Shown: piece by piece, positions 1 through 64,000 of the stretch
Numbering within the stretch: the first letter of the stretch is position 1
Layout of the letters: the number at the start of each line of letters is the position of its first letter
Assembly: GCA_033439255.1 (NCBI GenBank)
Contig: CM065890.1
Coordinates: forward strand, 1,922,001-1,986,000
DNA from: Hericium rajendrae
Lineage: Eukaryota > Basidiomycota > Agaricomycetes > Russulales > Hericiaceae
DNA: 64,000 nucleotides
Direction of reading: 5' to 3'
Program-made: the position numbers and the translations under genes
The notes under the pieces: model-generated
Database searches by the model: none
Told to the model about the DNA's origin: nothing
Seen by the model: the letters and a program-made list of their open reading frames with translations, nothing else

Positions 1-526
1 TTTCCCATCCCTGAGATGGTCCGACAAACTTATCGCATTTTGAATCGGCCATCAGTGCCGCCTCTTCCAGGTCCTCTCCGACATCACGTCCTGCGACATC
101 TGCAGCGAACGCATGTCCAAGCCCGTCACGTACGTACCCGTCCTCCTCCTCCCAACAGAACCTAAATGCAGCGCTAGACTCGACTGTGGCCACACCTTCT
201 GCGAGCCTTGCGTCTCGCGCTGGTTCCGCACCATCGAAGAGCAGCACAAAGACCTCTACCCGCAGTACGACCCCGCCACATCCGTGCCCGCCCCGGACGC
301 CGCACTCCTCATGCACCTGAGCCCATCCAACCGTGTCCTGCTCACCGAGATAGCGGAGGAGAATCCGTGCCCGCCGTATACGTGTCCGAACTGCCGCAAG
401 GCGGTCGGCAGGCCGGTGGAGTGCTTTAAGCTGAGGGCGGTGGTGGATGCGGTTGCAGAAGCGGCTGCACAGACGAAATCGGGGTCCAAGTCCGGTTCAG
501 GGATGGGGCCCGTACATGAGCTGTAG
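1..526 (+). CDS. RING-finger protein, copy 1 (5' partial)
   Basis: Only the last exon (71-526) is in the window; bases 1-70 are the end of an intron closing in CTCTTCCAG. The exon is in frame with the methionine at 113 and opens with a CDIC pair, followed by DCGHTFCEPC and CPNCRK, which gives the C-x2-C, C-x-H-x2-C-x2-C and C-x2-C zinc ligands of a RING domain. About 60 residues separate the CEPC and CPNC ligands, much longer than in a standard RING, so the loop is expanded. A RING of this kind normally recruits an E2 for ubiquitin transfer; the substrate is unknown. The gene is closely similar to the next one, including the intron end and about 140 bp of 3' flank, so the two are a tandem duplicate. 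The tail here is short and rich in Ala, Lys, Ser and Gly. Confidence 0.8.
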
Positions 527-539
527 TCTCTTGGTTTGG

Positions 540-1273
540 TTCGTGGATAAGGCAGGACGGGGAACGGCCGTGGTACATGAACTGTATAAGACTTCGTTGA
601 CGCTTGAGTGCGGATGTATGTAGGCCGCATTGTGTATTGGTTTGCAGTTAAATAATGCTTATACTTAAAGGACGGCCAGGTGAAATCGGATTTCGTGAAA
701 GCCCAGATCATAGTCTCCCTAAGGCAGAGTAGACGAATACTCAACCATCGTGCCTCAGGGTCGTTTCATCTGACCCAGATCACACCGTCGAATGCTGCCA
801 CAGAAATCTTCGAGACCAGGAGTAACGGGCAGATATAACGAATGACGAGCGATGAAGGAGCTCTTTAACTTGTTAGAGGTGGCCGAGAGCGCACATGACA
901 AGAGCAGAAGACGACGGTGAAGACACTGAGTTAAGAGCTCGAGAGAGAGCGAGCGAAGACCCGGTACGTATATACATAAACGGAAGAAAACGTACTAACC
1001 TCGCCAGATCCGCTGAATGCCCACGTTGTCATCGACGACAGCTGACGCTCTGTCCATCAGACAGCCTCTCGTCTCCGGACACCCTCACAAAGAACCTCAC
1101 AGCATGAGGAAGCTGTTTATTCGTCGAGACAGGCAAGGTTCATGCCGACGCAGTCGCCGCTTCCCTAGTAATCCTAGGATATGCATAAGGCAGTGGGCGG
1201 GCATAGGCCATCTTGTTCCAGACACGTCGGGTCCACTGAGCGACGTCCACCAAAGAACGGGAGACATAACTCT
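540..1273. other. Intergenic: 3' flank of RING copy 1 and upstream region of copy 2
   Basis: The first ~140 bp resemble the 3' flank of the downstream copy, showing that the duplication reaches beyond the coding part. The rest carries only short open frames without splice support, so I call no gene. It probably holds the promoter of copy 2. Confidence 0.5.
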
Positions 1274-2188
1274 ATGGAGAACGAAAGACTCATCAACGAC
1301 GACTCCGAGGTATAGTCGTGTTCTCTTCGCACATTCGGCTCATCTCAACTTTGCAAGTAGGACATCGCCATGTACGAAGCGAGGCTCGAGAGCTACGAGC
1401 TCGAAGTAGCAAAGCTCCGTCAGCACAAGGAAGAGCTTGCAGAAGCCGCATCCCAGGCAGCAGCGACGCGATTCAGGATGGAGGATGAAGTTCTACAGCT
1501 GAAGGCAGAGCTAGACATGCAGAAGGCTGCAACACACGACGAGGTTCTACAGCTGAAGGCAGAGCTGAACATGCAAAAGGCCGCAACGCACGATGAAGTC
1601 AGTCCTCTCCTATCCCCGCAACTGTCTACCAAACTTTCCGCATGTTGAATCAAAAACTAGTGCCGCCTCTTCCAGGTTCTCGCCGACATCACGTCCTGCA
1701 ATATCTGCAGCGAACACATGTCGAAGCCCGTCACGTACGTCCCCGTCCTCCCACTCCCAACCGAGCCTAAACACACCCACAGACTCGACTGCGGCCACAC
1801 CTTCTGCGAGCCCTGCATCGCCAGCTGGTTCTGCACCATCGAAGAACAGCACAAAGGCCTTCACCCGCTCTACCACCCCGCCTCCGCCGTGCCCGCCCCG
1901 GACCCCGCACTCCTCCGGCACCTGAGCTCGCGCCACCGTGTTATGCTCACCGAGATAGCGGAGGAGAATCCGTGCCCGCCGTATACGTGTCCGAACTGCC
2001 GCAAGGCGGTCGGCAGGCCGGTGGAGTGCTTTACGTTGCGGGCGGTGGTGGATGCGGTTGCGGATGCAGCAGATGCAGCAGATGCAGTGGATGCAGCCGA
2101 TGCAGCCGATGCAGCCGATGCAGTCGATGCACGGATAATGCATAATGTCGGGATTCAAGTCCAGTTCGGGCATAGGGTCGATAGATGA
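1274..2188 (+). CDS. RING-finger protein with coiled coil, copy 2
   Basis: Model: exons 1274-1309, 1361-1597 and 1676-2188, all phase 0, giving about 260 residues. The first ATG (1274) is the earliest that joins in frame through a 51-nt intron; a start at 1370 is the alternative. Residues ~15-85 are a charged coiled coil containing a repeated block with VLQLKAEL, itself a small internal duplication. The RING follows: CNIC, DCGHTFCEPC, then a long insertion and CPNCRK. The C-terminal tail is an acidic Asp-Ala-Ala/Val run encoded by a 9-bp microsatellite that copy 1 lacks. The protein is a probable E3 ubiquitin ligase, with the coiled coil likely used for dimerisation. No family-specific name is warranted. 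The gene is convergent with the sec24 gene. Confidence 0.8.
2063..2131 (+). repeat. 9-bp coding microsatellite (GATGCAGCM)n
   Basis: About 7.7 copies of a 9-bp unit, GATGCAGCA/C with GATGCAGTG and GATGCAGTC variants. They lie in frame in the last exon of RING copy 2 and encode repeated Asp-Ala-Ala/Val. Copy 1 has no such array at the matching place. Confidence 0.9.
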
Positions 2189-2911
2189 GCCATAGTCTCT
2201 TGGTTTGTCCGTGGATAAGCGGGATGGGGACGGCCGTGGTACATGAACCATGAACTGTATAAGATTTCGTTGATGCTTGAGCGTGGATGTACATATGTAG
2301 TAGACCACATTGTGTATTGATTTGCAGTCGGATAATAGAGAGTTTTCGCAACTGGCCGACTCGGACCCGGACTCGACTGGTGGAGCGCCAAGTCCAACTG
2401 GTATGCAACTGGCAGGGTGGAGCGACCAATGGAGAGTAGGATTCGACTGACTGGGGTCGAGTCGGAGGGCTGCAAAAACTCTCTACTGTAATGCCTCGTC
2501 ACTTGAAGGATGGCCAGTAGAATACTGATAGAATACTGAGCTAGCATCGTCAGATAAACCCGGGTCAGGAAAGCCAAGATCACACTATGGAACACTGCCA
2601 AAAAAAACAGCCTATGTACTCCTTCTCCTGACCGAGCCACAGATATGAGCTCACGAGCAGCCACATCCCCACGTTCGCCGACAGTCAAAATGCCACACTT
2701 TGCAAACGCAATCACTCACGAGTCACAAACAAACAGCACGATCCACCCCGAGGCGCTGCATTCAATCGACGTTCATCTAGCGACTACGACACGAGGCGCA
2801 CGGGTACCAGTCTGAACCACAAGAAGTAGGAGAGGATAAAAAATATTCACGCATTCAACTGTACATCAGTAACCGCTTCCATTTGTCTGTCGCGCAATCA
2901 GGACGGATCAT
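2189..2911. other. Intergenic, convergent 3' ends
   Basis: This lies between the stop of RING copy 2 and the stop of sec24. Its first ~150 bp match the 3' flank of RING copy 1. Beyond that no exon-like frame, repeat or RNA gene was seen. Confidence 0.5.
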
Positions 2912-5900
2912 TCACAAGACAAACAGAAGACGCACTTTATCCTTCAGCTGCCCGATGAACTGCTGGTAGCTCGGCAGCACGTCCGCACGGTCCTGGATCA
3001 GCCCGCTCATGGCCCACAGGCGCAGCGGCGGCTCGCCGTCCTCCTTCACAACGTACAGATGCGGGTAGTACACGCCGCGGCGCATTTCGCGCGTCTTTTG
3101 GATGATGGCATTCACGCGCTGCGAGAAGGGGTTATCCAGCAGCGGCAGGGTCATCTGCATGGACATGTTAGTGCATCATTCCAAGCATGCGAAAACACTG
3201 GAGCAAACCTTGCCGCCGCGCAGGACCTCGTAACTCGGCAAGTTGAAGATGTCGACGACGAGCTGCGGCACGGCATCACGCCCGACGTAGAGGAAGATGG
3301 TCTGGCCGTCCTCGATGAGGTATAGACCATGTCGCACGATCCGTTCTGACGTGAGCGGGAACGGTGGAGGCATGATCACGCCGTGCTCGCCGACGGTGCC
3401 AGCCTGTAAAGCGGCACGAGTCAGTCAGAAAGGTAGTCAGTCAAATCGTACCATTTACTCACCTCAGGAGGCATGTCATGCAGCGAGTAGAAATTAGGGT
3501 GGATGTAAGGCATCAGCAGCTCCGAAGGCAACGAAGTAAGCAGAGCCTGCGCATACGCCCTGAGATCCGGTGGGATCTGAGCGCTTTGCCGAACGCCAAC
3601 CTAGACACAACAGTTAGTACTGGGTCCGTCGCACTCGAAATGAAGGTCAAACTAACATTCTTGAGCAACCCGAGCACCAGCAGCGGCAGATACTTGAGAT
3701 TCTCGCTGATCGCCAGCTGTGCGCTGGCACCCGACCCAGCCGCAGTCATGCTCGACTTGTACGACTGCAGGATCTCGACCATCTTCGCGAGGACCGCATC
3801 GCGCGCGTCCTCGAGCTTATGGGTGATCGAGCGCTCGACGGCCTTGTTCGCGAGCAGCGTGGCGATGGCGACCTGGTCTGCAGACGCATATACCTCCGAC
3901 AGGTTCGAGGTAGTCGGCAGCGCAAGCGTGATGACACGAATGCGACGCTCGCCTACATATTTGAGTTAGCGACAAGTCATTTGATGGAAAGCGGGCCACG
4001 CACCATAGCAAGTCGTGTGCAACACCGCTGTCTGGAGCACGACGAATGGTGTCGTCAGATTTTCCTCGATCTGTACTTCGATCGCATATGACGTGTCCTG
4101 TGGCACAGCAGGCATGGCGAGCAGGTCCGTCGAGCGCACGAAGAAGTTGCCGTGGAAGGATGCCATGCGGAGCCCACGCGATGCACGCACGCGCATAACG
4201 GCTTCCAACATAATTGGCATCGCGAGCACCTCACCGAACTCATGTGCGAACTTAACGGCGTCTTCGGAGCGCGCGGCATTGAAGGCAGGGTAGAAGTACG
4301 TCTGTCCAGACGTGTAATGCGGGAGACAAGCTGAGTACCGTACAGTGAGCAAAAGCGCTGGACAATGTATAAATGATAGTACCTAGTGTAGCGATATCCT
4401 GATACGCTGAACTGAACAGGAACATATCGACTGAGACTTGTGCGCGCGAACATTCGATAGCAAAGGTCTTGTAGAAGGGAGAAGCGGCTTGCAGAAGGCC
4501 GGACTCCTAGTTAAAACTGAGTTCGTTGTATGAGAGAGAGTTTACATGAGCGCTGACCTTCGATGTCCCAAGAACCTTGGGGTCTTCTCTGTTCTTGAGT
4601 GCCCCCGGGCCAATAGTAGGCAGAGTCGATGACAGAACCATAATCTTACCACCTATCGGTGCCTGCATCGCGATGATTCAAGAAGTCAGAATCATTGCAG
4701 GTATGTGGATCGCGAAGAGACGCACCATAAGCTTGAAACCGGCCTGTAGCGCAGGGCCTAAAGCGCTCCCCAGCGTATGGTTCTCCTGGAACATGTCGTT
4801 CACCCTGCCGAGCAAGGCCTCGAGCGAGGCGCGTGCTTCCGAGAGGTTGACAAGAAGGTCGGTGGGTTTGGGAAGGAAGACGTCGTCGATGTCAGATACC
4901 ACCATCATGGTGGAGTCCGTCGTGCCAGACTGAGATCACACGCGTCACTTTTTTCTGTCAAAGCTGTAATAAAACGAGGGCGCACGTACAGGCATGGAGA
5001 AGAAGTAGAGGGACGTGTCGAAGCCGATGATAGCGACTTTCGTCCGCTGATCCTCATTCGGAATGCGATCGAGATTCTCAAGGATAGTTCGAGTGGCCGT
5101 CGCAACCATGCCTTTCGATCAAAATGTCAGCGCGTAAGTCAATCGCAGTCGTAAAGCACTCGACAAACCTGATTGCACTGCTGAGTGGCTCACGTCGACC
5201 AAGAAGATGTACACCGCTGGCTGAGGCGGGCGCACCATGTACTCAGTAGGTGCGACGAACTCGACGACAGAATGATTGAGCTCTGCACGCGCCCATCGAT
5301 CGCCTGGCTGATTCCGGGCTTGGTCCCAATCGAAGAGTTGGGGAACCTCGTTCGACATGGAGCACATACAGCATCGCCAGCTGACGTGTACACGTCAGAA
5401 TTTTGCGACCAGCATGCATACATGCAAGGCTCACCGATTGCCACCATCGATAAACTGGACATAAGGGTTTATGTACGTCCTGCATCTCCTGCACCGCGCG
5501 ATGACTGTGTCCGTGACGACGGGCACGGGCTCCTCTCCTTCCTTCACCGAGCGATACGGGGTAAGAATCAACCCCAGTGGAATCTTGCTCTTCCCCAAAA
5601 GCGAGCTCGTTGTAGGGATCGCATTCAGCGTGGAGCGCTGGTATGAGAAGTGCGCATTCGCATGTGGAGACGGAGAGATCGACGCGCCAGGTGGTAGGCG
5701 GATTTCAGGCGGAGGTCTTGACAGCTCTCGTGGGTCGGGCGGTGTCGTGAGCAAGTTTGTAGTGTAGATCTGGAACTGTTTCTGCCCGGCTGCACCACCC
5801 ATGCCCATCTGCCCAAACTGGTCCGCGAGTGCACCGACCTGACCTCCGGGGCCTTGGGGCTGGGTTCCGTACGCGGGCTGTTGGTACTGGGGCCCATTGA

Positions 5901-6417
5901 TGTAGTCTGGCTCGCCGGGAGGCGCGTAGTATGGCGCGCCGGTGGGCTGCTGTTGCTGTGACGCGAATTGGTTTTCGGCCGCGAGACCTGGGGTGAAGAG
6001 CTGGCCGCCTGCTTGCTGCGGAGCCACACCAGCGCCTGCGCCGCCATAAGCTGGTGGGGCGGTGAGGCCATCGGATGCGCCATAATAGGCTTGTGTTTGG
6101 CCCGCTGCGTATTGGCGTCGTTTCCCGTGATGTGTTGTCGGTGGGGGAGACCCAGAAGCAGGTGGAGGAGATCCAGCGGGTGCAGCAGCGGAGGGATGTT
6201 CCCACTGGGCACGACCAGATGCAGTTTCTGTGGCGGGCAGTACGTCGCGTCACAAACGAAAAGGCCAATAGCATTGCTCTCGTACCAATGAAAACGTATC
6301 TCTGATTCGCAGCGTCCCTGTGCGGCAATATACATGATGATTCACGAAGCGAAAAGAGGCTGAAACGTACCATTCTGCGGCCCATCCTGGAGGCAGTTGC
6401 TGCGCTGGATCAGCCAT
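2912..6417 (-). CDS. SEC24: COPII coat protein Sec24 with N-terminal WW domain
   Basis: Thirteen exons (6417-6371, 6317-6286, 6227-5435, 5380-5169, 5111-4990, 4929-4726, 4662-4558, 4506-4383, 4330-4004, 3952-3657, 3600-3463, 3403-3209, 3154-2912) keep frame throughout and give 945 residues, normal for Sec24. Sec24 is the cargo-binding partner of Sec23 in the COPII coat that buds vesicles from the endoplasmic reticulum. Seen in order: a WW domain at residues ~8-38 (LPPGW start, AQWEHP end) built from exons 1-3; a low-complexity Pro/Gln/Gly linker; the zinc finger C272-x2-C275...C294-x2-C297; the trunk with [10 protein letters not shown] and YIFLVDVS; then helical and gelsolin-like regions to the C terminus. 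A WW domain is not part of animal or yeast Sec24 as I know it. The start is fixed by the ATG that begins the WW domain; no other ATG in frame fits. Confidence 0.95.
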
Positions 6418-7945
6418 GGGGAAGCAAGATGAGAGTAGAGGAGGAGGGACAGTTGCAGACGAATAATTGGACTTGGTTTGGTGATGCCCACCGTGACACG
6501 TACATGTTCCCACGCTACCTGCCTCGGCTTACCCCGGTTCTATGCACTGCTGGTTCCTCGACCAACTGCATCTAACATGCACGAAGTCCATGAAGGTGAA
6601 AGTTCTGTAAGGTGAAGGTAGCTTCTCTTGCGGTCTTGAAGGACGTCTGACAGTCCGCCGTCCATATGTTAATCAGGCGTGACCCGTGCAACTTCTTGAA
6701 CCGGATACATCGAAGGTGGTCTACTTTTACCGAGTTCTCGTTTCCTTGGGATTTGCGCCCCCACATAACCTGAGCTGGAAATATTCTCATTGTCGAGCCC
6801 GACTGTTAGGTTTCTCACCGCTCGAACACGTCAGCATCTCGTTGATTGTGTGTCCATGCTTCTGAAACCCTCCCTTCTCTCGCTCGCGAAAGTGTGCTAG
6901 ATCACCTTACGAGTCGGTTAACCTGGTCAATGCAAAGTAGGTCATACTCCGCGGACAGGATCTTGACGTTTTTCTTGCATGTGAACACCGGAACTATCAA
7001 TCCATCGTATTCCGCAGTCCAAGCACGCCCCATTCCCAAGCTCTAGAAATCATATACATGCTATTGCAGGGTGGAGATGGTGAGCCTCACGTTCCATCTT
7101 CATCATGCACCGAGATTTATCTGCACGCTGTTGTGGAGTGGCCGTTTCACCCATTGATTTATTCATACTATTCTCTTCACGGTGCACTTTGGGCTGCTGT
7201 GGCGCAGTGGTGAACGGATCATCTTGCAGGTGTATATGACACCATTGCAATGGTCTACTCCAGTATGTAGGTGCCACGAATTACCTGGATAAGTTTTCAG
7301 GTGCTAGCCTCCTCGAAGAAAGTTTACTTCTTCCATACGTCATAGAGAGTATTCCGGACTTCGGATTTACTGCCTTCTAGCTGCAATCCCGCTGGGTACA
7401 TTCCAACGTATGTTGGCACCAAGCACCCTGCGAGTAGCTTCCATCGGTGTTTGCTACGCATTTATTCCATCATCACAGCAAGCCGGCACCAGTCGAATGG
7501 TTTTACCTGAGGTAAGTAGTTCCATCGTGAATCCGAGTCGCCCGGTAGTCTGACGAGTTCAACTCATGTGGGTTGCTGGAACCGAGATATGAGCTGCACT
7601 AGCAGACTATTTCCTGCGGTCATCAGATTATCATGCGCGGCGCCCCGCACCACGCATGCCTATCATGCCGTATACAACGGCCCACAGACTCCACGAGCGA
7701 TATACCCCGCATCGCACTGGCGCCCCTCCAGCTCTGATTTTAGCGAAATGAAGCCTCGATATCTTCACACGATGGTCATCGCCCGTCTCATGTCGCCTAT
7801 TCGCGGTGCTCGGATGTGTTTCACCCACAATCTTGCCATGGGCTAGTGATGCATCTGAGGACATAGCTGATACAATGGACAGCTCAGACGGCCATCACAG
7901 CGGGCTCAGCATACGTTTTTATTTGCTCATACTGACCACCTGCTC
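6418..7945. other. Intergenic, no gene seen
   Basis: Lies between the divergent sec24 (-) and the secreted-protein gene (+). Only short frames without splice partners or recognisable protein are present on either strand. It presumably contains both promoters. Confidence 0.5.
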
Positions 7946-7946
7946 G

Positions 7947-7954
7947 TATATACA
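7947..7954 (+). promoter_or_regulatory. Putative TATA box of secreted-protein gene 1
   Basis: TATATACA lies 90 bp before the ATG at 8037, a normal distance for a fungal TATA box with a short 5' UTR. Assigned by sequence and position only. Confidence 0.45.
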
Positions 7955-8036
7955 ACCTCCCTGCATACCCGAGTCCTCCCCAACTCAGATCAACCAATCG
8001 ATCCTACCCGCCGACCCACCGACCCAAGCTCTCACC

Positions 8037-8480
8037 ATGCAGTTCACTACTCCCGCCTTTGTCTCTCTCGTCGTCCTCGCCCTGCACAGCACCGTCGCAC
8101 GCTCCGCGGAAGTCGCCTTCTTCACCAGTCGCAACAACTGCGCCGGCGAGCCCTCGCAGGACTACAAGAACGTCCCGTGCAACCACTGCGTCGACCCGCC
8201 CTTCGGTGCGCTCCCTTTCCCCGTCGCCGACGTCTCTCTTTCGTCTTGACCCGTGCGACACGACAGATTGATATGCAGAGCGTTTCTCCGGCCTGTCGTC
8301 GAGCAACCGTGTCACGATCAACAACGAGGTAGGTGCTCCGTATCGGCTTGCGTGTGTTTATTGACGCGCGGGGGTCCGGAGGATGGATGCACAAGTGCGT
8401 CCCAGGTCGGCTAGGCCTACGGTAACTCGTGCGCCATGGCTGGCAGCACGGCTATTCGCTCTACGTACGTCTCATGCTGA
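8037..8480 (+). CDS. Small secreted cysteine-rich protein, copy 1 (possibly decaying)
   Basis: Exons 8037-8205 and 8279-8328 are clear. The third begins either at 8382, in which case TAG at 8412-8414 ends the protein early, or at 8415, using that TAG as the splice acceptor, in which case the frame runs to TGA at 8478-8480. The first ~24 residues are a hydrophobic signal peptide. The mature part has Cys35-x12-Cys48-x2-Cys51, then VDPPF and NRVTINNE. The paralogue at 55,468-56,093 shares these spacings, the intron positions and the third-exon segment with YGN-[ST]-C; there the TAG position is CAG (Gln). The product is expected outside the cell. It has no enzyme motif and I do not recognise a named family. 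Whether it is functional depends on which third-exon splice is used. Confidence 0.65.
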
Positions 8481-8848
8481 GCGGCTCGCCACGCGTTGTC
8501 AGCTGCGAATGGTGTGGTATTCCGTTGGGGGGTGATCTGTGTAGTGCCACTTGTATGCTGAGATGTGGACGTTGTATATGTATGCAGTGTACGAATGTGA
8601 TGTATCGTTCCGGACTCGTCTTTTGTTCTGAACCCTGTTCTGTCGAATCACAAATCTACATCTACGCACTCACAGCCTTGTCCATTCCACTAAAAACCTG
8701 CAACGGTGAAAAAAAGCCACGGAATTCTAGAGCACTGCCAGTCTCATGACGACAGAAATTTCGGATTTCCGTCATTCATAATCAGAGTATAGACAGAACC
8801 CTCCAATTACACCTCAAGATCACCACAAACGAACAAACAGCATCCCCA

Positions 8849-11251
8849 TTACCGCTTTCTCCGCGTCGTGCTCTTCGCCACAGCCGTCCCAGCCGTCGCC
8901 GTCGCCCTCGACCGCCTCCTCCCCCCAGTACTGATCTTCTGCGGGGACGGTGGCTCCGGCGAGCTCGACGCAACACTAAGCCGCGAGCTCCGCCTCGGCT
9001 TGAACACCCCGTCCGCGTCCTCCTGCTGTGGGCGCGCCGTCCGCCCCTTGCGCAAGGGCCGCTTCACGAGCGGCGCCACCTCGTCCTCGTCCTCCTCGGG
9101 CTGGTCGTCGGGCATAAACGCGCCGGGCACGCTCCGCGTCGACGTGGACTCCTTCATCTGGGGCGCCGCCTTGCGCGCGCGCGAGGTGCGCGTCTGGCGC
9201 GTTTTGTTCGGCGGCGGGGAGGAAGACGGGGAGGGCGGCTGGTGAGAGTGGTTTTTTGAGCGTTCCCGCCTGTGTGCTGGGGCAGGTTCGTCGTCGTGGA
9301 AGGCCCCCGGGAGGCGGCGCTCGACGTCCTCGATCTCGGGCTGTTCTTTGGCGTTGCGGCCGAATAAGGAGTGTGCGAATGACGCGGTCTGCGGCTCCTC
9401 GTGGCCAGATGCTCGCTGGCCTGTGCGAGGCGCTTCTTCCTCTGCACGTTCAGGCTGCACGTCTGCGTCCTCTCGGTGGTCCTTCACCCACTGTTTCTGC
9501 GGTACCGACTGTGGCGGAGTGACGAGATTGAGCCGATTGGAAGGCGCTGATGGCTCAGGCGGATTATAGAACGCGTTGCGTTTCGAGCTGGCTGACGCGT
9601 TGGTAGTACCGAAGAGAGATGACGAGCCGTTGGCTGCTGCACTCGAGCGGCCTTGGCTTAACCGAGGTCCGCGGAAGGTTGGCTGGAGACCTGAAGGAGC
9701 TGAGGGACGCGTACTTGTCGATCCCGACAGCGGTATTTGCGTAAGTGGCTGTGAGGCCTGTGATCCCACAAGACCAAACGTTGGGCCTTGACTGCCGTCC
9801 ACATTCCCATTCATAGCAGGGGAATATGTATCGCGTGTTCTTGCCACACCTGTGACAATATGACTGGATGGGATAATCGGGCTAACGCGAGGTGCTGCAG
9901 GTCCCGGGAGTCCAAGCGTAAATGTCTGGGACCCGGAGGAAGATGGCGTAGGTGTCGGCAGCTGCTTCACAGGCTGGACCTCCTCCCACGACATGCTGAG
10001 GTCCTCGAAGTTACCATTTGGTTTGGCCTTGGCCTTGGTGGGCGCGTGTTTCTGCGGAACATTGCCCTTGCCTTGCCCAAGTGTCGAGAGTTCCTCTTCA
10101 ATCTGCAGTCGCTCGATGGATGGTAGCAATGCCACAGCATCATCAACCATCTTGCGACGGTCCTCGACTGCTTGCGAGACGCGCTGACCATGGGCTGCAT
10201 TCGTGAACTGTCGATCCAGTTTCACAGCCTTGGCATAATTGCCGGAGTGAATGAGGCGAACGCAGACCAAATCTTGCAGGATGGCCACAGACGTCGGAGG
10301 AAGTGAAGACGGGGGTTCGAGGGCGAATGCATGAATGAGGTTTTGTTCGAAGGGGGAGAAGGGAAATGCGATGAGTCGAGAGAGAGGTTCCGTGCGCGGC
10401 GCGGCTGAAGGATGGGTGAATAAGACATAGAAGAAAATGAAAGAACAACACTCACGAGAAAGACACCAGCTGAGAAGTTTCCGTAGGAGCCGGGACCGCG
10501 TCTCGGTCGTTTCGGGGAATGAGCGCTGGTATAGCCATGCTTCCATCAAATTGTTTTCTGCCAGTGCTACAGCGTACATGTCGATGTCGTCGGGTTCCGT
10601 AAGTAGGGGTTTGGCCGTGCGTATGTAACGCAGGATGAGGGTGTTGGCATTGTCAGAAAGAGAGATGGCCTGCAAGATTTTTGAGGTATAGTCGCGATTC
10701 AGTCGAACGTCAGCCAGTAACGAGATCGCTCTCTACATAGTTGCTATTGATGAGACGAGTCCATTCAGATAGATCTGGTGTGACGTACCTCCACATCAAT
10801 GCCCGAATCCAAGTGCCAATACGCGTCCGACAATGCCGAGAACTGTGGAGGTATACACCTCTCCTCCTTGAACGCCTCTTCCCTTCCATCCTGATGCCAT
10901 TTGAGCGAGAAATATATGAGACAGTCTTTCTTGAGTGCGTCGTAACTTGAGCTCTGTATGGCATCGAGTAGACGCCGAAGTGACACAACGTCGGTTGGTG
11001 GCCAAAGTGTGTCCGGCTCGCGTATGCCTCCTGATGCTAAGAGTATGTCAAAGATGAGAAGGTCGGACATTCTTGCGCGTCTCGTTTCTATTTCATGCGC
11101 TCGCGGTTCACGCCACGGGAATCCTTCGGAGGTGAGGTCGAAGAGAGCAAGGAGGTTTCCAGGATCTGACTGTGGGGCGTCCTGAAAGCCAGCCAACGTG
11201 TCAATTTTCCCAGTGTAAGTGAGATTAAAAGAGGGTACTCACAACGTCCAT
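8849..11251 (-). CDS. ELYS-like nuclear pore assembly protein
   Basis: Exons 11251-11243 (Met-Asp-Val only), 11181-10789, 10732-10456 and 10404-8849 close in frame to 744 residues. The N-terminal ~300 residues are helical and match the ELYS-like domain as I recall it (VCVRLIHSGNYAKAVKLD and similar repeats). ELYS/AHCTF1 family proteins anchor nuclear pore assembly on chromatin. The C-terminal half is disordered, rich in Ser, Pro, Arg and Glu, and ends in basic stretches (STTRRKR) resembling the DNA-binding tails of the family. The third intron, 10405-10455, is 51 nt and open in frame, so retention would add 17 residues without a stop. The 9-nt first exon is weakly supported; the start could lie elsewhere upstream. 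Confidence 0.75.
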
Positions 11252-13341
11252 GCTGGATGGGCTAGTATACACGGGTAACGTCTATGATGGGGGTGGAGAA
11301 CGCGACGAACGATGAAGTCGAGGACGCGGAAAAGCAGAACCTCACGTGCCACATCGGCCCTCGTCCACGAGGATTGCCTTTTTGGTGGACAATAACCTGT
11401 CTCTAGCCAATGGTTGCTCGTTCTTTGCAGCCAACCCTGTCCGAACCATGTCTATCGTCCGACAGACAGCTCGCTCGGTGAAGAAATATCTATTCCGTGG
11501 TGACCGAAAAGTGCGTCTGTCCGCGGCCTTTACTCGTGACTTTTTGCCATCAGGATGAGCGTCACAGCACAGCTAGGCATCTTCTACACCATTGAGATAA
11601 CCGTTCTTTCCGTGTCATATCATAGCCATACGCTCGAGTCTTTTCGTACAGATTCTGCGTTTGCTCGGAGACTGCAACTTTCTAATGGTACCCAATTCTC
11701 CGAGTTTGGGGCATGGCTGCCCGGGCTCTATGGCACTGGAGTGCCGAGATCTTGTTGATCACGTCAGTAGATATTGTAAGTCAAGTTTCCTCTGTCCGAA
11801 GCTGTGAACAGATACCGGCCCAGCAAAGCACCCAGCTGTCGTAGGAACTGGATGGATGCTGATTACTTGCAGGAATCACAAGCGCTGACTATCTGCAAGC
11901 ATTGTACAACCTCCTTTCATCACACATCCATCTTGGTTCGTCCTAATGCATTGCACCACAGTGGAGATAAGCGCTGCCAAGTTGTCTCGATTGGCGGGAC
12001 CATGACTCTCCCGCATTGGAACTGTACGGTTCAACAACTTTTCTCAAGGCAATCCAGTGGGTATCTGTCTTTGGACACACCGACTCTAGCCGCGTCGACT
12101 ATGCCGACAGGCGTGCGTCAATTTTCGTTTATTCCTAGATAATCGTTCCCGCCGCATGCATAAAGCTTGCTCACCAAGACTACGATACCTCTCGGCAAGG
12201 ACAGCTCAGCACACCCGATTCCTTATGTACATCACCGGTGGCAAATACTTCAGAGAGCCTTCACAGCTGCTCCATGCTGAGCTCGCTCTAGGGGCACTCT
12301 CCCGTCAGCGAACTTGTTTGTTTATTCTCGGCTCAGGATTTTAAGGCATGGAAGCCGTGAAAAAATCTCTTACGAGCCACCACGCACTCGCCATCCCACC
12401 TCCCAGGACTCCTGCAACACCTGCATCGATCCGCCCGGCGATGACTCCCTTCGCCCATGCTTACCGTGGCCACCGCCAATTGGTGGGCATTCGACTTCTC
12501 TGGCCTTATATCTGCGAACAGAGTCACCATGCAAAAACCAGGTGATGCAGAGGCAAGCTCACTGCTCGCTACATCCTCGCTCATCCTTCGTCCTGGTTAC
12601 AGGGTAGGTACACTTCGGCTTCGCAGGAGGACCAGACCTACGGGAACGTCCGATTTCTACGCTGATGACACCGAGGAGTAAACATCGCCACCATGGATTT
12701 GACCGTATACGAGAAGTGGAACAAATTGTTTCTTCTTCGTCCATGCCTATACTTACTCTTAACGGCTCGTATGTCCCAATGAGCACGTACAGTATATGCG
12801 CGTATGCAATCCATAGAAAATTTGATGCTTTTTATTGGGACCACAGCTTGCGTCAAGCCAGTTTGAACCGATGCTTGAAGGAACTACAGGATGAAGAAAG
12901 TGAAGTGGACTTCGTCAATCTTGATCGATTGATCGACCCCGCGTTCGTGACCGATACACACGGTCAAGAGGTCGTATTGTACAAGCCATGCGGCGGCGTG
13001 TTGGGCTTACTTTCGTACGAACTACAGCTCCAGTCTCGGGCTGATCGCGCACCCAACCCCAGGATGTCGCGAAGTCCGCACATCAACGATCGGTCTAGGT
13101 TTCACAGGATGCTCTCGCTGGATTGCAATGGTCAAGGAATGTTACAGACAAGGCAGCTCAATTAAATGGTTTAATCGTCGCTCATACTTGGTGGTTTATT
13201 GACCAGACAAAACTGAGTCTTTGACCTTGGGCATTCCGCTGGGGTCGTCGATGGCATGTCCTGAAATCCGTTGTTACTACAGTCAAATGTACAAAATCGA
13301 CAGCAAGAATTCACAAAGTTCATCAATCATACATGGGGGAT
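11252..13341. other. Intergenic, no convincing gene
   Basis: Two kilobases between the 5' end of the ELYS-like gene and the 3' end of the PITH gene. One 166-codon frame on + (12665-13165) and a short 29-codon frame at 12693 preceded by a GCCACCATGG context are the only candidates. Neither resembles a known protein or gains clear exons, so I leave them uncalled. Confidence 0.4.
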
Positions 13342-14198
13342 CTACTTCGCCGTCGGCTGCTGTGCTGCCCTCCTTTCGGCTGCGCGGTCAACCAGTGATG
13401 CGTCAGCGGCGTTGGCGGCGGGGACCTGCAACTTATTGGTACCTTGGTTGCGATTCTGCCGGGAATCGCCCTTGAAGCCGATGTAGTAGACGCGTGTCTG
13501 CTCGCCACCGACAGAATTATCCTACATCGCGGGGAATACGCGGTGAGCTGGTGGACCGATCCTGATTCTGACGGGACGACGCACGAAGTATAATGACAGT
13601 GAAAAAATATTGGCAAAGGCCGCCGTGCGCAAAGGATATTCGACGACAGATACCCCATCCTGGAGGCTAATGTTGAGAGCGGGTTTCGTATCTTCCGCAT
13701 CGGAGAAGTCGACGATATTGGCATGGTTGGCGAATATGCGGAGATGCTGTGGCGCGAATTCGCCTCCGCCTGGCGATCGGGGTTTGTTTGGTGAGATGAT
13801 GGTCATGGAAAACACTCACCGACTTTCAGCAGAATTGATCTCAATCGCACATTCTCCACGAAGGGTATATGAATGATCATCTATACCCATGGATTCAGTC
13901 AATGGGCATCCCGCAGTAGCATGCAGGACGATGGAACCCTGACCTGATCGTCCACATTGGACTCTGCATATTTCTCCACGGACTCACGTTCGTCCCATGG
14001 CTTGATAGTCGCCTTTGCGTCCTCCGGCACAGTCAGATTCAGCCCATGGACACTTTCCATGCCTCAGGGTCAATTGCAGCTGAAGAGTCCTAACTATTGG
14101 GCTTACTTCTGTCTATCAACCAGACCGTACAGGCTTTCAGAGGTGTCGATATCTGACTGCGCAGCGGTCTCAGGGCCTCCCAATGGATTGCCAGACAT
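13342..14198 (-). CDS. PITH-domain protein (PITHD1-like)
   Basis: Five exons (14198-14107, 14052-13944, 13880-13820, 13769-13585, 13521-13342) with matching phases give 208 residues, the usual size of PITHD1 relatives. The PITH domain fills residues ~25-180, with conserved pieces VHGLNLTVPED, IKPWDER, RLRSILLK, IFANHANIVDF, PLRTAAFANI, SLSLYF and RVYYIGFKG. The domain was first seen at the C terminus of thioredoxin-like protein 1, where it contacts the proteasome; the role of stand-alone PITH proteins is poorly known. There is no thioredoxin domain here. The N terminus lacks the His-rich stretch of some relatives, so another short upstream exon is possible. The gene is divergent from uS5m, with the starts 180 bp apart. 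Confidence 0.9.
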
Positions 14199-14377
14199 GG
14201 CTCGACGCCGATGGTTCAGATGCTGTGGATTTTGTTGTGGACGCCCTCGACGCGCGGCGGGATTGCAGAGCGCGTCGGGGCGGGCAAACAGGCACAAACA
14301 GGACTTTCCTGTTTCGGACGCTTCAATTCTCGACGGCGCCGACGCGACGTTGCAGCTGGCATCCTCGTTCCCCGACT
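14199..14377. promoter_or_regulatory. Short shared region between divergent PITH and uS5m genes
   Basis: Only 179 bp separate the two start codons, so promoters and 5' leaders of both genes must overlap here or inside the neighbouring coding sequence. No TATA box is evident. Confidence 0.5.
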
Positions 14378-15418
14378 ATGAACCGCCTCGCCAGGTATGC
14401 AGCCTCTGCACAACGGCGGGCGCAGCGCACACACCCTCGTAGCGCGGCGTACACGGCGTCATCATGCTGCTCGATACCTCGCCTCTATTCTTCGGATGTG
14501 ACGAGCAAACCACCACCCGCCTCCGACGCAGAACCCACACCCGAGGCAGAGTCGCCGAAGAAGGATTCTAAAGAGCCATCGTCATCTGGCTCAAAATACA
14601 ACAATCTGCCTTTTCCTGACCTCATGAAGCCCGAGCCTTTCTTCGATCTAAAAGACAGCGCTGAATTCCCCCCTTCCAAGCTCTCAGCATACCCTTCGCG
14701 CGTCGTCGTTCGCAACGACCCTTCCATGTTCCTCAAGGAACGCGAGATGTACCCAGAAGGCCGGAATGAAGGTCCACAGAGGACGGCCGGCGAGGGAGAG
14801 GAGGCGGAGAAGGAGGACGAAGAGGAGTACTCACCGTTCCGCCAGCTGCCCATGACCAGGCGCGACATGGACAAACTGCACATGTTCCCCCTCATCACGC
14901 GGCGCATCACGCAGCAGACAGGCAAGGGCAAGATCCACAGGATGTACACCCTTGTGGTTGTGGGCAACGGGCACGGGCTGGTCGGCTACGGCGAGGGCAA
15001 GGACGACGAGATTCCGCGCGCGCAGGACAAGGCCTACCTGCAGGCTCTGCGCAACATGGACTATGTCGACCGCTTCGAGCAGCGCACGATCTGGACCGAG
15101 ATGGCGAGCAAGATGGGCGCGACGCAGATCATCATACGGCCACGGCCGGTCGGGTTCGGGCTGCACTGCAACCCGAATATCCACCAGGTCCTCAAGGCTG
15201 CAGGCGTGAAGGATATCAGTGCGAAGGTTTGGGGCAGCCGGAATCCGATCAACGTCATCAAGCTGCTCTTCAGGATGCTGCATGCGGGGAACGCACCACT
15301 CGCGATGGGTGACGGGATTGGTGGCAAGGGTCGCAAGTTGGACAAGGGTTCTGGCGTGAGGGGCAGGCAGGAGATCGAGCGGGAACGAGGGAGGAAGCTG
15401 ATCAACCTGACGACGTAG
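14378..15418 (+). CDS. MRPS5: Mitochondrial small-subunit ribosomal protein uS5m
   Basis: A single exon of 346 codons. The N-terminal ~35 residues are rich in Arg, Ala and Ser, typical of a mitochondrial import signal, followed by an acidic linker. The conserved uS5 core covers residues ~170-320: GKGKIHRMYTLVVVGNGHG, GYGEGKDDEIPRAQDKA, then IIIRPRPVGFGLHCN and VWGSRNPINVIKLLF, which correspond to the double-stranded-RNA-binding-like and C-terminal parts of bacterial S5. uS5 lies in the body of the small mitoribosomal subunit and helps decoding accuracy. The ATG at 14378 was chosen because it begins the targeting peptide; the open frame extends further 5' but reads as non-coding. Confidence 0.93.
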   Translation: MNRLARYAASAQRRAQRTHPRSAAYTASSCCSIPRLYSSDVTSKPPPASDAEPTPEAESPKKDSKEPSSSGSKYNNLPFPDLMKPEPFFDLKDSAEFPPSKLSAYPSRVVVRNDPSMFLKEREMYPEGRNEGPQRTAGEGEEAEKEDEEEYSPFRQLPMTRRDMDKLHMFPLITRRITQQTGKGKIHRMYTLVVVGNGHGLVGYGEGKDDEIPRAQDKAYLQALRNMDYVDRFEQRTIWTEMASKMGATQIIIRPRPVGFGLHCNPNIHQVLKAAGVKDISAKVWGSRNPINVIKLLFRMLHAGNAPLAMGDGIGGKGRKLDKGSGVRGRQEIERERGRKLINLTT

Positions 15419-16954
15419 GCACCACAGTGTCACTTATAGCTCTTTAATTTCACCGTGCAGTTGCTCAGGCGAGCTCCCAGTTCTGCACGAAGTTCGAGCC
15501 TTGACGGTCGCCCTTATGAGGATGGTCTGGTAATGTCATGCCCTTCGCTGACCACTTCTGACATGCCTCTGCCGTGCAGCGAGCTCTGACAGCATTAATG
15601 GCAGTCAATCTTGACACAGGCGCTCCGTCGTGTGTAGGCACTCTTATCGTGTGTCATGACTAGAGTTGCGGTTTCTCTTGTCTGCACAACGAACCGATCA
15701 TTTTGAGTTCGAACAGCGGTCGCTGAACTCTCACCGCCAACATCTGGTCCCATTTCGAGGTTACAGTAAGCAATGCAGGCACCGCCTCTATTGCGAGAGT
15801 CAACACGACGCATCCATGTTACGCCTGTACCGCCTATCCATCTGGTCATTGCAATTTGCCTGTAGCCGATCCCTCATCTCACAACGTACAGAGTTCTGGC
15901 CCTGAGTGTCCGCCTGGAAGCGTCGCAGGACGATATGGCCAAGTAAAAAATGTTAAGCACGTTTGTTCCATTTGCTTCCGCCGAGCATCACAGCATAGCA
16001 CACCATCTGACATTTTTCGCGCAGTCAGTCGAGCTCGACATGGGCACCACAGGCGCTCTCCGCATGGGCACCTGAACGGTTTCGAAAGTATAGAAATAAC
16101 GCAGCCGCCCACACCGGCGGCGGGGGCAGGAACAGATGTAACTCAGCAAATTGACAATCCCCCGATTTCTCAAGATGGTTTTATGAGATCGACTTAGTTT
16201 AGATTTGTACCCAGTCAGCTGCTGGCACTGCACCGCAGTATGCACGAAGATAGATTGGAGGACCAGGACGGCTCCGGATTTGTCGAGTGTGTTGCTATGC
16301 GCAACATGCACTGGGATGACCTGTGAGCAGGCGATCGATCGTGCAGCAGACACCTCGTTTCATAGCTTATCTCGAGCAGCAATGTTCCGAGGGCCAGTCC
16401 CAAGACGAATATCTCGTTTTGCGAATCGCGGGTCGGGTTATTGACTGCGGGTGGATAGGCCCTATCGTCGGAGTCGTGCACGGTGTACCAAGAACTCCGT
16501 GGAGTAGCTGCTCGGCGGAAGCGCTAATGAACGTGGTTGTCGATCGCGGCGGATGTCTCACGTCTCGGATGGAAGGGGGATTTCATAATCGAGGCATAAG
16601 TAGAATACAGAGGGATCACAGAGTAAGAGTACACCAGGTACGCTACATGGAGACCTAGAGCGTATAATCTACATGGACATGAAAGACATGACGGCGTGTA
16701 TATGCATGTGCGCGGGGGAATGAATATTTGCGAATACAGAAATGAAAATCATACGTGTGCGAGACCCGAGAATATATGCGAGACCTGAGAAACCTGAGAA
16801 TGTGGGCTTTTAGCGAGTGCGACGAGGCGAATAACGTATGCAGCGAACGGGCCCTTCGGCGCGGTGCGACCAGCGAGAGAAGATGCGAAGGGGATAAATA
16901 GCGTCAAATATGCGTGCGATGCGAGTGATGATGCACTGGAGCTGGACCGTCTAA
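15419..16954. other. Intergenic, convergent, no gene seen
   Basis: This lies between the stops of uS5m and the protein kinase. Short frames occur on both strands, but none has splice partners or a recognisable sequence. Nothing repeated was noticed. Confidence 0.5.
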
Positions 16955-19143
16955 TCATGCGAATAGCCTCCCTGAGAAAAGCCAGTTGCGCGCTGTGCGC
17001 AGCGGCTGTCGTCGTCGGTGCCGCGCCTGCTCGTCCTGCTGCTGCTGCTGCTTCTGCTGCTGGGCCATCTCGGTGTCGCGTATTGGCGCTCTACCGCCGA
17101 ATTGGAGACAGCGGCTTGCGACCGGTGGGGATGGTGCGGAGGGCGAACCTAGAGGAGAGACAACGTAGGAGACTTCGTCCGCGGACAGGCGACCCTTCTT
17201 CCTGGGCGAAGGAGCGGCTGGCGGGGAGCGCGGCATGGCGAGGCGCACGAAGAAGCTGGACGCCCGCGGTTTCGGCCGCGTGCGCATGCAGCCCGTGTCA
17301 TTGGTTGGCGGGAAGGGGGTTGTGGATGCCGGGCTGGAAACATACGAAAAGAGCGGGAAGGGGACGGCGGCGCCTTCTGGTGGTGACGGCGGCGCTGGAT
17401 GCGGCCGCGAAAGGGTCTGGTAATAATCCCGCCAAGTGTTGTCGGAGCTGTGGCCTGCTGTCGCTTGCTCAGGGGCGGCTCCCAGATCGACTGTCGACGC
17501 CGGGACATCGAATACGCCGGAGTGAGACGGCTCAACGATCGACGGCTGGGTCCAGCTCATCGCGTCCTGAAGCTGGTCTTCGATGTCGTCGCCGAAAGTG
17601 CTGATGCCTACTTCGAAGGTCGACGATGCGGCGTACGACGGCTTGGACTCGGCGACGGAATTGGGCAGGAAGAAAGACGAGGCGCGGGTTCCAGCGCTCT
17701 CGAGGGCCGTGTGCATCGTTGACGAGTCGGTCGGGTGCATGATGATGTGCGTCTCGTACGGACGGCCAGAAGTGTCGATGTCGAGGAACTGCGAGGGGAT
17801 GCAATCCGAACCTTCTACGAACGTAGCAGAGCCATCTTCAGGGTTCATCGACAACGCTGGGTCCGATAACGCGGGGGAGTACATCGAATAAGTCGACGAA
17901 GGCGTCCGTAAATCGTCATGCATGGTGAAGCTGATGGGCGACACTGGCGAAAGCGACCGTTCGCTCAGCCCCGCCTCGTCGGCCCAGACCGGACGTGCGT
18001 TCGAATAATTGGACCATGACCTCTCGTCTTCATCGCTCTGTGCGAAGACCATGCCTTCGCCCGCTGAGTCCGCGCTCCACGTCGATTTCGGCTCTTCCGG
18101 CTGTGGAAGCTCAACGCGCGGTTCCTCGGGAGAGTAGTCGCCGGTGATATCGATTCCAGCCTCCCAGGAGCACCGGGCCATACTTCCCTCGAATACCACG
18201 TCCTCCGCATAGAACGTCTCCACGTTCTTGATCGCGTGTCGCAGCTCGCGGAGCGTGATGCGGCTCTGCCAGTTTACGTCAAGAGTCTGCAGGAGGATCT
18301 CATTGACTTCTGATGATATAGGCAGAACGCTGGGCAGGAAGGTTGTGGGTTCCTGTAGGTAGGCGTTGAAAGTCGGATCAGATACCGAAGCCGACTTCCA
18401 TGGATTGCGCCCTGTGATGAGATTCAGGAGGATTATGCCGAGCGACCAAATGTCGTTAAAAGGGGGCGAGTACGTCCCGGAGGGCGCAAATACGCCGCCC
18501 TGACATTCTGCGGTCGGCAATTAGCAGCAATCATTGGCAGAGGTGACAATGACGTACCAGGACTCATGTGGTACACGCTGCCTGTGCGGAACTCGTCGCT
18601 GATCTTCTCCGTCGTCGCAAGACCGAAGTCGGTAATGGCAAGGCGGAGGCCGCCGCTGAAACACAGGACGTTCTCCGGCTTCAGGTCTCGATGATATATG
18701 CCTAGGGAATGGCAGAATTCGACGGCGTCAAGCAGCTGCAGGAAGACATGCTTGATGAGGGCGTCATGGCCAAGATAGCGACGCTTGTGGAGGATCTGTG
18801 CAAATAGATCCCCGTCCGGACAGTAGTCCATGACAATGAAGGTGCAGCCGTCCTCCTCGATAACGCGGTGGAGGGTTACGACATGCGGGTGGACAGAGGC
18901 GAGCTGGTGAAGCGTGATCTCCTGAATGTGAAGTCGCCGTTGACGGGTAGCGTTACGCATCTGCGCGTGAATGAGGCACTTCACGGCATAAGTAGGGGGG
19001 TTGGGGGAATTCGAAGAGGTATCAACGGCGCGGTAGACGACACCATAACCACCATACCCGAGGATGGAGATGAGCTCGAGGGACCCGTTGTCGATGTACG
19101 TGCCCAAGGCGGGCGGGCGGGGGACGCTAGCTGAGGTCGACAT
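16955..19143 (-). CDS. Ran1/Ksp1-like serine/threonine protein kinase
   Basis: Two exons (19143-18558, 18507-16955) give 712 residues. The kinase domain lies at residues ~20-310: glycine loop G29-Y-G-G-Y-G34, Lys55 in YAVK, Glu75 in helix C, catalytic HRDLKPEN at 151-158 and DFG at 172-174, so all catalytic residues are present. YHMSPECQGGVF reads through the splice after residue 195 and continues with DIWSLGIILLNLITG. This pattern (SPEC instead of APE, followed by a short insert) fits the fungal Ran1/Pat1, Ksp1, Sks1 and Vhs1 group, which act in nutrient signalling, filamentous growth or meiosis control. The C-terminal ~400 residues are disordered, acidic then Ser/Pro rich, with a Gln run near the end and a final NWLFSGRLFA. 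The exact orthologue cannot be fixed by eye. Confidence 0.9.
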
Positions 19144-20996
19144 GACTGGCTGCACGAGGCTGGCTCGACGACGTCGACAACAGAGCGAGGGAGGATAAAG
19201 AGACGAGTCGTCTTAGGGGATGAAAGAGAGGAGGGAGCGGTGTTTTGTCTCGGCCACTTTTACGTGCGCTAAACGTGATTATGGGTCCGTTGAGGCGTGT
19301 ATGACATGAGTCCGACACGTTGGTTCTGCGGAAGCGTCCAAAACGTTCGGTGGTGATTCCGCAAGCGCTAGTCAGCATCAGTACATCGGCTCTGATCAGA
19401 TGGCAGTGAGATCGACGGATGCTAAGTGGCGTTACGAATGAATTGAACTCTGGGTCGCCTGGGTCGGCCTATATCGCTCGAACCGCAAACCGCCAGACTC
19501 CGGATCGGAGCCTGGGGTGTGCCCATGAAAAGGCATAGAGTTCGGATTCCACACATGGGAAGCATTCGGTGTTGTTCTGTGGAAGGCAGCCAGGCCGCCT
19601 CCTCGCCCTCCGACGAGATAGAGAATGCTATCGGATCTAGAATCTGGACGCCTGTGCCCGACCGGTGGCTGTGCCATAATCAATTATGGATTTGAAACCC
19701 CGCGACTCTGCATTCACTTGCCTTGCCTTTCTGAGACGCGACCAAGACCAGGATCTCTCTCAAACGGGGTCGACGGCCTGCGGTGATTGCATGTGAGCCA
19801 TGAAACCCGGACTCTCAGTCCTCACAACGTAGACTGTACTCGCATAGATAGGTTGTCACACGGAAGCGCATTAACATGGCGGATCTGCATTGAATGTTAG
19901 TTTATTCTCTACTTAGCCACCAGATATATCACGCCTTACCTCGCTGCTCCAATGTATTCAGATAAGAAAAGACTAGATGGCTCCGACACTCGAATTTGAA
20001 ACGGGACGGAGCATACTGACAGATGGGGAGCGTGGGATCTCCTGGTCCTCCCAAGCGATCGAAGTATCCTCCTCGGTGCCCTCTCCGTTTGATATTTCAG
20101 ACCGATGGCATGTCCGCCATGGTCAGATGTTCTTCGGAGAGATATCAACGAACAACTGGAACGTGAGTGCACGAGTGGCTTGTAATTTTGACTGCGCCGG
20201 TGGATAGGCAACTATATATAAAACAAACAATGAGCAACAACTGTGTCACAATGACAAGTCGATTGCGAGGAATGTATTGGCGCACCGTAAAATGGCTAGA
20301 TTGTTCGAAGCCAGATGACGACTCCGGCGGATGAGTCGTCCACACTGCGGCAGTCAAAGAAGATCGACTGTCGCATATAACCAGTCCGCATCTACGAGGA
20401 TCAGATGCTAGTGAACGCGAATTCCATCCAAGCATGTACCAATTCTAGCAAGAAGCGCGGTCGTCTCTACGAGAAATTTAGAGTTGTCTCGATTGCGGTT
20501 CTCCATTTTCCGCACTAGATAACGAGACGAGTCTGTACCCTGGAAATGAGCTGTCAGACGAGTTGGATTTAGAGTGCATATCCTACCTTTCGACACAATA
20601 TCCAAGGTCACACTCCATTGTGATATGCTCGAGCAGAGGAAAAGGAAAAGGACTGGAGGAGAGGGAAAAAAAGACGACTGGAAGAAATGAGTCGCGTCCA
20701 CGTGACTGTGTCGCGTCGGGCGCGTCTTGCTGACGTAACGTGGCTTTTCGGAGTTGGAAAGACTTAGAGAGGAGGTTTAAAGCAACAGCCTCGCCTTGCC
20801 TGCGTGTTTCTTAGCGTTCATTACAACGGGCCCGTATTCCCTACGCAAGCTGTCTTCACCGTCTTCGACAGGCGTACAGCTCCAGCAACCCCTAGGCAAG
20901 TCACAGACCACTCAGTCGTCACGCAGACCGAACACTATCACGCGTCAAACTATCGAACGAACACGCATCATTATTCCGAAACGACAATACACCCTA
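19144..20996. other. Intergenic between divergent kinase and KEN-box genes
   Basis: About 1.85 kb with only short, non-overlapping frames. It should contain both promoters. No RNA gene or repeat was recognised. Confidence 0.5.
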
Positions 20997-21885
20997 ATGT
21001 CGACTCGCAGCTTTATCGTATTCCAGGACGAACCGTTGGAGCCAACATCCAGACCCAATGCGTCGCGTCGTTCCGAACCTCCGGTAACCCCTCCCATTGT
21101 ACTGGGTTCTGTCTTGCAGCCCGTGCTTTCCACGCAGGAGAAGGAGAATCTCCACCCCGTGACCGGTGCCCGCGCCGCATCCAGCGGTGACTTACAGACC
21201 AAAAAGCGCAAGAACTCCGTCCTCACGACGAAGCTGCACGTTCCGCCTGCCACCAAGAAGCAGAAGGATCAGGACGCCGAGCCAAAGAAGCGCAAGCCTC
21301 TCGGGGCTTCTTCTAAGTCTAAGGCCAACGCGGTTTCGGGACGGAAGGAGGGCAAGGGTGCTGCGCCAGGTCGCTTGGTCGGTGGTTCGGGTCTGTTGCG
21401 CAAGGTGGCTCCAATGCCCAAGGTCGACGAAGAGGTGGTCGGCGCGGAAGCGCAGGAGCAGGAGCAGGACAAGCTTTCGCACGCAGACGCGGACTCCAAG
21501 TGCTATGACCTGACTGTCTCGCCTTTGGCAGATGTCTCGAAGGCGTTCGACCAAGTACCTTCGTCACCCGATTCTGAACTGTCTCGTGCTGGCGCGAGCA
21601 AGGTGAGTTTCAATTATCTAGACATTCGGTGCCGAGGTTTATCGTTTATCGCAGGAGAACAATGACCAGTTGCCCGCCATTCTTAAGGGTAAATCTGCTG
21701 TTGCCTCGCTGAAGAAGTGTTCGTCTCCCTCCGAATCCAAGGCGTTTTCGACCCCGGAGCGTAAACGCATCTACACCGCGTTTACTTTCTCTTCCCCGTC
21801 CCCATCCTCGAAACGATTCAATGCATCTCGAGAGACCGGTCTCGATATGTTCGGCGACATCGAGTTCAAGCCTGGGCCTGCATAA
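20997..21885 (+). CDS. KEN-box and D-box protein, candidate securin
   Basis: Exons 20997-21602 and 21655-21885 give 278 residues, mostly disordered, basic and rich in Ser, Lys and Pro. Seen: a KEN box at residues 49-51 (TQEKENLHP), and a minimal D-box RxxL at 100-103 in KKRKPLGASSK. Securins carry a KEN box followed by a D-box of the form RKALG, and these motifs send them to the anaphase-promoting complex. Order, spacing and the RK-x-LG core fit that pattern, but such short motifs are common, so the identity is an inference. Lys-rich stretches could be nuclear signals. The C-terminal exon has SSPSPSSKRF and ends with FGDIEFKPGPA. The ATG at 20997 begins the conserved-looking SFIVFQDEP; the frame is open further 5' but without a convincing start. 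Confidence 0.6.
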
Positions 21886-22719
21886 TTATGTATCTCTACG
21901 GCCGACCACTCCACGATTCCGTTATGATACCATGACCCCATACCGACATACCGACTCGTTTCTTGTTCAGGATCAACGTTATTCCGCCCATCTGCCGTGC
22001 TGCGCATCGCCTTCCCCTTTCTCACGACTCCGTGCTTCCCTCTCCTGGCCAACTCACAGGACATCCCCTTAATCGCACTCATACCATGGATCTTCCCCAT
22101 CTATCCAATCCCACTTCAACCTTGCATTCTTCCTTGTTGCATATTGCATTATCCCCGTGCTTATTGGTCGTCATCATCTACTCATCATCCATTCCCAACC
22201 CCACCCACACATTGCTTGTGCTTTCCCCGCATTGATGTCCTTGTCACGCCTATCGCTTTGTCGAATCCTACCACGCTTGTTTGGGACTAGTATCCAGCAT
22301 ATGTGTATCACGCTAATCACGAGCAATTATATCTTTTGAATCCTTCCAGTCTTCGCTCACGTTTCCTCGCTACTACTGACACGCTAGGCCCCAAGGCGAA
22401 GGATCTCAATCGCCCGATATCGAGACCATCATTTGTCTGTTGCATGTTGCATCACTTGCGATAGTCGGCGACAAGACGGCAACCTCAAGAAGCTTGATGG
22501 TGTCCCTATAAGGAAGGTAAGTACGTTCGCGTACACCTTCTCAGACTCGTTATCGAGGTCCACCTCGCCATGGCTTTGACAGCGTCTCGTCTCATGACTC
22601 TCCACCTTATCTCTCTGGCGCTCACCGTGTTGATAAAAGCATGTCTGGGTGGGGGCGTTGTCCTGGGAGGAGCTTGACGTCTGACAGCCATCTCTTCTGC
22701 ACGCTGAGAGCCGACCAGA
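21886..22719. other. Intergenic, tandem genes on +
   Basis: The 3' flank of the KEN-box gene and upstream region of the permease. Long pyrimidine-rich stretches lie around 22,000-22,340. No additional gene was recognised. Confidence 0.5.
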
Positions 22720-25101
22720 ATGAGCTTCCGGGCACGAGCAAGTCGCGCCGTGCAATGGCTAGAACTGCCGGAGAGCGACAAGTCCTCGAGCTGGTCGCAG
22801 CTATTCCTGACGGTAATGCGTTTGCGTTGTGGGTTTTGTGCTGCTGATATATGTTTTTTCAGAGTAAGGACTTAAAGCCCGTCGGACCACCCGAGCGGAC
22901 ATGGGGCTCCCTCAACTTCGTCACTTTGTGAGCACTCTACGCCGCGCATACCCATTCTCTGACACCCATGCATCCGATAGCTGGATCGCAGACAGCTTCA
23001 ACATCAACACGTGAGCCCTTTTCTGCAACATGCCGCCATGACTGACCTGTCCGCGCAGCTGGATGATCGTCTCGTCCATGATTCAGCTCGGCATGTCATG
23101 GTGGCAAGCCTGGATATGCGTGTGGCTCGGGTACGGGATCACCGCGCCATTCATCGTCGCGAACGCGCGGCCGGGCGCGGTGCACCACGTTACGTTCCCT
23201 GTCGTCGCACGGACGAGTTTCGGGCTGTGGGGTAGCATGTGGTGTGTGTTCAACCGCGGGGCGATGGCCTGGTGCGTTTTGGGTCTGGAAATGTGTGTGC
23301 TGGAGCTGAGTTGCGCGTAGTATTTGGTACGGTGTGCAGGCGAGCATTGGTGGGACCTGCATGAAGGTCATGTTGCGCTCTATGTGGCCGAGCATCGAGA
23401 ATCTGCGTGAGTACTCTGGATTCGAAAGTACGGTGGACACTGAGGTCGTATGTTAAGATAACACCTTGCCGGCGTCTGCGGGTATCAATACCAGAGACTT
23501 TGTCTGCTTCTTCCTCTTCTGGCTGATCTCCCTTCCGGCCATCTGGTTCCCCATCCACAAAATGTGAGCCACCTCGCAAAATCCGCCTTATATTCCGTTA
23601 ACCGTTTGACGTGCCTTTTTACCAGACGACACCTATTCACTGTGAAGGCGGTTGTCGCCCCCGCCGCAGGCATCACCTTCTTCATCTGGTGCATCGTCAG
23701 AGCAAAAGGCGTCGGCCCGATCGTGCGCCAGCCATCCACCATCCACGGCAGCGACCTCGGCTGGGCGATGGTCTCCAGCCTGATGTCCTGCATCAGCAAC
23801 CTGTCCACCCTTATCACGTGCGCCCTCCCTCCCTCCCTCCTCCGCGCCCTGACGCTGCGCACAGGAATGCGCCGGACTTCGCGTCGCGCGCGAAGACGCC
23901 CGCGGCGGCGGGCCTCCCGCAGCTGCTGTCCGTGCCGCTGACCTTCTCGCTTGTGAGCTTCATCGGCATCATCGTCAGCTCGTCGTCGCAGGTGCTGTAC
24001 GGCGAGCCGATCTGGTCGCCGATCGACCTGCTCGATCGGTTCTTGGATGGCAGTCCGTCGCATGCGACGCGGTTTGGGGTGGGTGTTTCAGGGTGAGGGT
24101 GTGTGCTAGTGCTGATGGGTTCATAGGTCTGGTTCATCTCGGCGTCGTTTATTATTGCTCAGGTATGGATGTTTCAAAGCGTGATGTGCGTATGCGGTGC
24201 TGATCTCGATCTTTAAGCTTGGGTATGGGCGTCATGTTTGAGAGCATTGCTTTGTGAATTAACGAGGCACCAGGACGAACATCTCCGCGAACTCGATATC
24301 CGCAGGCTGCGACCTCACCGCATTGTTCCCCCGGTTCATTGTACGCGCACCTCCTGCTCAAATGGCTCATTCTCATCATCTCCCAGAACATCCGTCGCGG
24401 CGGCTACGTCGCCGCCATCGTCGGCATATGCATGCTTCCGTGGAACCTGCTGAAGAGCAGCGACAGCTTCACGTCCTACCTCTCCGCATACTCCGTCTTC
24501 CTCAGCTCGATAGCAGGCGTCATGGTACGTCCTCCTTATCGAGAACAGAGATGAACTCAAACATGAGGGGCGCCAGATCACGGATTACTACCTGATCCGC
24601 CGCGGGCGCTACCGCGTCGGCGATCTGTATAGCGCGCGCCGAGACGGCTGGTACTGGTACACCGCCGGCATCAATTTCCGGTACGTCTTTCGACATGTGT
24701 CGCCATGCGCGCTGACGCCCCGCACAGAGCATATGCGGCCTACATTGCAGGGATCCTGATCAACGTAGTCGGCTTCGCCGGCGCAAGTGCGTATTTCCGC
24801 ACGGTGCTTGTCCCGCCGATGTATTCTGAGTTTTGGTCTGATAGCCGGCCGCACGGTCCCCATCGCTGCGACGCACATCTACGATATGTCCTTCTTTACG
24901 GGCTTTGGAGTCTCAGCTCTCATATACTATCTGCTGAACGTGGTCTGGCCTGCGCAGGGCTTCTCGAAGTCGTTCAAAGAGGTTGATTTATCTGCAGACG
25001 ACGAGCCGAGTTACGAGGGGGGAAGCATAGACGGCGACGATAAGTATAAGAGCAGCAAGGCATCGGGAGACAAAGTTAATGTAGTTGAAGTGCCCACGTA
25101 G
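22720..25101 (+). CDS. NCS1-family nucleobase permease (Fur type) with a 5-nt micro-exon
   Basis: Fifteen exons close in frame to 554 residues: 22720-22812, 22863-22927, 22981-23010, 23059-23271, 23321-23406, 23458-23563, 23626-23817, 23865-24078, 24127-24162, 24218-24222, 24274-24340, 24387-24524, 24577-24680, 24728-24786, 24845-25101. The protein is a cation-coupled plasma-membrane permease with about twelve hydrophobic segments. Family marks are [15 protein letters not shown] near the N terminus, [44 protein letters not shown] in helix 8 and [12 protein letters not shown]. These place it with the uracil/uridine/allantoin (Fur) branch; the substrate cannot be told by eye. The conserved LGTNIS can only be assembled if CTTGG at 24218-24222 is a separate exon. 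The C-terminal tail is acidic and charged, as in permeases regulated by endocytosis. Confidence 0.93.
24218..24222 (+). other. 5-nt micro-exon of the NCS1 permease gene
   Basis: CTTGG is flanked by TTTAAG before and GTATGG after. The two introns would be 55 and 51 nt, normal for this genome. It supplies Leu and two bases of Gly of the conserved LGTN motif. Without it the exon ending at 24162 (phase 0) cannot join the exon at 24274 (which needs two bases), so reading frame and conserved sequence both demand it. Confidence 0.85.
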
Positions 25102-25204
25102 ACTGAGAGTATTAAAGAAAAATGCATTCCCACCGTCTATAAAAACTCGCTACACCTGGTACACAGCAGTACAACGCACAACCCATGATCGATACAAACA
25201 GTGC

Positions 25205-27207
25205 TCATTTCGGGCCTCCCCTGGCCAGTACACGCGCCTCCGCGATCGCCTCTGCATTTGCCTCCGCATTGATCATCGCCTCCATTTGCGCATCCATCTC
25301 GTCGCTCGCCTCCGAATACGCGACGTGCCGCTTCCCCTTCGTGTCTTCCGCATAGTTCTCGTAAAAGTTGTTCTCGTTCCGCTCGCTCCCCGGCTCAGCG
25401 TCGCCATCGACGTCGCCGTGCTTGCGCCCGGGCCCGTCCCAGAAGTGGTACGCCTGACTGTGCACGCCGTACGACGCGGGCACGACCTCAAGCAGGTCCC
25501 CGCGCGCAACCTCGATCGCAGGCACCTCGGACGCGGGCAGCCCAATGAGGTACGCGAGCAGACAGCGGATGACGGACGCGTGCCCGATGATGAGCAGGTC
25601 CTCCTGCTGCCGCTCGAGCTCGATGAGCACCGGCTCGAGGCGCACGCTCAGGTCGTGGTAGCTCTCCGCGCGCGGCGCGCGGAACGAGTACGGGTCGCGC
25701 GCGAAGCGCTCCCACTCCTCGGGGTAGTACTTGCGCGCCTGGTCCGGCGTCAGCCCGTCCCACACGCCCGGGTTGATTTCGGACATCTGCGGCTTCTCGA
25801 TCACCTTGACGTTGCATTGCGGGCCGCCGGGCTGCTTGGGGTCCGCGGCGGCGAGGAAGGGCCATGCGGTGTGGTGGGTGCGGCGGCGGGCCGAGGTCCA
25901 GATCTGTGTTGGTTCGTGAGAGTGGGTCGAGGGGGCAGGTGAGAGGGTCGTACCACGAGGCGACTGGTTTTGGGGTCAAGTCCACGCTGCTCGAGCGATT
26001 TCTTTCGCCGCTCGAGAACGAAGTCTTTCAGACGCTCAGCGTATTCCCACCCGGGCGGGGACAAGTCTGCATCCGCCCGATATGAATGTTCGATAAGTGA
26101 TTGTCCCGACTGGGTAAGCGGACAAATCAGCGGTGCATTCAACAAAACTGGAAGTCGACTGACTCGAGCGAAGTAGATCGTGCGGAATCTGTTATGGATG
26201 TTCATGAGGAAGAAGACGATCCGCGACTATTAATTTAATGGTGAATATACGCCACGGTAAAGTGAAAGTTCCATTTACTTGCAGATATCCTCTGATATTC
26301 TAGATAATCGCCCATAGTCAGTACCTAAATATAGGCTCAAGGGTGCCACACTTACATTGACCATGATCTTCTCACCCACCTGCGCGAGACCTAAAGTTGA
26401 GATCTCTTCATGACCCGAGTAAACAACGTGGCTTACGTTGATGATACGTATAAACGGCCATGTGAGCTCCTCCACCGGCTCGTAGTGTTCTTGCCGAACC
26501 TGGATTCGATGGAAGTAATCCTTGACGGCCTCGTCTGGATCCCAGCCACGGTACTGCCGCATCCTATCAGACAGAAGCGACGGGCAATCTGCTATCAAGC
26601 GGGCGTACGTCAGGAGACGATATCTTCACACTCCGTATATTCCGCTCTATGATCGCATTGTTGTCGCACATGGATTCTGCTCGCATGCAGTGGGGTCAGA
26701 TGGGCGCGAAGGGAACGTAGGAGAAACAGTACCGAGCATGATGACATGGATCCCCGCCTTGTCAAACTTTTCGCCGAGCTTCTCCCGCTGCGCACGCGTG
26801 CCGTTGTTTGCGTCGTAGATGATGACTTGACAGCCGTTGTTGAAGAAATCCCATATCAGCGCCTCGCATCCCTGCTGCACCTTCTCCCGAAGCGCCTCCG
26901 TCTCAGCACTTTTCTCTCCTACACACCGCGCAAAAGGCAAGGTTCGAGATCGCACTGACTTGCAGGAAAACAGTCACGCACCGAATGAAAAATAATCCGG
27001 GGGCAGGTTGTGTGCACCGCCGAGCGTCTTCCGTCGATAGTCGCCTAAAGAGACGACCTGGGTCTTGACACCCGCCCATCGCAAGTACCGCTCGAGAGCG
27101 CGAGATATGTGTGTCTTTCCACGAGCTGGAAGTCCGACGGTGACGACGAGGATCTTCCCGGCATGGAACAGGAGCCCGGATGCTGTGGTGTACAAGGGCG
27201 CGACCAT
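25205..27207 (-). CDS. 6-phosphofructo-2-kinase with serine in the bisphosphatase site
   Basis: Nine exons (27207-26982, 26918-26733, 26676-26609, 26553-26437, 26379-26356, 26299-26279, 26226-26164, 26109-25954, 25903-25205) give 519 residues, convergent with the permease. The N-terminal kinase makes fructose-2,6-bisphosphate, the activator of phosphofructokinase-1: Walker A G25-LPARGK-T32, later YDANNGT and ESMCDN. The C-terminal half is the histidine-phosphatase-fold fructose-2,6-bisphosphatase. Its phospho-accepting His in the RHGES motif is replaced: residues 235-239 read RSGQS, read across a splice junction. The second active-site His is kept (H395 in [10 protein letters not shown]), but the acidic pair normally near GVxEE reads GVWDG. 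Bisphosphatase activity is therefore probably lost or very low. Budding yeast Pfk26 also has Ser at this position and is mainly a kinase. The tail is acidic and low complexity. Confidence 0.93.
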
Positions 27208-27762
27208 TGTGGTCGACTACTTGCGGTCGATCCTGTCAACCCGCGAGATTTTGCTGATGTATAGTATGAGTTTGTCGTCTGAGAGCAATGTCCAGACGTT
27301 CGAGTCAGATGAGTTTGTGGAAGGGAGAGAGTGACTCGATGTCGATATGATGGACTGTGCAAGCGGACGGCGGGCGCTTGGCAGGAGGACTTGTAATGAA
27401 TAGACGCCCATTTGACTCTCCGCGATGTTCGTCCTCGCACTTTGCCGTCCTCACCAATCTGACAGAAGACTCAATGTTCGACAGTCCCCGGAAATGTTGA
27501 AGGTGCAGCATGACGAAAATCAGGCCTGTTCTTTGGTCACAGTTCGAAGTGGTTGAAAAATCGATGAACAGTTCCGCGAAGCACAAAAGCATGCTCGAAA
27601 CCAGGTATACCAAGAAATTACTATGCTACTGCCTGTACAGCAAGGGATGACCCAGATGCATAAAACCCACGAAGAAATAGACTAAGACATTAGCTTGACA
27701 GCGATTCAGTCCGTGTGTTTAGGATACCCAGAACGTGCAGGTCTCCAGCCGACCTGCTTTGC
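27208..27762. other. Intergenic, tandem genes on -
   Basis: Holds the promoter of the 6-phosphofructo-2-kinase gene and the 3' flank of the mRNA export adaptor gene. No further exon was recognised. Confidence 0.5.
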
Positions 27763-28668
27763 TCACAACGTCGCGGCGGATGCCCGATAGTCCTCCATCT
27801 CCTTGTCCAACTGCGCGACGGACTTCTTCACTCGCTTTGGACCTTTCTTTTGTTTCCTGCGGTTTGGACCCACCGCAGCCTCGGCCACGTTTGTTTTGTT
27901 GGACAGCTGTAGTCGAGGTTGTCTGGTACTGGCCCACGTCAGTATGCTGTCAGCGCTGGCTGAAGAAGCGCGGGACATACGGCGCAAACACCATCTTTTT
28001 CGCCACAGGTGGAGCATTAGGTTGTTTAGGAAGTTGTTTAGGAGGGAAAGTGGCAGTTACTCCGAGACGACTGAGGAGCGACGGCGGGGCTGCAGGTGCA
28101 GTAGGCGTTGGGGCAGGCGCAGGAGTTTCGCTATCCAAGATTATCTCGATCTTTATGCGGTTTCCTGGAAACAATCAGAGATATGGATGAATGGTATGAT
28201 TACTCTGCAATCGAAACTTACGCCCATCCACGAGCTTGTTATTGTACTTTGCCCGTGCTATCGCGGCATCTCCTGGTCTCGAGAACGTCACGACAGCCAT
28301 ACCCTTCGACTTGCCTTGCGAGTTATAGATCAGGAAAAGGTCCTTCATCGGGCCTATTGTTCGAGTGAATAGCTCCTGTGGACAGAGTTAACGATTCGTC
28401 GACTAGAGATGTAGAGGATTGCGGAAGGACGGACCCTGACTTCGTTCTCCACAACGTCCATCGGCAGATGGCTCAACATGATCTTGCTGCCCGGACCATC
28501 TCCCTTCTTTGATGATAAAGCTTTGCCATTCACGCCGGAAGGACCAGTGGGTAGATTTGAGGGTCTCCAAGCGGGCGCGGGCTGTCCTGCTCGTGCGCCT
28601 ACGAGTTGGCGTTTCGGGCTATGATAAGACTGAAATCGAGTAGGCCCCGATCTGGCTTGCGCGTGCAT
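27763..28668 (-). CDS. mRNA export adaptor of the Yra1/ALY/Mlo3 family
   Basis: Exons 28668-28441, 28375-28222, 28164-27981 and 27928-27763 close in frame to 243 residues. The protein bridges mRNA to the Mex67/TAP export receptor as part of TREX. Seen: an Arg/Gly/Pro-rich N-terminal region; one RRM at residues ~60-140, with SKIMLSHLPMDV as RNP2 and SKGMAVVTFSRPGDA as RNP1; a Pro/Ala spacer; a basic block (RRKQKKGPKRVKK); and the C-terminal QLDKEMEDYRASA box, which is the conserved UAP56/Sub2-binding motif of this family. A second copy of that box at the N terminus, common in ALY proteins, is not seen, so an additional 5' exon may have been missed. The start at 28668 is the first ATG before the RRM. 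Confidence 0.9.
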
Positions 28669-29523
28669 TGGTATTCGCGGTCGTGATATTAGGCGTAAGA
28701 GCGGGAAGTGTGAGGAACAAAAGATGATTGTGAAGAACAAAGATGGAAGATCTTGCTCAAAGGCCGATGCACGACTGGCAAATTAGATCCACGTGGTTTT
28801 TCTGTTCTCGCCACAGACGCGTGTCCCGCCGCGTCTACGACCAGCCTCTTGTTTTCAACCTCCACCACGGTGACAAATAGCATCCAATTCCAACAGACAG
28901 AAAGACCTGCAGCGATCTGGATGCCTGCGTATCCCAACTGACTGAAAGACTCGGTCACTTCACACCAGGAACCGACCCAGTGGATGTCCTTGAAGATCAC
29001 TACAAATCTTACTCAATGCACCTCGCCCATCTGGTTCTCAAGCAACCTTATTACGGGCGTACTGGCGGGCCTCCGTGCTCCAGGCTTCTCCGCGGCTTAG
29101 AGACATAGACGCTGCGATCATCGTACGGCGTTCTTATCCGCCGCGTGAAGCTATGATACAATCGCTGCACGTTGATTTGCCCGCAATGTCCTTACCCCCG
29201 CTCTCAAGTTGCTCTCAAGTGCACCCTAGTGGACCCTGCTTATTCCGTTCGAAGACTCGACAAGCCGTCTTCGAGTCTAGACCACTTCAGCCAAAACTCA
29301 GGATGCAGACGCATCATTGTGCGGTGTCCAGTCGGGGCCAAGATGCGAGCGGCGCGAGTTCCGGATCAGCTGGCTTGCCTTGAACTTCCCCATCACCTGC
29401 GGCCGCAAATTTCTGCCCATAGGTTCATTTAGTTCACCAAGTATGTAACTCGCTCCGGCTTCCTCAGTTATAAGCACGTCGCCCTGAGCTTCTGGCATTA
29501 TCGACCCGTTGCCTATCCCCATC
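28669..29523. other. Intergenic between divergent export-adaptor and MFS genes
   Basis: Short unrelated frames only. The region should contain both promoters. No repeat or RNA gene was recognised. Confidence 0.5.
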
Positions 29524-31866
29524 ATGACTGTGGTCTTGCCTTCCGCGTCCGCCACCTCTCTCGAGCTCGACGTCAGCGACGCCCCGCGCGGGGACATCGA
29601 CGAGCAACCTATCCAATCATCCACATCGTTTGCAGGACAGCCTATCCCGGAGGATAGCGCCCTCGATGACTCCGTCGATCTTACTCCCGCAGACCTTCCG
29701 TCCTTCCTCTCTGCACCCAGCACACGCGTCCGGCGGCGTTCGGAGCTCGCATTCGCGCGGCCGCCCAAAGCCGCACCAGACGACGACAAGGGCGCGCTCG
29801 AGCTGCCGACGCTGACGGCGTCGTCCGCCGTCGCGCCATACCTCTCGTCCAAGGGCCCCGTAGTCATGGAGGCTGTCGAGACGCCGATGACAAGTCTCGG
29901 CACGACGCCCGCACCGTCGGTCCAGTACTCGGAGACCGCGCCGCTGGATGGCGTGTCGCGGGCGAAGCAGAAGCTGTATGGTAGGCTGCATTTCTTCGCG
30001 CTCTGCTGGTGCTTCTTCCTGGAGGGGTGGAACGACGGCACGACGGGGCCGCTGCTGCCTGTAATCCAGGCGTATTATCATGTATGTCTGGGGTTGACTC
30101 CTAGCTGCATTGCCTTCATTTTGATTATGCAGGTTGGATTTGCTGTTGTGTCGTTAATATTCGTGTTCAACTGCGTTGTAAGCGGATATACCTACGGTAG
30201 TGGATCGATACGTCCTAATGCACGTGGACGGATCAGGGCTTCATCGTCGGGGCGTTCCTCAACGTGTCGCTGACTGATAGGCTGGGTTTTGGGAAGGCAA
30301 GTCTCCCATACTTTTTCCAGCTGGTATATGAATAGCGCCTTACTCATCGACGTTTTTCGTCACAGGTCATGGTCCTGGGTGCGTGTCTCCGACATATGGG
30401 CATCCCGTCATGGCACGTCATTTCTGACCATAAGACCATTAGGCTCGTTATTCCAGGTCGCAACATACGCAATGCTAGCCCCTGCCGGACCTTTCCCGGT
30501 GAACGTCTTGGCGTACGCTCTCACAGGATTCGGGATGGCCCTACAGGTGACACCTGTTGACTATCCTTAGCTGCCGTATTTTTTCTCATCATGCTTGTTA
30601 ATCAGAACGCCGGCGGGAACGGCTTCGTAGGTAGCCTCAAAAATGATACCTCGACAAAGTTCGGGCTCCTGCACGGGGCATACGGTGAGAGCTTATCCAT
30701 CCGCATGCTCTGACTGTTCCGTTGAGGGCGTCTGACCAGGTGTCGGAGCATTCCTCGCGCCGCTGGCCGCGACGCACTTCGCGCAGACACGGCACTGGTC
30801 GTACCACTTCTTCATCTCGCTCGGCCTCGCCGTGTCCAACACCGCGTCGCTCGCCCTCATCTTCCGCTTCCGGTCACAGGACGGTGAGCAGCGCATGCCA
30901 CGCCCTTTCTGTCACCCGCTGAAGCTCGCGGCGCAGAAATCCTGGTTGAGGCCGGGCAGGAGCCGGGCGACGTCGGCACGGCGGGGGATAGCAAGATGCG
31001 CCAGATCTTGAGTCTGAAGGTGGTGCACTACCTCGCGCTCTTCGCGATCATCTATATTGGCGTCGAGGTTACGCTAGGCGGTAAGTCGTCGTCGGATTTC
31101 TGTGTGCTATGTGCGAATGATGTGGTTTCAGGCTGGATCGTGACGTTCATCATCCGCGAACGCCAGGGCGGGCCCAACGCGGGATACATCTCATCGGGTT
31201 ATTTTGGTGGTGGGTGGCCTTTGATCTTCACGTGCCAGAATTCTTTTGAGATGGGATCCCTTTTCCAGGTTTGACACTCGGCCGGATCAGTCTGATCTGG
31301 CTCAACCGGAAGGTGGATGCCGTTCATTTACCGTCGGCGCACAGGTCTTATTTTTGCTGTCCAGATCGGCGAACGTCATGCTCTGTTCATCTACTGCCTC
31401 ATCTGCATCGGGTCAGTCTTCTCGCATCCGCGGCCCAGCCTGCCTGACTTCACCCTGGCTGACGTCACCCCTCGTGCAGACTTGAAATCACCGTCTGGGC
31501 CGTGCCCTCGCTCATCGAGAACGCGCTTGCGGTGTCCGTCATCGGCCTGCTCATGGGCCCGATGTACCCGATCCTGGTGAACTACGCGAAGGGCATCATC
31601 CCGGGCTGGCTGCTCACGGGCTCGCTCGGGTGGATCACGGGCATCGGGCAGTCGGGCTCCGCTGTGCTGCCGTTCGTTGCGGGGCTGCTCGCGTCCAAGT
31701 TTGGCATCGCGTCGATGCAGCCGCTGTGAGTCTTGTGATCCTGTGGGTATTGGACTCGGGGGCTGACGATGGAACGTATTTTATTACTGTTAGCGTCATT
31801 TCTATGATGACTGTGATGACGGTCGTATGGATCTTGGTCTCGAGGGTCCAGCGGCGTGTGGACTGA
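29524..31866 (+). CDS. MFS transporter with long N-terminal tail
   Basis: Thirteen exons (29524-30081, 30133-30177, 30237-30296, 30366-30378, 30443-30546, 30606-30684, 30740-30883, 30925-31080, 31132-31206, 31269-31312, 31365-31411, 31480-31725, 31794-31866) close in frame to 547 residues. The first ~145 residues are a hydrophilic, Ser/Pro/Asp-rich cytosolic tail. About 11-12 hydrophobic segments follow, with FLEGWNDGTTGPLLPVIQ, VGFAVVSLIFVFNC, TGFGMALQNAGGNGFVGSL, GGLTLGRISL and PMYPILVNYAK. This pattern fits the fungal transporter group annotated as bypass-of-stop-codon-6-like; the substrate is unknown. The third intron (30297-30365) has a GC donor (AAG|GCAAGT). The start is ATG 29524. Sequence from the last intron and 3' flank recurs at 35,944-37,010. 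Confidence 0.9.
30297..30365 (+). other. GC-AG intron in the MFS gene
   Basis: The exon ends GGGAAG, the intron starts GCAAGTCTCC and ends CACAG. The join gives FGK-VMVLG in frame. No GT donor near it keeps frame. The donor otherwise matches the strong AG|GCAAGT form typical of GC-AG introns. Confidence 0.8.
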
Positions 31867-32381
31867 GGGCGGCGGCGGTACGCGAGCGTGGGGCCTGTGC
31901 GGTACATATCTTTTTTTCTGGATCTTTGGGGGATATGTACCGAGTGTGTAAAATGTTCCGTGTAGTGGGCTGGCCTGCGATGTAGAGCAAGTAATAGACT
32001 AGATTTTGACGAGCTGTTATCTGTTTCTCCGGAGCTATTCCTTCGCGATACCGATGATACCTATTTCGCTTGCCACCTGAGAACAACTTCCTTCTGCGAT
32101 ACACTCTTGCGGCCAACTTGCGGCATCACAATAATCGAGAGCACGTTCCCGTTGCGGTGGCTCAGCTCATGAACTCAAGTGACTCAAATATTTTGGCGTA
32201 TCACGCAGATGAAGATATAATGCAGTACGGGTCAACGCATATGCTCGCCGCCTGTCGAAAGGGTCACTCGCTATTCGTATGGTATCGTACACTCAGACAG
32301 CTGTGTTACAATAAAGAAATCGTGGACCGTGAAAACACCGCAAAGTTTGTAACGTCAACAAGAGCGTGGTCTGCTCTGCGT
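31867..32381. other. Intergenic, convergent; MFS 3' flank
   Basis: The stretch up to about 32,040 (GTTATCTGTTTCTCCGGAGC near its end) has relatives at 36,940-37,010 and 38,285-38,345. The remainder shows no gene. Confidence 0.6.
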
Positions 32382-32945
32382 TTACTGAAAGAACTGGCCC
32401 TCCTCCATGCTCCTGTCCACTGGTGCGCTTCCTCGAGGGTCCGGCCAATATTTGCCCAATGCGGTGTGCACCCTAAAAGCATCGGCTTCCGCGATAATGC
32501 CGTAACTAACCAGGTCGGACGCGAGTGTCTTCAACCAGAACCTGCATCCCTCTCCCACAGCGGAGAAGATGTATTTGTCCCTCCCCTTGCTGATGAGGAC
32601 TTCAAGGATGCTTTGGATGGTGGTCCCGGTTGCTGGTACTACAGTCACTGCATGGACATGCTCCGTAGTTATGGCGTAGTTCTTGGAGTCTAGAACGACC
32701 ATTCCCGGCCGCCCACCTCTGTCGGGGACAACCTCCATGCGGACTGAATTGTCATTACCCATATCGAGGAAGACTGTTCAATGATTGGTGGGAGCCTCGC
32801 CGTGGCCACCCTGCTGGTTATCTTCATTCGTATGGGCAACGAAGTAGAGGGCGGTGACTGGGGCTGGAAGCGACTTGAAGTTAAACTTCGAGGTCCCCCA
32901 GAAATCCGAGGAGTTCCTGGTGTGGGTAACGATATCGATGGTCAT
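32382..32945 (-). pseudogene. DUF7770-like protein gene with in-frame stop
   Basis: One open stretch of 188 codons from ATG 32945 to 32382, broken only by a TGA at 32780-32778. The downstream part carries the features I associate with the fungal DUF7770 family: a strand with VRMEVVPD, a DSKNYAI stretch, GRDKYIF and GEGCRFWL. The broken codon follows Asn-His and precedes TVFLDMG, where the family has Asn-His-Trp, so the change looks like TGG to TGA. An upstream TATATAAA supports a once-active gene. Function of the family is unknown. Alternatives are a small intron I missed or a sequence error; I see no GT-AG pair that removes the stop while keeping both halves. The family name is from memory. 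Confidence 0.6.
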
Positions 32946-33034
32946 GGCTTCAACGGCGAGTGTGTTGGAGGTGCGACGGAAGAATGGGATATCTGGGCTG
33001 TTGACTGCCGAGCTCCCTCTGCCCGGAGGCAGGG

Positions 33035-33042
33035 TTTATATA
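33035..33042 (-). promoter_or_regulatory. Putative TATA box of the DUF7770-like gene
   Basis: TATATAAA on the minus strand, about 90 bp upstream of the ATG at 32945. Confidence 0.5.
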
Positions 33043-33086
33043 CCCACAGAAATGTGAGCGTTTAAGCATGAGCTTCTCGGGGGAAG

Positions 33087-33201
33087 CAAAGTGTCAGCAA
33101 ATTCATGGGCAAAGCGTCGGCAAATTCATGATGGGCAAAGCGTCAGCAAATTCATGGGCAAAGCGTCAGCAAGTTCATGGACAAAGCGTCAGCAAGTTCA
33201 T
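33087..33201 (+). repeat. 23-bp minisatellite, five units
   Basis: Five head-to-tail units of AAAGCGTCAGCAAATTCATG plus 3 bp; one unit is 26 bp through an extra ATG. The last two units share an A-to-G change, so they are the most recent pair. Non-coding position upstream of the DUF7770-like gene. Confidence 0.9.
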
Positions 33202-33339
33202 GACTCGCGTTTATTCTCCGCACTGGCGCTTTGCTCACCGACACGTACCTGAACCTCGCCACAGAGAAATCCCAAAGGCAGAAGAGAAAGGCACCATCTT
33301 GAGCAGGATCTGAGATAGCACTTGGTGTTGTGCAAAGGA

Positions 33340-33775
33340 GGCTGTAGACTGTGCAGCTTGAGACGCCTCAATCGGGAAGCCTTGGCCCAGCTACTAGCCA
33401 GTGGAGACGAGATGTATTTTGATGTGGCGGAGATGCTATGAGAGGGTCAACGGCGACCTAAGCAGAGTAGAAGCGTGGTCTCGAGAATTTGATATCATAC
33501 CGCCTCAGCGCCTGCTAAAAGCGTCTTTTCCGGTTCCCAGAGACGTATCGAGATGTTTTCGAACGTGACGCGGATGATGTGCGAGAGTCAAAGCAACGGC
33601 CAGAATAGAACACGTGTAATCCTAGAAAAAAAGCTCATTCGCGTTTCAGCGCGAGTGCCGACGTCCCGTCCAACTCTCGAGGACGTACCGAGTTCCATTC
33701 CAACATAGCGTGGATGAAGTTACGCGAAGGTCAAAGCGGCGAGTTACGCATTGCAGGAATGTGACGACGAGATGG
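33340..33775. repeat. Degenerate ~140-bp tandem repeat, about three units
   Basis: Anchors of the form GATG...GAGAGTCAA(A)GC...CG occur near 33,430, 33,573 and 33,713, i.e. about 140 bp apart. The stretches before the second and third anchors also match loosely (GAGACGTATCGAG / GAGGACGTACCGAG). Similarity is moderate, so the array is old. No coding frame. Confidence 0.6.
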
Positions 33776-34370
33776 TACGCCACACATACATAGTCGCCTG
33801 TGCCGTCATTGCGCCATTGTTGCACCACGATAGAACTCTATGGTAAACAAGCCGTGGGGCATACTGGACCGGGCGGCATGTGCTTGTTATTGTTCACGGA
33901 ATATGCCAGTGCATCCGTATGATACGGCACGCGGACAGTCACGGTTGCGCCGTTCGAGATAATTAGCCGCACATCTAATTGTTTCCTAACAAGAACGACT
34001 ATTTTCCTCTGTGAGGTCTGTTCGGAGACTAATTGTGTCCCAGGAAACGGACCACCCAGTGATTGGGAATACCTATCGGAAAGGAATGCTACAATAAGTA
34101 ACGGATATTGCAGGCGCTCACCTGGTCATCCTATTGTCCATTTTCTCCATCATAGACACTTTTAGCACATGAGAGCGATACTCTGCGATACTTCACCAGA
34201 CTGAGTTAGATCATGGTTCGAAGCAGCGGGATGCCAGGGCGACTCATCACTGAAACGTATCATTCAACTTGAAGCTTGCATGACGCCGAGTCCGAATCGA
34301 AGACGCGCAGCGGCGCCGTCGTGCCACTCCCGTCGGCTAACCCTAACCTGACCTCATATTGCCCTTCCAC

Positions 34371-34377
34371 TATATAG
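34371..34377 (+). promoter_or_regulatory. Putative TATA box of the phosphotransferase-like gene
   Basis: TATATAG lies about 300 bp before the ATG at 34673. That distance implies a long 5' leader, possibly with an intron. Weak assignment. Confidence 0.35.
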
Positions 34378-34672
34378 TCGAGTCGCTTTCGGCTCGTAAG
34401 TTTGTACCGTTTCCAGCTCCTCGGATTCCGGCCTTTGGAAGTCTACAAATCCCTCATATCATTCTTACCCAAGCTCGCATTCATCCTCACTCTCAGCCAG
34501 TCGGTTTCGCGGTTTCGGTGCCACCATAGTGCGACGCTTACTTCTCTACGTCAGACGGTCCAGGCGGTGGCTATAAGCTATCAAAGTAAGGGTTTTTGCT
34601 GTTGTCTCCTTTACAGATCTGAGTCCAGAATCCAACAGCAATCTCCATTTATCCGCTGTCCATGCAGTTCCG

Positions 34673-35560
34673 ATGACATCCAACGACACATTTGACGAAA
34701 CATTGATCGACCGCTACACGGACGCCGAGCTTGCGCAACATTTTGCTCGCTCGCCTCGTCTTATCACCACACGCGAAGAACGTGGAGTCTTTGTACTCTC
34801 CCCTGGCCTTGTGGCCAAGCGCATTCCATTTGATGAGGATTATCGCGATCAGGTGTCTGCTCTCGAGCGCGCGCGTTCCGTCGGCGTGAATGTCCCCCTC
34901 ATCCGCCGCATTCTCTGCCTACCAGACAGTAACCCTATCATCATTATGGATCGCATTCAAGGGGAGACCTTAGAGCAGTGCTGGCATCGCACCGGGTTGT
35001 GGGGTACCCTCAATGTCGCGTGGCAACTCAGATCTTTTCTGCGCGCGATGGGCACCGTCACGTCGCAGACGACTGGCGGGTTGCATACCGGCGCCGCTCG
35101 TTCCGAATGGCTTCAGGCCTATTACCCGCTCATTCCACACGCGTCACCGGCGGCGTTTGCTGGATATGTGAACTGGTGGTTGCTGGAATGCCGTCCGGAC
35201 ATTGGCATTCCGCGCCCAGAACTCATACTCTCTCCAGCGCGACAGCACGTGCTCGTCCATCAGGATCTCGCACCTCGGAACATGATCCTGGATGCCGCTG
35301 GTCGTCTCTGGCTCGTCGATTTTGGCGAAGCCGGATTTTACCCCCGGTTCATGGAGTACTTGGGGATGAAGCCGACACATGTTCCATGGCTTTACGAGCC
35401 CACCTGGGCTGCCTGGTGGGGTCGGGTACGGTGGTCTCTGCTTCAGTGGATTGCATGCGGTCCTCGGAGGGGGTATGGTGAAGCATACAAGGCGCTTTGC
35501 GTTGTACGTCAGCGATCGCTCAGATATAGAATGCAGAAGACGCCATTTTCGGAGTTGTAA
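34673..35560 (+). CDS. Aminoglycoside-phosphotransferase-like (APH/choline-kinase fold) protein
   Basis: A single exon of 295 codons. The protein-kinase-like fold is recognised by VLSPGLVAKRIPFDE (ATP-lysine strand), PIIIMDRIQGETLEQCW (hinge), the Brenner motif HQDLAPRNMILD at residues ~197-208 and the metal-binding LVDFGEAGFYP. These are the catalytic Asp and Asn and the DFG-like Asp, so the enzyme looks intact. Such proteins phosphorylate small molecules; in Agaricomycetes they form large families of unknown substrate, and the drug-resistance name should not be taken literally. A decayed copy lies at 37,242-38,085 with MFS-derived sequence between the two. The ATG at 34673 is the first in frame; there are no introns, unlike most neighbours. 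Confidence 0.85.
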   Translation: MTSNDTFDETLIDRYTDAELAQHFARSPRLITTREERGVFVLSPGLVAKRIPFDEDYRDQVSALERARSVGVNVPLIRRILCLPDSNPIIIMDRIQGETLEQCWHRTGLWGTLNVAWQLRSFLRAMGTVTSQTTGGLHTGAARSEWLQAYYPLIPHASPAAFAGYVNWWLLECRPDIGIPRPELILSPARQHVLVHQDLAPRNMILDAAGRLWLVDFGEAGFYPRFMEYLGMKPTHVPWLYEPTWAAWWGRVRWSLLQWIACGPRRGYGEAYKALCVVRQRSLRYRMQKTPFSEL

Positions 35561-35943
35561 TCGTTATCCATTGCTGGCGGCCATTGACTCGACTGCTACA
35601 CTCTGAATGCGACCCATTGGCTTGAAATGGAGAGCTTAGACGCTGGCCTGCTATCAAAGCCATCGTATCCGCGTTCGACGTGCGTGTGACACTTCATCTG
35701 CTTTTTTTTCATTTTCATTTTTTTCTAGGTGGCCATGTACATGACAGTGCTCTGTCCTGCTATCACTCCCTTGAATGACGGTCTCCGAAGGCACGAGCAA
35801 CACACACATACGCGTCTCATTAGTGCGTAGGCTCAGCTACTAGCTAGTGCCGCTTCCTTCGCTTGATTTCGTTGTCAGAAAGCCTGCTCGCTACCTCCTT
35901 CCTTCCCCCAGGAGATGCAGTGGCTGTCGCGTTGTCGTGCGTC
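35561..35943. other. Intergenic, no gene seen
   Basis: 3' flank of the phosphotransferase-like gene with several T-rich runs near 35,700-35,725. Its start (CATTGCTGGCGGCCATT) is matched after the decayed copy near 38,065-38,080. Confidence 0.5.
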
Positions 35944-37010
35944 GGATCTCGATGCAGCCGCTGTGAGTGCTTGTGATCCTGTTGGTATGGGAATCCGGGT
36001 ATTGATGATGGGGTCTGCGTTTTGTTAGTGATCACTATGATGACGATCGTGTGGATGTTGGTCTCGAGGGTCCTGCGGCGTGTAGACTGAGGACGGCGGC
36101 GGTGCACGAGTTTTGGATCTGTGTGGTGCTGATCTTTTTTTGAGTCTCGGGGGCATGCATATCGAGTGTGTAAAACACTAAGTACAGAAGTGACCCGGTC
36201 CTCGGGTCACTTAGTAGTGACGATGCTCTCCTGCCACGAGAACCCGCCTATTGCCCTTGATTTCTCGTATATCGAGAGTCCTAACATGAATGTACCTGTA
36301 TGCGAATTTTGGATGTGAAATTCGACAACGACGAGGAAGGGCGGACAGCACAATTCTGCCGCTGAAGCGATGCCATTCCCACTCCTCGGGTCAAGCCAAA
36401 AAAAGATGGTTTCCTACCTCATTCCTGTTCTATAAACTTCAAATACACTTCCTTGGGTGTCAATCCATTATATAGATCATGTACAGTGGTTACGCAGACC
36501 CAAAAACCTCGCATTTTGGCCTTCAAACCACGTCGCTCGTTGTCTTTCCCGAATGATCACGTGATCCCTGCCATCGCCCTTTTGTCTGCGTACGCCCATC
36601 TCTTTCTGCCGTCCTTCCATGGATTTATCTGAAACTCGACATACTTACTCTCATCCCATGTTACTACCATGTCTAGTGCTTAGAACTGCACAATATAATG
36701 TATTTGCGTAGCTATTTCGTGATTACGCCTAAGGACCCGCACAGTTCCAGGTACCCTGGATGGAATATGCAGCGGATCGTTATGAAACTTTGCCAGAATG
36801 TCCAAAATAGCAGTCTCTAACGGTACGCAAAAGTTTAAGGGGATTTAGGGCGATTTGCGCGAGATATTCGAGTTTGACCCGAGGACCGGGGGAAACCCGA
36901 GGAGTGGGTCACTTCTGTATGTTTACGAGTACAGTAGCAGGCAGGCCTGCGGTTGAGAGCAAGAGATTACATCCTGACGGACTGTCGTCTGTTTCGCCGG
37001 AGTTGATGCG
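35944..37010 (+). repeat. Copied fragment of the MFS gene 3' end, split by an inserted element
   Basis: 35,944-36,175 aligns with 31,708-31,950: the end of exon 12 (TCGATGCAGCCGCT), the last intron, the last exon and the 3' flank, with scattered changes and small gaps. The match resumes after the inserted element at 36,940-37,010 (AGAGCAAGAGATTACA... and GTCTGTTTCGCCGGAG). The fragment cannot encode a transporter. It shows that a segment containing the transporter's 3' end was duplicated downstream. Confidence 0.85.
36185..36918. mobile_element. 734-bp non-autonomous inverted-repeat element, TA-flanked (mariner/pogo-like MITE)
   Basis: The left end starts CAGAAGTGACCCGGTCCTCG and the right end finishes in GGGTCACTTCTG, inverted copies of each other, with a second internal GACCCGAGGACCGG match. 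TA occurs on both sides (36183-36184 and 36919-36920), the target duplication of Tc1/mariner-pogo elements, whose ends often begin CAG. It interrupts the copied MFS fragment, so it inserted after that duplication. No transposase frame is inside, so it would need a helper element elsewhere. Confidence 0.75.
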
Positions 37011-37241
37011 CTGCCGGGACTTCGTTATGACGTCGGTGAGTCTTTCTTCCCTCCTGCTCTTTCTGTGGCGGTGAACGGGCCGAGGACACGACTTCTTAGT
37101 TCGGCTGCGCTGACATGGCCAAATGGTGTCGAAGGTGAGCACGTTTTCTATTAAGTATGTTCCTAGGTCATCTCATTTACCTGAACATGGCAGGGTTCCG
37201 GAATCCTACATAATAGCACAGCCTCCACACCGTCTTCTATC

Positions 37242-38085
37242 ATGACAAGATCTGCCATACATTCGACGAAGCACTCATTGCCGACAATGAGCTTGCGGAA
37301 CGTTTCTCTCACTGGCCTCGTGTTGTCATCACGCGTAAGGAACGTGGAGTCTTTGCACTCTCCCGAGGCTTTATGCCGAAATGGTGCAATTAACGAGGAT
37401 CAGGCCTGTCTCCGCTTTGAAGCCGCGTGTTTTGTCGACATGAATGTCCCCCCATCCGCCTTATTTCCTGTATTCAAGATGATAATCTCTCCATGATCAT
37501 TATCTGCAGTCGAAGGGCCGCTTGGAGCAGTGCTGGCACCGCATCGGGCTGTGGGGCAGGTACTGCGTCGCACGGCAGCTCTTTTCTGTGCATTGTCATA
37601 TTGGCAGGCCGCATACCTTCCTAACGGCTCCAGGCTTATGACCTGCTCATTTCACATGCTCACTTCCCGCATTCGATAGCTATTTCAAGAGGGTGCTAGC
37701 GCTCCAATGCCGCTCTGACTACTGTATTCCGGGCACAGAACTCGGGCTTTCTCCCGTGCGGATCTGTCAGGATCCCGCGCCTCGCAACAGATTTTGAATG
37801 CTGAGGGTGGGCTCTGTTTTATTGATTTTGACAACGCCCAGTTTTGCCCCGCGTTCATGAACTTCATGGTAATGAAGCCGACGCATATGCCATGGCTGCA
37901 CGTACTTACCCACCAGGGTGTCTGGTAGCGTCGAATGCGATGGTATTTGTCTGTTTCGGTGGATTACGTGCGGTCCACGGAAGGGGGGGAACCGAAAAGC
38001 ATGCAATGCATTTCGCGTCGTACGTCATCGATCTCTCAGATACAGGGTGGTGTGATTCTATTCCGTTGCCGGCCGCCATTAGGTA
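37242..38085 (+). pseudogene. Decayed copy of the phosphotransferase-like gene
   Basis: Matches the gene at 34673-35560 along its length: ATGACA...TTCGACGAA at the start, AAGGAACGTGGAGTCTTTG, GGAGCAGTGCTGGCACCGC, ATGCCATGGCTGC and a CTCTCAGATACAG end. Several gaps and frame changes leave no frame longer than about 80 codons. The Brenner-motif segment is not recognisable. Since the upstream gene is intact and this one is not, it is the redundant copy of a segmental duplication. Confidence 0.8.
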
Positions 38086-38284
38086 GATTTCCACATCTTT
38101 CAAAGTCTGCATGAGGGATATGCCATTGACTCCTAAAGCTTACCGGCCTTTATGGGCAGTTGGGAACCTCGCCGCCAACCACTGGAGTGGTTGCGATCGT
38201 GTTCCGCGTCCGTATGATAATTAACTTTTCTCCTTCTGTGGGTTGTATGGTAACACTACACTGGTTCGCCAAGCCCTGTTGTGA

Positions 38285-38345
38285 AAATTTGCAGCGATAG
38301 ATTAGATTTAGAGAGGGAGTTATCTGTTTCCCCGGAGACGCCCCT
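38285..38345. repeat. Third, short copy of the MFS 3'-flank tail
   Basis: GATAGATTAGATTT followed by GTTATCTGTTTCCCCGGAG resembles 31,985-32,035 and 36,957-37,005. It lies just upstream of the bHLH gene, so this tail is present three times within 6.5 kb. Confidence 0.55.
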
Positions 38346-38483
38346 CCAGGATATTTCCATTTCGGGGAGCGGTGCCGAGATTCCGAGGTGGCTTCGGATG
38401 AGCCCTACTCGTTCCTGCTGTACCTGACCTCTCCATTTCTTCACCATCTTTCTACGTCCCTCCAACCACTCCCGCCTCCCGCG

Positions 38484-40486
38484 ATGGACTCGCAGCACAC
38501 CCCGCAGGACGAGCACCAGCAAAAGGACTTCTTCACGACTCTCTTCGACGACAATGTTCACCGCGGGCACGAAGGCCATCAGCAGGGCATGTATGGCAGT
38601 CCCATGGCTACTACGCCCCAGCCGCCGCCCATGAACGGCTCTACGCAGCTCATTCCCAGTATACCGCTCAACTTTGATTTCCTGAACGGAATCATGAATG
38701 CCCAGCAGCAGCAGCAACAGCAACAGTCGCAGCAGCAGCAACACTTCAACCCGCAGGTGGCCCTCGAGCAGCGCCTCAAGCTGAACCAGCTGCAGCAGCT
38801 CCAGCTGCAGAACCAGATCCTCCAGCAACAGGCAAGTGATCTTGCGTTGAATGTATGGCTTCCACACCCGCGACGAAGCCGTGCTCGCTTCCCATCAACA
38901 CGTACTGACTACCCCCCGCCTTCTGCAGTTAGAGCTCTTGAACGGGCAAGGATCCATGCCCGGGATGGACGGGTCGTCCGACCGGCAAAAGGGAAATGCT
39001 AATTATCTCGGTCTGCCCACGCCTAGTACGTGCTCTGCCATATTGTGCCCGCGAATACAATACGAATTATGACGCACGCAGTGCCTTCGACGGAACTTCA
39101 CCCCCAGGCGAGCCCAAGCACCGACTACGTCTCGCCAATGGCGCTCAACTACATCGACAATTCTCAATTTCGCGGAGAGTCCAGCCACGGGGCTCTATCC
39201 CAGACCGACATGGCGATGCATCACCTCCCCCACCCCGCCCACTCGACGCACTCTGCGCCCGCAAACCTTGTCTTCAATACGAACCCGCCTGTCCCTCTCC
39301 CGTCGCCGGGGCATGATATGGAATTTGACCTGTCTCCGCTTACAAGCCCGTGGATGGAGGCGTACAAGCAAGACCAGCCCCCGCCGCGCCAGAACGTGAA
39401 CAACAAGCGGACCGCCTCCCCGATCGAGGAGGAGCACGCCCGCGCTGCCCGCACGCGGCCGTCCCCCGCCATCCGCGCGACGCAGCCACCCGCGCCATCA
39501 AATAGACGCCAGTCACGCGGCTCCAAGTCCGCGAGCTCGACGCCGCTCATGCGCTCCACGCGCTCGGGCACGCGCCAGGGTAGCGCGGGCGGCGATGTCC
39601 CTGGCGACACGCCTTCGCCTGTCGACCTCTCCATGCCGCCGCCTGCGCCGCCCATGCACGGCTCCGAAATGCACAATGCGCCTGCGGGATCGTCCACGCA
39701 TGCGCCGTCGACGTCGGCGGCACCCTATCAAAATATGACGCCCGTCACGCCGGCCAGCATCATGAACCTCGGACGCCTCGGCATCAACAGCAGTCTCGCG
39801 CCGCCCACGTCCACAAAAGCCGACGGCAAGCCGAAGGGCTCCAGGCGGGACTCGTCCGCGCGCAAGCCAGCCGGCGGCTCGTCGCTCATCAGCCCGAGCC
39901 TCAAGCCCATCCTCCCAGGTAGGCCGCATGCTGTTGCGCTCAATCCTCCGCATCCTGATTCTTATTTGCCCGCGCAGCGGGCGGCATGACAGGCCCCACG
40001 ACGTCCTCGCTGCCGTCGCCGATCCTGCGCAAGACGTCGCACAAGGCCGCGGAGCAAAAGCGGCGCGACTCGCTCAAGACGACGTTCGACGACCTGCGCA
40101 CGCTGCTCCCGCCGATCCCGCTGCCGTCCGAGGACGGCTTCCCCGACGAGCCGCTCCTCCCGGGCGCGATGCCCCCGCGCGGCCCGCCGCGCGGCAATGC
40201 GGACGGCCCGAACCGCAGCATCAGCAAGCTGCAGCTGCTGCGCTGCGGGAACGAGTACCTGCGCCTGCTCAAGGGCCGCATCGAGCGGCGCGATCGCGAG
40301 GTCGGCATGCTCCGGGCGGAGGTGGCGCGGCTGCGCGGGCTGCTGCCCGAGGACGCGTGGGCGGGGGCGGACGGCGGCGCGCTCGACCTCGAGCGCGATC
40401 TGGACGTCGGCGAGATCGGGCCGTGGAAGCGCAGCGGGAGCGCGTATGATGGCGACGAGGGCGACGAGGACGGCGGCGAGTCGTAG
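38484..40486 (+). CDS. bHLH transcription factor (class B basic region)
   Basis: Exons 38484-38831, 38929-39025, 39082-39918 and 39978-40486 close in frame to 596 residues. The N-terminal half is low complexity, with a Gln-rich stretch (residues ~75-120, one run of eight Q) followed by Pro/Ser-rich sequence, typical of activation regions. The bHLH begins near residue 445: SHKAAEQKRRDSL carries H449, E453 and R457, the His-Glu-Arg set that reads a CACGTG E-box in class B factors. Helix 1 ends in DLRTLLPP, then a long loop of about 35 residues rich in Pro and Gly, then SISKLQLLRCGNEYLRLLKGRI as helix 2, which continues as a short leucine-containing coil. The acidic C terminus is disordered. The first intron has a GC donor. 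Target genes are unknown; it is presumably nuclear. Confidence 0.9.
38832..38928 (+). other. GC-AG intron in the bHLH gene
   Basis: CAACAG|GCAAGTGATC... ...TTCTGCAG|TTAGAG. Phase 0 on both sides. Using the nearby GT instead would add four bases and break the frame of the next exon. Confidence 0.75.
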
Positions 40487-40950
40487 CGCGCGGCGGGTGC
40501 TGCTGGACGCGTGTGCGCGGCGGATGTCCCGCGCGGCTGGAGTGGAGTGGATGGAATGTAAATGGTATTTTGGGTCGCGTCTCTGCAGCTATCTCGTGTA
40601 CGCTTTACGACCGCTCATGTTACCGGTGCGCGAGCTCGCCTGCGCCCTCATGCCTTTGTATTTTTGGGGAGAAATATATGTATCTGTGCGGTGATAGAAA
40701 TGGACGCGATGCCTTGCTTCCCGCTCGTGTGTGTCGGTATGTTTTGTTTCGTTTTCTGTAGGCGCCAGGATTTCTTGCTTGGGCCACGGCGCCAAAATCC
40801 CGACGCGGGGACGATAAGATAAGGCGCCGGAGCCAATCATTCGTAGGCAAGTATGTTCGTTCCTGGCGCGCTCGCGCTCACGCTCGCCAGCGTGCGATCC
40901 CCACACCTGTCCTCCACTCCCATCTGCCACAGCACCGAACCGACGCCGCC
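40487..40950. other. Intergenic, tandem genes on +
   Basis: 3' flank of the bHLH gene and promoter region of the small membrane protein gene. No other gene was recognised. Confidence 0.5.
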
Positions 40951-41646
40951 ATGTCACAGCAAGCAGTCGCCGCCCGCAGCCCGCTGTAAGTGTGCCCCTT
41001 CCGACGCGGCGACGCTGACCGACCCGCACGCACAGCTCCGTGGTGTTCCTCCTGCACCTCGCGCTCGAGGCGCCGCTCGGCGTCCAGGGCATCTGGGCGC
41101 CGCAGACGCTGCCCTTCCTGCAGCTGAACAACACGACGCTTGTCTTCCTGCGCGTGCGTACCCCGTCTTCCCCCGCTTTCATACCCGCTCACGCGCCCGC
41201 AGCTGTTCGCCGCGCTCATCCTCGGGACGTGCCTCAGCGCGCTGCTGTGCTTCCCGCTCCCAGGCAAGCCCGTCCCCCTCCCGCCCCGCGCATGACGGGC
41301 ACTGACCGCTGTGTTCTTTTTTATTATTATTACTGATATACGCAGAGTTCCTCCCGGGGAAGCGCGCGCTCGGGCTCGGGCTGTGCGTGTACCACAGCCT
41401 CGCGTCGACGGTGCTCTTCCAAGCCCCGCGCTTCATCCCGCACTCCTTCGGCGCGCTCGCCGAGTCGTGCGTCCTGTCCCCCGCTGTTTTTTTCCCGCTG
41501 CGACGCTGACGGGTGTGTCGGTGTGTAGGTGGCGGTTCACGCCGGAGGTCGCGCTTGGCGGGCTGCATGGCGTGTTGAGCCTCGGTCTGCTCGCGTGGTG
41601 GCAGGGCACGGTCGGCTATGCGGCTGCGGTGCGTAAGGCGCAGTGA
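40951..41646 (+). CDS. Small four-helix membrane protein, unknown function
   Basis: Exons 40951-40985, 41036-41153, 41203-41263, 41346-41466 and 41529-41646 keep frame and give 150 residues. Four hydrophobic segments are visible: around SVVFLLHLALEAPLGV, LFAALILGTCLSALLCF, LGLGLCVYHSLASTVLF and ALGGLHGVLSLGLLAWW. The N terminus is short and hydrophilic without a cleavable signal. No catalytic motif is apparent and I do not recognise the family, although the exon structure and consistent phases argue it is real. The third intron has a GC donor (CCAG|GCAAGC). Confidence 0.75.
41264..41345 (+). other. GC-AG intron in the membrane-protein gene
   Basis: CTCCCAG|GCAAGCCC... ...TATACGCAG|AGTTCC, phase 1. 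The GT at 41273 would leave phase 0 and shift the next exon, so the GC donor is required. The intron contains a T/A-rich tract before the acceptor. Confidence 0.75.
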
Positions 41647-42599
41647 GCTGCGTCTACGCTTTGTGTCGAGGGATTTATGGAGGGTGTTTGGTTTGTGTGC
41701 AGCTGGAGTGCTGCTGTGCTAAATGTATGTATGTCCTGAATCCGAATACCGCGCTTTCATATGGTGCTTTTTATGCTTTATGGCAGTCGCTGGTACGTGG
41801 GCGGAGAGGCGGCCGTGAGGGTCCCAGGGATAATTTATCCTGTGTTGGGCAGTGGGTTTTCCAGTCCCGATGCTGGATGTGAGGCAGCCGCAGCCGGCGG
41901 GGCACTGGCTCAGTTGCAATGAAGTGTAAGATCAGCGGTGCGTTCCCTGGTCGCGGCATTCAGGTTGGCTGACCGCACCCCAGGTTGTGACGGCTGACAC
42001 TCCCATTCGGCCGGCCCAGGAAATAGAGCGGCTGCGCTGGTGTGCTGGGTTCCGATTACAGAGCATACAGGCTGACATTGGAACAGCGGTGCCTCAAGGG
42101 CTCTCATGAATCATTTGCATTCTTCGGTGCTGTCTTCGCTTCCATATCACCTTCGTTATATCCGCGCCGACAATGCAGAAATACAGCGGCCGCATGGACG
42201 GGCCGATATAGGAGGAGCAGTACGGCGTCCAGTGTGGCTGATTGCATCTGTAGGCTGTGGCAGCTGCCTCTCGCATTTGACTGGCATGGGAAATGAGTAT
42301 AGTATGGGCTGTTTTGTAATAGCAGTGCCTCCACGGCTCGCGGCCTGTGATCGCATTCCCCAGGCTGTTTTTATTCATTTATTTTCTGATCACGCGGCCG
42401 CGGGAACAGGCCTCAAAACCGGTCGACACTGGAGGGCTCAGCAGTGCCCCAAGGCCTGCAGATTCAGTCACACTGCCCGCGTGCTGCGGCAACGGTCCCT
42501 CAGAGCGACCGGTCTAGGGACAGGAGCCATGCTCATGGGCTGAGCAACGCAGCCTCGGTCGACGTGGCGAGCGGTACGTCCTTAGTTCACAACCGTCAG
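41647..42599. other. Gene-free GC-rich region before the satellite-like array
   Basis: No exon-like frame. Pieces such as CAGCGGCCGCATGGACGGGC near 42,180 resemble parts of the array that follows, so older array remnants may extend here. Confidence 0.4.
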
Positions 42600-44010
42600 G
42601 CTGGAGTGGTCTGACGGCTCAAGCTACACTGGCGCGGTCTCTAATCCAGGTCGCACCCGTCGCGACTGTCCGCTGGATACAGCGATCTCCAGCCCGTCCG
42701 TGCGGTTGCAGGGCTGCGGTGATTCAGGGCATGCACCGGCCGATGGACAACCATGTTGCGGACAGCCCCGCCTGTGATGTCTGCATCACCGCACGCCAGC
42801 TGCGTATTAACTGCTTCTCGGTCCAGCAGGCAAACCGGGATATGCGTCGAGCGGCCGCAGAGGTGCAGGCGCCGGCGGGTGCAGCACTAGGATCCCGGCG
42901 CTGGGGCAGGTAACGGAGTGATCCATCGATATCACACGCACCTCGTGATACAGCGATGGGCACCGGCGAGTGTCGCCAGGCGGCACTGGCGCGGTCCTGG
43001 ACTCAAATCATCCATGTCGCGATCGTGCGCTGGATACAGCGACCGCCGTCTTCCGTACGGTTGCGGAACTGCGGTGATTTATTGTATGCACGGGCCGGTA
43101 CACAATTAATGATGCTGTGGACAGCCGCACATCTGATGTCGACCCTGGAGCATGCCGGCCGCACACTCCCCACTCCCACTCCCAGCAGTGGTGGTATATG
43201 CATCGAACGGCCGTAGAGACGCAGACACGCCCGAGCGCCGGCGGGTGCAGCGCTGGGGGGGCGGACGACGCGAGTGGATCCATCGACATCGCATGCATCG
43301 CGGGAGCCGATAGCCCCGCCTCTGATATCCTGCGCCACAGCACACCAGCCGCAGGCTCCCCGCAGCAGTCAGAACGGTAATGAAATCGAAATCTGCATCG
43401 AACGGCCACAGACGCGCAGATACACAGAGGCGCCGACGGATTCCGGCGCGGGGGCGGACGACGCTGGTTGATCCATCGACAGTGCACGCCCCGTGAAAGC
43501 CGACGCGGACCGCAGACCTGCAGTCATTAATTGCATGCACCGGCCGGTACTGTATACAATTGTACGATGGACAGCCCCGCCTCTGATATCCGCTCCTGAG
43601 CTATCGGAGCATCACACGGACACCATTCCATCCAGCAGTCAAACCTGGATCAGCATGGAACGGCCGCAGAGACGCGGGCGCACCAGAGGCGCCGACGGGT
43701 TCCGGCGCGGGGGCGGACGACGCTGGTTGATCCATCGACATTGCACGCCCGTGGAAGCCGACGCGGAGTGCGTTGATTTATTGCACGCACCGGCCCGTCC
43801 GTACAATTGTACGGCGTACCGCATCGTCTCTGATGTCCGCTCCAGTCGTCAGAGCAGCACACCGGCCGCAGACTCGCCACCCAGCAGTCAACCTAAATCA
43901 GCATCGAACGGCCGCAGAGGCGCAGGCGCACCAGAGACACCCGCGGGTGCAGAAAAGGAATCCCGGCGGGGCGGCGGACGCGGGTGGATCCAGTGATCCA
44001 TCGACACTGC
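42600..44010. repeat. Degenerate satellite-like array
   Basis: Several blocks recur in the same order: GATCCATCGA (42920, 43277, 43470, 43729, 43995), then a GCATGCACCGGCC-like block, GACAGCCCCGCCTCTGATAT, and GAACGGCCGCAGAG followed by a GC-rich tract. Distances between the first block are 357, 193, 259 and 266 bp, so units are of uneven length with internal gain or loss. Divergence between units is substantial. Open frames crossing it are by-products of GC content. Confidence 0.75.
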
Positions 44011-45677
44011 ACATCAGGAGAAGCAGCTGCATCACGCCGCTACGCGAGCGCAACGATCACATCACCACGCACGCACGCACGCCACCGGGGCTCCGATGCA
44101 GGCAAAGAAATGCGGCTTCTGCATTCGGCACGGGCGCGGGCCCGCGGCGTGTGTGCCACCGTTTGTCGACGCACGCCCACGCCCGCGCCGCGGGGCCGGG
44201 TGCAGGAATGAATGGGGCGTTCTGACTCGTTCTATCGAAGCGGGGGGAAGGGAGGCGATAGGGCGGGGATGAGGCCGTGCGGTGCGTCAGCACTTCGAGC
44301 TGGCCAGCCAGCGCCGGTGGACCGATGGGGCAAGGGGGATCGGCACGGGCCTTGTCGCTCGTGCGCGTATCTGCGAACCAATGCATTCAATTGTCGCCAG
44401 CGACGGGCGCGCAGGTGTAACATTGTATTGTGATGCGCATTCTGCAGGACAGCCACGTACGGATGCACATTGCAAAATTAACGTGCGATGGCGAGGGGTT
44501 ACGGGAGGCTTCTTGCGTGTACGTAGCGCGCCCCATATGGCGACAAGGAAGCGGCAGCCGGGGACGGAGAAGCCGTGCGGTTCGATGGGTGCACGTATCC
44601 TGATTGTGATGCGGGTTTGTTTTGTTGTCCGTTCGTATCCAGGGAGGCATCGTGCGGCGTCGCCGCGCACGCCATTAACACCTCGGAGGGCGACGCCGGC
44701 GGGTGGGCTCTGTGTGGCTGCGGCAGGCCCCGGGGTCCCGCGAACGGCCGGCAGGGGCGCGAACGGACCCGGCACGGGGGTGCGCTTCGACGCACAAAGA
44801 GCAGCAGAAAAGGGCTCGGCAGCGGATGCTTCGCAGAGCCCGCGCGAACAGAAGCCTCGGGTGGGGTGCGGACCCTGTTCTTGGGCGAACGTGGAACAAG
44901 GCGCCGCGCGGTGGCGCGGGCGGGCGGAGGGCCCATGTGGACGACGGTATTCGCAAGCAGTAATTGCAATGGAGAGACACAGGGGCGTACAATTAGATGG
45001 GGCCCGCCGGTTGGCGGCGAAGCACGATATGGCGGACTGTGGGAGAATGGACGCACCTAGAGAGCAATTTGACAGGCGATCAAGAAGCCAGCCAGGGAAC
45101 ATTCTGTTCCGCTGACCGGGCGCTCTGGGGAGTGCCGAGCGTGCTAGCACGGAGGGACAATAGGTTCCAAGGAAACAAACAGAAGGAAGAAAGCAAGCCA
45201 ATGTGGACTTGCGGGGCGTGGTGGCCATGCGCTGCCTGCGAAAGGCAGACGATGGTGCGGTTCCTGAGGACTGGTGGATGCGGGGAACCGTGGCCCGCCC
45301 TTTCTGCGCAGACAGATGAATAGACGCCAGAGCCAAAGAAGGCTAGGCTGACAGGGGATATCCCCGGTGGGACTGTGATACGAGGATCCAGAAATATCGC
45401 GCGAGGGGTGGGGGGGACGAAGACAGAATCGCGAGCTGGTCCTCGATGCCCTCGAACCTGCGAGAAGCTGGTGCACGATGGGTGTTATGTAGGGGACGTA
45501 AGGGAGCGCCAGGATTAAAGTAGAGATCTATCAGATAAGGAGCCGAAAGAGGAACAAAAAGGCGGGAAAAGGGCGCACGTGGTGTTTGTTTATTGTTTAT
45601 GTGTGTGGCTTTCCTTCTTTCCGTAAAAGTACAACAGCCTCGGCCTCAACCACCACGCTCCACTGCGCGACCCAACA
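44011..45677. other. Gene-free GC-rich region after the array
   Basis: Overlapping open frames of up to 349 codons exist on both strands, but they have no recognisable domain, biased residue use that follows GC content, and no splice support. I treat the region as non-coding. Its right end holds the promoter of the next gene. Confidence 0.5.
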
Positions 45678-45685
45678 TATATAAG
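45678..45685 (+). promoter_or_regulatory. TATA-like site close to the 45,714 gene
   Basis: TATATAAG lies only 29 bp before the ATG at 45714. If used as a TATA box the 5' leader would be extremely short, or the real start codon would be downstream. Confidence 0.35.
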
Positions 45686-45713
45686 CACAACCTCCTCCTT
45701 CCCGACCCCATCT

Positions 45714-46463
45714 ATGGCCGTTGTCCTCCCCACTCCCATGCCCACCCATCCGCCCTACAAACGCCAGCGTCGCACCGCTACTTCCGTCCTCGCGGGCAAT
45801 TTCGACCCACGACCCGCCCGCGACGTCCTTACCAGTCTCCTCAACGGTGTTCCCGTCAATGCCGCCGTCGAGAAGCAGGAGCAGGAGCTCGAGCAGCTGC
45901 GCAGGGAGAAGAGGGAGCGCGAGAAGGGCAAGAGAAAGGCGAAACCCGGCCCCAAGCCTCGCGATAGGCTTTCCACGCCCCAGGGCGAGCCCGTCGCGAC
46001 GCCCGAGACCCCCACGCCCGTCCATCACGCCACATCGCGCCCCGTGGTCCAGCCGCAGCCCATCAGAGCGTCGCCCTTCTGGGGCGCGCGACCCGCCATT
46101 CAGCTCCAGGCAGGTCAGCGCTCCATTTCCGTGACGCCCCCGCCCATGCCGTCCTCGCCCCCGACCACACCCGGCCCATCCATCTCATCCAGCACCTCCC
46201 GAACCTCATCCAAGCGCCCGCACACACCCACCGACGAGTACGACTCGTACAGCACGCGCGACTCGCGGTCCCCCGCTGCCCACGGCGCCCCACGTAGGAA
46301 GCGCGTCGCAGTCCGCAAGGGGTGGAAGGGCTGGGTCGAGGGCTCTCCGCCGCCGTCCGAGAAGCTTATCAATCTCGACGCGGTTACCGTGCTGCACGAG
46401 CGGCGCACACGGAGTGGAAAGAATTTCGACGCGATCGGTCTCGGCCAAGACGGTTGGGTCTAA
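45714..46463 (+). CDS. Basic coiled-coil protein of unknown function
   Basis: Single exon, 249 residues. The N terminus is Pro-rich with a basic KRQRR cluster. Residues ~50-85 form a highly charged helix (KQEQELEQLRREKRERE) continuing into KRKAKPGPKPRDR, which looks like a nuclear signal and possible nucleic-acid contact. The middle is Ser/Pro/Thr-rich and disordered. A compact C terminus (RRKRVAVRKGWKGWVEG, then SEKLINLDAVTVLHERRTR) looks conserved in type and is the likeliest functional part. No known domain was recognised. Length, codon pattern and lack of stops argue for a real gene. The start is the first ATG; a later one is possible given the close TATA-like site. Confidence 0.65.
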   Translation: MAVVLPTPMPTHPPYKRQRRTATSVLAGNFDPRPARDVLTSLLNGVPVNAAVEKQEQELEQLRREKREREKGKRKAKPGPKPRDRLSTPQGEPVATPETPTPVHHATSRPVVQPQPIRASPFWGARPAIQLQAGQRSISVTPPPMPSSPPTTPGPSISSSTSRTSSKRPHTPTDEYDSYSTRDSRSPAAHGAPRRKRVAVRKGWKGWVEGSPPPSEKLINLDAVTVLHERRTRSGKNFDAIGLGQDGWV

Positions 46464-47415
46464 ATCTTGTGCGTGGTGCCCGACACGATCTAACGGTTCG
46501 ATTCTCATCTTGCTTACAGAGAAACATCGGACAGGCGCATAGTCTCGCCAGGCCGCCCCTCTGCACTGTGGGATACCCTATACCCCTGCAGCCGGGGCAT
46601 CGTCGTACACCCACACTCGCCTCCTTTCCCGCTCCGTCCCACGCTCTTTCTTTCTCCTTTGTGTTGGTTTTATGTTGCTGCATCTCGGGAACTATCCTTT
46701 GTCGTTGGTTTCTTCTTTCTTTATATCCCTGCGCCATCTCTATCTCCATGTTTTACCCCCATCTATTTTTTTTTTCTGGTCTAGCATAACTGTGTATTTC
46801 AAGCCGCCCACTCTCCATGCAATTTGCTTTCTTGTTGCACCTACAAAAATTCGGAAAATGTTTCACCGCTTTCTTCGATAGTTTGCTCTGGTTCTGTCGT
46901 CCGCAGCTCTCACTAGATTACTACCCTATGATATGATGAATTTAGCGCAATCGTATGAGACGCTCTGCGTCAGCTACGTAGCCATGATGGATGAATGCGA
47001 CTAGCGAGCTTCATTTCTGGATCTGTCAACTGTCAGAAGTGACTCATGAGGCACTGATTGGCGACGATCGTGCGGCGGGGGCGCAACACGATGACGCCGC
47101 ACAACGTCCGAGCTCCGCGAAACTCAGCCTGGAACGCCGTCCTGGACAACGCGCGCGCCGTCCCGCTCTTTACATCCACAGCGCCCACGCTTCCACCTTC
47201 TCGCTCGCAGACTCGCTCAATCGCAGGTGCGGTCTGCTTCTGCACGCGCTGAGCTACGTACTACCACTGACACGCGTCTCCGCAGCATAAGTAGCGCTGA
47301 CGTCTTCAGCCGTGCCTCCCTCCGCTCGATTGCCAACGCCGCAACTCTACCGTCACGCCCCGCCCGCGCGGCACGCACGCACCCTCGCCCTCGATCTGCA
47401 CAAATCGGGCCCGCA
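46464..47415. other. Intergenic, tandem genes on +
   Basis: A pyrimidine-rich 3' flank up to ~46,900, then the region upstream of the MTG1-like gene. A frame from 47,091 could be a 5' exon of that gene, but its best join hits a stop at once, so I do not include it. Confidence 0.45.
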
Positions 47416-49236
47416 ATGGTGCTGCCGTTCCCCGCGCTCCCGGCGCCCCAGAGCTGGTACCCCGGGCACATGACCACCTTCGCGCGCATGCTGCCCGCGC
47501 TGCTGTCGCGCACGGACGTCGTGCTCGAGCTGCGCGACGCGCGCCTCCCGCTCACGAGCATCAACCCCTCGTTCGAAGGTGCGCCTCCACGCCTGTCTCT
47601 ATAAATTTCGGCCCGTTCCCCGCGTGCGCGTCCCACGCCAGCCGGCGCTCGATGCGAAGGCCACAATGGGGATGGAGACGTGGCGCAGGCATCCATTAAT
47701 GGAGAGCGACGGCGCTTTTTCATAGACGATCGACGAGGCACGCTCGTCTGCCGCCCACGTTGCCCCCTCGCGCTCCGCGATCTGCCTGCTTCGAACACCT
47801 CATCTGACCGCCGCCTTCCCGCAGGCCACCTGCAGCGCTGGCGCACGGAGCGCATGCGGCTCTCGGAGGAGGCGGCGGCGACGGCGCCGCTGGCGGCCGC
47901 GCGCGTGTGCGAGCGCGTCGTCGTGTTTAGCAAGCGGGATCTCGTCCCCGAGTGGGGGATCCAGGTAGCTGGGTTTCTGTGCGCTTTTTGCTCCGTTGTT
48001 TATTTTTTTTTGCGTCTAGCCGTTTAGTAGAGCGATGGCTGCGCGCTTTCCGGAGCAGCGTGTGCTGTTCGCGTCGTGGAATAAGCCGCGCGATATTAAA
48101 TTGCTGAGCGGCATGCTCATAGGTACGTCCCCTCCCCCGTCGTTCCCGCCCGCACGGCTGCTTATTTCTGTACTACGGGCTAGATATTGCGAAGGCGCAT
48201 CCGCATATGCCGGAGTTGAACGTGCTCGTCGTCGGCATGCCCAACGTCGGCAAATCGACGCTGCTTAACGCCCTGCGCAACATCGGCATTCCCGGCCGTA
48301 CGTCCCGTCCTTCTCTCCCGTCCCCATTCCCCTGCTGCATTTCTCTCCCTTCGGCCCCGCTCTTCTCCCCCGCCACCGCCTGACGCCCGCTCCCAGCGAC
48401 CCCCAAGGCGCTCCGCACGTCCGCGCAGCCCGGCCTCACGCGCGCGCTCTCCACGCGCCTCAAGCTCTCCACCGACCCGCTCGTCTACTCCTTCGACACG
48501 CCCGGCGTGATGCTGCCCTTCCTCGGGCGCGGCCCGCGCGGCGCAGAGCGCGGCGTCAAGCTCGCGCTCATCGGTGCGTACCCACCCTTCCATTTCCCAG
48601 CGCGCGCGGACGCTGACGCCATCGAGCAGCGGGGATCAAGGAGGGGCTGTACGACGTCGAAGCCCTCGCGGCGTACCTGCTCTACCGGCTCAACGTCCTC
48701 AACCCCGAAGGTCCGCTTCCCTTCCCTTCCCTTCCCTCCTTCCCTTCCCTTCCTTCTTCCCACCGCTGACGCCCGCTATTTTTTCGCCGCTCGAAAATCC
48801 ATTCCGGAATACAGCGCCGGCGTACCTCGCGCTGCTCCCGCCGGGCTCGCGCCCCGTGACGGAGATCGACGCGTTCCTGCTGCTGCTCGCGCGGCGCCTG
48901 GGCATGCTCCGCCGCGGCGGCGTCGCGGACACGCAGCGCGCGGCGGCGTGGTTCGTGCACTGGTGGCGCGCGGACGGCGCCGCCGCGTACGCCGCGCCGG
49001 GGCCCCAGCGCGGCGGGTGGGGCCTCGACCTCGAGTGGGACGCCGCGCCGGGGGAGACGGGCGCGCAGCGGGGGATGGAGGCGTGCATTGAGGCGTATGT
49101 GCGTGCGGAGGAGGCGGAGGTGGAGGAGGGCGGCGGTGTCAGCGCGACGCAGGAAAGGAAGCGCGTGAGGGACGAGAAGATTGCGAAGAGGATGGCGAGG
49201 ACGCGTGGGCGGTTGGCGGCGAAGCGCGGGGGGTGA
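47416..49236 (+). CDS. MTG1: Mitochondrial ribosome-assembly GTPase, MTG1/YlqF family
   Basis: Seven exons (47416-47578, 47825-47964, 48020-48122, 48184-48297, 48397-48573, 48630-48710, 48815-49236) close in frame to 399 residues. It is a circularly permuted GTPase: the G4 motif comes first (VVFSKRDL at residue ~95), then G1 (GMPNVGKSTLLN) and G3 (DTPG), the order that defines the YlqF/YawG group. The N terminus has SWYPGHMTTFARML, the signature that precedes the domain in MTG1 and YlqF, followed by LELRDARLPLTSINP. MTG1 acts late in assembly of the large mitoribosomal subunit. The C-terminal ~130 residues are helical and end with a basic tail (RMARTRGRLAAKRGG). The ATG at 47416 sits just before the conserved block; a targeting presequence may lie in an upstream exon I could not resolve. 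Confidence 0.9.
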
Positions 49237-49510
49237 GATGCGCTGGGGGGGTCTCTGTCGACTGGGGGAGGTTGGGGATCTGTCGGTGGGGTGATGGATC
49301 TGGCCGTGGGATGTGGCGCTCTAATACTTGTCGTCAGAAGGATATCTGATGTTCATAAGCACACAACTGATTCATATCGCTGCGGAGGCGCCCGGCGTCC
49401 ATTTAAAAGGCATGCTAGAAATACATGGATATATCATTACGAGCTATAAGAATACACTGGTACAAGATCCACAGCGAGTAGGGAGGCGAGCACAACCGTT
49501 AACGAAACCC

Positions 49511-50053
49511 TCAGAAGTCCATATAGTCTCTGCCGCTCGCCCAGGTGGACGTGGCGTCCGCGGTGCCGTAGGCTTCCTCCGGAACGGCGCCCTCGACGTC
49601 CTTGAACGAGAACTCGCGCTTGAACTTCTGCTCGAGCGAGCTGAGCGTGCCGATGAGCTTTGTGCAGGCCTCTTCGAGCGCCTGCGCGGCTGTGATCGAC
49701 CCGTCGGTCTGGATCTTGACGAGGAAGTATGGATGTAGCGGGTGGGGGACTTTGTACCCCGCAAAGAGCACCTGCGGCATGGAGAGCAGTTGGCTGAGGG
49801 GCGGGTGAGCGGAGCTACGGTGGGGTGCGGAGAAGAGGGGGGGCGACGCACGAGCGGATCAGGTTGCCGAGGGTGTGGTCTTGCTTGAGGACCTTCACCG
49901 TTGCGGCGTTGGGGATCTTGGTGTCCTCCATGACCTCGACTCTGCACAGACCGGCATGTCAGGCGGGCGCACGCGACGGGACGGGCGTCAGAGCACGCAC
50001 GGCTTCTCGCCTTCGTCGAGGACGAAGAGCTCGTATCTGTTTGGTGCGTTCAT
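49511..50053 (-). CDS. RPB11: RNA polymerase II subunit RPB11
   Basis: Exons 50053-50001, 49941-49852 and 49793-49511 give 141 residues, slightly longer than yeast Rpb11 (120). The protein pairs with Rpb3 as the eukaryotic counterpart of the bacterial alpha dimer that seeds polymerase assembly. Seen: the start MNAPNRYELFVLDEG, TKIPNAATVKVLKQDHTLGNLIR, where DHTLGNL is the diagnostic alpha-like motif, VLFAGYKVPHPLHPYF and a long C-terminal helix. The extra length is an acidic tail after EQKFKREFSF. Convergent with the MTG1 gene; start codon fixed by the conserved N terminus. Confidence 0.95.
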
Positions 50054-50836
50054 GGCCGGAGACTAGGGCTGGAAGGATGCAGGTGAGCGACATGGAAGGG
50101 ACGAGGATGATGAAGATATCATAAGCAGAACTGAATAAAATAGGTTGTCGCCATTATGCAGTGCATTCGGCGGATTGACAGATTGTGGTATAGTGTCTAA
50201 TCATTTAAAGAGGGACGGGAGTGATGCTCACCTATTATCAAGGAGGTCTAAGATATCTAGAGAAGGGAAACATCATCAGTCAAGTGATGTTCGATGAACG
50301 CGTCGAGAAAGCGGGAAAATTCAGTACACGTTTTGAGATCATGGGCCAGAGGCACTCATTGACAATAAATAATGGCATAAGCCAACATCATAACAGCATC
50401 CGCAGAGCAAAGAAATCAAAAGAACAGAATACTCACCTCCAGACAAGCAAAGGTTGAAGGAACAGACGCGACGCGGTGAAGTTTTGCAGCAGGCGCTTGA
50501 GGTGGCGGAGGTTCAAACTCCGCGTAAACCGCTCTGTCCCTTTCGAAGGCAAAAGCACTGAGGGCACCGACCGACATCGCCAAACCCTCCTCAAGGTGAG
50601 TTCATGCCCGTACCCCCTCCCAATCTCCCCAGAACGTTGTCCATGCGATCTGCGAGAGCCGAAGCTATAGTCTCGTCCTTTCCCGGAGGCGGAAGATGGA
50701 CGGTTGACGGGTGGATGGATGGCGCGGCGGATGGATGGATGGCGCGCGTGGGCGGGATTGGGACGAGGCTAGTTATGTTGGGATAGGATGATGCTGATCG
50801 ACGGATGCGTTTGCGCTTTGCTTTGCGTCACAGAAA
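50054..50836. other. Intergenic between divergent RPB11 and uL15 genes
   Basis: Contains both promoters. The sequence just before the uL15 ATG (TTTGCGTCACAG) looks like a splice acceptor, so an intron in its 5' leader is possible. A GATGGATGG stretch lies near 50,700-50,745. Confidence 0.45.
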
Positions 50837-51437
50837 ATGCCGACTCATCTGTCCAAGACCCGCAAACACCGCGGCCATGTCTCGGCCGGCCACGGACGAG
50901 TGGGGAAGCACCGCAAGCATCCAGGTGGTCGCGGTCTCGCTGGTGGTATGCACCACCACAGGTGCGTTCCACGCTTGTTTCAGCATTTGCAGGACTTCTC
51001 ACCTGCGTTCGCACAGGATTAACTTTGATAAATACCATCCCGGTTACTTCGGTAAGGTTGGTATGCGCCACTTCCATTACACCAAGAACTTGCACTGGAA
51101 CCCCACGATCAACGTCGACAAGCTGTGGTCACTCGTGCCTACGGAGCAGCAGGAGGCGACGGCGAACTCGGACCTTGCGCCCGTTGTGGATGTGTTGCAG
51201 CATGGGTTTAGTAAAGTGCTCGGGAACGGCCAGTGAGTATCGATGTTGCTTGCAGTCTCGAGCATTCTTCTAACAAAATAAAACCCAGGCTTCCCAACCG
51301 CCCGATCATTGTAAAAGCGCGTTTTGTCTCCGCGAAGGCCGAGTAAGTAGCATACTTGTTTGTAAGGGCACGATCTAATTGTTCATCACAGGGCCAAAAT
51401 CAAGGAGGCGGGCGGTATTGTAAAGTTGATCGCATGA
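50837..51437 (+). CDS. RPL28: 60S ribosomal protein uL15 (L28/L27a)
   Basis: Exons 50837-50961, 51017-51232, 51289-51342 and 51392-51437 give 146 residues, normal for the family. The glycine- and histidine-rich N terminus ([33 protein letters not shown]) is the rRNA-binding part; [20 protein letters not shown] and the C-terminal [15 protein letters not shown] complete the fold. It sits in the large subunit near the exit side and is essential in yeast. Compact introns and strong codon bias fit a highly expressed gene. Confidence 0.97.
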
Positions 51438-52187
51438 GTTGTTTTGTCTATTTTAGTAGCTTTCATTATCCTGGCCCTACCCATCCCCCCAGCATGATAT
51501 GACGATATTCCCGCAAATTCTATGCAGTCATGCCCCTTCCTATCTGTTTTCTGAGAATGTCAGCGCCATGCTTCGAAACCTATTTGAAACGCTGAGAGCC
51601 ATGTGTGAAAGCGTGCATTGCCCACGGCTAAGAATATGGCAATCCGACGGCATAAAGCCGGTTTATGCAGTTTGTAAGAATGATGTTGTGCCAGCGCACG
51701 AGGAAGACCGTCATTTGGGCTATTCGTCTCAGGGCGGATGCAATTGGGCGGAGAGCGCAGCAGAGGAGGGAATATCTGGCTCGCGCAGCTTTCTACCTAC
51801 CATTACCCCACACATCCCCACTGTGTTCGTCGTCGTCGTCATCGACGACACAGCACTGCCACTCAAAAGGCGATCTCGGCCAGTGACCCTGTATCCGGCT
51901 TATAACACACGGGCGTCTTTCGAATCTGGGTCTGCGACGGCGTCTCCACATCCCTATACTGTCTCACTCACCCACGTCCATCACCACCCACGGATTCTCT
52001 TACCTCCTCAAACTCGATGTCCGCGCTCTCAACGTGGTGTACGTCTGCTGCCCCCTGATCATTTGTTGACTTGACGACGAGCCGTTTGATCGCAGACCAT
52101 CGGCAGTACGGGTCATGGAGCACTCGTCGGCTTGCAACACCCTTTCTCGCCCGCACCGACACCAATACCTCCCGCGTAGCGACAGCC
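51438..52187. other. Intergenic, tandem genes on +
   Basis: 3' flank of uL15 and promoter region of the MGRN1-like gene. A 191-codon frame crosses it but lacks recognisable sequence or splice partners. Confidence 0.5.
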
Positions 52188-54066
52188 ATGGCTACCGATA
52201 GAAACACTGATACTAATGCCTCCAATATCATCATCGACATGGCAGGAGTAAATGACCATAGGCAGGATAAGAAGCAGGATACCCTCTTCGGCCCTAATAT
52301 CGGGATCGTGAGCAGCGGACCCGCCTGGACTGTCTCGGATGATGAGAAGAAGGCGAAAGACGAGCTGACGCCAGAAGTTGTCAAGAGTTGGGTCGAGAAG
52401 AGCAAGCAGGTGTGTTGTGTCGCGATCCTCCCAATACCCTCATTCCAATGCCCCCTAGACCATACAACCTACGACGACATTGCAAGCCCTCGTAAACCTT
52501 AAGCGACCCACTCTTAAACTCTCGCCGTTGGAGATGCATCCTTCTGACGACCCCGCTCACATAGAGTCGCACCATCACCATGCGCTCGAGTTCGAGTACG
52601 ATTGCGACTCTGCAAAGTGCGGCATATATGTCCACGTCGTCCTCTCACCCGAACAGCAGCGTTCCGGCGCCTTTGGCACCAGGTCATCCCGCCTGCTCGT
52701 CTTCGAGTCTGTCGTCGACGGCGGCTTCGGACGGCTGCTGACCCTCGACGACGGCGCACTGCTCGAGCTTGGTCGTTTCGAGCACCGCAACCGGCGCGCT
52801 TCATTCGCCCGGCCCAACCCCGAGTTGAAGTCATCGAGCACATTCGAGAAGTTGCCTAATCCAAGCGACATCTCCGAACTCCACGAGACTGCAACTGGCT
52901 CCGACTCGGCCACGCCGGAGCCACAGCCCCCTGTCCAGGAGCGTGACAGGAAGCGCCGTTTCACTGCGGGCCTGCACTTCCGCCGCCGCACGCAAAACCG
53001 CTCTGTATCGGGGCCTGCACTAGCGGTGTTGGATGCGGAGCCAGGCGAAGAGGAGAAGGCTATCGAGGAGAAGACCGAACGCGCGGAGGAGGGCGTCAGA
53101 GTGGTGATTAAGCTAACGGCCTTAGGTGAGGACGGGAAGCCCTTGAAGGTCATCAATGAGCAGAGCACGTATCTGCATGTCGTTCGATTTGGCCCGCCTG
53201 GTGCGGATGCGGAGGAAGATACGCGCCCCTGGGTTGTCAAGGTCGTGAAGCGCGAGGCTACTGTATGTTTTCTTTGATTTCCCGGCCAATATTTTATTGA
53301 CGGCTTGAGCTGTTTTAGATCGGCGTACATACATTCCATCTGCATGAGATCTACGGCCTCTCATCCTCCTCCGCACACTCTCAAACGGCGTCCGATCCTC
53401 CTGCCGCCTCGCCTACCTCAACCCAGACGCACACTTACCCACCAGTGCCTGCACCGCATCACGAGGATGAACCCTCTTCGGAGTGCCTGCTCTGCCTCAG
53501 TGCGTCTCGCGAAGTCGTTCTTCTCCCTTGTCGCCACCTCGTCGCATGCAAGGAGTGCGCGGTCAACATGGTCGAATTCGGCGCGGGCGGGTCGATCACG
53601 CATAACGAGCCTGACACGTCACTAGTCCCCGTCGTCGTCGCCCAGGCTGAGCCTGACCCACCGGCCAACAATACGGAGGGGACCGCAGACGGCGCCGCGG
53701 CGGAGGGCGAAAGCTCGCCGGCCCAGCCAGCGCCCATCCAGCCCATCGCCCCCGTTCCCCCGCACCCCCGCAGAAAGCGCCGTCCAAAGGGATGGTTCTG
53801 CCCCGTCTGCCGCCAACGTAAGCCTTTGTTCCGTTGTCCCTCCGCTATCGGCACTGACAGACGCACGTGCAGCGTACACCTCGCTCCTCCGCATCACCAC
53901 CAGCCCGCCCGGAACAGACGACAGCGAGAAGCTCGGCAAGCGCGCGTCGACGTCGACGCAGGACCACGAGGCCGCGGCGCCGCAGATCCCGCCGCTATCC
54001 GCTCGCCCGTCGATCCTCCGCGGGCTGCGCGACGGCAATGGCGATATCCCTGCCCGCATGGTCTAG
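52188..54066 (+). CDS. MGRN1/RNF157-like RING E3 ubiquitin ligase
   Basis: Exons 52188-52409, 52459-53262, 53319-53817 and 53873-54066 close in frame to 572 residues. The family has a beta-rich N-terminal domain followed by a C3HC5-type RING. Seen: LQALVNLKRPTLKL and FEYDCDSAKCGIYVHV, matching the FxFDCD...IYV core of mahogunin-type proteins; a long disordered acidic insert; IGVHTFHLHEIYG; and the RING with CLLCLSASREVVLLPC, RHLVACKEC and CPVCRQPYTSLLRI, the last reconstructed across the splice at 53,817/53,873. There is a ~75-residue Pro/Ala insert between the second and third ligand groups, so the RING is stretched. In animals and plants these ligases ubiquitinate membrane and endosomal cargo; the fungal substrate is unknown. 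No N-myristoylation Gly2 is present (MATDR). Confidence 0.87.
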
Positions 54067-55467
54067 CGCGCTCGCTGGCCGCCGGGTACTGGCGTGTATA
54101 TTCCGTCTTTCGCTTGGACCGTTCCGCTGCTCTTGTTGTTTTTGCCTCCCGCTCGTATTTGATGTACGTTTTGACTTACCGCTGTGTCTGTAGCAGGCGC
54201 CCGCGCGCCTAGTATGTGTATGATAGCTCGTGCCGTCTCGCGATCCCTTGCTCCCTTGCTTGGCCTGTCTTTACTCGCTACGTTGCTGTGACCGCATCTT
54301 ATCTTGAGTCGACCTGTTCTGCTTATCGATTTTTGCCTGTTTTTCTTAGTGCGCTTTGGAACTTAAATATATGCTTGTCTTATTTCGAGAGAATGCGCGA
54401 CGCTGGAATCGCAAGGCCGAGAGATCTGCTTGGCGATCACACCATCACAGTCGCAGATGGATCCTGAAACTTGGAAGGTATGCTCCAGCCTTCACGATGT
54501 TGTCTATACGGACATGCATTTTCTGCATGGTGATGGAGTTCCACGAAGCCTGCCCGCATCGGCGGTCTTTATTGCAACGACCGTCTCGAATAAGTATGTA
54601 GGGTCCACACGTCGATGGGCGCGTCTGATATTGGGTATGACTCTAACAGGTATAATAATAGTACAGCGGTCTATCAAACGCTGGGGGACTGCAAGATGAT
54701 TTAGAGGTGATAGTTCTACCGCTCCCTATCAAGGAGAGCGGAAAATGACCGCTAGTTTCGGATAGACGCACCCGGCAGGTCTTGCTCGCAGCGTCAAAAT
54801 CCATGAAGTCCAACGATGGGCTCTCTAGGATCTCGGGAAGCGCCATCACAAAGACAGCAAAGCCGCGCAGCCTGGTCCTCTTCCGTGTTTGCAGGCTAGT
54901 ATAAATTTCCGCGCCGAGTTAAACCCAGTACAGACAGCTGAACGTACGACGTCACGGAGCACGGCGCTGTGCCGCCAGCGACGGTGCATTCGTCACGGTC
55001 AACGTGGCCTGCCCGGCGTATGATGCGCCCGCGCCTCCTTCCTGCGCTGCATACACTGGCCGGCACGCACGTCGGCGGGGGTCATGATGCTGTCGTTCGA
55101 CGGCAGGCCGAAGCACTGCGCTGCCTATGAGTCTAGTAGAGAAGGGGGGCTTAGGACACAGCTATAGAATGGCAAGAAAGCACGAAGCCTAGAGATGCTC
55201 CGGACGATGTTGATCAGAGACGCGGAGACGTTGAAGTATTCACAGGGAAGAACTTACCGTTAAGATTTTGCAGCCCTCGTAAAATACAGTCACATAGCCC
55301 AAGACACATAATTGCTCAAAGGCAGCCATCAGCGCGCAGTTCAGGAATGCATCATCATTTGCCTTGACACCGTACAGATACCAGTAAACATCATATTCAG
55401 AGCGTCAATTGTCACGATAGCCTCATCCCTTATTCGCGGAGCATCAAGCGTACGGAGGCGAGTCAAA
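54067..55467. other. Intergenic, convergent, no gene seen
   Basis: 1.4 kb between the stops of the MGRN1-like gene and secreted-protein gene 2. Only short frames without support. Confidence 0.5.
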
Positions 55468-56093
55468 TCACACGTTGGCATCGTTGGCATCGTTGGCGTC
55501 GTTGGCGTCACCGGTGACGCTGGTGTCGTTGGCGTCGCCCTTGTAGCTGATGTAGCTGATGTTGCTGGCGGCGCTCGTGGTGTTGCTGGCGTCGCTGAAG
55601 CAAAGCCACGGCATTAGCTGCCGCACAACGCATACATAACGCCCAAGCGAACTCACGCAGCCCGGCCCGGGCACGCGACCCACGCGGAGTGCAGCGTGTT
55701 CGAGCCCGGCGCGATGCCGCACGTGTTGCCATACCACTGGCCGAGCTGCGACCTGGGCGTGCAATTATCCTGCTGCAGCATAAGCGGCACCCCCGGGTCT
55801 GCGTGGCTGGCGCGCGCACCTGGTTGTGGATCGTGACCCTGTTATCACCTCCGAGGCCGGAGAACCTCACCGCATAGTAGCCTGAATTTATATGTCGGTC
55901 AGCGGCGGGCGCGTGCAGACGGACGGAGCGCACCAAAGGGCGGGTTGATGCAGGAGTTGCAGCGGACGTTCCGGTAGACCTGTTGCGCCGCGCCACTGCA
56001 CGAGTGGCCGGTGAACCAGCTGACTTCTATGCCATGGACGGCGGGGCTGAGCACAAATGCGATGAGGGGGGCGAAGAGGGGTGTGACGCGCAT
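55468..56093 (-). CDS. Small secreted cysteine-rich protein, copy 2, with Asp-Ala-Asn repeat tail
   Basis: Exons 56093-55934, 55881-55820, 55772-55657 and 55594-55468 close in frame to 154 residues. Residues 1-21 are a signal peptide (cleavage likely after VHG). The mature protein has six cysteines (32, 45, 48, 78, 92, 108), consistent with three disulfides, and shares Cys-x12-Cys-x2-Cys, NPPF and NRVTIHNQ with copy 1 at 8,037. The second intron is only 47 nt and ends CTGCAGCAG, a tandem acceptor that could add or drop one Gln. The last exon adds an Asn/Ser-rich stretch and an acidic Asp-Ala-Asn repeat tail. The family is unknown to me; small secreted proteins of this kind are often wall or host-interaction proteins, but nothing here proves that. 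Confidence 0.8.
55471..55518 (-). repeat. 9-bp coding repeat (GAYGCCAAC)n
   Basis: Four to five copies of GACGCCAAC/GATGCCAAC in frame at the end of secreted-protein gene 2, encoding Asp-Ala-Asn units, with looser GAC-ACC-AGC relatives before them. Confidence 0.8.
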
Positions 56094-57276
56094 GACTCAG
56101 GTATGGCGAGGATATATTGAATGAAGGTCAATGTGAAGGACGGGAATGTGCTCCAGTCAGGATGGGGAAAAGAGGAGGAGACGAGGGGTTTTTTATATGG
56201 GAGGACGGTGCTTGTGGGAAACAGAATCGCACCTATGGCCTGCAGAGGAGGTCATATGGGACGTTGTGCAATAAACGAACGAGGAACATGATGTGCCCGA
56301 AAGGTCCACGTCTCTTCCGGCTGAAAAGGACCAGTTTCCGCCTTAGGCAAGCGAGTTGTCTTTCGGGTGAGCGGGAATGGTGCACAGAAGGACACCATCT
56401 TTGAGGCGTGTCCAGTGCGGAAAGCCGATACCCAGATTAATTTGTGTGTCGAGCGGGACTTGCGCGGCTGAATCAAATCGTGTTCTCGACATAGTATGTC
56501 ACCATCAAGCTGCAGAGAGTGAGAAAAGATGACAGTAGACTCACGGAGAGAGTATCAAAGACCATACGGAACGCATATTTGCATTCCGAGCAGATAATCT
56601 GAAGCGCGTGACCAGGGTTTGAAATAGTCACTGCGGCATAGCTCCCCAGAGGCAGAGTAGATACTTGACTCGACATTCAACGTGCTTCAGGATTGATCAA
56701 CGTATCTGCCATGGCTTAACAGCCCATATCTTCGAACGATCCGCAGTCCTAGCTCAAGAACCCTGTCAACGTGCCCTACTACTGGTCAGAGCCGCGCACG
56801 TTCTGGGGACTATGTACATTTTCCATTCATATGCTTCTAGAACGTGAATGAGCTGCATGTTGGAGCCCAAGTCCTAGCCGGGCAATGATAAATATCTGGC
56901 AGAAAATCAGAGCGGATTTTCAACCATGGATGGTTGGTCGGGAGGTGAGCTTACGAAGGAAACTGACCTGTCGTTCAGGCCGAAGAACGCACACCTCGCT
57001 GCTGTGACATCGCAGTGCCCGCATGCGGCAGATGTCATGTGGTCTCCCAGAGGCAGAGTAGACAGTTTCTCAACTTCCGTCTCGTCCGACGTGCTATGCA
57101 CGATGCGCGGCTCGATCCCTATGCAATGAGGTCGACAAATGTGTTGAGAGCCCGCGTGAAGCGGTTGCGCGCTGTGGTGGGTGGGTTGTCAGGACGCTGC
57201 TCGGCTGATAGATATCTACATACTTTCTCTTGTCAAATGAGGGGTTACATATTAGCTATTATCCTAGAGGAAAGGG
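56094..57276. other. Intergenic with promoter of secreted-protein gene 2
   Basis: TATAAAA on the minus strand (56191-56197) lies about 100 bp upstream of the ATG at 56093. Two stretches, near 56,650 and 57,050, share CCCAGAGGCAGAGTAGA, hinting at an old duplication, but no gene can be built from them. Confidence 0.45.
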
Positions 57277-59933
57277 CACCGCGCGTTGACCCTCGATTTC
57301 CTGGCAGGACATTTGCCGGAAACGGCCGGTTTCCGACAAATGTCCACCCAGGACACTTTGTGGAACATCAGCCCGACAATCTCCGGACCCGCGCGATTTC
57401 CCGCCAATGTCAGGCAAATGTCATATTGTAGTGTCCATGGAAAGCAGCACCCAGCCGCGGCATGCACTGGTATTGTTGCTTGCTCAATTAATTCCGAATA
57501 AATATGATTTATTGCAAATGATACAGTAGCTAGCATTTGGCACAGATTAAGTACACGAGGCTCGCAAACGACTTGAGGTTCTGAGCGAGAAAGGGAAACG
57601 AAGCTCCAAAGCGAGCAGTAATTACGAGGAGGCAACAGAAGTGTGCATGACGAACATCGAACGCGAATTAATCGATGCGTATCGCGCGACGGGATTGGGC
57701 AGCGATCAAAGGCGACAGCGACGAGAGGGATCAAGAAGAACCTTGATCGAGTCGGGGACGGCGGCGACGAGGATGGATAGAGAGGTTAAATACGGCAGCC
57801 CCATGGTCTAAGCTGCGCCTCCAAAGAGCGAACGTTCAGTGCGCTGTAAACACCATACAATCGATGACTTACCTGCTCCAAAATACCATATATCATGCCG
57901 AACCCTCCCGCGTCTCCCAGAATCCCTGATGCCAAACGTGCTCGGCTTTCCAAACAAGCCGTCGATCGCCCCCGCTTCAAGGATCCATACATCACGCGGC
58001 GCGCTGCCCCAGCGGGTAGCGACGAGACTACGCAGAGCGACCAAGATGGTAAGAATCTCCTTCCGAATACGAGATACAGCACTTACAAGTCTGCGCGTCG
58101 CGTCAAGCATCGCGCGATCAGATCCAGGTTCCGAGCACGAGAGGCGGCATGGCGTCAGTATCACGATTGTGAGAAGCATCCCCACGCACCTGATGAATCC
58201 CGCATGCCATCAACAGGCGATTCTTGTCGCGGAGGCTCGCACTCCCCAGAAGGATGGCAGCGGGGTCGAGAAAGACCTACATTATTGTTATCCCGAGCTG
58301 CTAGCGGCACAGAAGCGACAGCCCGAGAGGACTTTTGAGCCAAGGCCAAGGACTTTCGGGCCAGGGCCCTTGATTTTCTCTCCAGATGGTCATATATGGT
58401 ATGCTTGGCCTGCCTGCGCGGGGGATCATGGGAGCTACAGGGCTTGCACGGACAGTAATGTCGGCCTGAGACTTTCTGTGCACCTGGCATAGATCCAGAG
58501 ATCACGAAAATAGAGCTCGTCAAGCCGAGGGAAGGAGAAAACAGCGCATACAGGCACTTACTCGCTGCGGGGCACGATGAGGTGGGAGAAGGGAGGCGGG
58601 GCACAAAAAGGGAGGCACGCCTGAGCACGACTTAGTGAATTTCGCGACACGTCAAGGTCAGGCGCCTCAAAGCTATCTACACCGCCATTTTTTTCGGATC
58701 CCAAATAGATCTCCTTCCCAGGATCTCTCGTGATCACGCGTAGACTATTTTCGGATCTCCCCGGCATATCTCTCGGACACCAAATCGTCAAATCCCACAA
58801 TCTTCGGTGAGAGCTATGTCCCAGCGACATCTGCTGCGATCTCCTATGGATATTTGAGCTTTCCGAGAGTTTTTCGGGGCTTCAAATGGCATATAGACGC
58901 CCGGTAGCAAAGCCCGTTTTTTTTTTTTTTTTTTTATTTTATTTATAAATTCTAGCTATTGCTTCACTCATTGCGGGATAATGGAAGGCAAGAGAATGAT
59001 TCTATTGCAAGCAGTAATGATACAGAATTCGTGTACTACATATTGAGATAAAGTCTATGGGCATTACATGACATCAGAAGGCGACACCGCAAGGCAAACT
59101 GAACCAAAAGGTAGCAGTGACAGCAGCTATGAAAGCGGCGCGACAACAACAGCGCGAAGGGATCATAGAGGGTGGGAGTGATCAGGGGAAGAGACTGTAT
59201 AATCCGGCCATGGCACTGATGAGAAGCGGGTGTGGGCGAGGTGTGAGCGAGGTGCGAGAATGGGGCATACAAACTGGGACAGAGACGACAGACGAGAAAT
59301 ATTAACTTGGACTCACCTGAAAGACTGATATAACGAGAGGAAGGTTGACTCACCGAGAATGCGAGGAATACGCTAATAGCACTGCAGACCGTCTCGATAT
59401 CCGGAGTCATGGCGGATGAGTCGACGTGGCAGGAGACAAGTCGTGACGAAGGGACGAGGAGATGAAGTTGAACATAAGTCGCGTCGCACGAGGTTCAAAC
59501 TCAGTCGTGAACTCAGAGCAACAGCGTGGGTGGCGGACTTTGAAGACTTCGAACTGTGGCGCGATGGACAACGAAATCTTGTCACCACAGCGCCAAGCCG
59601 GAGCTCAGGATATCATAGGAGAGCAATATCCAGGAGACATGGGCTGGGATATACCGAGGAGATCCTCAGCAGCTCGCAGGGATATTTACGAAATGACAGC
59701 TTCCTGAGCTCGTTTTGATGTAAAAATGAGCTCCGATCGAAGGTATCAATAGAAGCACTTCGGATAAACCGGTTTCGGATCTCAAACCAAAACGGCGGTG
59801 TACACGTGGACGATCTAACATCGGCAGGACATTCGGGGGTCTCGAGCCCCCACGGAGCATTCGCTGGACACTTCAGGACATTTGCTCTTTCCCGCGAATG
59901 TCCCCCTAGGAAATCCAGGGTCAACGCGCGGTG
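57277..59933. mobile_element. 2.66-kb element with inverted termini, no transposase recognised
   Basis: The left end starts CACCGCGCGTTGACCCTCGA and the right end is its inverse with one change (CCAGGGTCAACGCGCGGTG), continuing as GATTTCCT on both. Behind each end are further GGACATT-[TC]-G motifs in several orientations, i.e. structured subterminal repeats. GGG flanks both sides and may be a 3-bp target duplication. Inside are short frames on both strands and a run of 19 T at 58917-58935, but no transposase-like protein. It is therefore probably a non-autonomous DNA transposon of uncertain superfamily. Confidence 0.6.
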
Positions 59934-60158
59934 GGGTGGTTTGCATCAAGTTTGCATATTACTGACTCGTTTCCTGGTTGAGAGATAAGAGTAAAGAGTT
60001 CGACGAGCGCCTCGATCTGCCTCCGCATGCGAACCCTAACCACAGACCAAGGTCAGCCCGCAATCGCAGACAAAGCTCCCCGTACTGTCGAATACTGATT
60101 CTCTATAACAACTCTATTATACACACTTTACAACTGCTACATCCGACACCTCACGAGC

Positions 60159-61628
60159 TTACACCGCTTCCCCAGCCTCCCTCCCTTCACCCCACTCCAA
60201 CACCCGCCAGCACAGCGCCACCCACTCCTGCACCCCGCCCTCCCCCACGCCCCGCACCCACTCCGCGCCCAGCCCACACGCAACAAGCGCACGCCACGCG
60301 CGCCGCAGCGCAACCTTGCGGTCCCACAGCGCGACCTCCCACTCATCCGCGGCCCACGGGTCACGCGCAAACGCGCGCAGCGCCGCACGATACTCGAACG
60401 GCTCGTGCGGCGCTGCGTAGAACCACGCCTTCGCGAGTCTTAGCGCATCGTCCGCGCCGAGCGCCCGCGCCCGCGCGACGAGCGCGGCACCTTCCGCGTC
60501 TGGATCCAGGGCCGCGGGGTGCGCGAGGAGGTGCGCGATCGCGCGTGCCTGGTCTTCGAAGAGCGGGAAGGGCGCGACGCGCACGAGCAGGCCCGGGAAC
60601 GCGGCGGCGGTCGGCGGGATATCCTGCGCGAGCGGGAAGAGGTGCAGCGCGAGCGGGATGACGTGGTACGTCGAGTTGGTGAGGCGCGCGGGCAGCGGCG
60701 GCGGTGGCGGCGGGAGCGCGCGCGCGAGCTGCGGGAGGAAGGGGAAGGTGTACTGATAGCCCGTCGCGAAGATCGCGAAGTCGACGTGCTCGGTGCTGCC
60801 GTCCGCGAAGGCGGCGGTGCCGTCTGCGCGGTACGCTGTGACGAGCGGTTTCGGGGTGTAGCCGGGCGCGGGGGGCGGGCCGGGGAAGTCGGGGTGCGAG
60901 GCGGGCGGCTGGGAGTGTAGCACGGTGCGGCCCGCGGCCCGCAGCTCGGTGCTGATGTCGAGTGCGCTCGGGCCGCCACCGACGACGAGCACGCGCTCAT
61001 GCTGCGCGTAGTCGCTCGCGCGGCGGAAGTATGCAGCGTGGTTGGCGCGGCCGGAAGCGAGCCAGGCATCCGCGCCGGGGGTTTCGGGGAGGCGCGGTTC
61101 ACGGAAGTGGCCGTTGGCGACGACGAGATAGTCGAAGGTGAGAGGCGTGGGGTCGATGGAAAGCATAACTTGCCAGTGCTGGGCAGGGGCATCCCAGATT
61201 GCGCGGTCGACGCGGGTGTTGAGGTGAACGTATTTACGCAAGTCAAAGTGGTCGGCGTAGTCGTTGAGATATTTGAGGACCACGTCTGCGGAAGGATAGA
61301 GGGCAATGCCGGGTGGGAATGAGAAGGTTGTGAAAGCCATGAGCGGATGGGGTATATTAGTCTCTAGGGAGTCATAGAGCGGAGAGAAGGGCGGATCGTC
61401 CGTCGGAGGAGCTGGTAGCCTGAGGCTGGTCAGTCGTAGTAGGAAGACAGAAAAAGACACGTACCATATCCCTCCGATATCGTGCCGCTCCTCGAAGGCG
61501 ACGAGGGACCATCGGCCATCCTTGACTTGAGGCGTGTCTGCGAGGATCTTCAAGGTGGCCAGGCCATTCGCGCCGCCGCCGATGATGCAGATTCGCTTGC
61601 GTTCACTCGCTGCGGGGTCGTCCGCCAT
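60159..61628 (-). CDS. Flavin-containing monooxygenase (FMO-like)
   Basis: Exons 61628-61465 and 61419-60159 give 474 residues. Class B flavin monooxygenases use FAD and NADPH to oxygenate N, S or carbonyl carbon. Seen: the FAD motif IIGGGANGLATLK at residues ~14-26, the acidic strand end FEERHDIGGIW, SPLYDSLETNIPHPLMAF typical of FMOs, the FMO identifying stretch ASGRANHAAYF (Gly-x3-His-x2-Tyr-Phe form), the NADPH motif VLVVGGGPSALDIS and the FATGY motif in IFATGYQYTFPFL. All cofactor motifs are intact. The 45-nt intron (61420-61464) is open in frame; the spliced form restores GGIWLPAPP and is preferred. No membrane anchor is seen. The substrate cannot be told from sequence. Confidence 0.92.
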   Translation of the reverse strand: MADDPAASERKRICIIGGGANGLATLKILADTPQVKDGRWSLVAFEERHDIGGIWYVSFSVFLLRLTSLRLPAPPTDDPPFSPLYDSLETNIPHPLMAFTTFSFPPGIALYPSADVVLKYLNDYADHFDLRKYVHLNTRVDRAIWDAPAQHWQVMLSIDPTPLTFDYLVVANGHFREPRLPETPGADAWLASGRANHAAYFRRASDYAQHERVLVVGGGPSALDISTELRAAGRTVLHSQPPASHPDFPGPPPAPGYTPKPLVTAYRADGTAAFADGSTEHVDFAIFATGYQYTFPFLPQLARALPPPPPPLPARLTNSTYHVIPLALHLFPLAQDIPPTAAAFPGLLVRVAPFPLFEDQARAIAHLLAHPAALDPDAEGAALVARARALGADDALRLAKAWFYAAPHEPFEYRAALRAFARDPWAADEWEVALWDRKVALRRAWRALVACGLGAEWVRGVGEGGVQEWVALCWRVLEWGEGREAGEAV

Positions 61629-62168
61629 GTCGAAAGGGAGGAAACGAAGGGTAACATGTCGAGTGGGCTATGTGAGATAAGGATGGCGATGGCGTGCATC
61701 TGAGCCATTACCATCTGACCTTGATCTGTGGTTAGGGTCCCCATTGATCTGTCCCTCCTCGAAGCAACCTCGAAGCATCTCAATTCCTTCAATTTTTTGA
61801 TCGCAACTTCCCCCCGACCGTACGCGTCGTCCCCGAACATTCAATTAGCTCCAGACGATCAGTATTTCTACAAGTCTCGAAAAAATGAGTACACAGATGC
61901 GTATGACCGAAATTCACTTATCGAAGCGCTCTGCATGTTCTTTGGTGGACGGTACCCGACGCGACGCGTAGTCGCCGTCGTCGTTGACGTCAACGATGGT
62001 GACGCGTCTGACTCCTCGCCCCGCGCCTGTGTTCTCCACAGTAATTTCCGACCATTTCCCGCAACAAATCCGCGGTCTTTCATGATCACGACGCGACAGC
62101 CTGCCTAGATGCATATTCGCTTGAACTTTGTATTGTTGGACAGTGGCTGCTCACCCTCGAACATCCAG
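61629..62168. promoter_or_regulatory. Region between divergent FMO and 62,169 genes
   Basis: 540 bp containing the upstream regions of both genes. Short frames only; no TATA box stands out. Confidence 0.4.
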
Positions 62169-63523
62169 ATGGACAGCAGCGACACTGTTAGTGGCCTTAA
62201 AGCGTCTTCATTTGGCTTTGTCGCGGCCATTTACAGAGCGTCACCGAGGACGAGGCTCAGCGTGTTCTCCTCTGGAAGGTCGGTATCGACAGGCGGAAAC
62301 CACCCGCTATGTCTTCGTTTAGCCCCGACGGCTTGAATGGAACGCTGCTGGATTCTCATTGTGCTAAATTGTCCAAAGTCTTTACCTTGAATTGTCTAAT
62401 GTCCATCCGCAGGGCCAGTTTACTCACCTGCTCGTGCGACTGCCTCCGCCTGACGCTGGTGAGTCGCCTCCTGTTTTGTCCCATCAGTCCATCTCATGCG
62501 TTCGCCAGTGGCTTGTGAAGAGACACCTGCGAGCAGATTGGAAGCCGAGAACCACCGCCTCCGCCTCGAGCTGGAAAATGCTGAGCTGCTTTCGCAGCTC
62601 AGCCTAGCCGTCGCTCCGACGTGAAAAGCGGAGAAAGGCGGGTGCTCTGTCACTCATGCATCCTTCAACATCTACTGACCCTTCATTAATCTGATAGACA
62701 CGGAGAAGGCTGGGAAGCAGGGACGGGCACGCGTAGTGTCGCCCTCGACCGTAGCAAAAATGCCGGGGGAGTTCAAAGCAAGCAGGAGAAGGCGCCGATT
62801 TACGACGGACGTCCTGTCAATCTCATGCCGAGCCCGATCGTTCTGTACAACAAGGCCTTTGTTACGTTCCAGGACGATCTCGACAACTCGACGCAATCGA
62901 GCCTACGTCGTGGATGGGCCAGCAAGCGAGCACATTGTTCGATGACGCTTCTTACCTGCATGGCGACGAGTCTGCATGCCAGGAAAGTGTGTCGGGAACA
63001 ATTTCTAGACTTCTCGGAGGCGAGACGTTCGAATCGTTAGCCGACGGCCGCATCACCGCCGACGAGTGGGCGAAAATTCCGACTAAGAACGGGAAGCACG
63101 CATATTTCCTGGCGGTCGGATGGAAAAACGAACTCGGCGTCGGGGGTATGGGCGACTACCAGCTCGCACTGACCTACCGGCGGCTCGTTGCCCGCGAAGA
63201 CGTACGTCCTCAGCGCCGCCCCTCGCACAGCATCTCACGCTCTTCGGCATCAGTACGATGACATCCGGCGCGCATCAAACTGCCCCGCCATCCTCCTCTC
63301 CCTCGCAGGCCCGTTCCTCCGCGTCCAGTGCGCCGCCTTCGTCGAGGTCGTTATCGCACAGCCGCTCGCCGACTGGATCTCACTTGAAATCGGCATGCCC
63401 GGCGTCGAGGTCCGCATCATCCGCGTCGCACGCATCTTCCACGCGCTATCCAAGACCGCTGCATGGAGGCAGGCTATTAGCGCTCGATATCCATACATAA
63501 TTCGTCCTCGGAAAGACATGTAG
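62169..63523 (+). pseudogene. Fungal EVKNE-motif (nuclease-fold-like) family protein, probably decaying
   Basis: Exons 62169-62186, 62237-62278, 62413-62458, 62509-62620, 62698 to ~62,880, then ~62,890-63201 and 63254-63523. The N-terminal part has a short leucine zipper (LEAENHRLRLELENAELL). Then come PIYDGRPVNLM, VLYNKAFVTFQDDLDN, GRITADEWAKIPTKNGKHAY, KNELGVGG, NCPAILLSLAGPFLRVQC and VARIFHALSKT. I recall this layout from Agaricomycete proteins in which the middle motif is EVKNE-[IL]-G, reminiscent of the E-x-K of PD-(D/E)xK nucleases. Here it reads GWKNELG, so the acidic residue is missing. Coding frame changes near 62,880-62,900; a 62-nt intron (62861-62922, GTTACG...CCAG) would also restore frame but removes a conserved-looking stretch. 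The protein ends soon after, shorter than relatives. Function unknown. Confidence 0.55.
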
Positions 63524-64000
63524 GATAAGTCGTTAGAAATCACTCTCAGGATGCTCAATCAGCAGAACGACACGGTCTAATGGGATGCGGTATGATACAA
63601 ATGCATGTGCAACTAAAGTATCGGGATAGATTGTAGAATCTTGCGTCCTGACAGGAACCTGTTCTAAGACGGCTCCTCTTTCTTCGACTCCGCGTCTGAC
63701 GAGAATCGCCCGTGAATTGACGCTGCAGCTCGTTTCTGATCGGGTTGAGAACTGGAAGCACGCGATGGCTGACTGGAGTGAGTACTTGTCTCTTTAGATC
63801 GGAGATTCTAAAAGAAGGGAAGAACGATCGTTCGAGCGCCTACGGTGCTTCGACTGTGTCTGGCAGCCAAAGATCCGATTTTCGTGCGGCCAAGTCACCT
63901 CTTCATAATTCATTTTCTCAATGCTGGAACATCTGGCATGTCACCGAGTTAGCAACGTATATGACATCCATATAGAGCCATCTCTGATGAAGAGGTCATA
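63524..64000. other. Window end, no gene seen
   Basis: Short frames only. A + frame from 63,745 runs 76 codons but shows nothing recognisable; it could be part of a gene continuing outside the window. Confidence 0.4.

Follow-up and report, generated by a model that had tools for sequence, protein, structure and literature searches.

In the genome of Hericium rajendrae, the gene for an NCS1 permease very probably contains an exon of only 5 nt, CTTGG, at positions 24218-24222 of the window, by which we mean the whole 64,000-nt stretch of DNA that was analyzed (contig 13, positions 1922001-1986000, of a 46.77 Mb genome in 19 contigs). In the reading that we favor, to which we give a probability of about 0.9, two ordinary short introns are both spliced with the 5-nt exon between them, and Q345, L346-G347 and T348 are thereby joined. 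The finding is sound and useful for annotation, and is of a kind that is already known.

The permease gene and its parts

The gene model was assembled by hand from the three forward reading frames, together with known features of the family. The gene and the parts around the putative micro-exon, all on the + strand, are as follows.

22720-25102, + strand: NCS1 permease gene; 15 exons, 14 GT-AG introns of 46-62 nt, 554 aa to the stop
24127-24162, + strand: exon 9; 36 nt, ending in CAG (Q345)
24163-24217, + strand: intron 9; 55 nt, GTATGG...TTTAAG, with a branch-like CTGAT whose A lies 14 nt from the 3' end
24186-24191, + strand: donor-like GTGCGT within intron 9; score 6.5, the highest inside that intron, and in frame with the acceptor at 24273
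24218-24222, + strand: exon 10, the predicted micro-exon CTTGG; 5 nt, Leu346 plus bases 1 and 2 of the codon for Gly347
24223-24273, + strand: intron 10; 51 nt, GTATGG...CACCAG, with a branch-like TTAAC whose A lies 11 nt from the 3' end
24274-24340, + strand: exon 11; opens with the last base of Gly347 (GACGAAC)

The full gene model matched the Pfam family PF02133 (Transp_cyt_pur) with 469.2 bits over profile positions 1-440 of 440, and the NCBIfam family TIGR00800 ('ncs1') with 483 bits against a curated cut-off of 353.1. Because the match spans the whole Pfam profile and exceeds the TIGR00800 cut-off, the gene, judged by its sequence, is an intact NCS1 permease, and its family membership suggests a substrate of the nucleobase/allantoin type. 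The 14 other exons are open and match the family from end to end. The density of introns, their length of 46-62 nt and their CTGAY-like branch sites point to a basidiomycete. When the genome was searched at the DNA level with the gene, the sole match was the gene itself, while a search with PF02133 identified one further NCS1 locus, on contig 2.

At the site in question, CTT encodes Leu346, GG and the first G of exon 11 together encode Gly347, and ACG (Thr348) lies wholly in exon 11, so that the helix reads AQ-LG-TNISAN. The 5 nt between AG and GT fall within the limit of 30 nt that we used for a micro-exon. Skipping the exon would end the protein at 367 aa, retention of intron 9 at 362 aa, and retention of intron 10 at 352 aa. 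An earlier note on this DNA had described CTTGG at this position between introns of 55 and 51 nt, and its coordinates, lengths and sequence are all correct, as is its expectation that the permease would be broken or truncated without the exon. It had also assigned LGT to the exon, of which L and two bases of the G codon belong there; T does not, and the encoded pair is therefore LG.

Alternative splice models and family profiles

We enumerated all splice models between 24127 and 24340 that contain at most two GT-AG introns, each 40-200 nt long, the remaining gene being held fixed. A full-length open frame was found in 32 of the 182 GT-AG models (7 with one intron and 25 with two); therefore, frame alone does not decide between them, and the choice falls to family fit. 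The earlier claim that frame and family conservation both require CTTGG stands in its second half, as family fit does select this exon, but the frame is insufficient by itself. Protein pieces of 155-191 aa round the site were compared with Pfam for all 32 in-frame models and with TIGR00800 for 16 of them. The micro-exon model ranked at the top of the 32 with Pfam (191.9 bits; next 183.3, 183.2 and 182.4) and at the top of the 16 with TIGR00800 (199.1 bits; next 189.5), indicating that, on both profiles, inclusion of CTTGG gives the in-frame protein closest to the family among those compared.

Bacterial profiles gave a different order. With a bacteria-only profile built from 84 homologues, the micro-exon model (344.2) was not separated from a model with a 17-nt exon at 24180-24196 (344.4), and two further rivals scored 341.6 and 341.5, the latter being the single intron 24147-24273. 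For NF008476, the bacterial allantoin permease, 2 of 15 rivals were higher (103.9 and 101.0 versus 99.7 for the micro-exon model), and for NF047713 3 of 15 were (81.1, 78.2 and 76.5 versus 75.9); NF008241, which barely matched, placed 12 of 15 rivals above the micro-exon model, all at 20-22 bits. Just upstream of the helix, the bacterial proteins are seven to eight residues shorter than the fungal one, and the preference of some bacterial profiles for rivals may well arise because the rivals delete these extra fungal residues at low cost. The 17-nt-exon model depends on the acceptor AACGAG, with a score of -1.4.

Homologues, paralogue and Mhp1

The 84 bacterial homologues, used for protein columns only, comprise 79 loci from a scan and 5 plasmid sequences. 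The former derive from 80 loci kept of 561 relatives, with L046 left out since the open-frame filter gave nothing for it; the latter were taken among 30 matches listed, from 219 matching records. The scan relied on RTW- and ALWVGM-like patterns from parts of the protein other than the helix, and the 79 loci were therefore not selected on the columns tested. Both columns of the micro-exon are ungapped in all 84 homologues, a number that overstates the independent evidence as many of the sequences are closely related. The L346 column holds L 34, V 34, M 9 and I 7 times (n = 84), the G347 column S 38, T 36, C 8, A 1 and G 1 times (n = 84), and the columns of N349 and N353 hold N in 84 of 84. A search of viral_contigs for orthologues returned no match.

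The paralogue on contig 2 (3184500-3188000, - strand) encodes TTIGTNISA within one continuous exon and lacks the intron pair at the micro-exon site; its own intron lies 15 nt further on by codon count. This paralogue also carries a 23-nt exon, and its second half seems to lose frame, through either decay of the copy or indels in the assembly. The transporter Mhp1 aligns gap-free, with ATWSTNPAAN from residue 309; G347 and T348 correspond to its Ser312 and Thr313, and the residues of the micro-exon sit at Trp311 and Ser312. Ala309, Ser312 and Thr313 of Mhp1 are reported to coordinate Na+ at the Na2 site (PMC3812048). The NCS1 proteins of Aspergillus nidulans are described as H+ symporters (PMC10788122), and a role for sodium in the Hericium protein is therefore not implied.

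Splice signals and chance expectation

Splice sites were scored with a matrix trained on 12 further introns of the window gene and 6 of the paralogue (18 in total), introns 9 and 10 being kept out of the training. The donors of introns 9 and 10 scored 3.4 and 1.5 and their acceptors 2.5 and 5.3, compared to 3.3-9.5 and 1.9-10.5 for the 18 training introns, ranges that are flattered because these introns trained the matrix. The donor of intron 10 is the lowest among the 14 introns of the gene. In length, both introns (55 and 51 nt) fall inside the 46-62 nt range of the 18 other modelled NCS1 introns, which a single 111-nt intron would exceed. CTGAT or CTGAC occurs in 6 of the 12 other introns of the gene, and intron 9 has CTGAT.

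To gauge chance, the 111-nt interval was subjected to 20,000 dinucleotide shuffles, with the outer 6 nt at each end fixed and both introns at least 40 nt long. An open, in-frame internal exon of at most 29 nt appeared in 41.3% of the shuffles and one of 5 nt in 10.9%, while a 5-nt exon coding for [LIVM][GASTC] appeared in 0.80% and one coding for [LI]G in 0.085%. Thus, any small in-frame exon comes cheaply by chance, and one that fits the family does not.

Alternative explanations

The strongest competitor by splice site is a single 88-nt intron, 24186-24273, which would extend exon 9 to 24185 and add six residues to helix 8, where the micro-exon model has AQ-LG-TN. It keeps the frame (560 aa), and its GTGCGT donor, at 6.5, scores above both donors of the micro-exon model. 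However, the family profiles favor the micro-exon (181.0 versus 191.9 bits with Pfam, 184.1 versus 199.1 with TIGR00800), no insertion is present at this place in any of the 84 bacterial homologues, in the paralogue or in Mhp1, and the intron would be longer than all 18 other modelled introns (46-62 nt), making this explanation quite unlikely. Replacing the pair by one intron with a weak donor (at 24171, 24147 or 24144, in each case to 24273), which would slightly alter the helix and do away with the micro-exon, is highly improbable. All three versions keep the frame, and the 24147 version comes within 3 bits of the micro-exon model on the bacteria-only profile and exceeds it on NF008476 and NF047713; but the donors score -7.7, -2.9 and -2.1, respectively, where none of the 18 others is below 3.3, the introns would be 103-130 nt long (127 nt from 24147), and the Pfam scores drop to 183.2, 182.4 and 175.5 from 191.9.

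It is also conceivable that the gene is damaged or slightly misassembled at this point, and that the micro-exon is a chance repair made by eye. The apparent loss of frame downstream in the paralogue, on another contig, indicates that small indels or decayed copies may occur in the assembly. Against this stand the open, family-matching state of the remaining 14 exons and the low rate (0.80% of shuffles) at which a 5-nt piece yields a family-compatible pair, and we consider such damage or misassembly very unlikely. Finally, the two adjoining introns share their first six bases, GTATGG, and total 111 nt, as might be expected of a nested, stwintron-like pair excised as one unit with no exon left. 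Stwintrons have an internal intron within a splice signal of the external one and are removed whole; removal of all of 24163-24273 would shift the frame and end the protein at 367 aa, and the overall similarity of introns 9 and 10 is at chance level (p 0.28, 2,000 shuffles), so that this reading has hardly any probability. Given the same chance-level similarity, we also rejected an origin of the pair by duplication of one intron.

Proposed mechanism and significance

Exon definition is reported to be difficult for exons below about 50 nt, as the complexes at the two splice sites interfere with each other, while short introns can be recognized by intron definition (PMC8378409, PMC8831610). Under the micro-exon model, each intron would be removed through intron definition, and removal would be sequential, since both sides of a 5-nt exon could not be occupied simultaneously. 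Joining Q345 to L346-G347 and on to T348 would complete the start of transmembrane helix 8, and with introns of about 50 nt a special splicing factor may be unnecessary. From the DNA we infer splicing of the two introns in the cell, in this successive order, and an exon that is most likely constitutive and of a type already known. We regard as unlikely a regulated switch, in which inclusion would give the working permease and other choices a form with a six-residue insertion near the cation site or truncated, decay-prone forms; this idea draws on the weak flanking donors and the stronger in-frame donor at 24186. The 24186-24273 splice could supply an alternative form with six extra residues.

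For annotation, the gene is an instructive case, as the permease would come out broken or truncated from any gene finder unable to handle an exon of 5 nt, at a helix that, in this family, bears residues of the cation and substrate sites (PMC3812048, PMC10788122). It adds a very small inferred fungal exon, in a transporter family, and may serve as a simple test case for the minimum spacing of two introns.

Comparison with known micro-exons

Exons of this size are unusual, yet they have been described in fungi, plants and animals, and tiny exons within conserved motifs are established. The earlier note had called such exons rare, a view that we would temper given exons of 21-23 nt in both of the other genes that we examined and exons down to 1 nt in the literature; its remark that gene finders normally miss them is consistent with published reports (PMC8831610, PMC12940212). 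One of the two genes is the neighboring 6-phosphofructo-2-kinase gene, which has a 21-nt exon (NIRGYLQ; window 26279-26299, - strand), and a rough partial protein from it scored 65.9 bits against PF01591 with this exon and 49.9 without it. Our literature search, which covered titles and the openings of abstracts, found no micro-exon in an NCS1 or other permease gene.

The closest parallel is the 1-nt exon of CYP621A in Fusarium, which its authors describe as the first in a fungal gene and document with 20 orthologues and 18 RNA reads in two species (PMC12940212). In both fungi, the tiny exon was deduced from phases that cannot be joined and from a motif short of bases, and an intronless relative served as a length marker; gene models at the Fusarium site were wrong. 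The Fusarium exon differs in belonging to a P450 gene and in resting on orthologues and RNA reads, whereas the 5-nt exon described here is read from genomic sequence. The P450 genes of Phanerochaete chrysosporium similarly combine frequent introns of 45-55 bp with exons down to 6 bp, some of them in conserved motifs (PMC1184071), and an 8-nt exon in a conserved motif is cited for them (PMC12940212). The permease gene shares the short, frequent introns and a tiny exon in a conserved motif with these genes, but belongs to a different family, and its exon of 5 nt compares with a shortest reported one of 6 bp.

Plants provide examples of the same size class in conserved coding contexts, likewise missed by annotation: exons of 1 nt occur in APC11 and VPS55, and RT-PCR was used to check one of 5 nt in rice (PMC8831610); those exons are backed by RNA, while splicing in the fungal gene is predicted. 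The 4-bp exon of human MPC1, like the one proposed here, has a length that is not a multiple of 3, and it is constitutively included (PMC9929638). In MPC1 the flanking introns are long and an element for exon definition is present, in contrast to the introns of about 50 nt in the permease gene, and because these are so short, intron definition is probably the route taken here. Xlr2 of Trichoderma virens, which shares with our gene a micro-exon in a filamentous fungus, is a transcription factor gene in which experiments demonstrated regulated inclusion of a switch micro-exon (PMC11121469), whereas the Hericium gene encodes a permease whose putative micro-exon is most likely constitutive.
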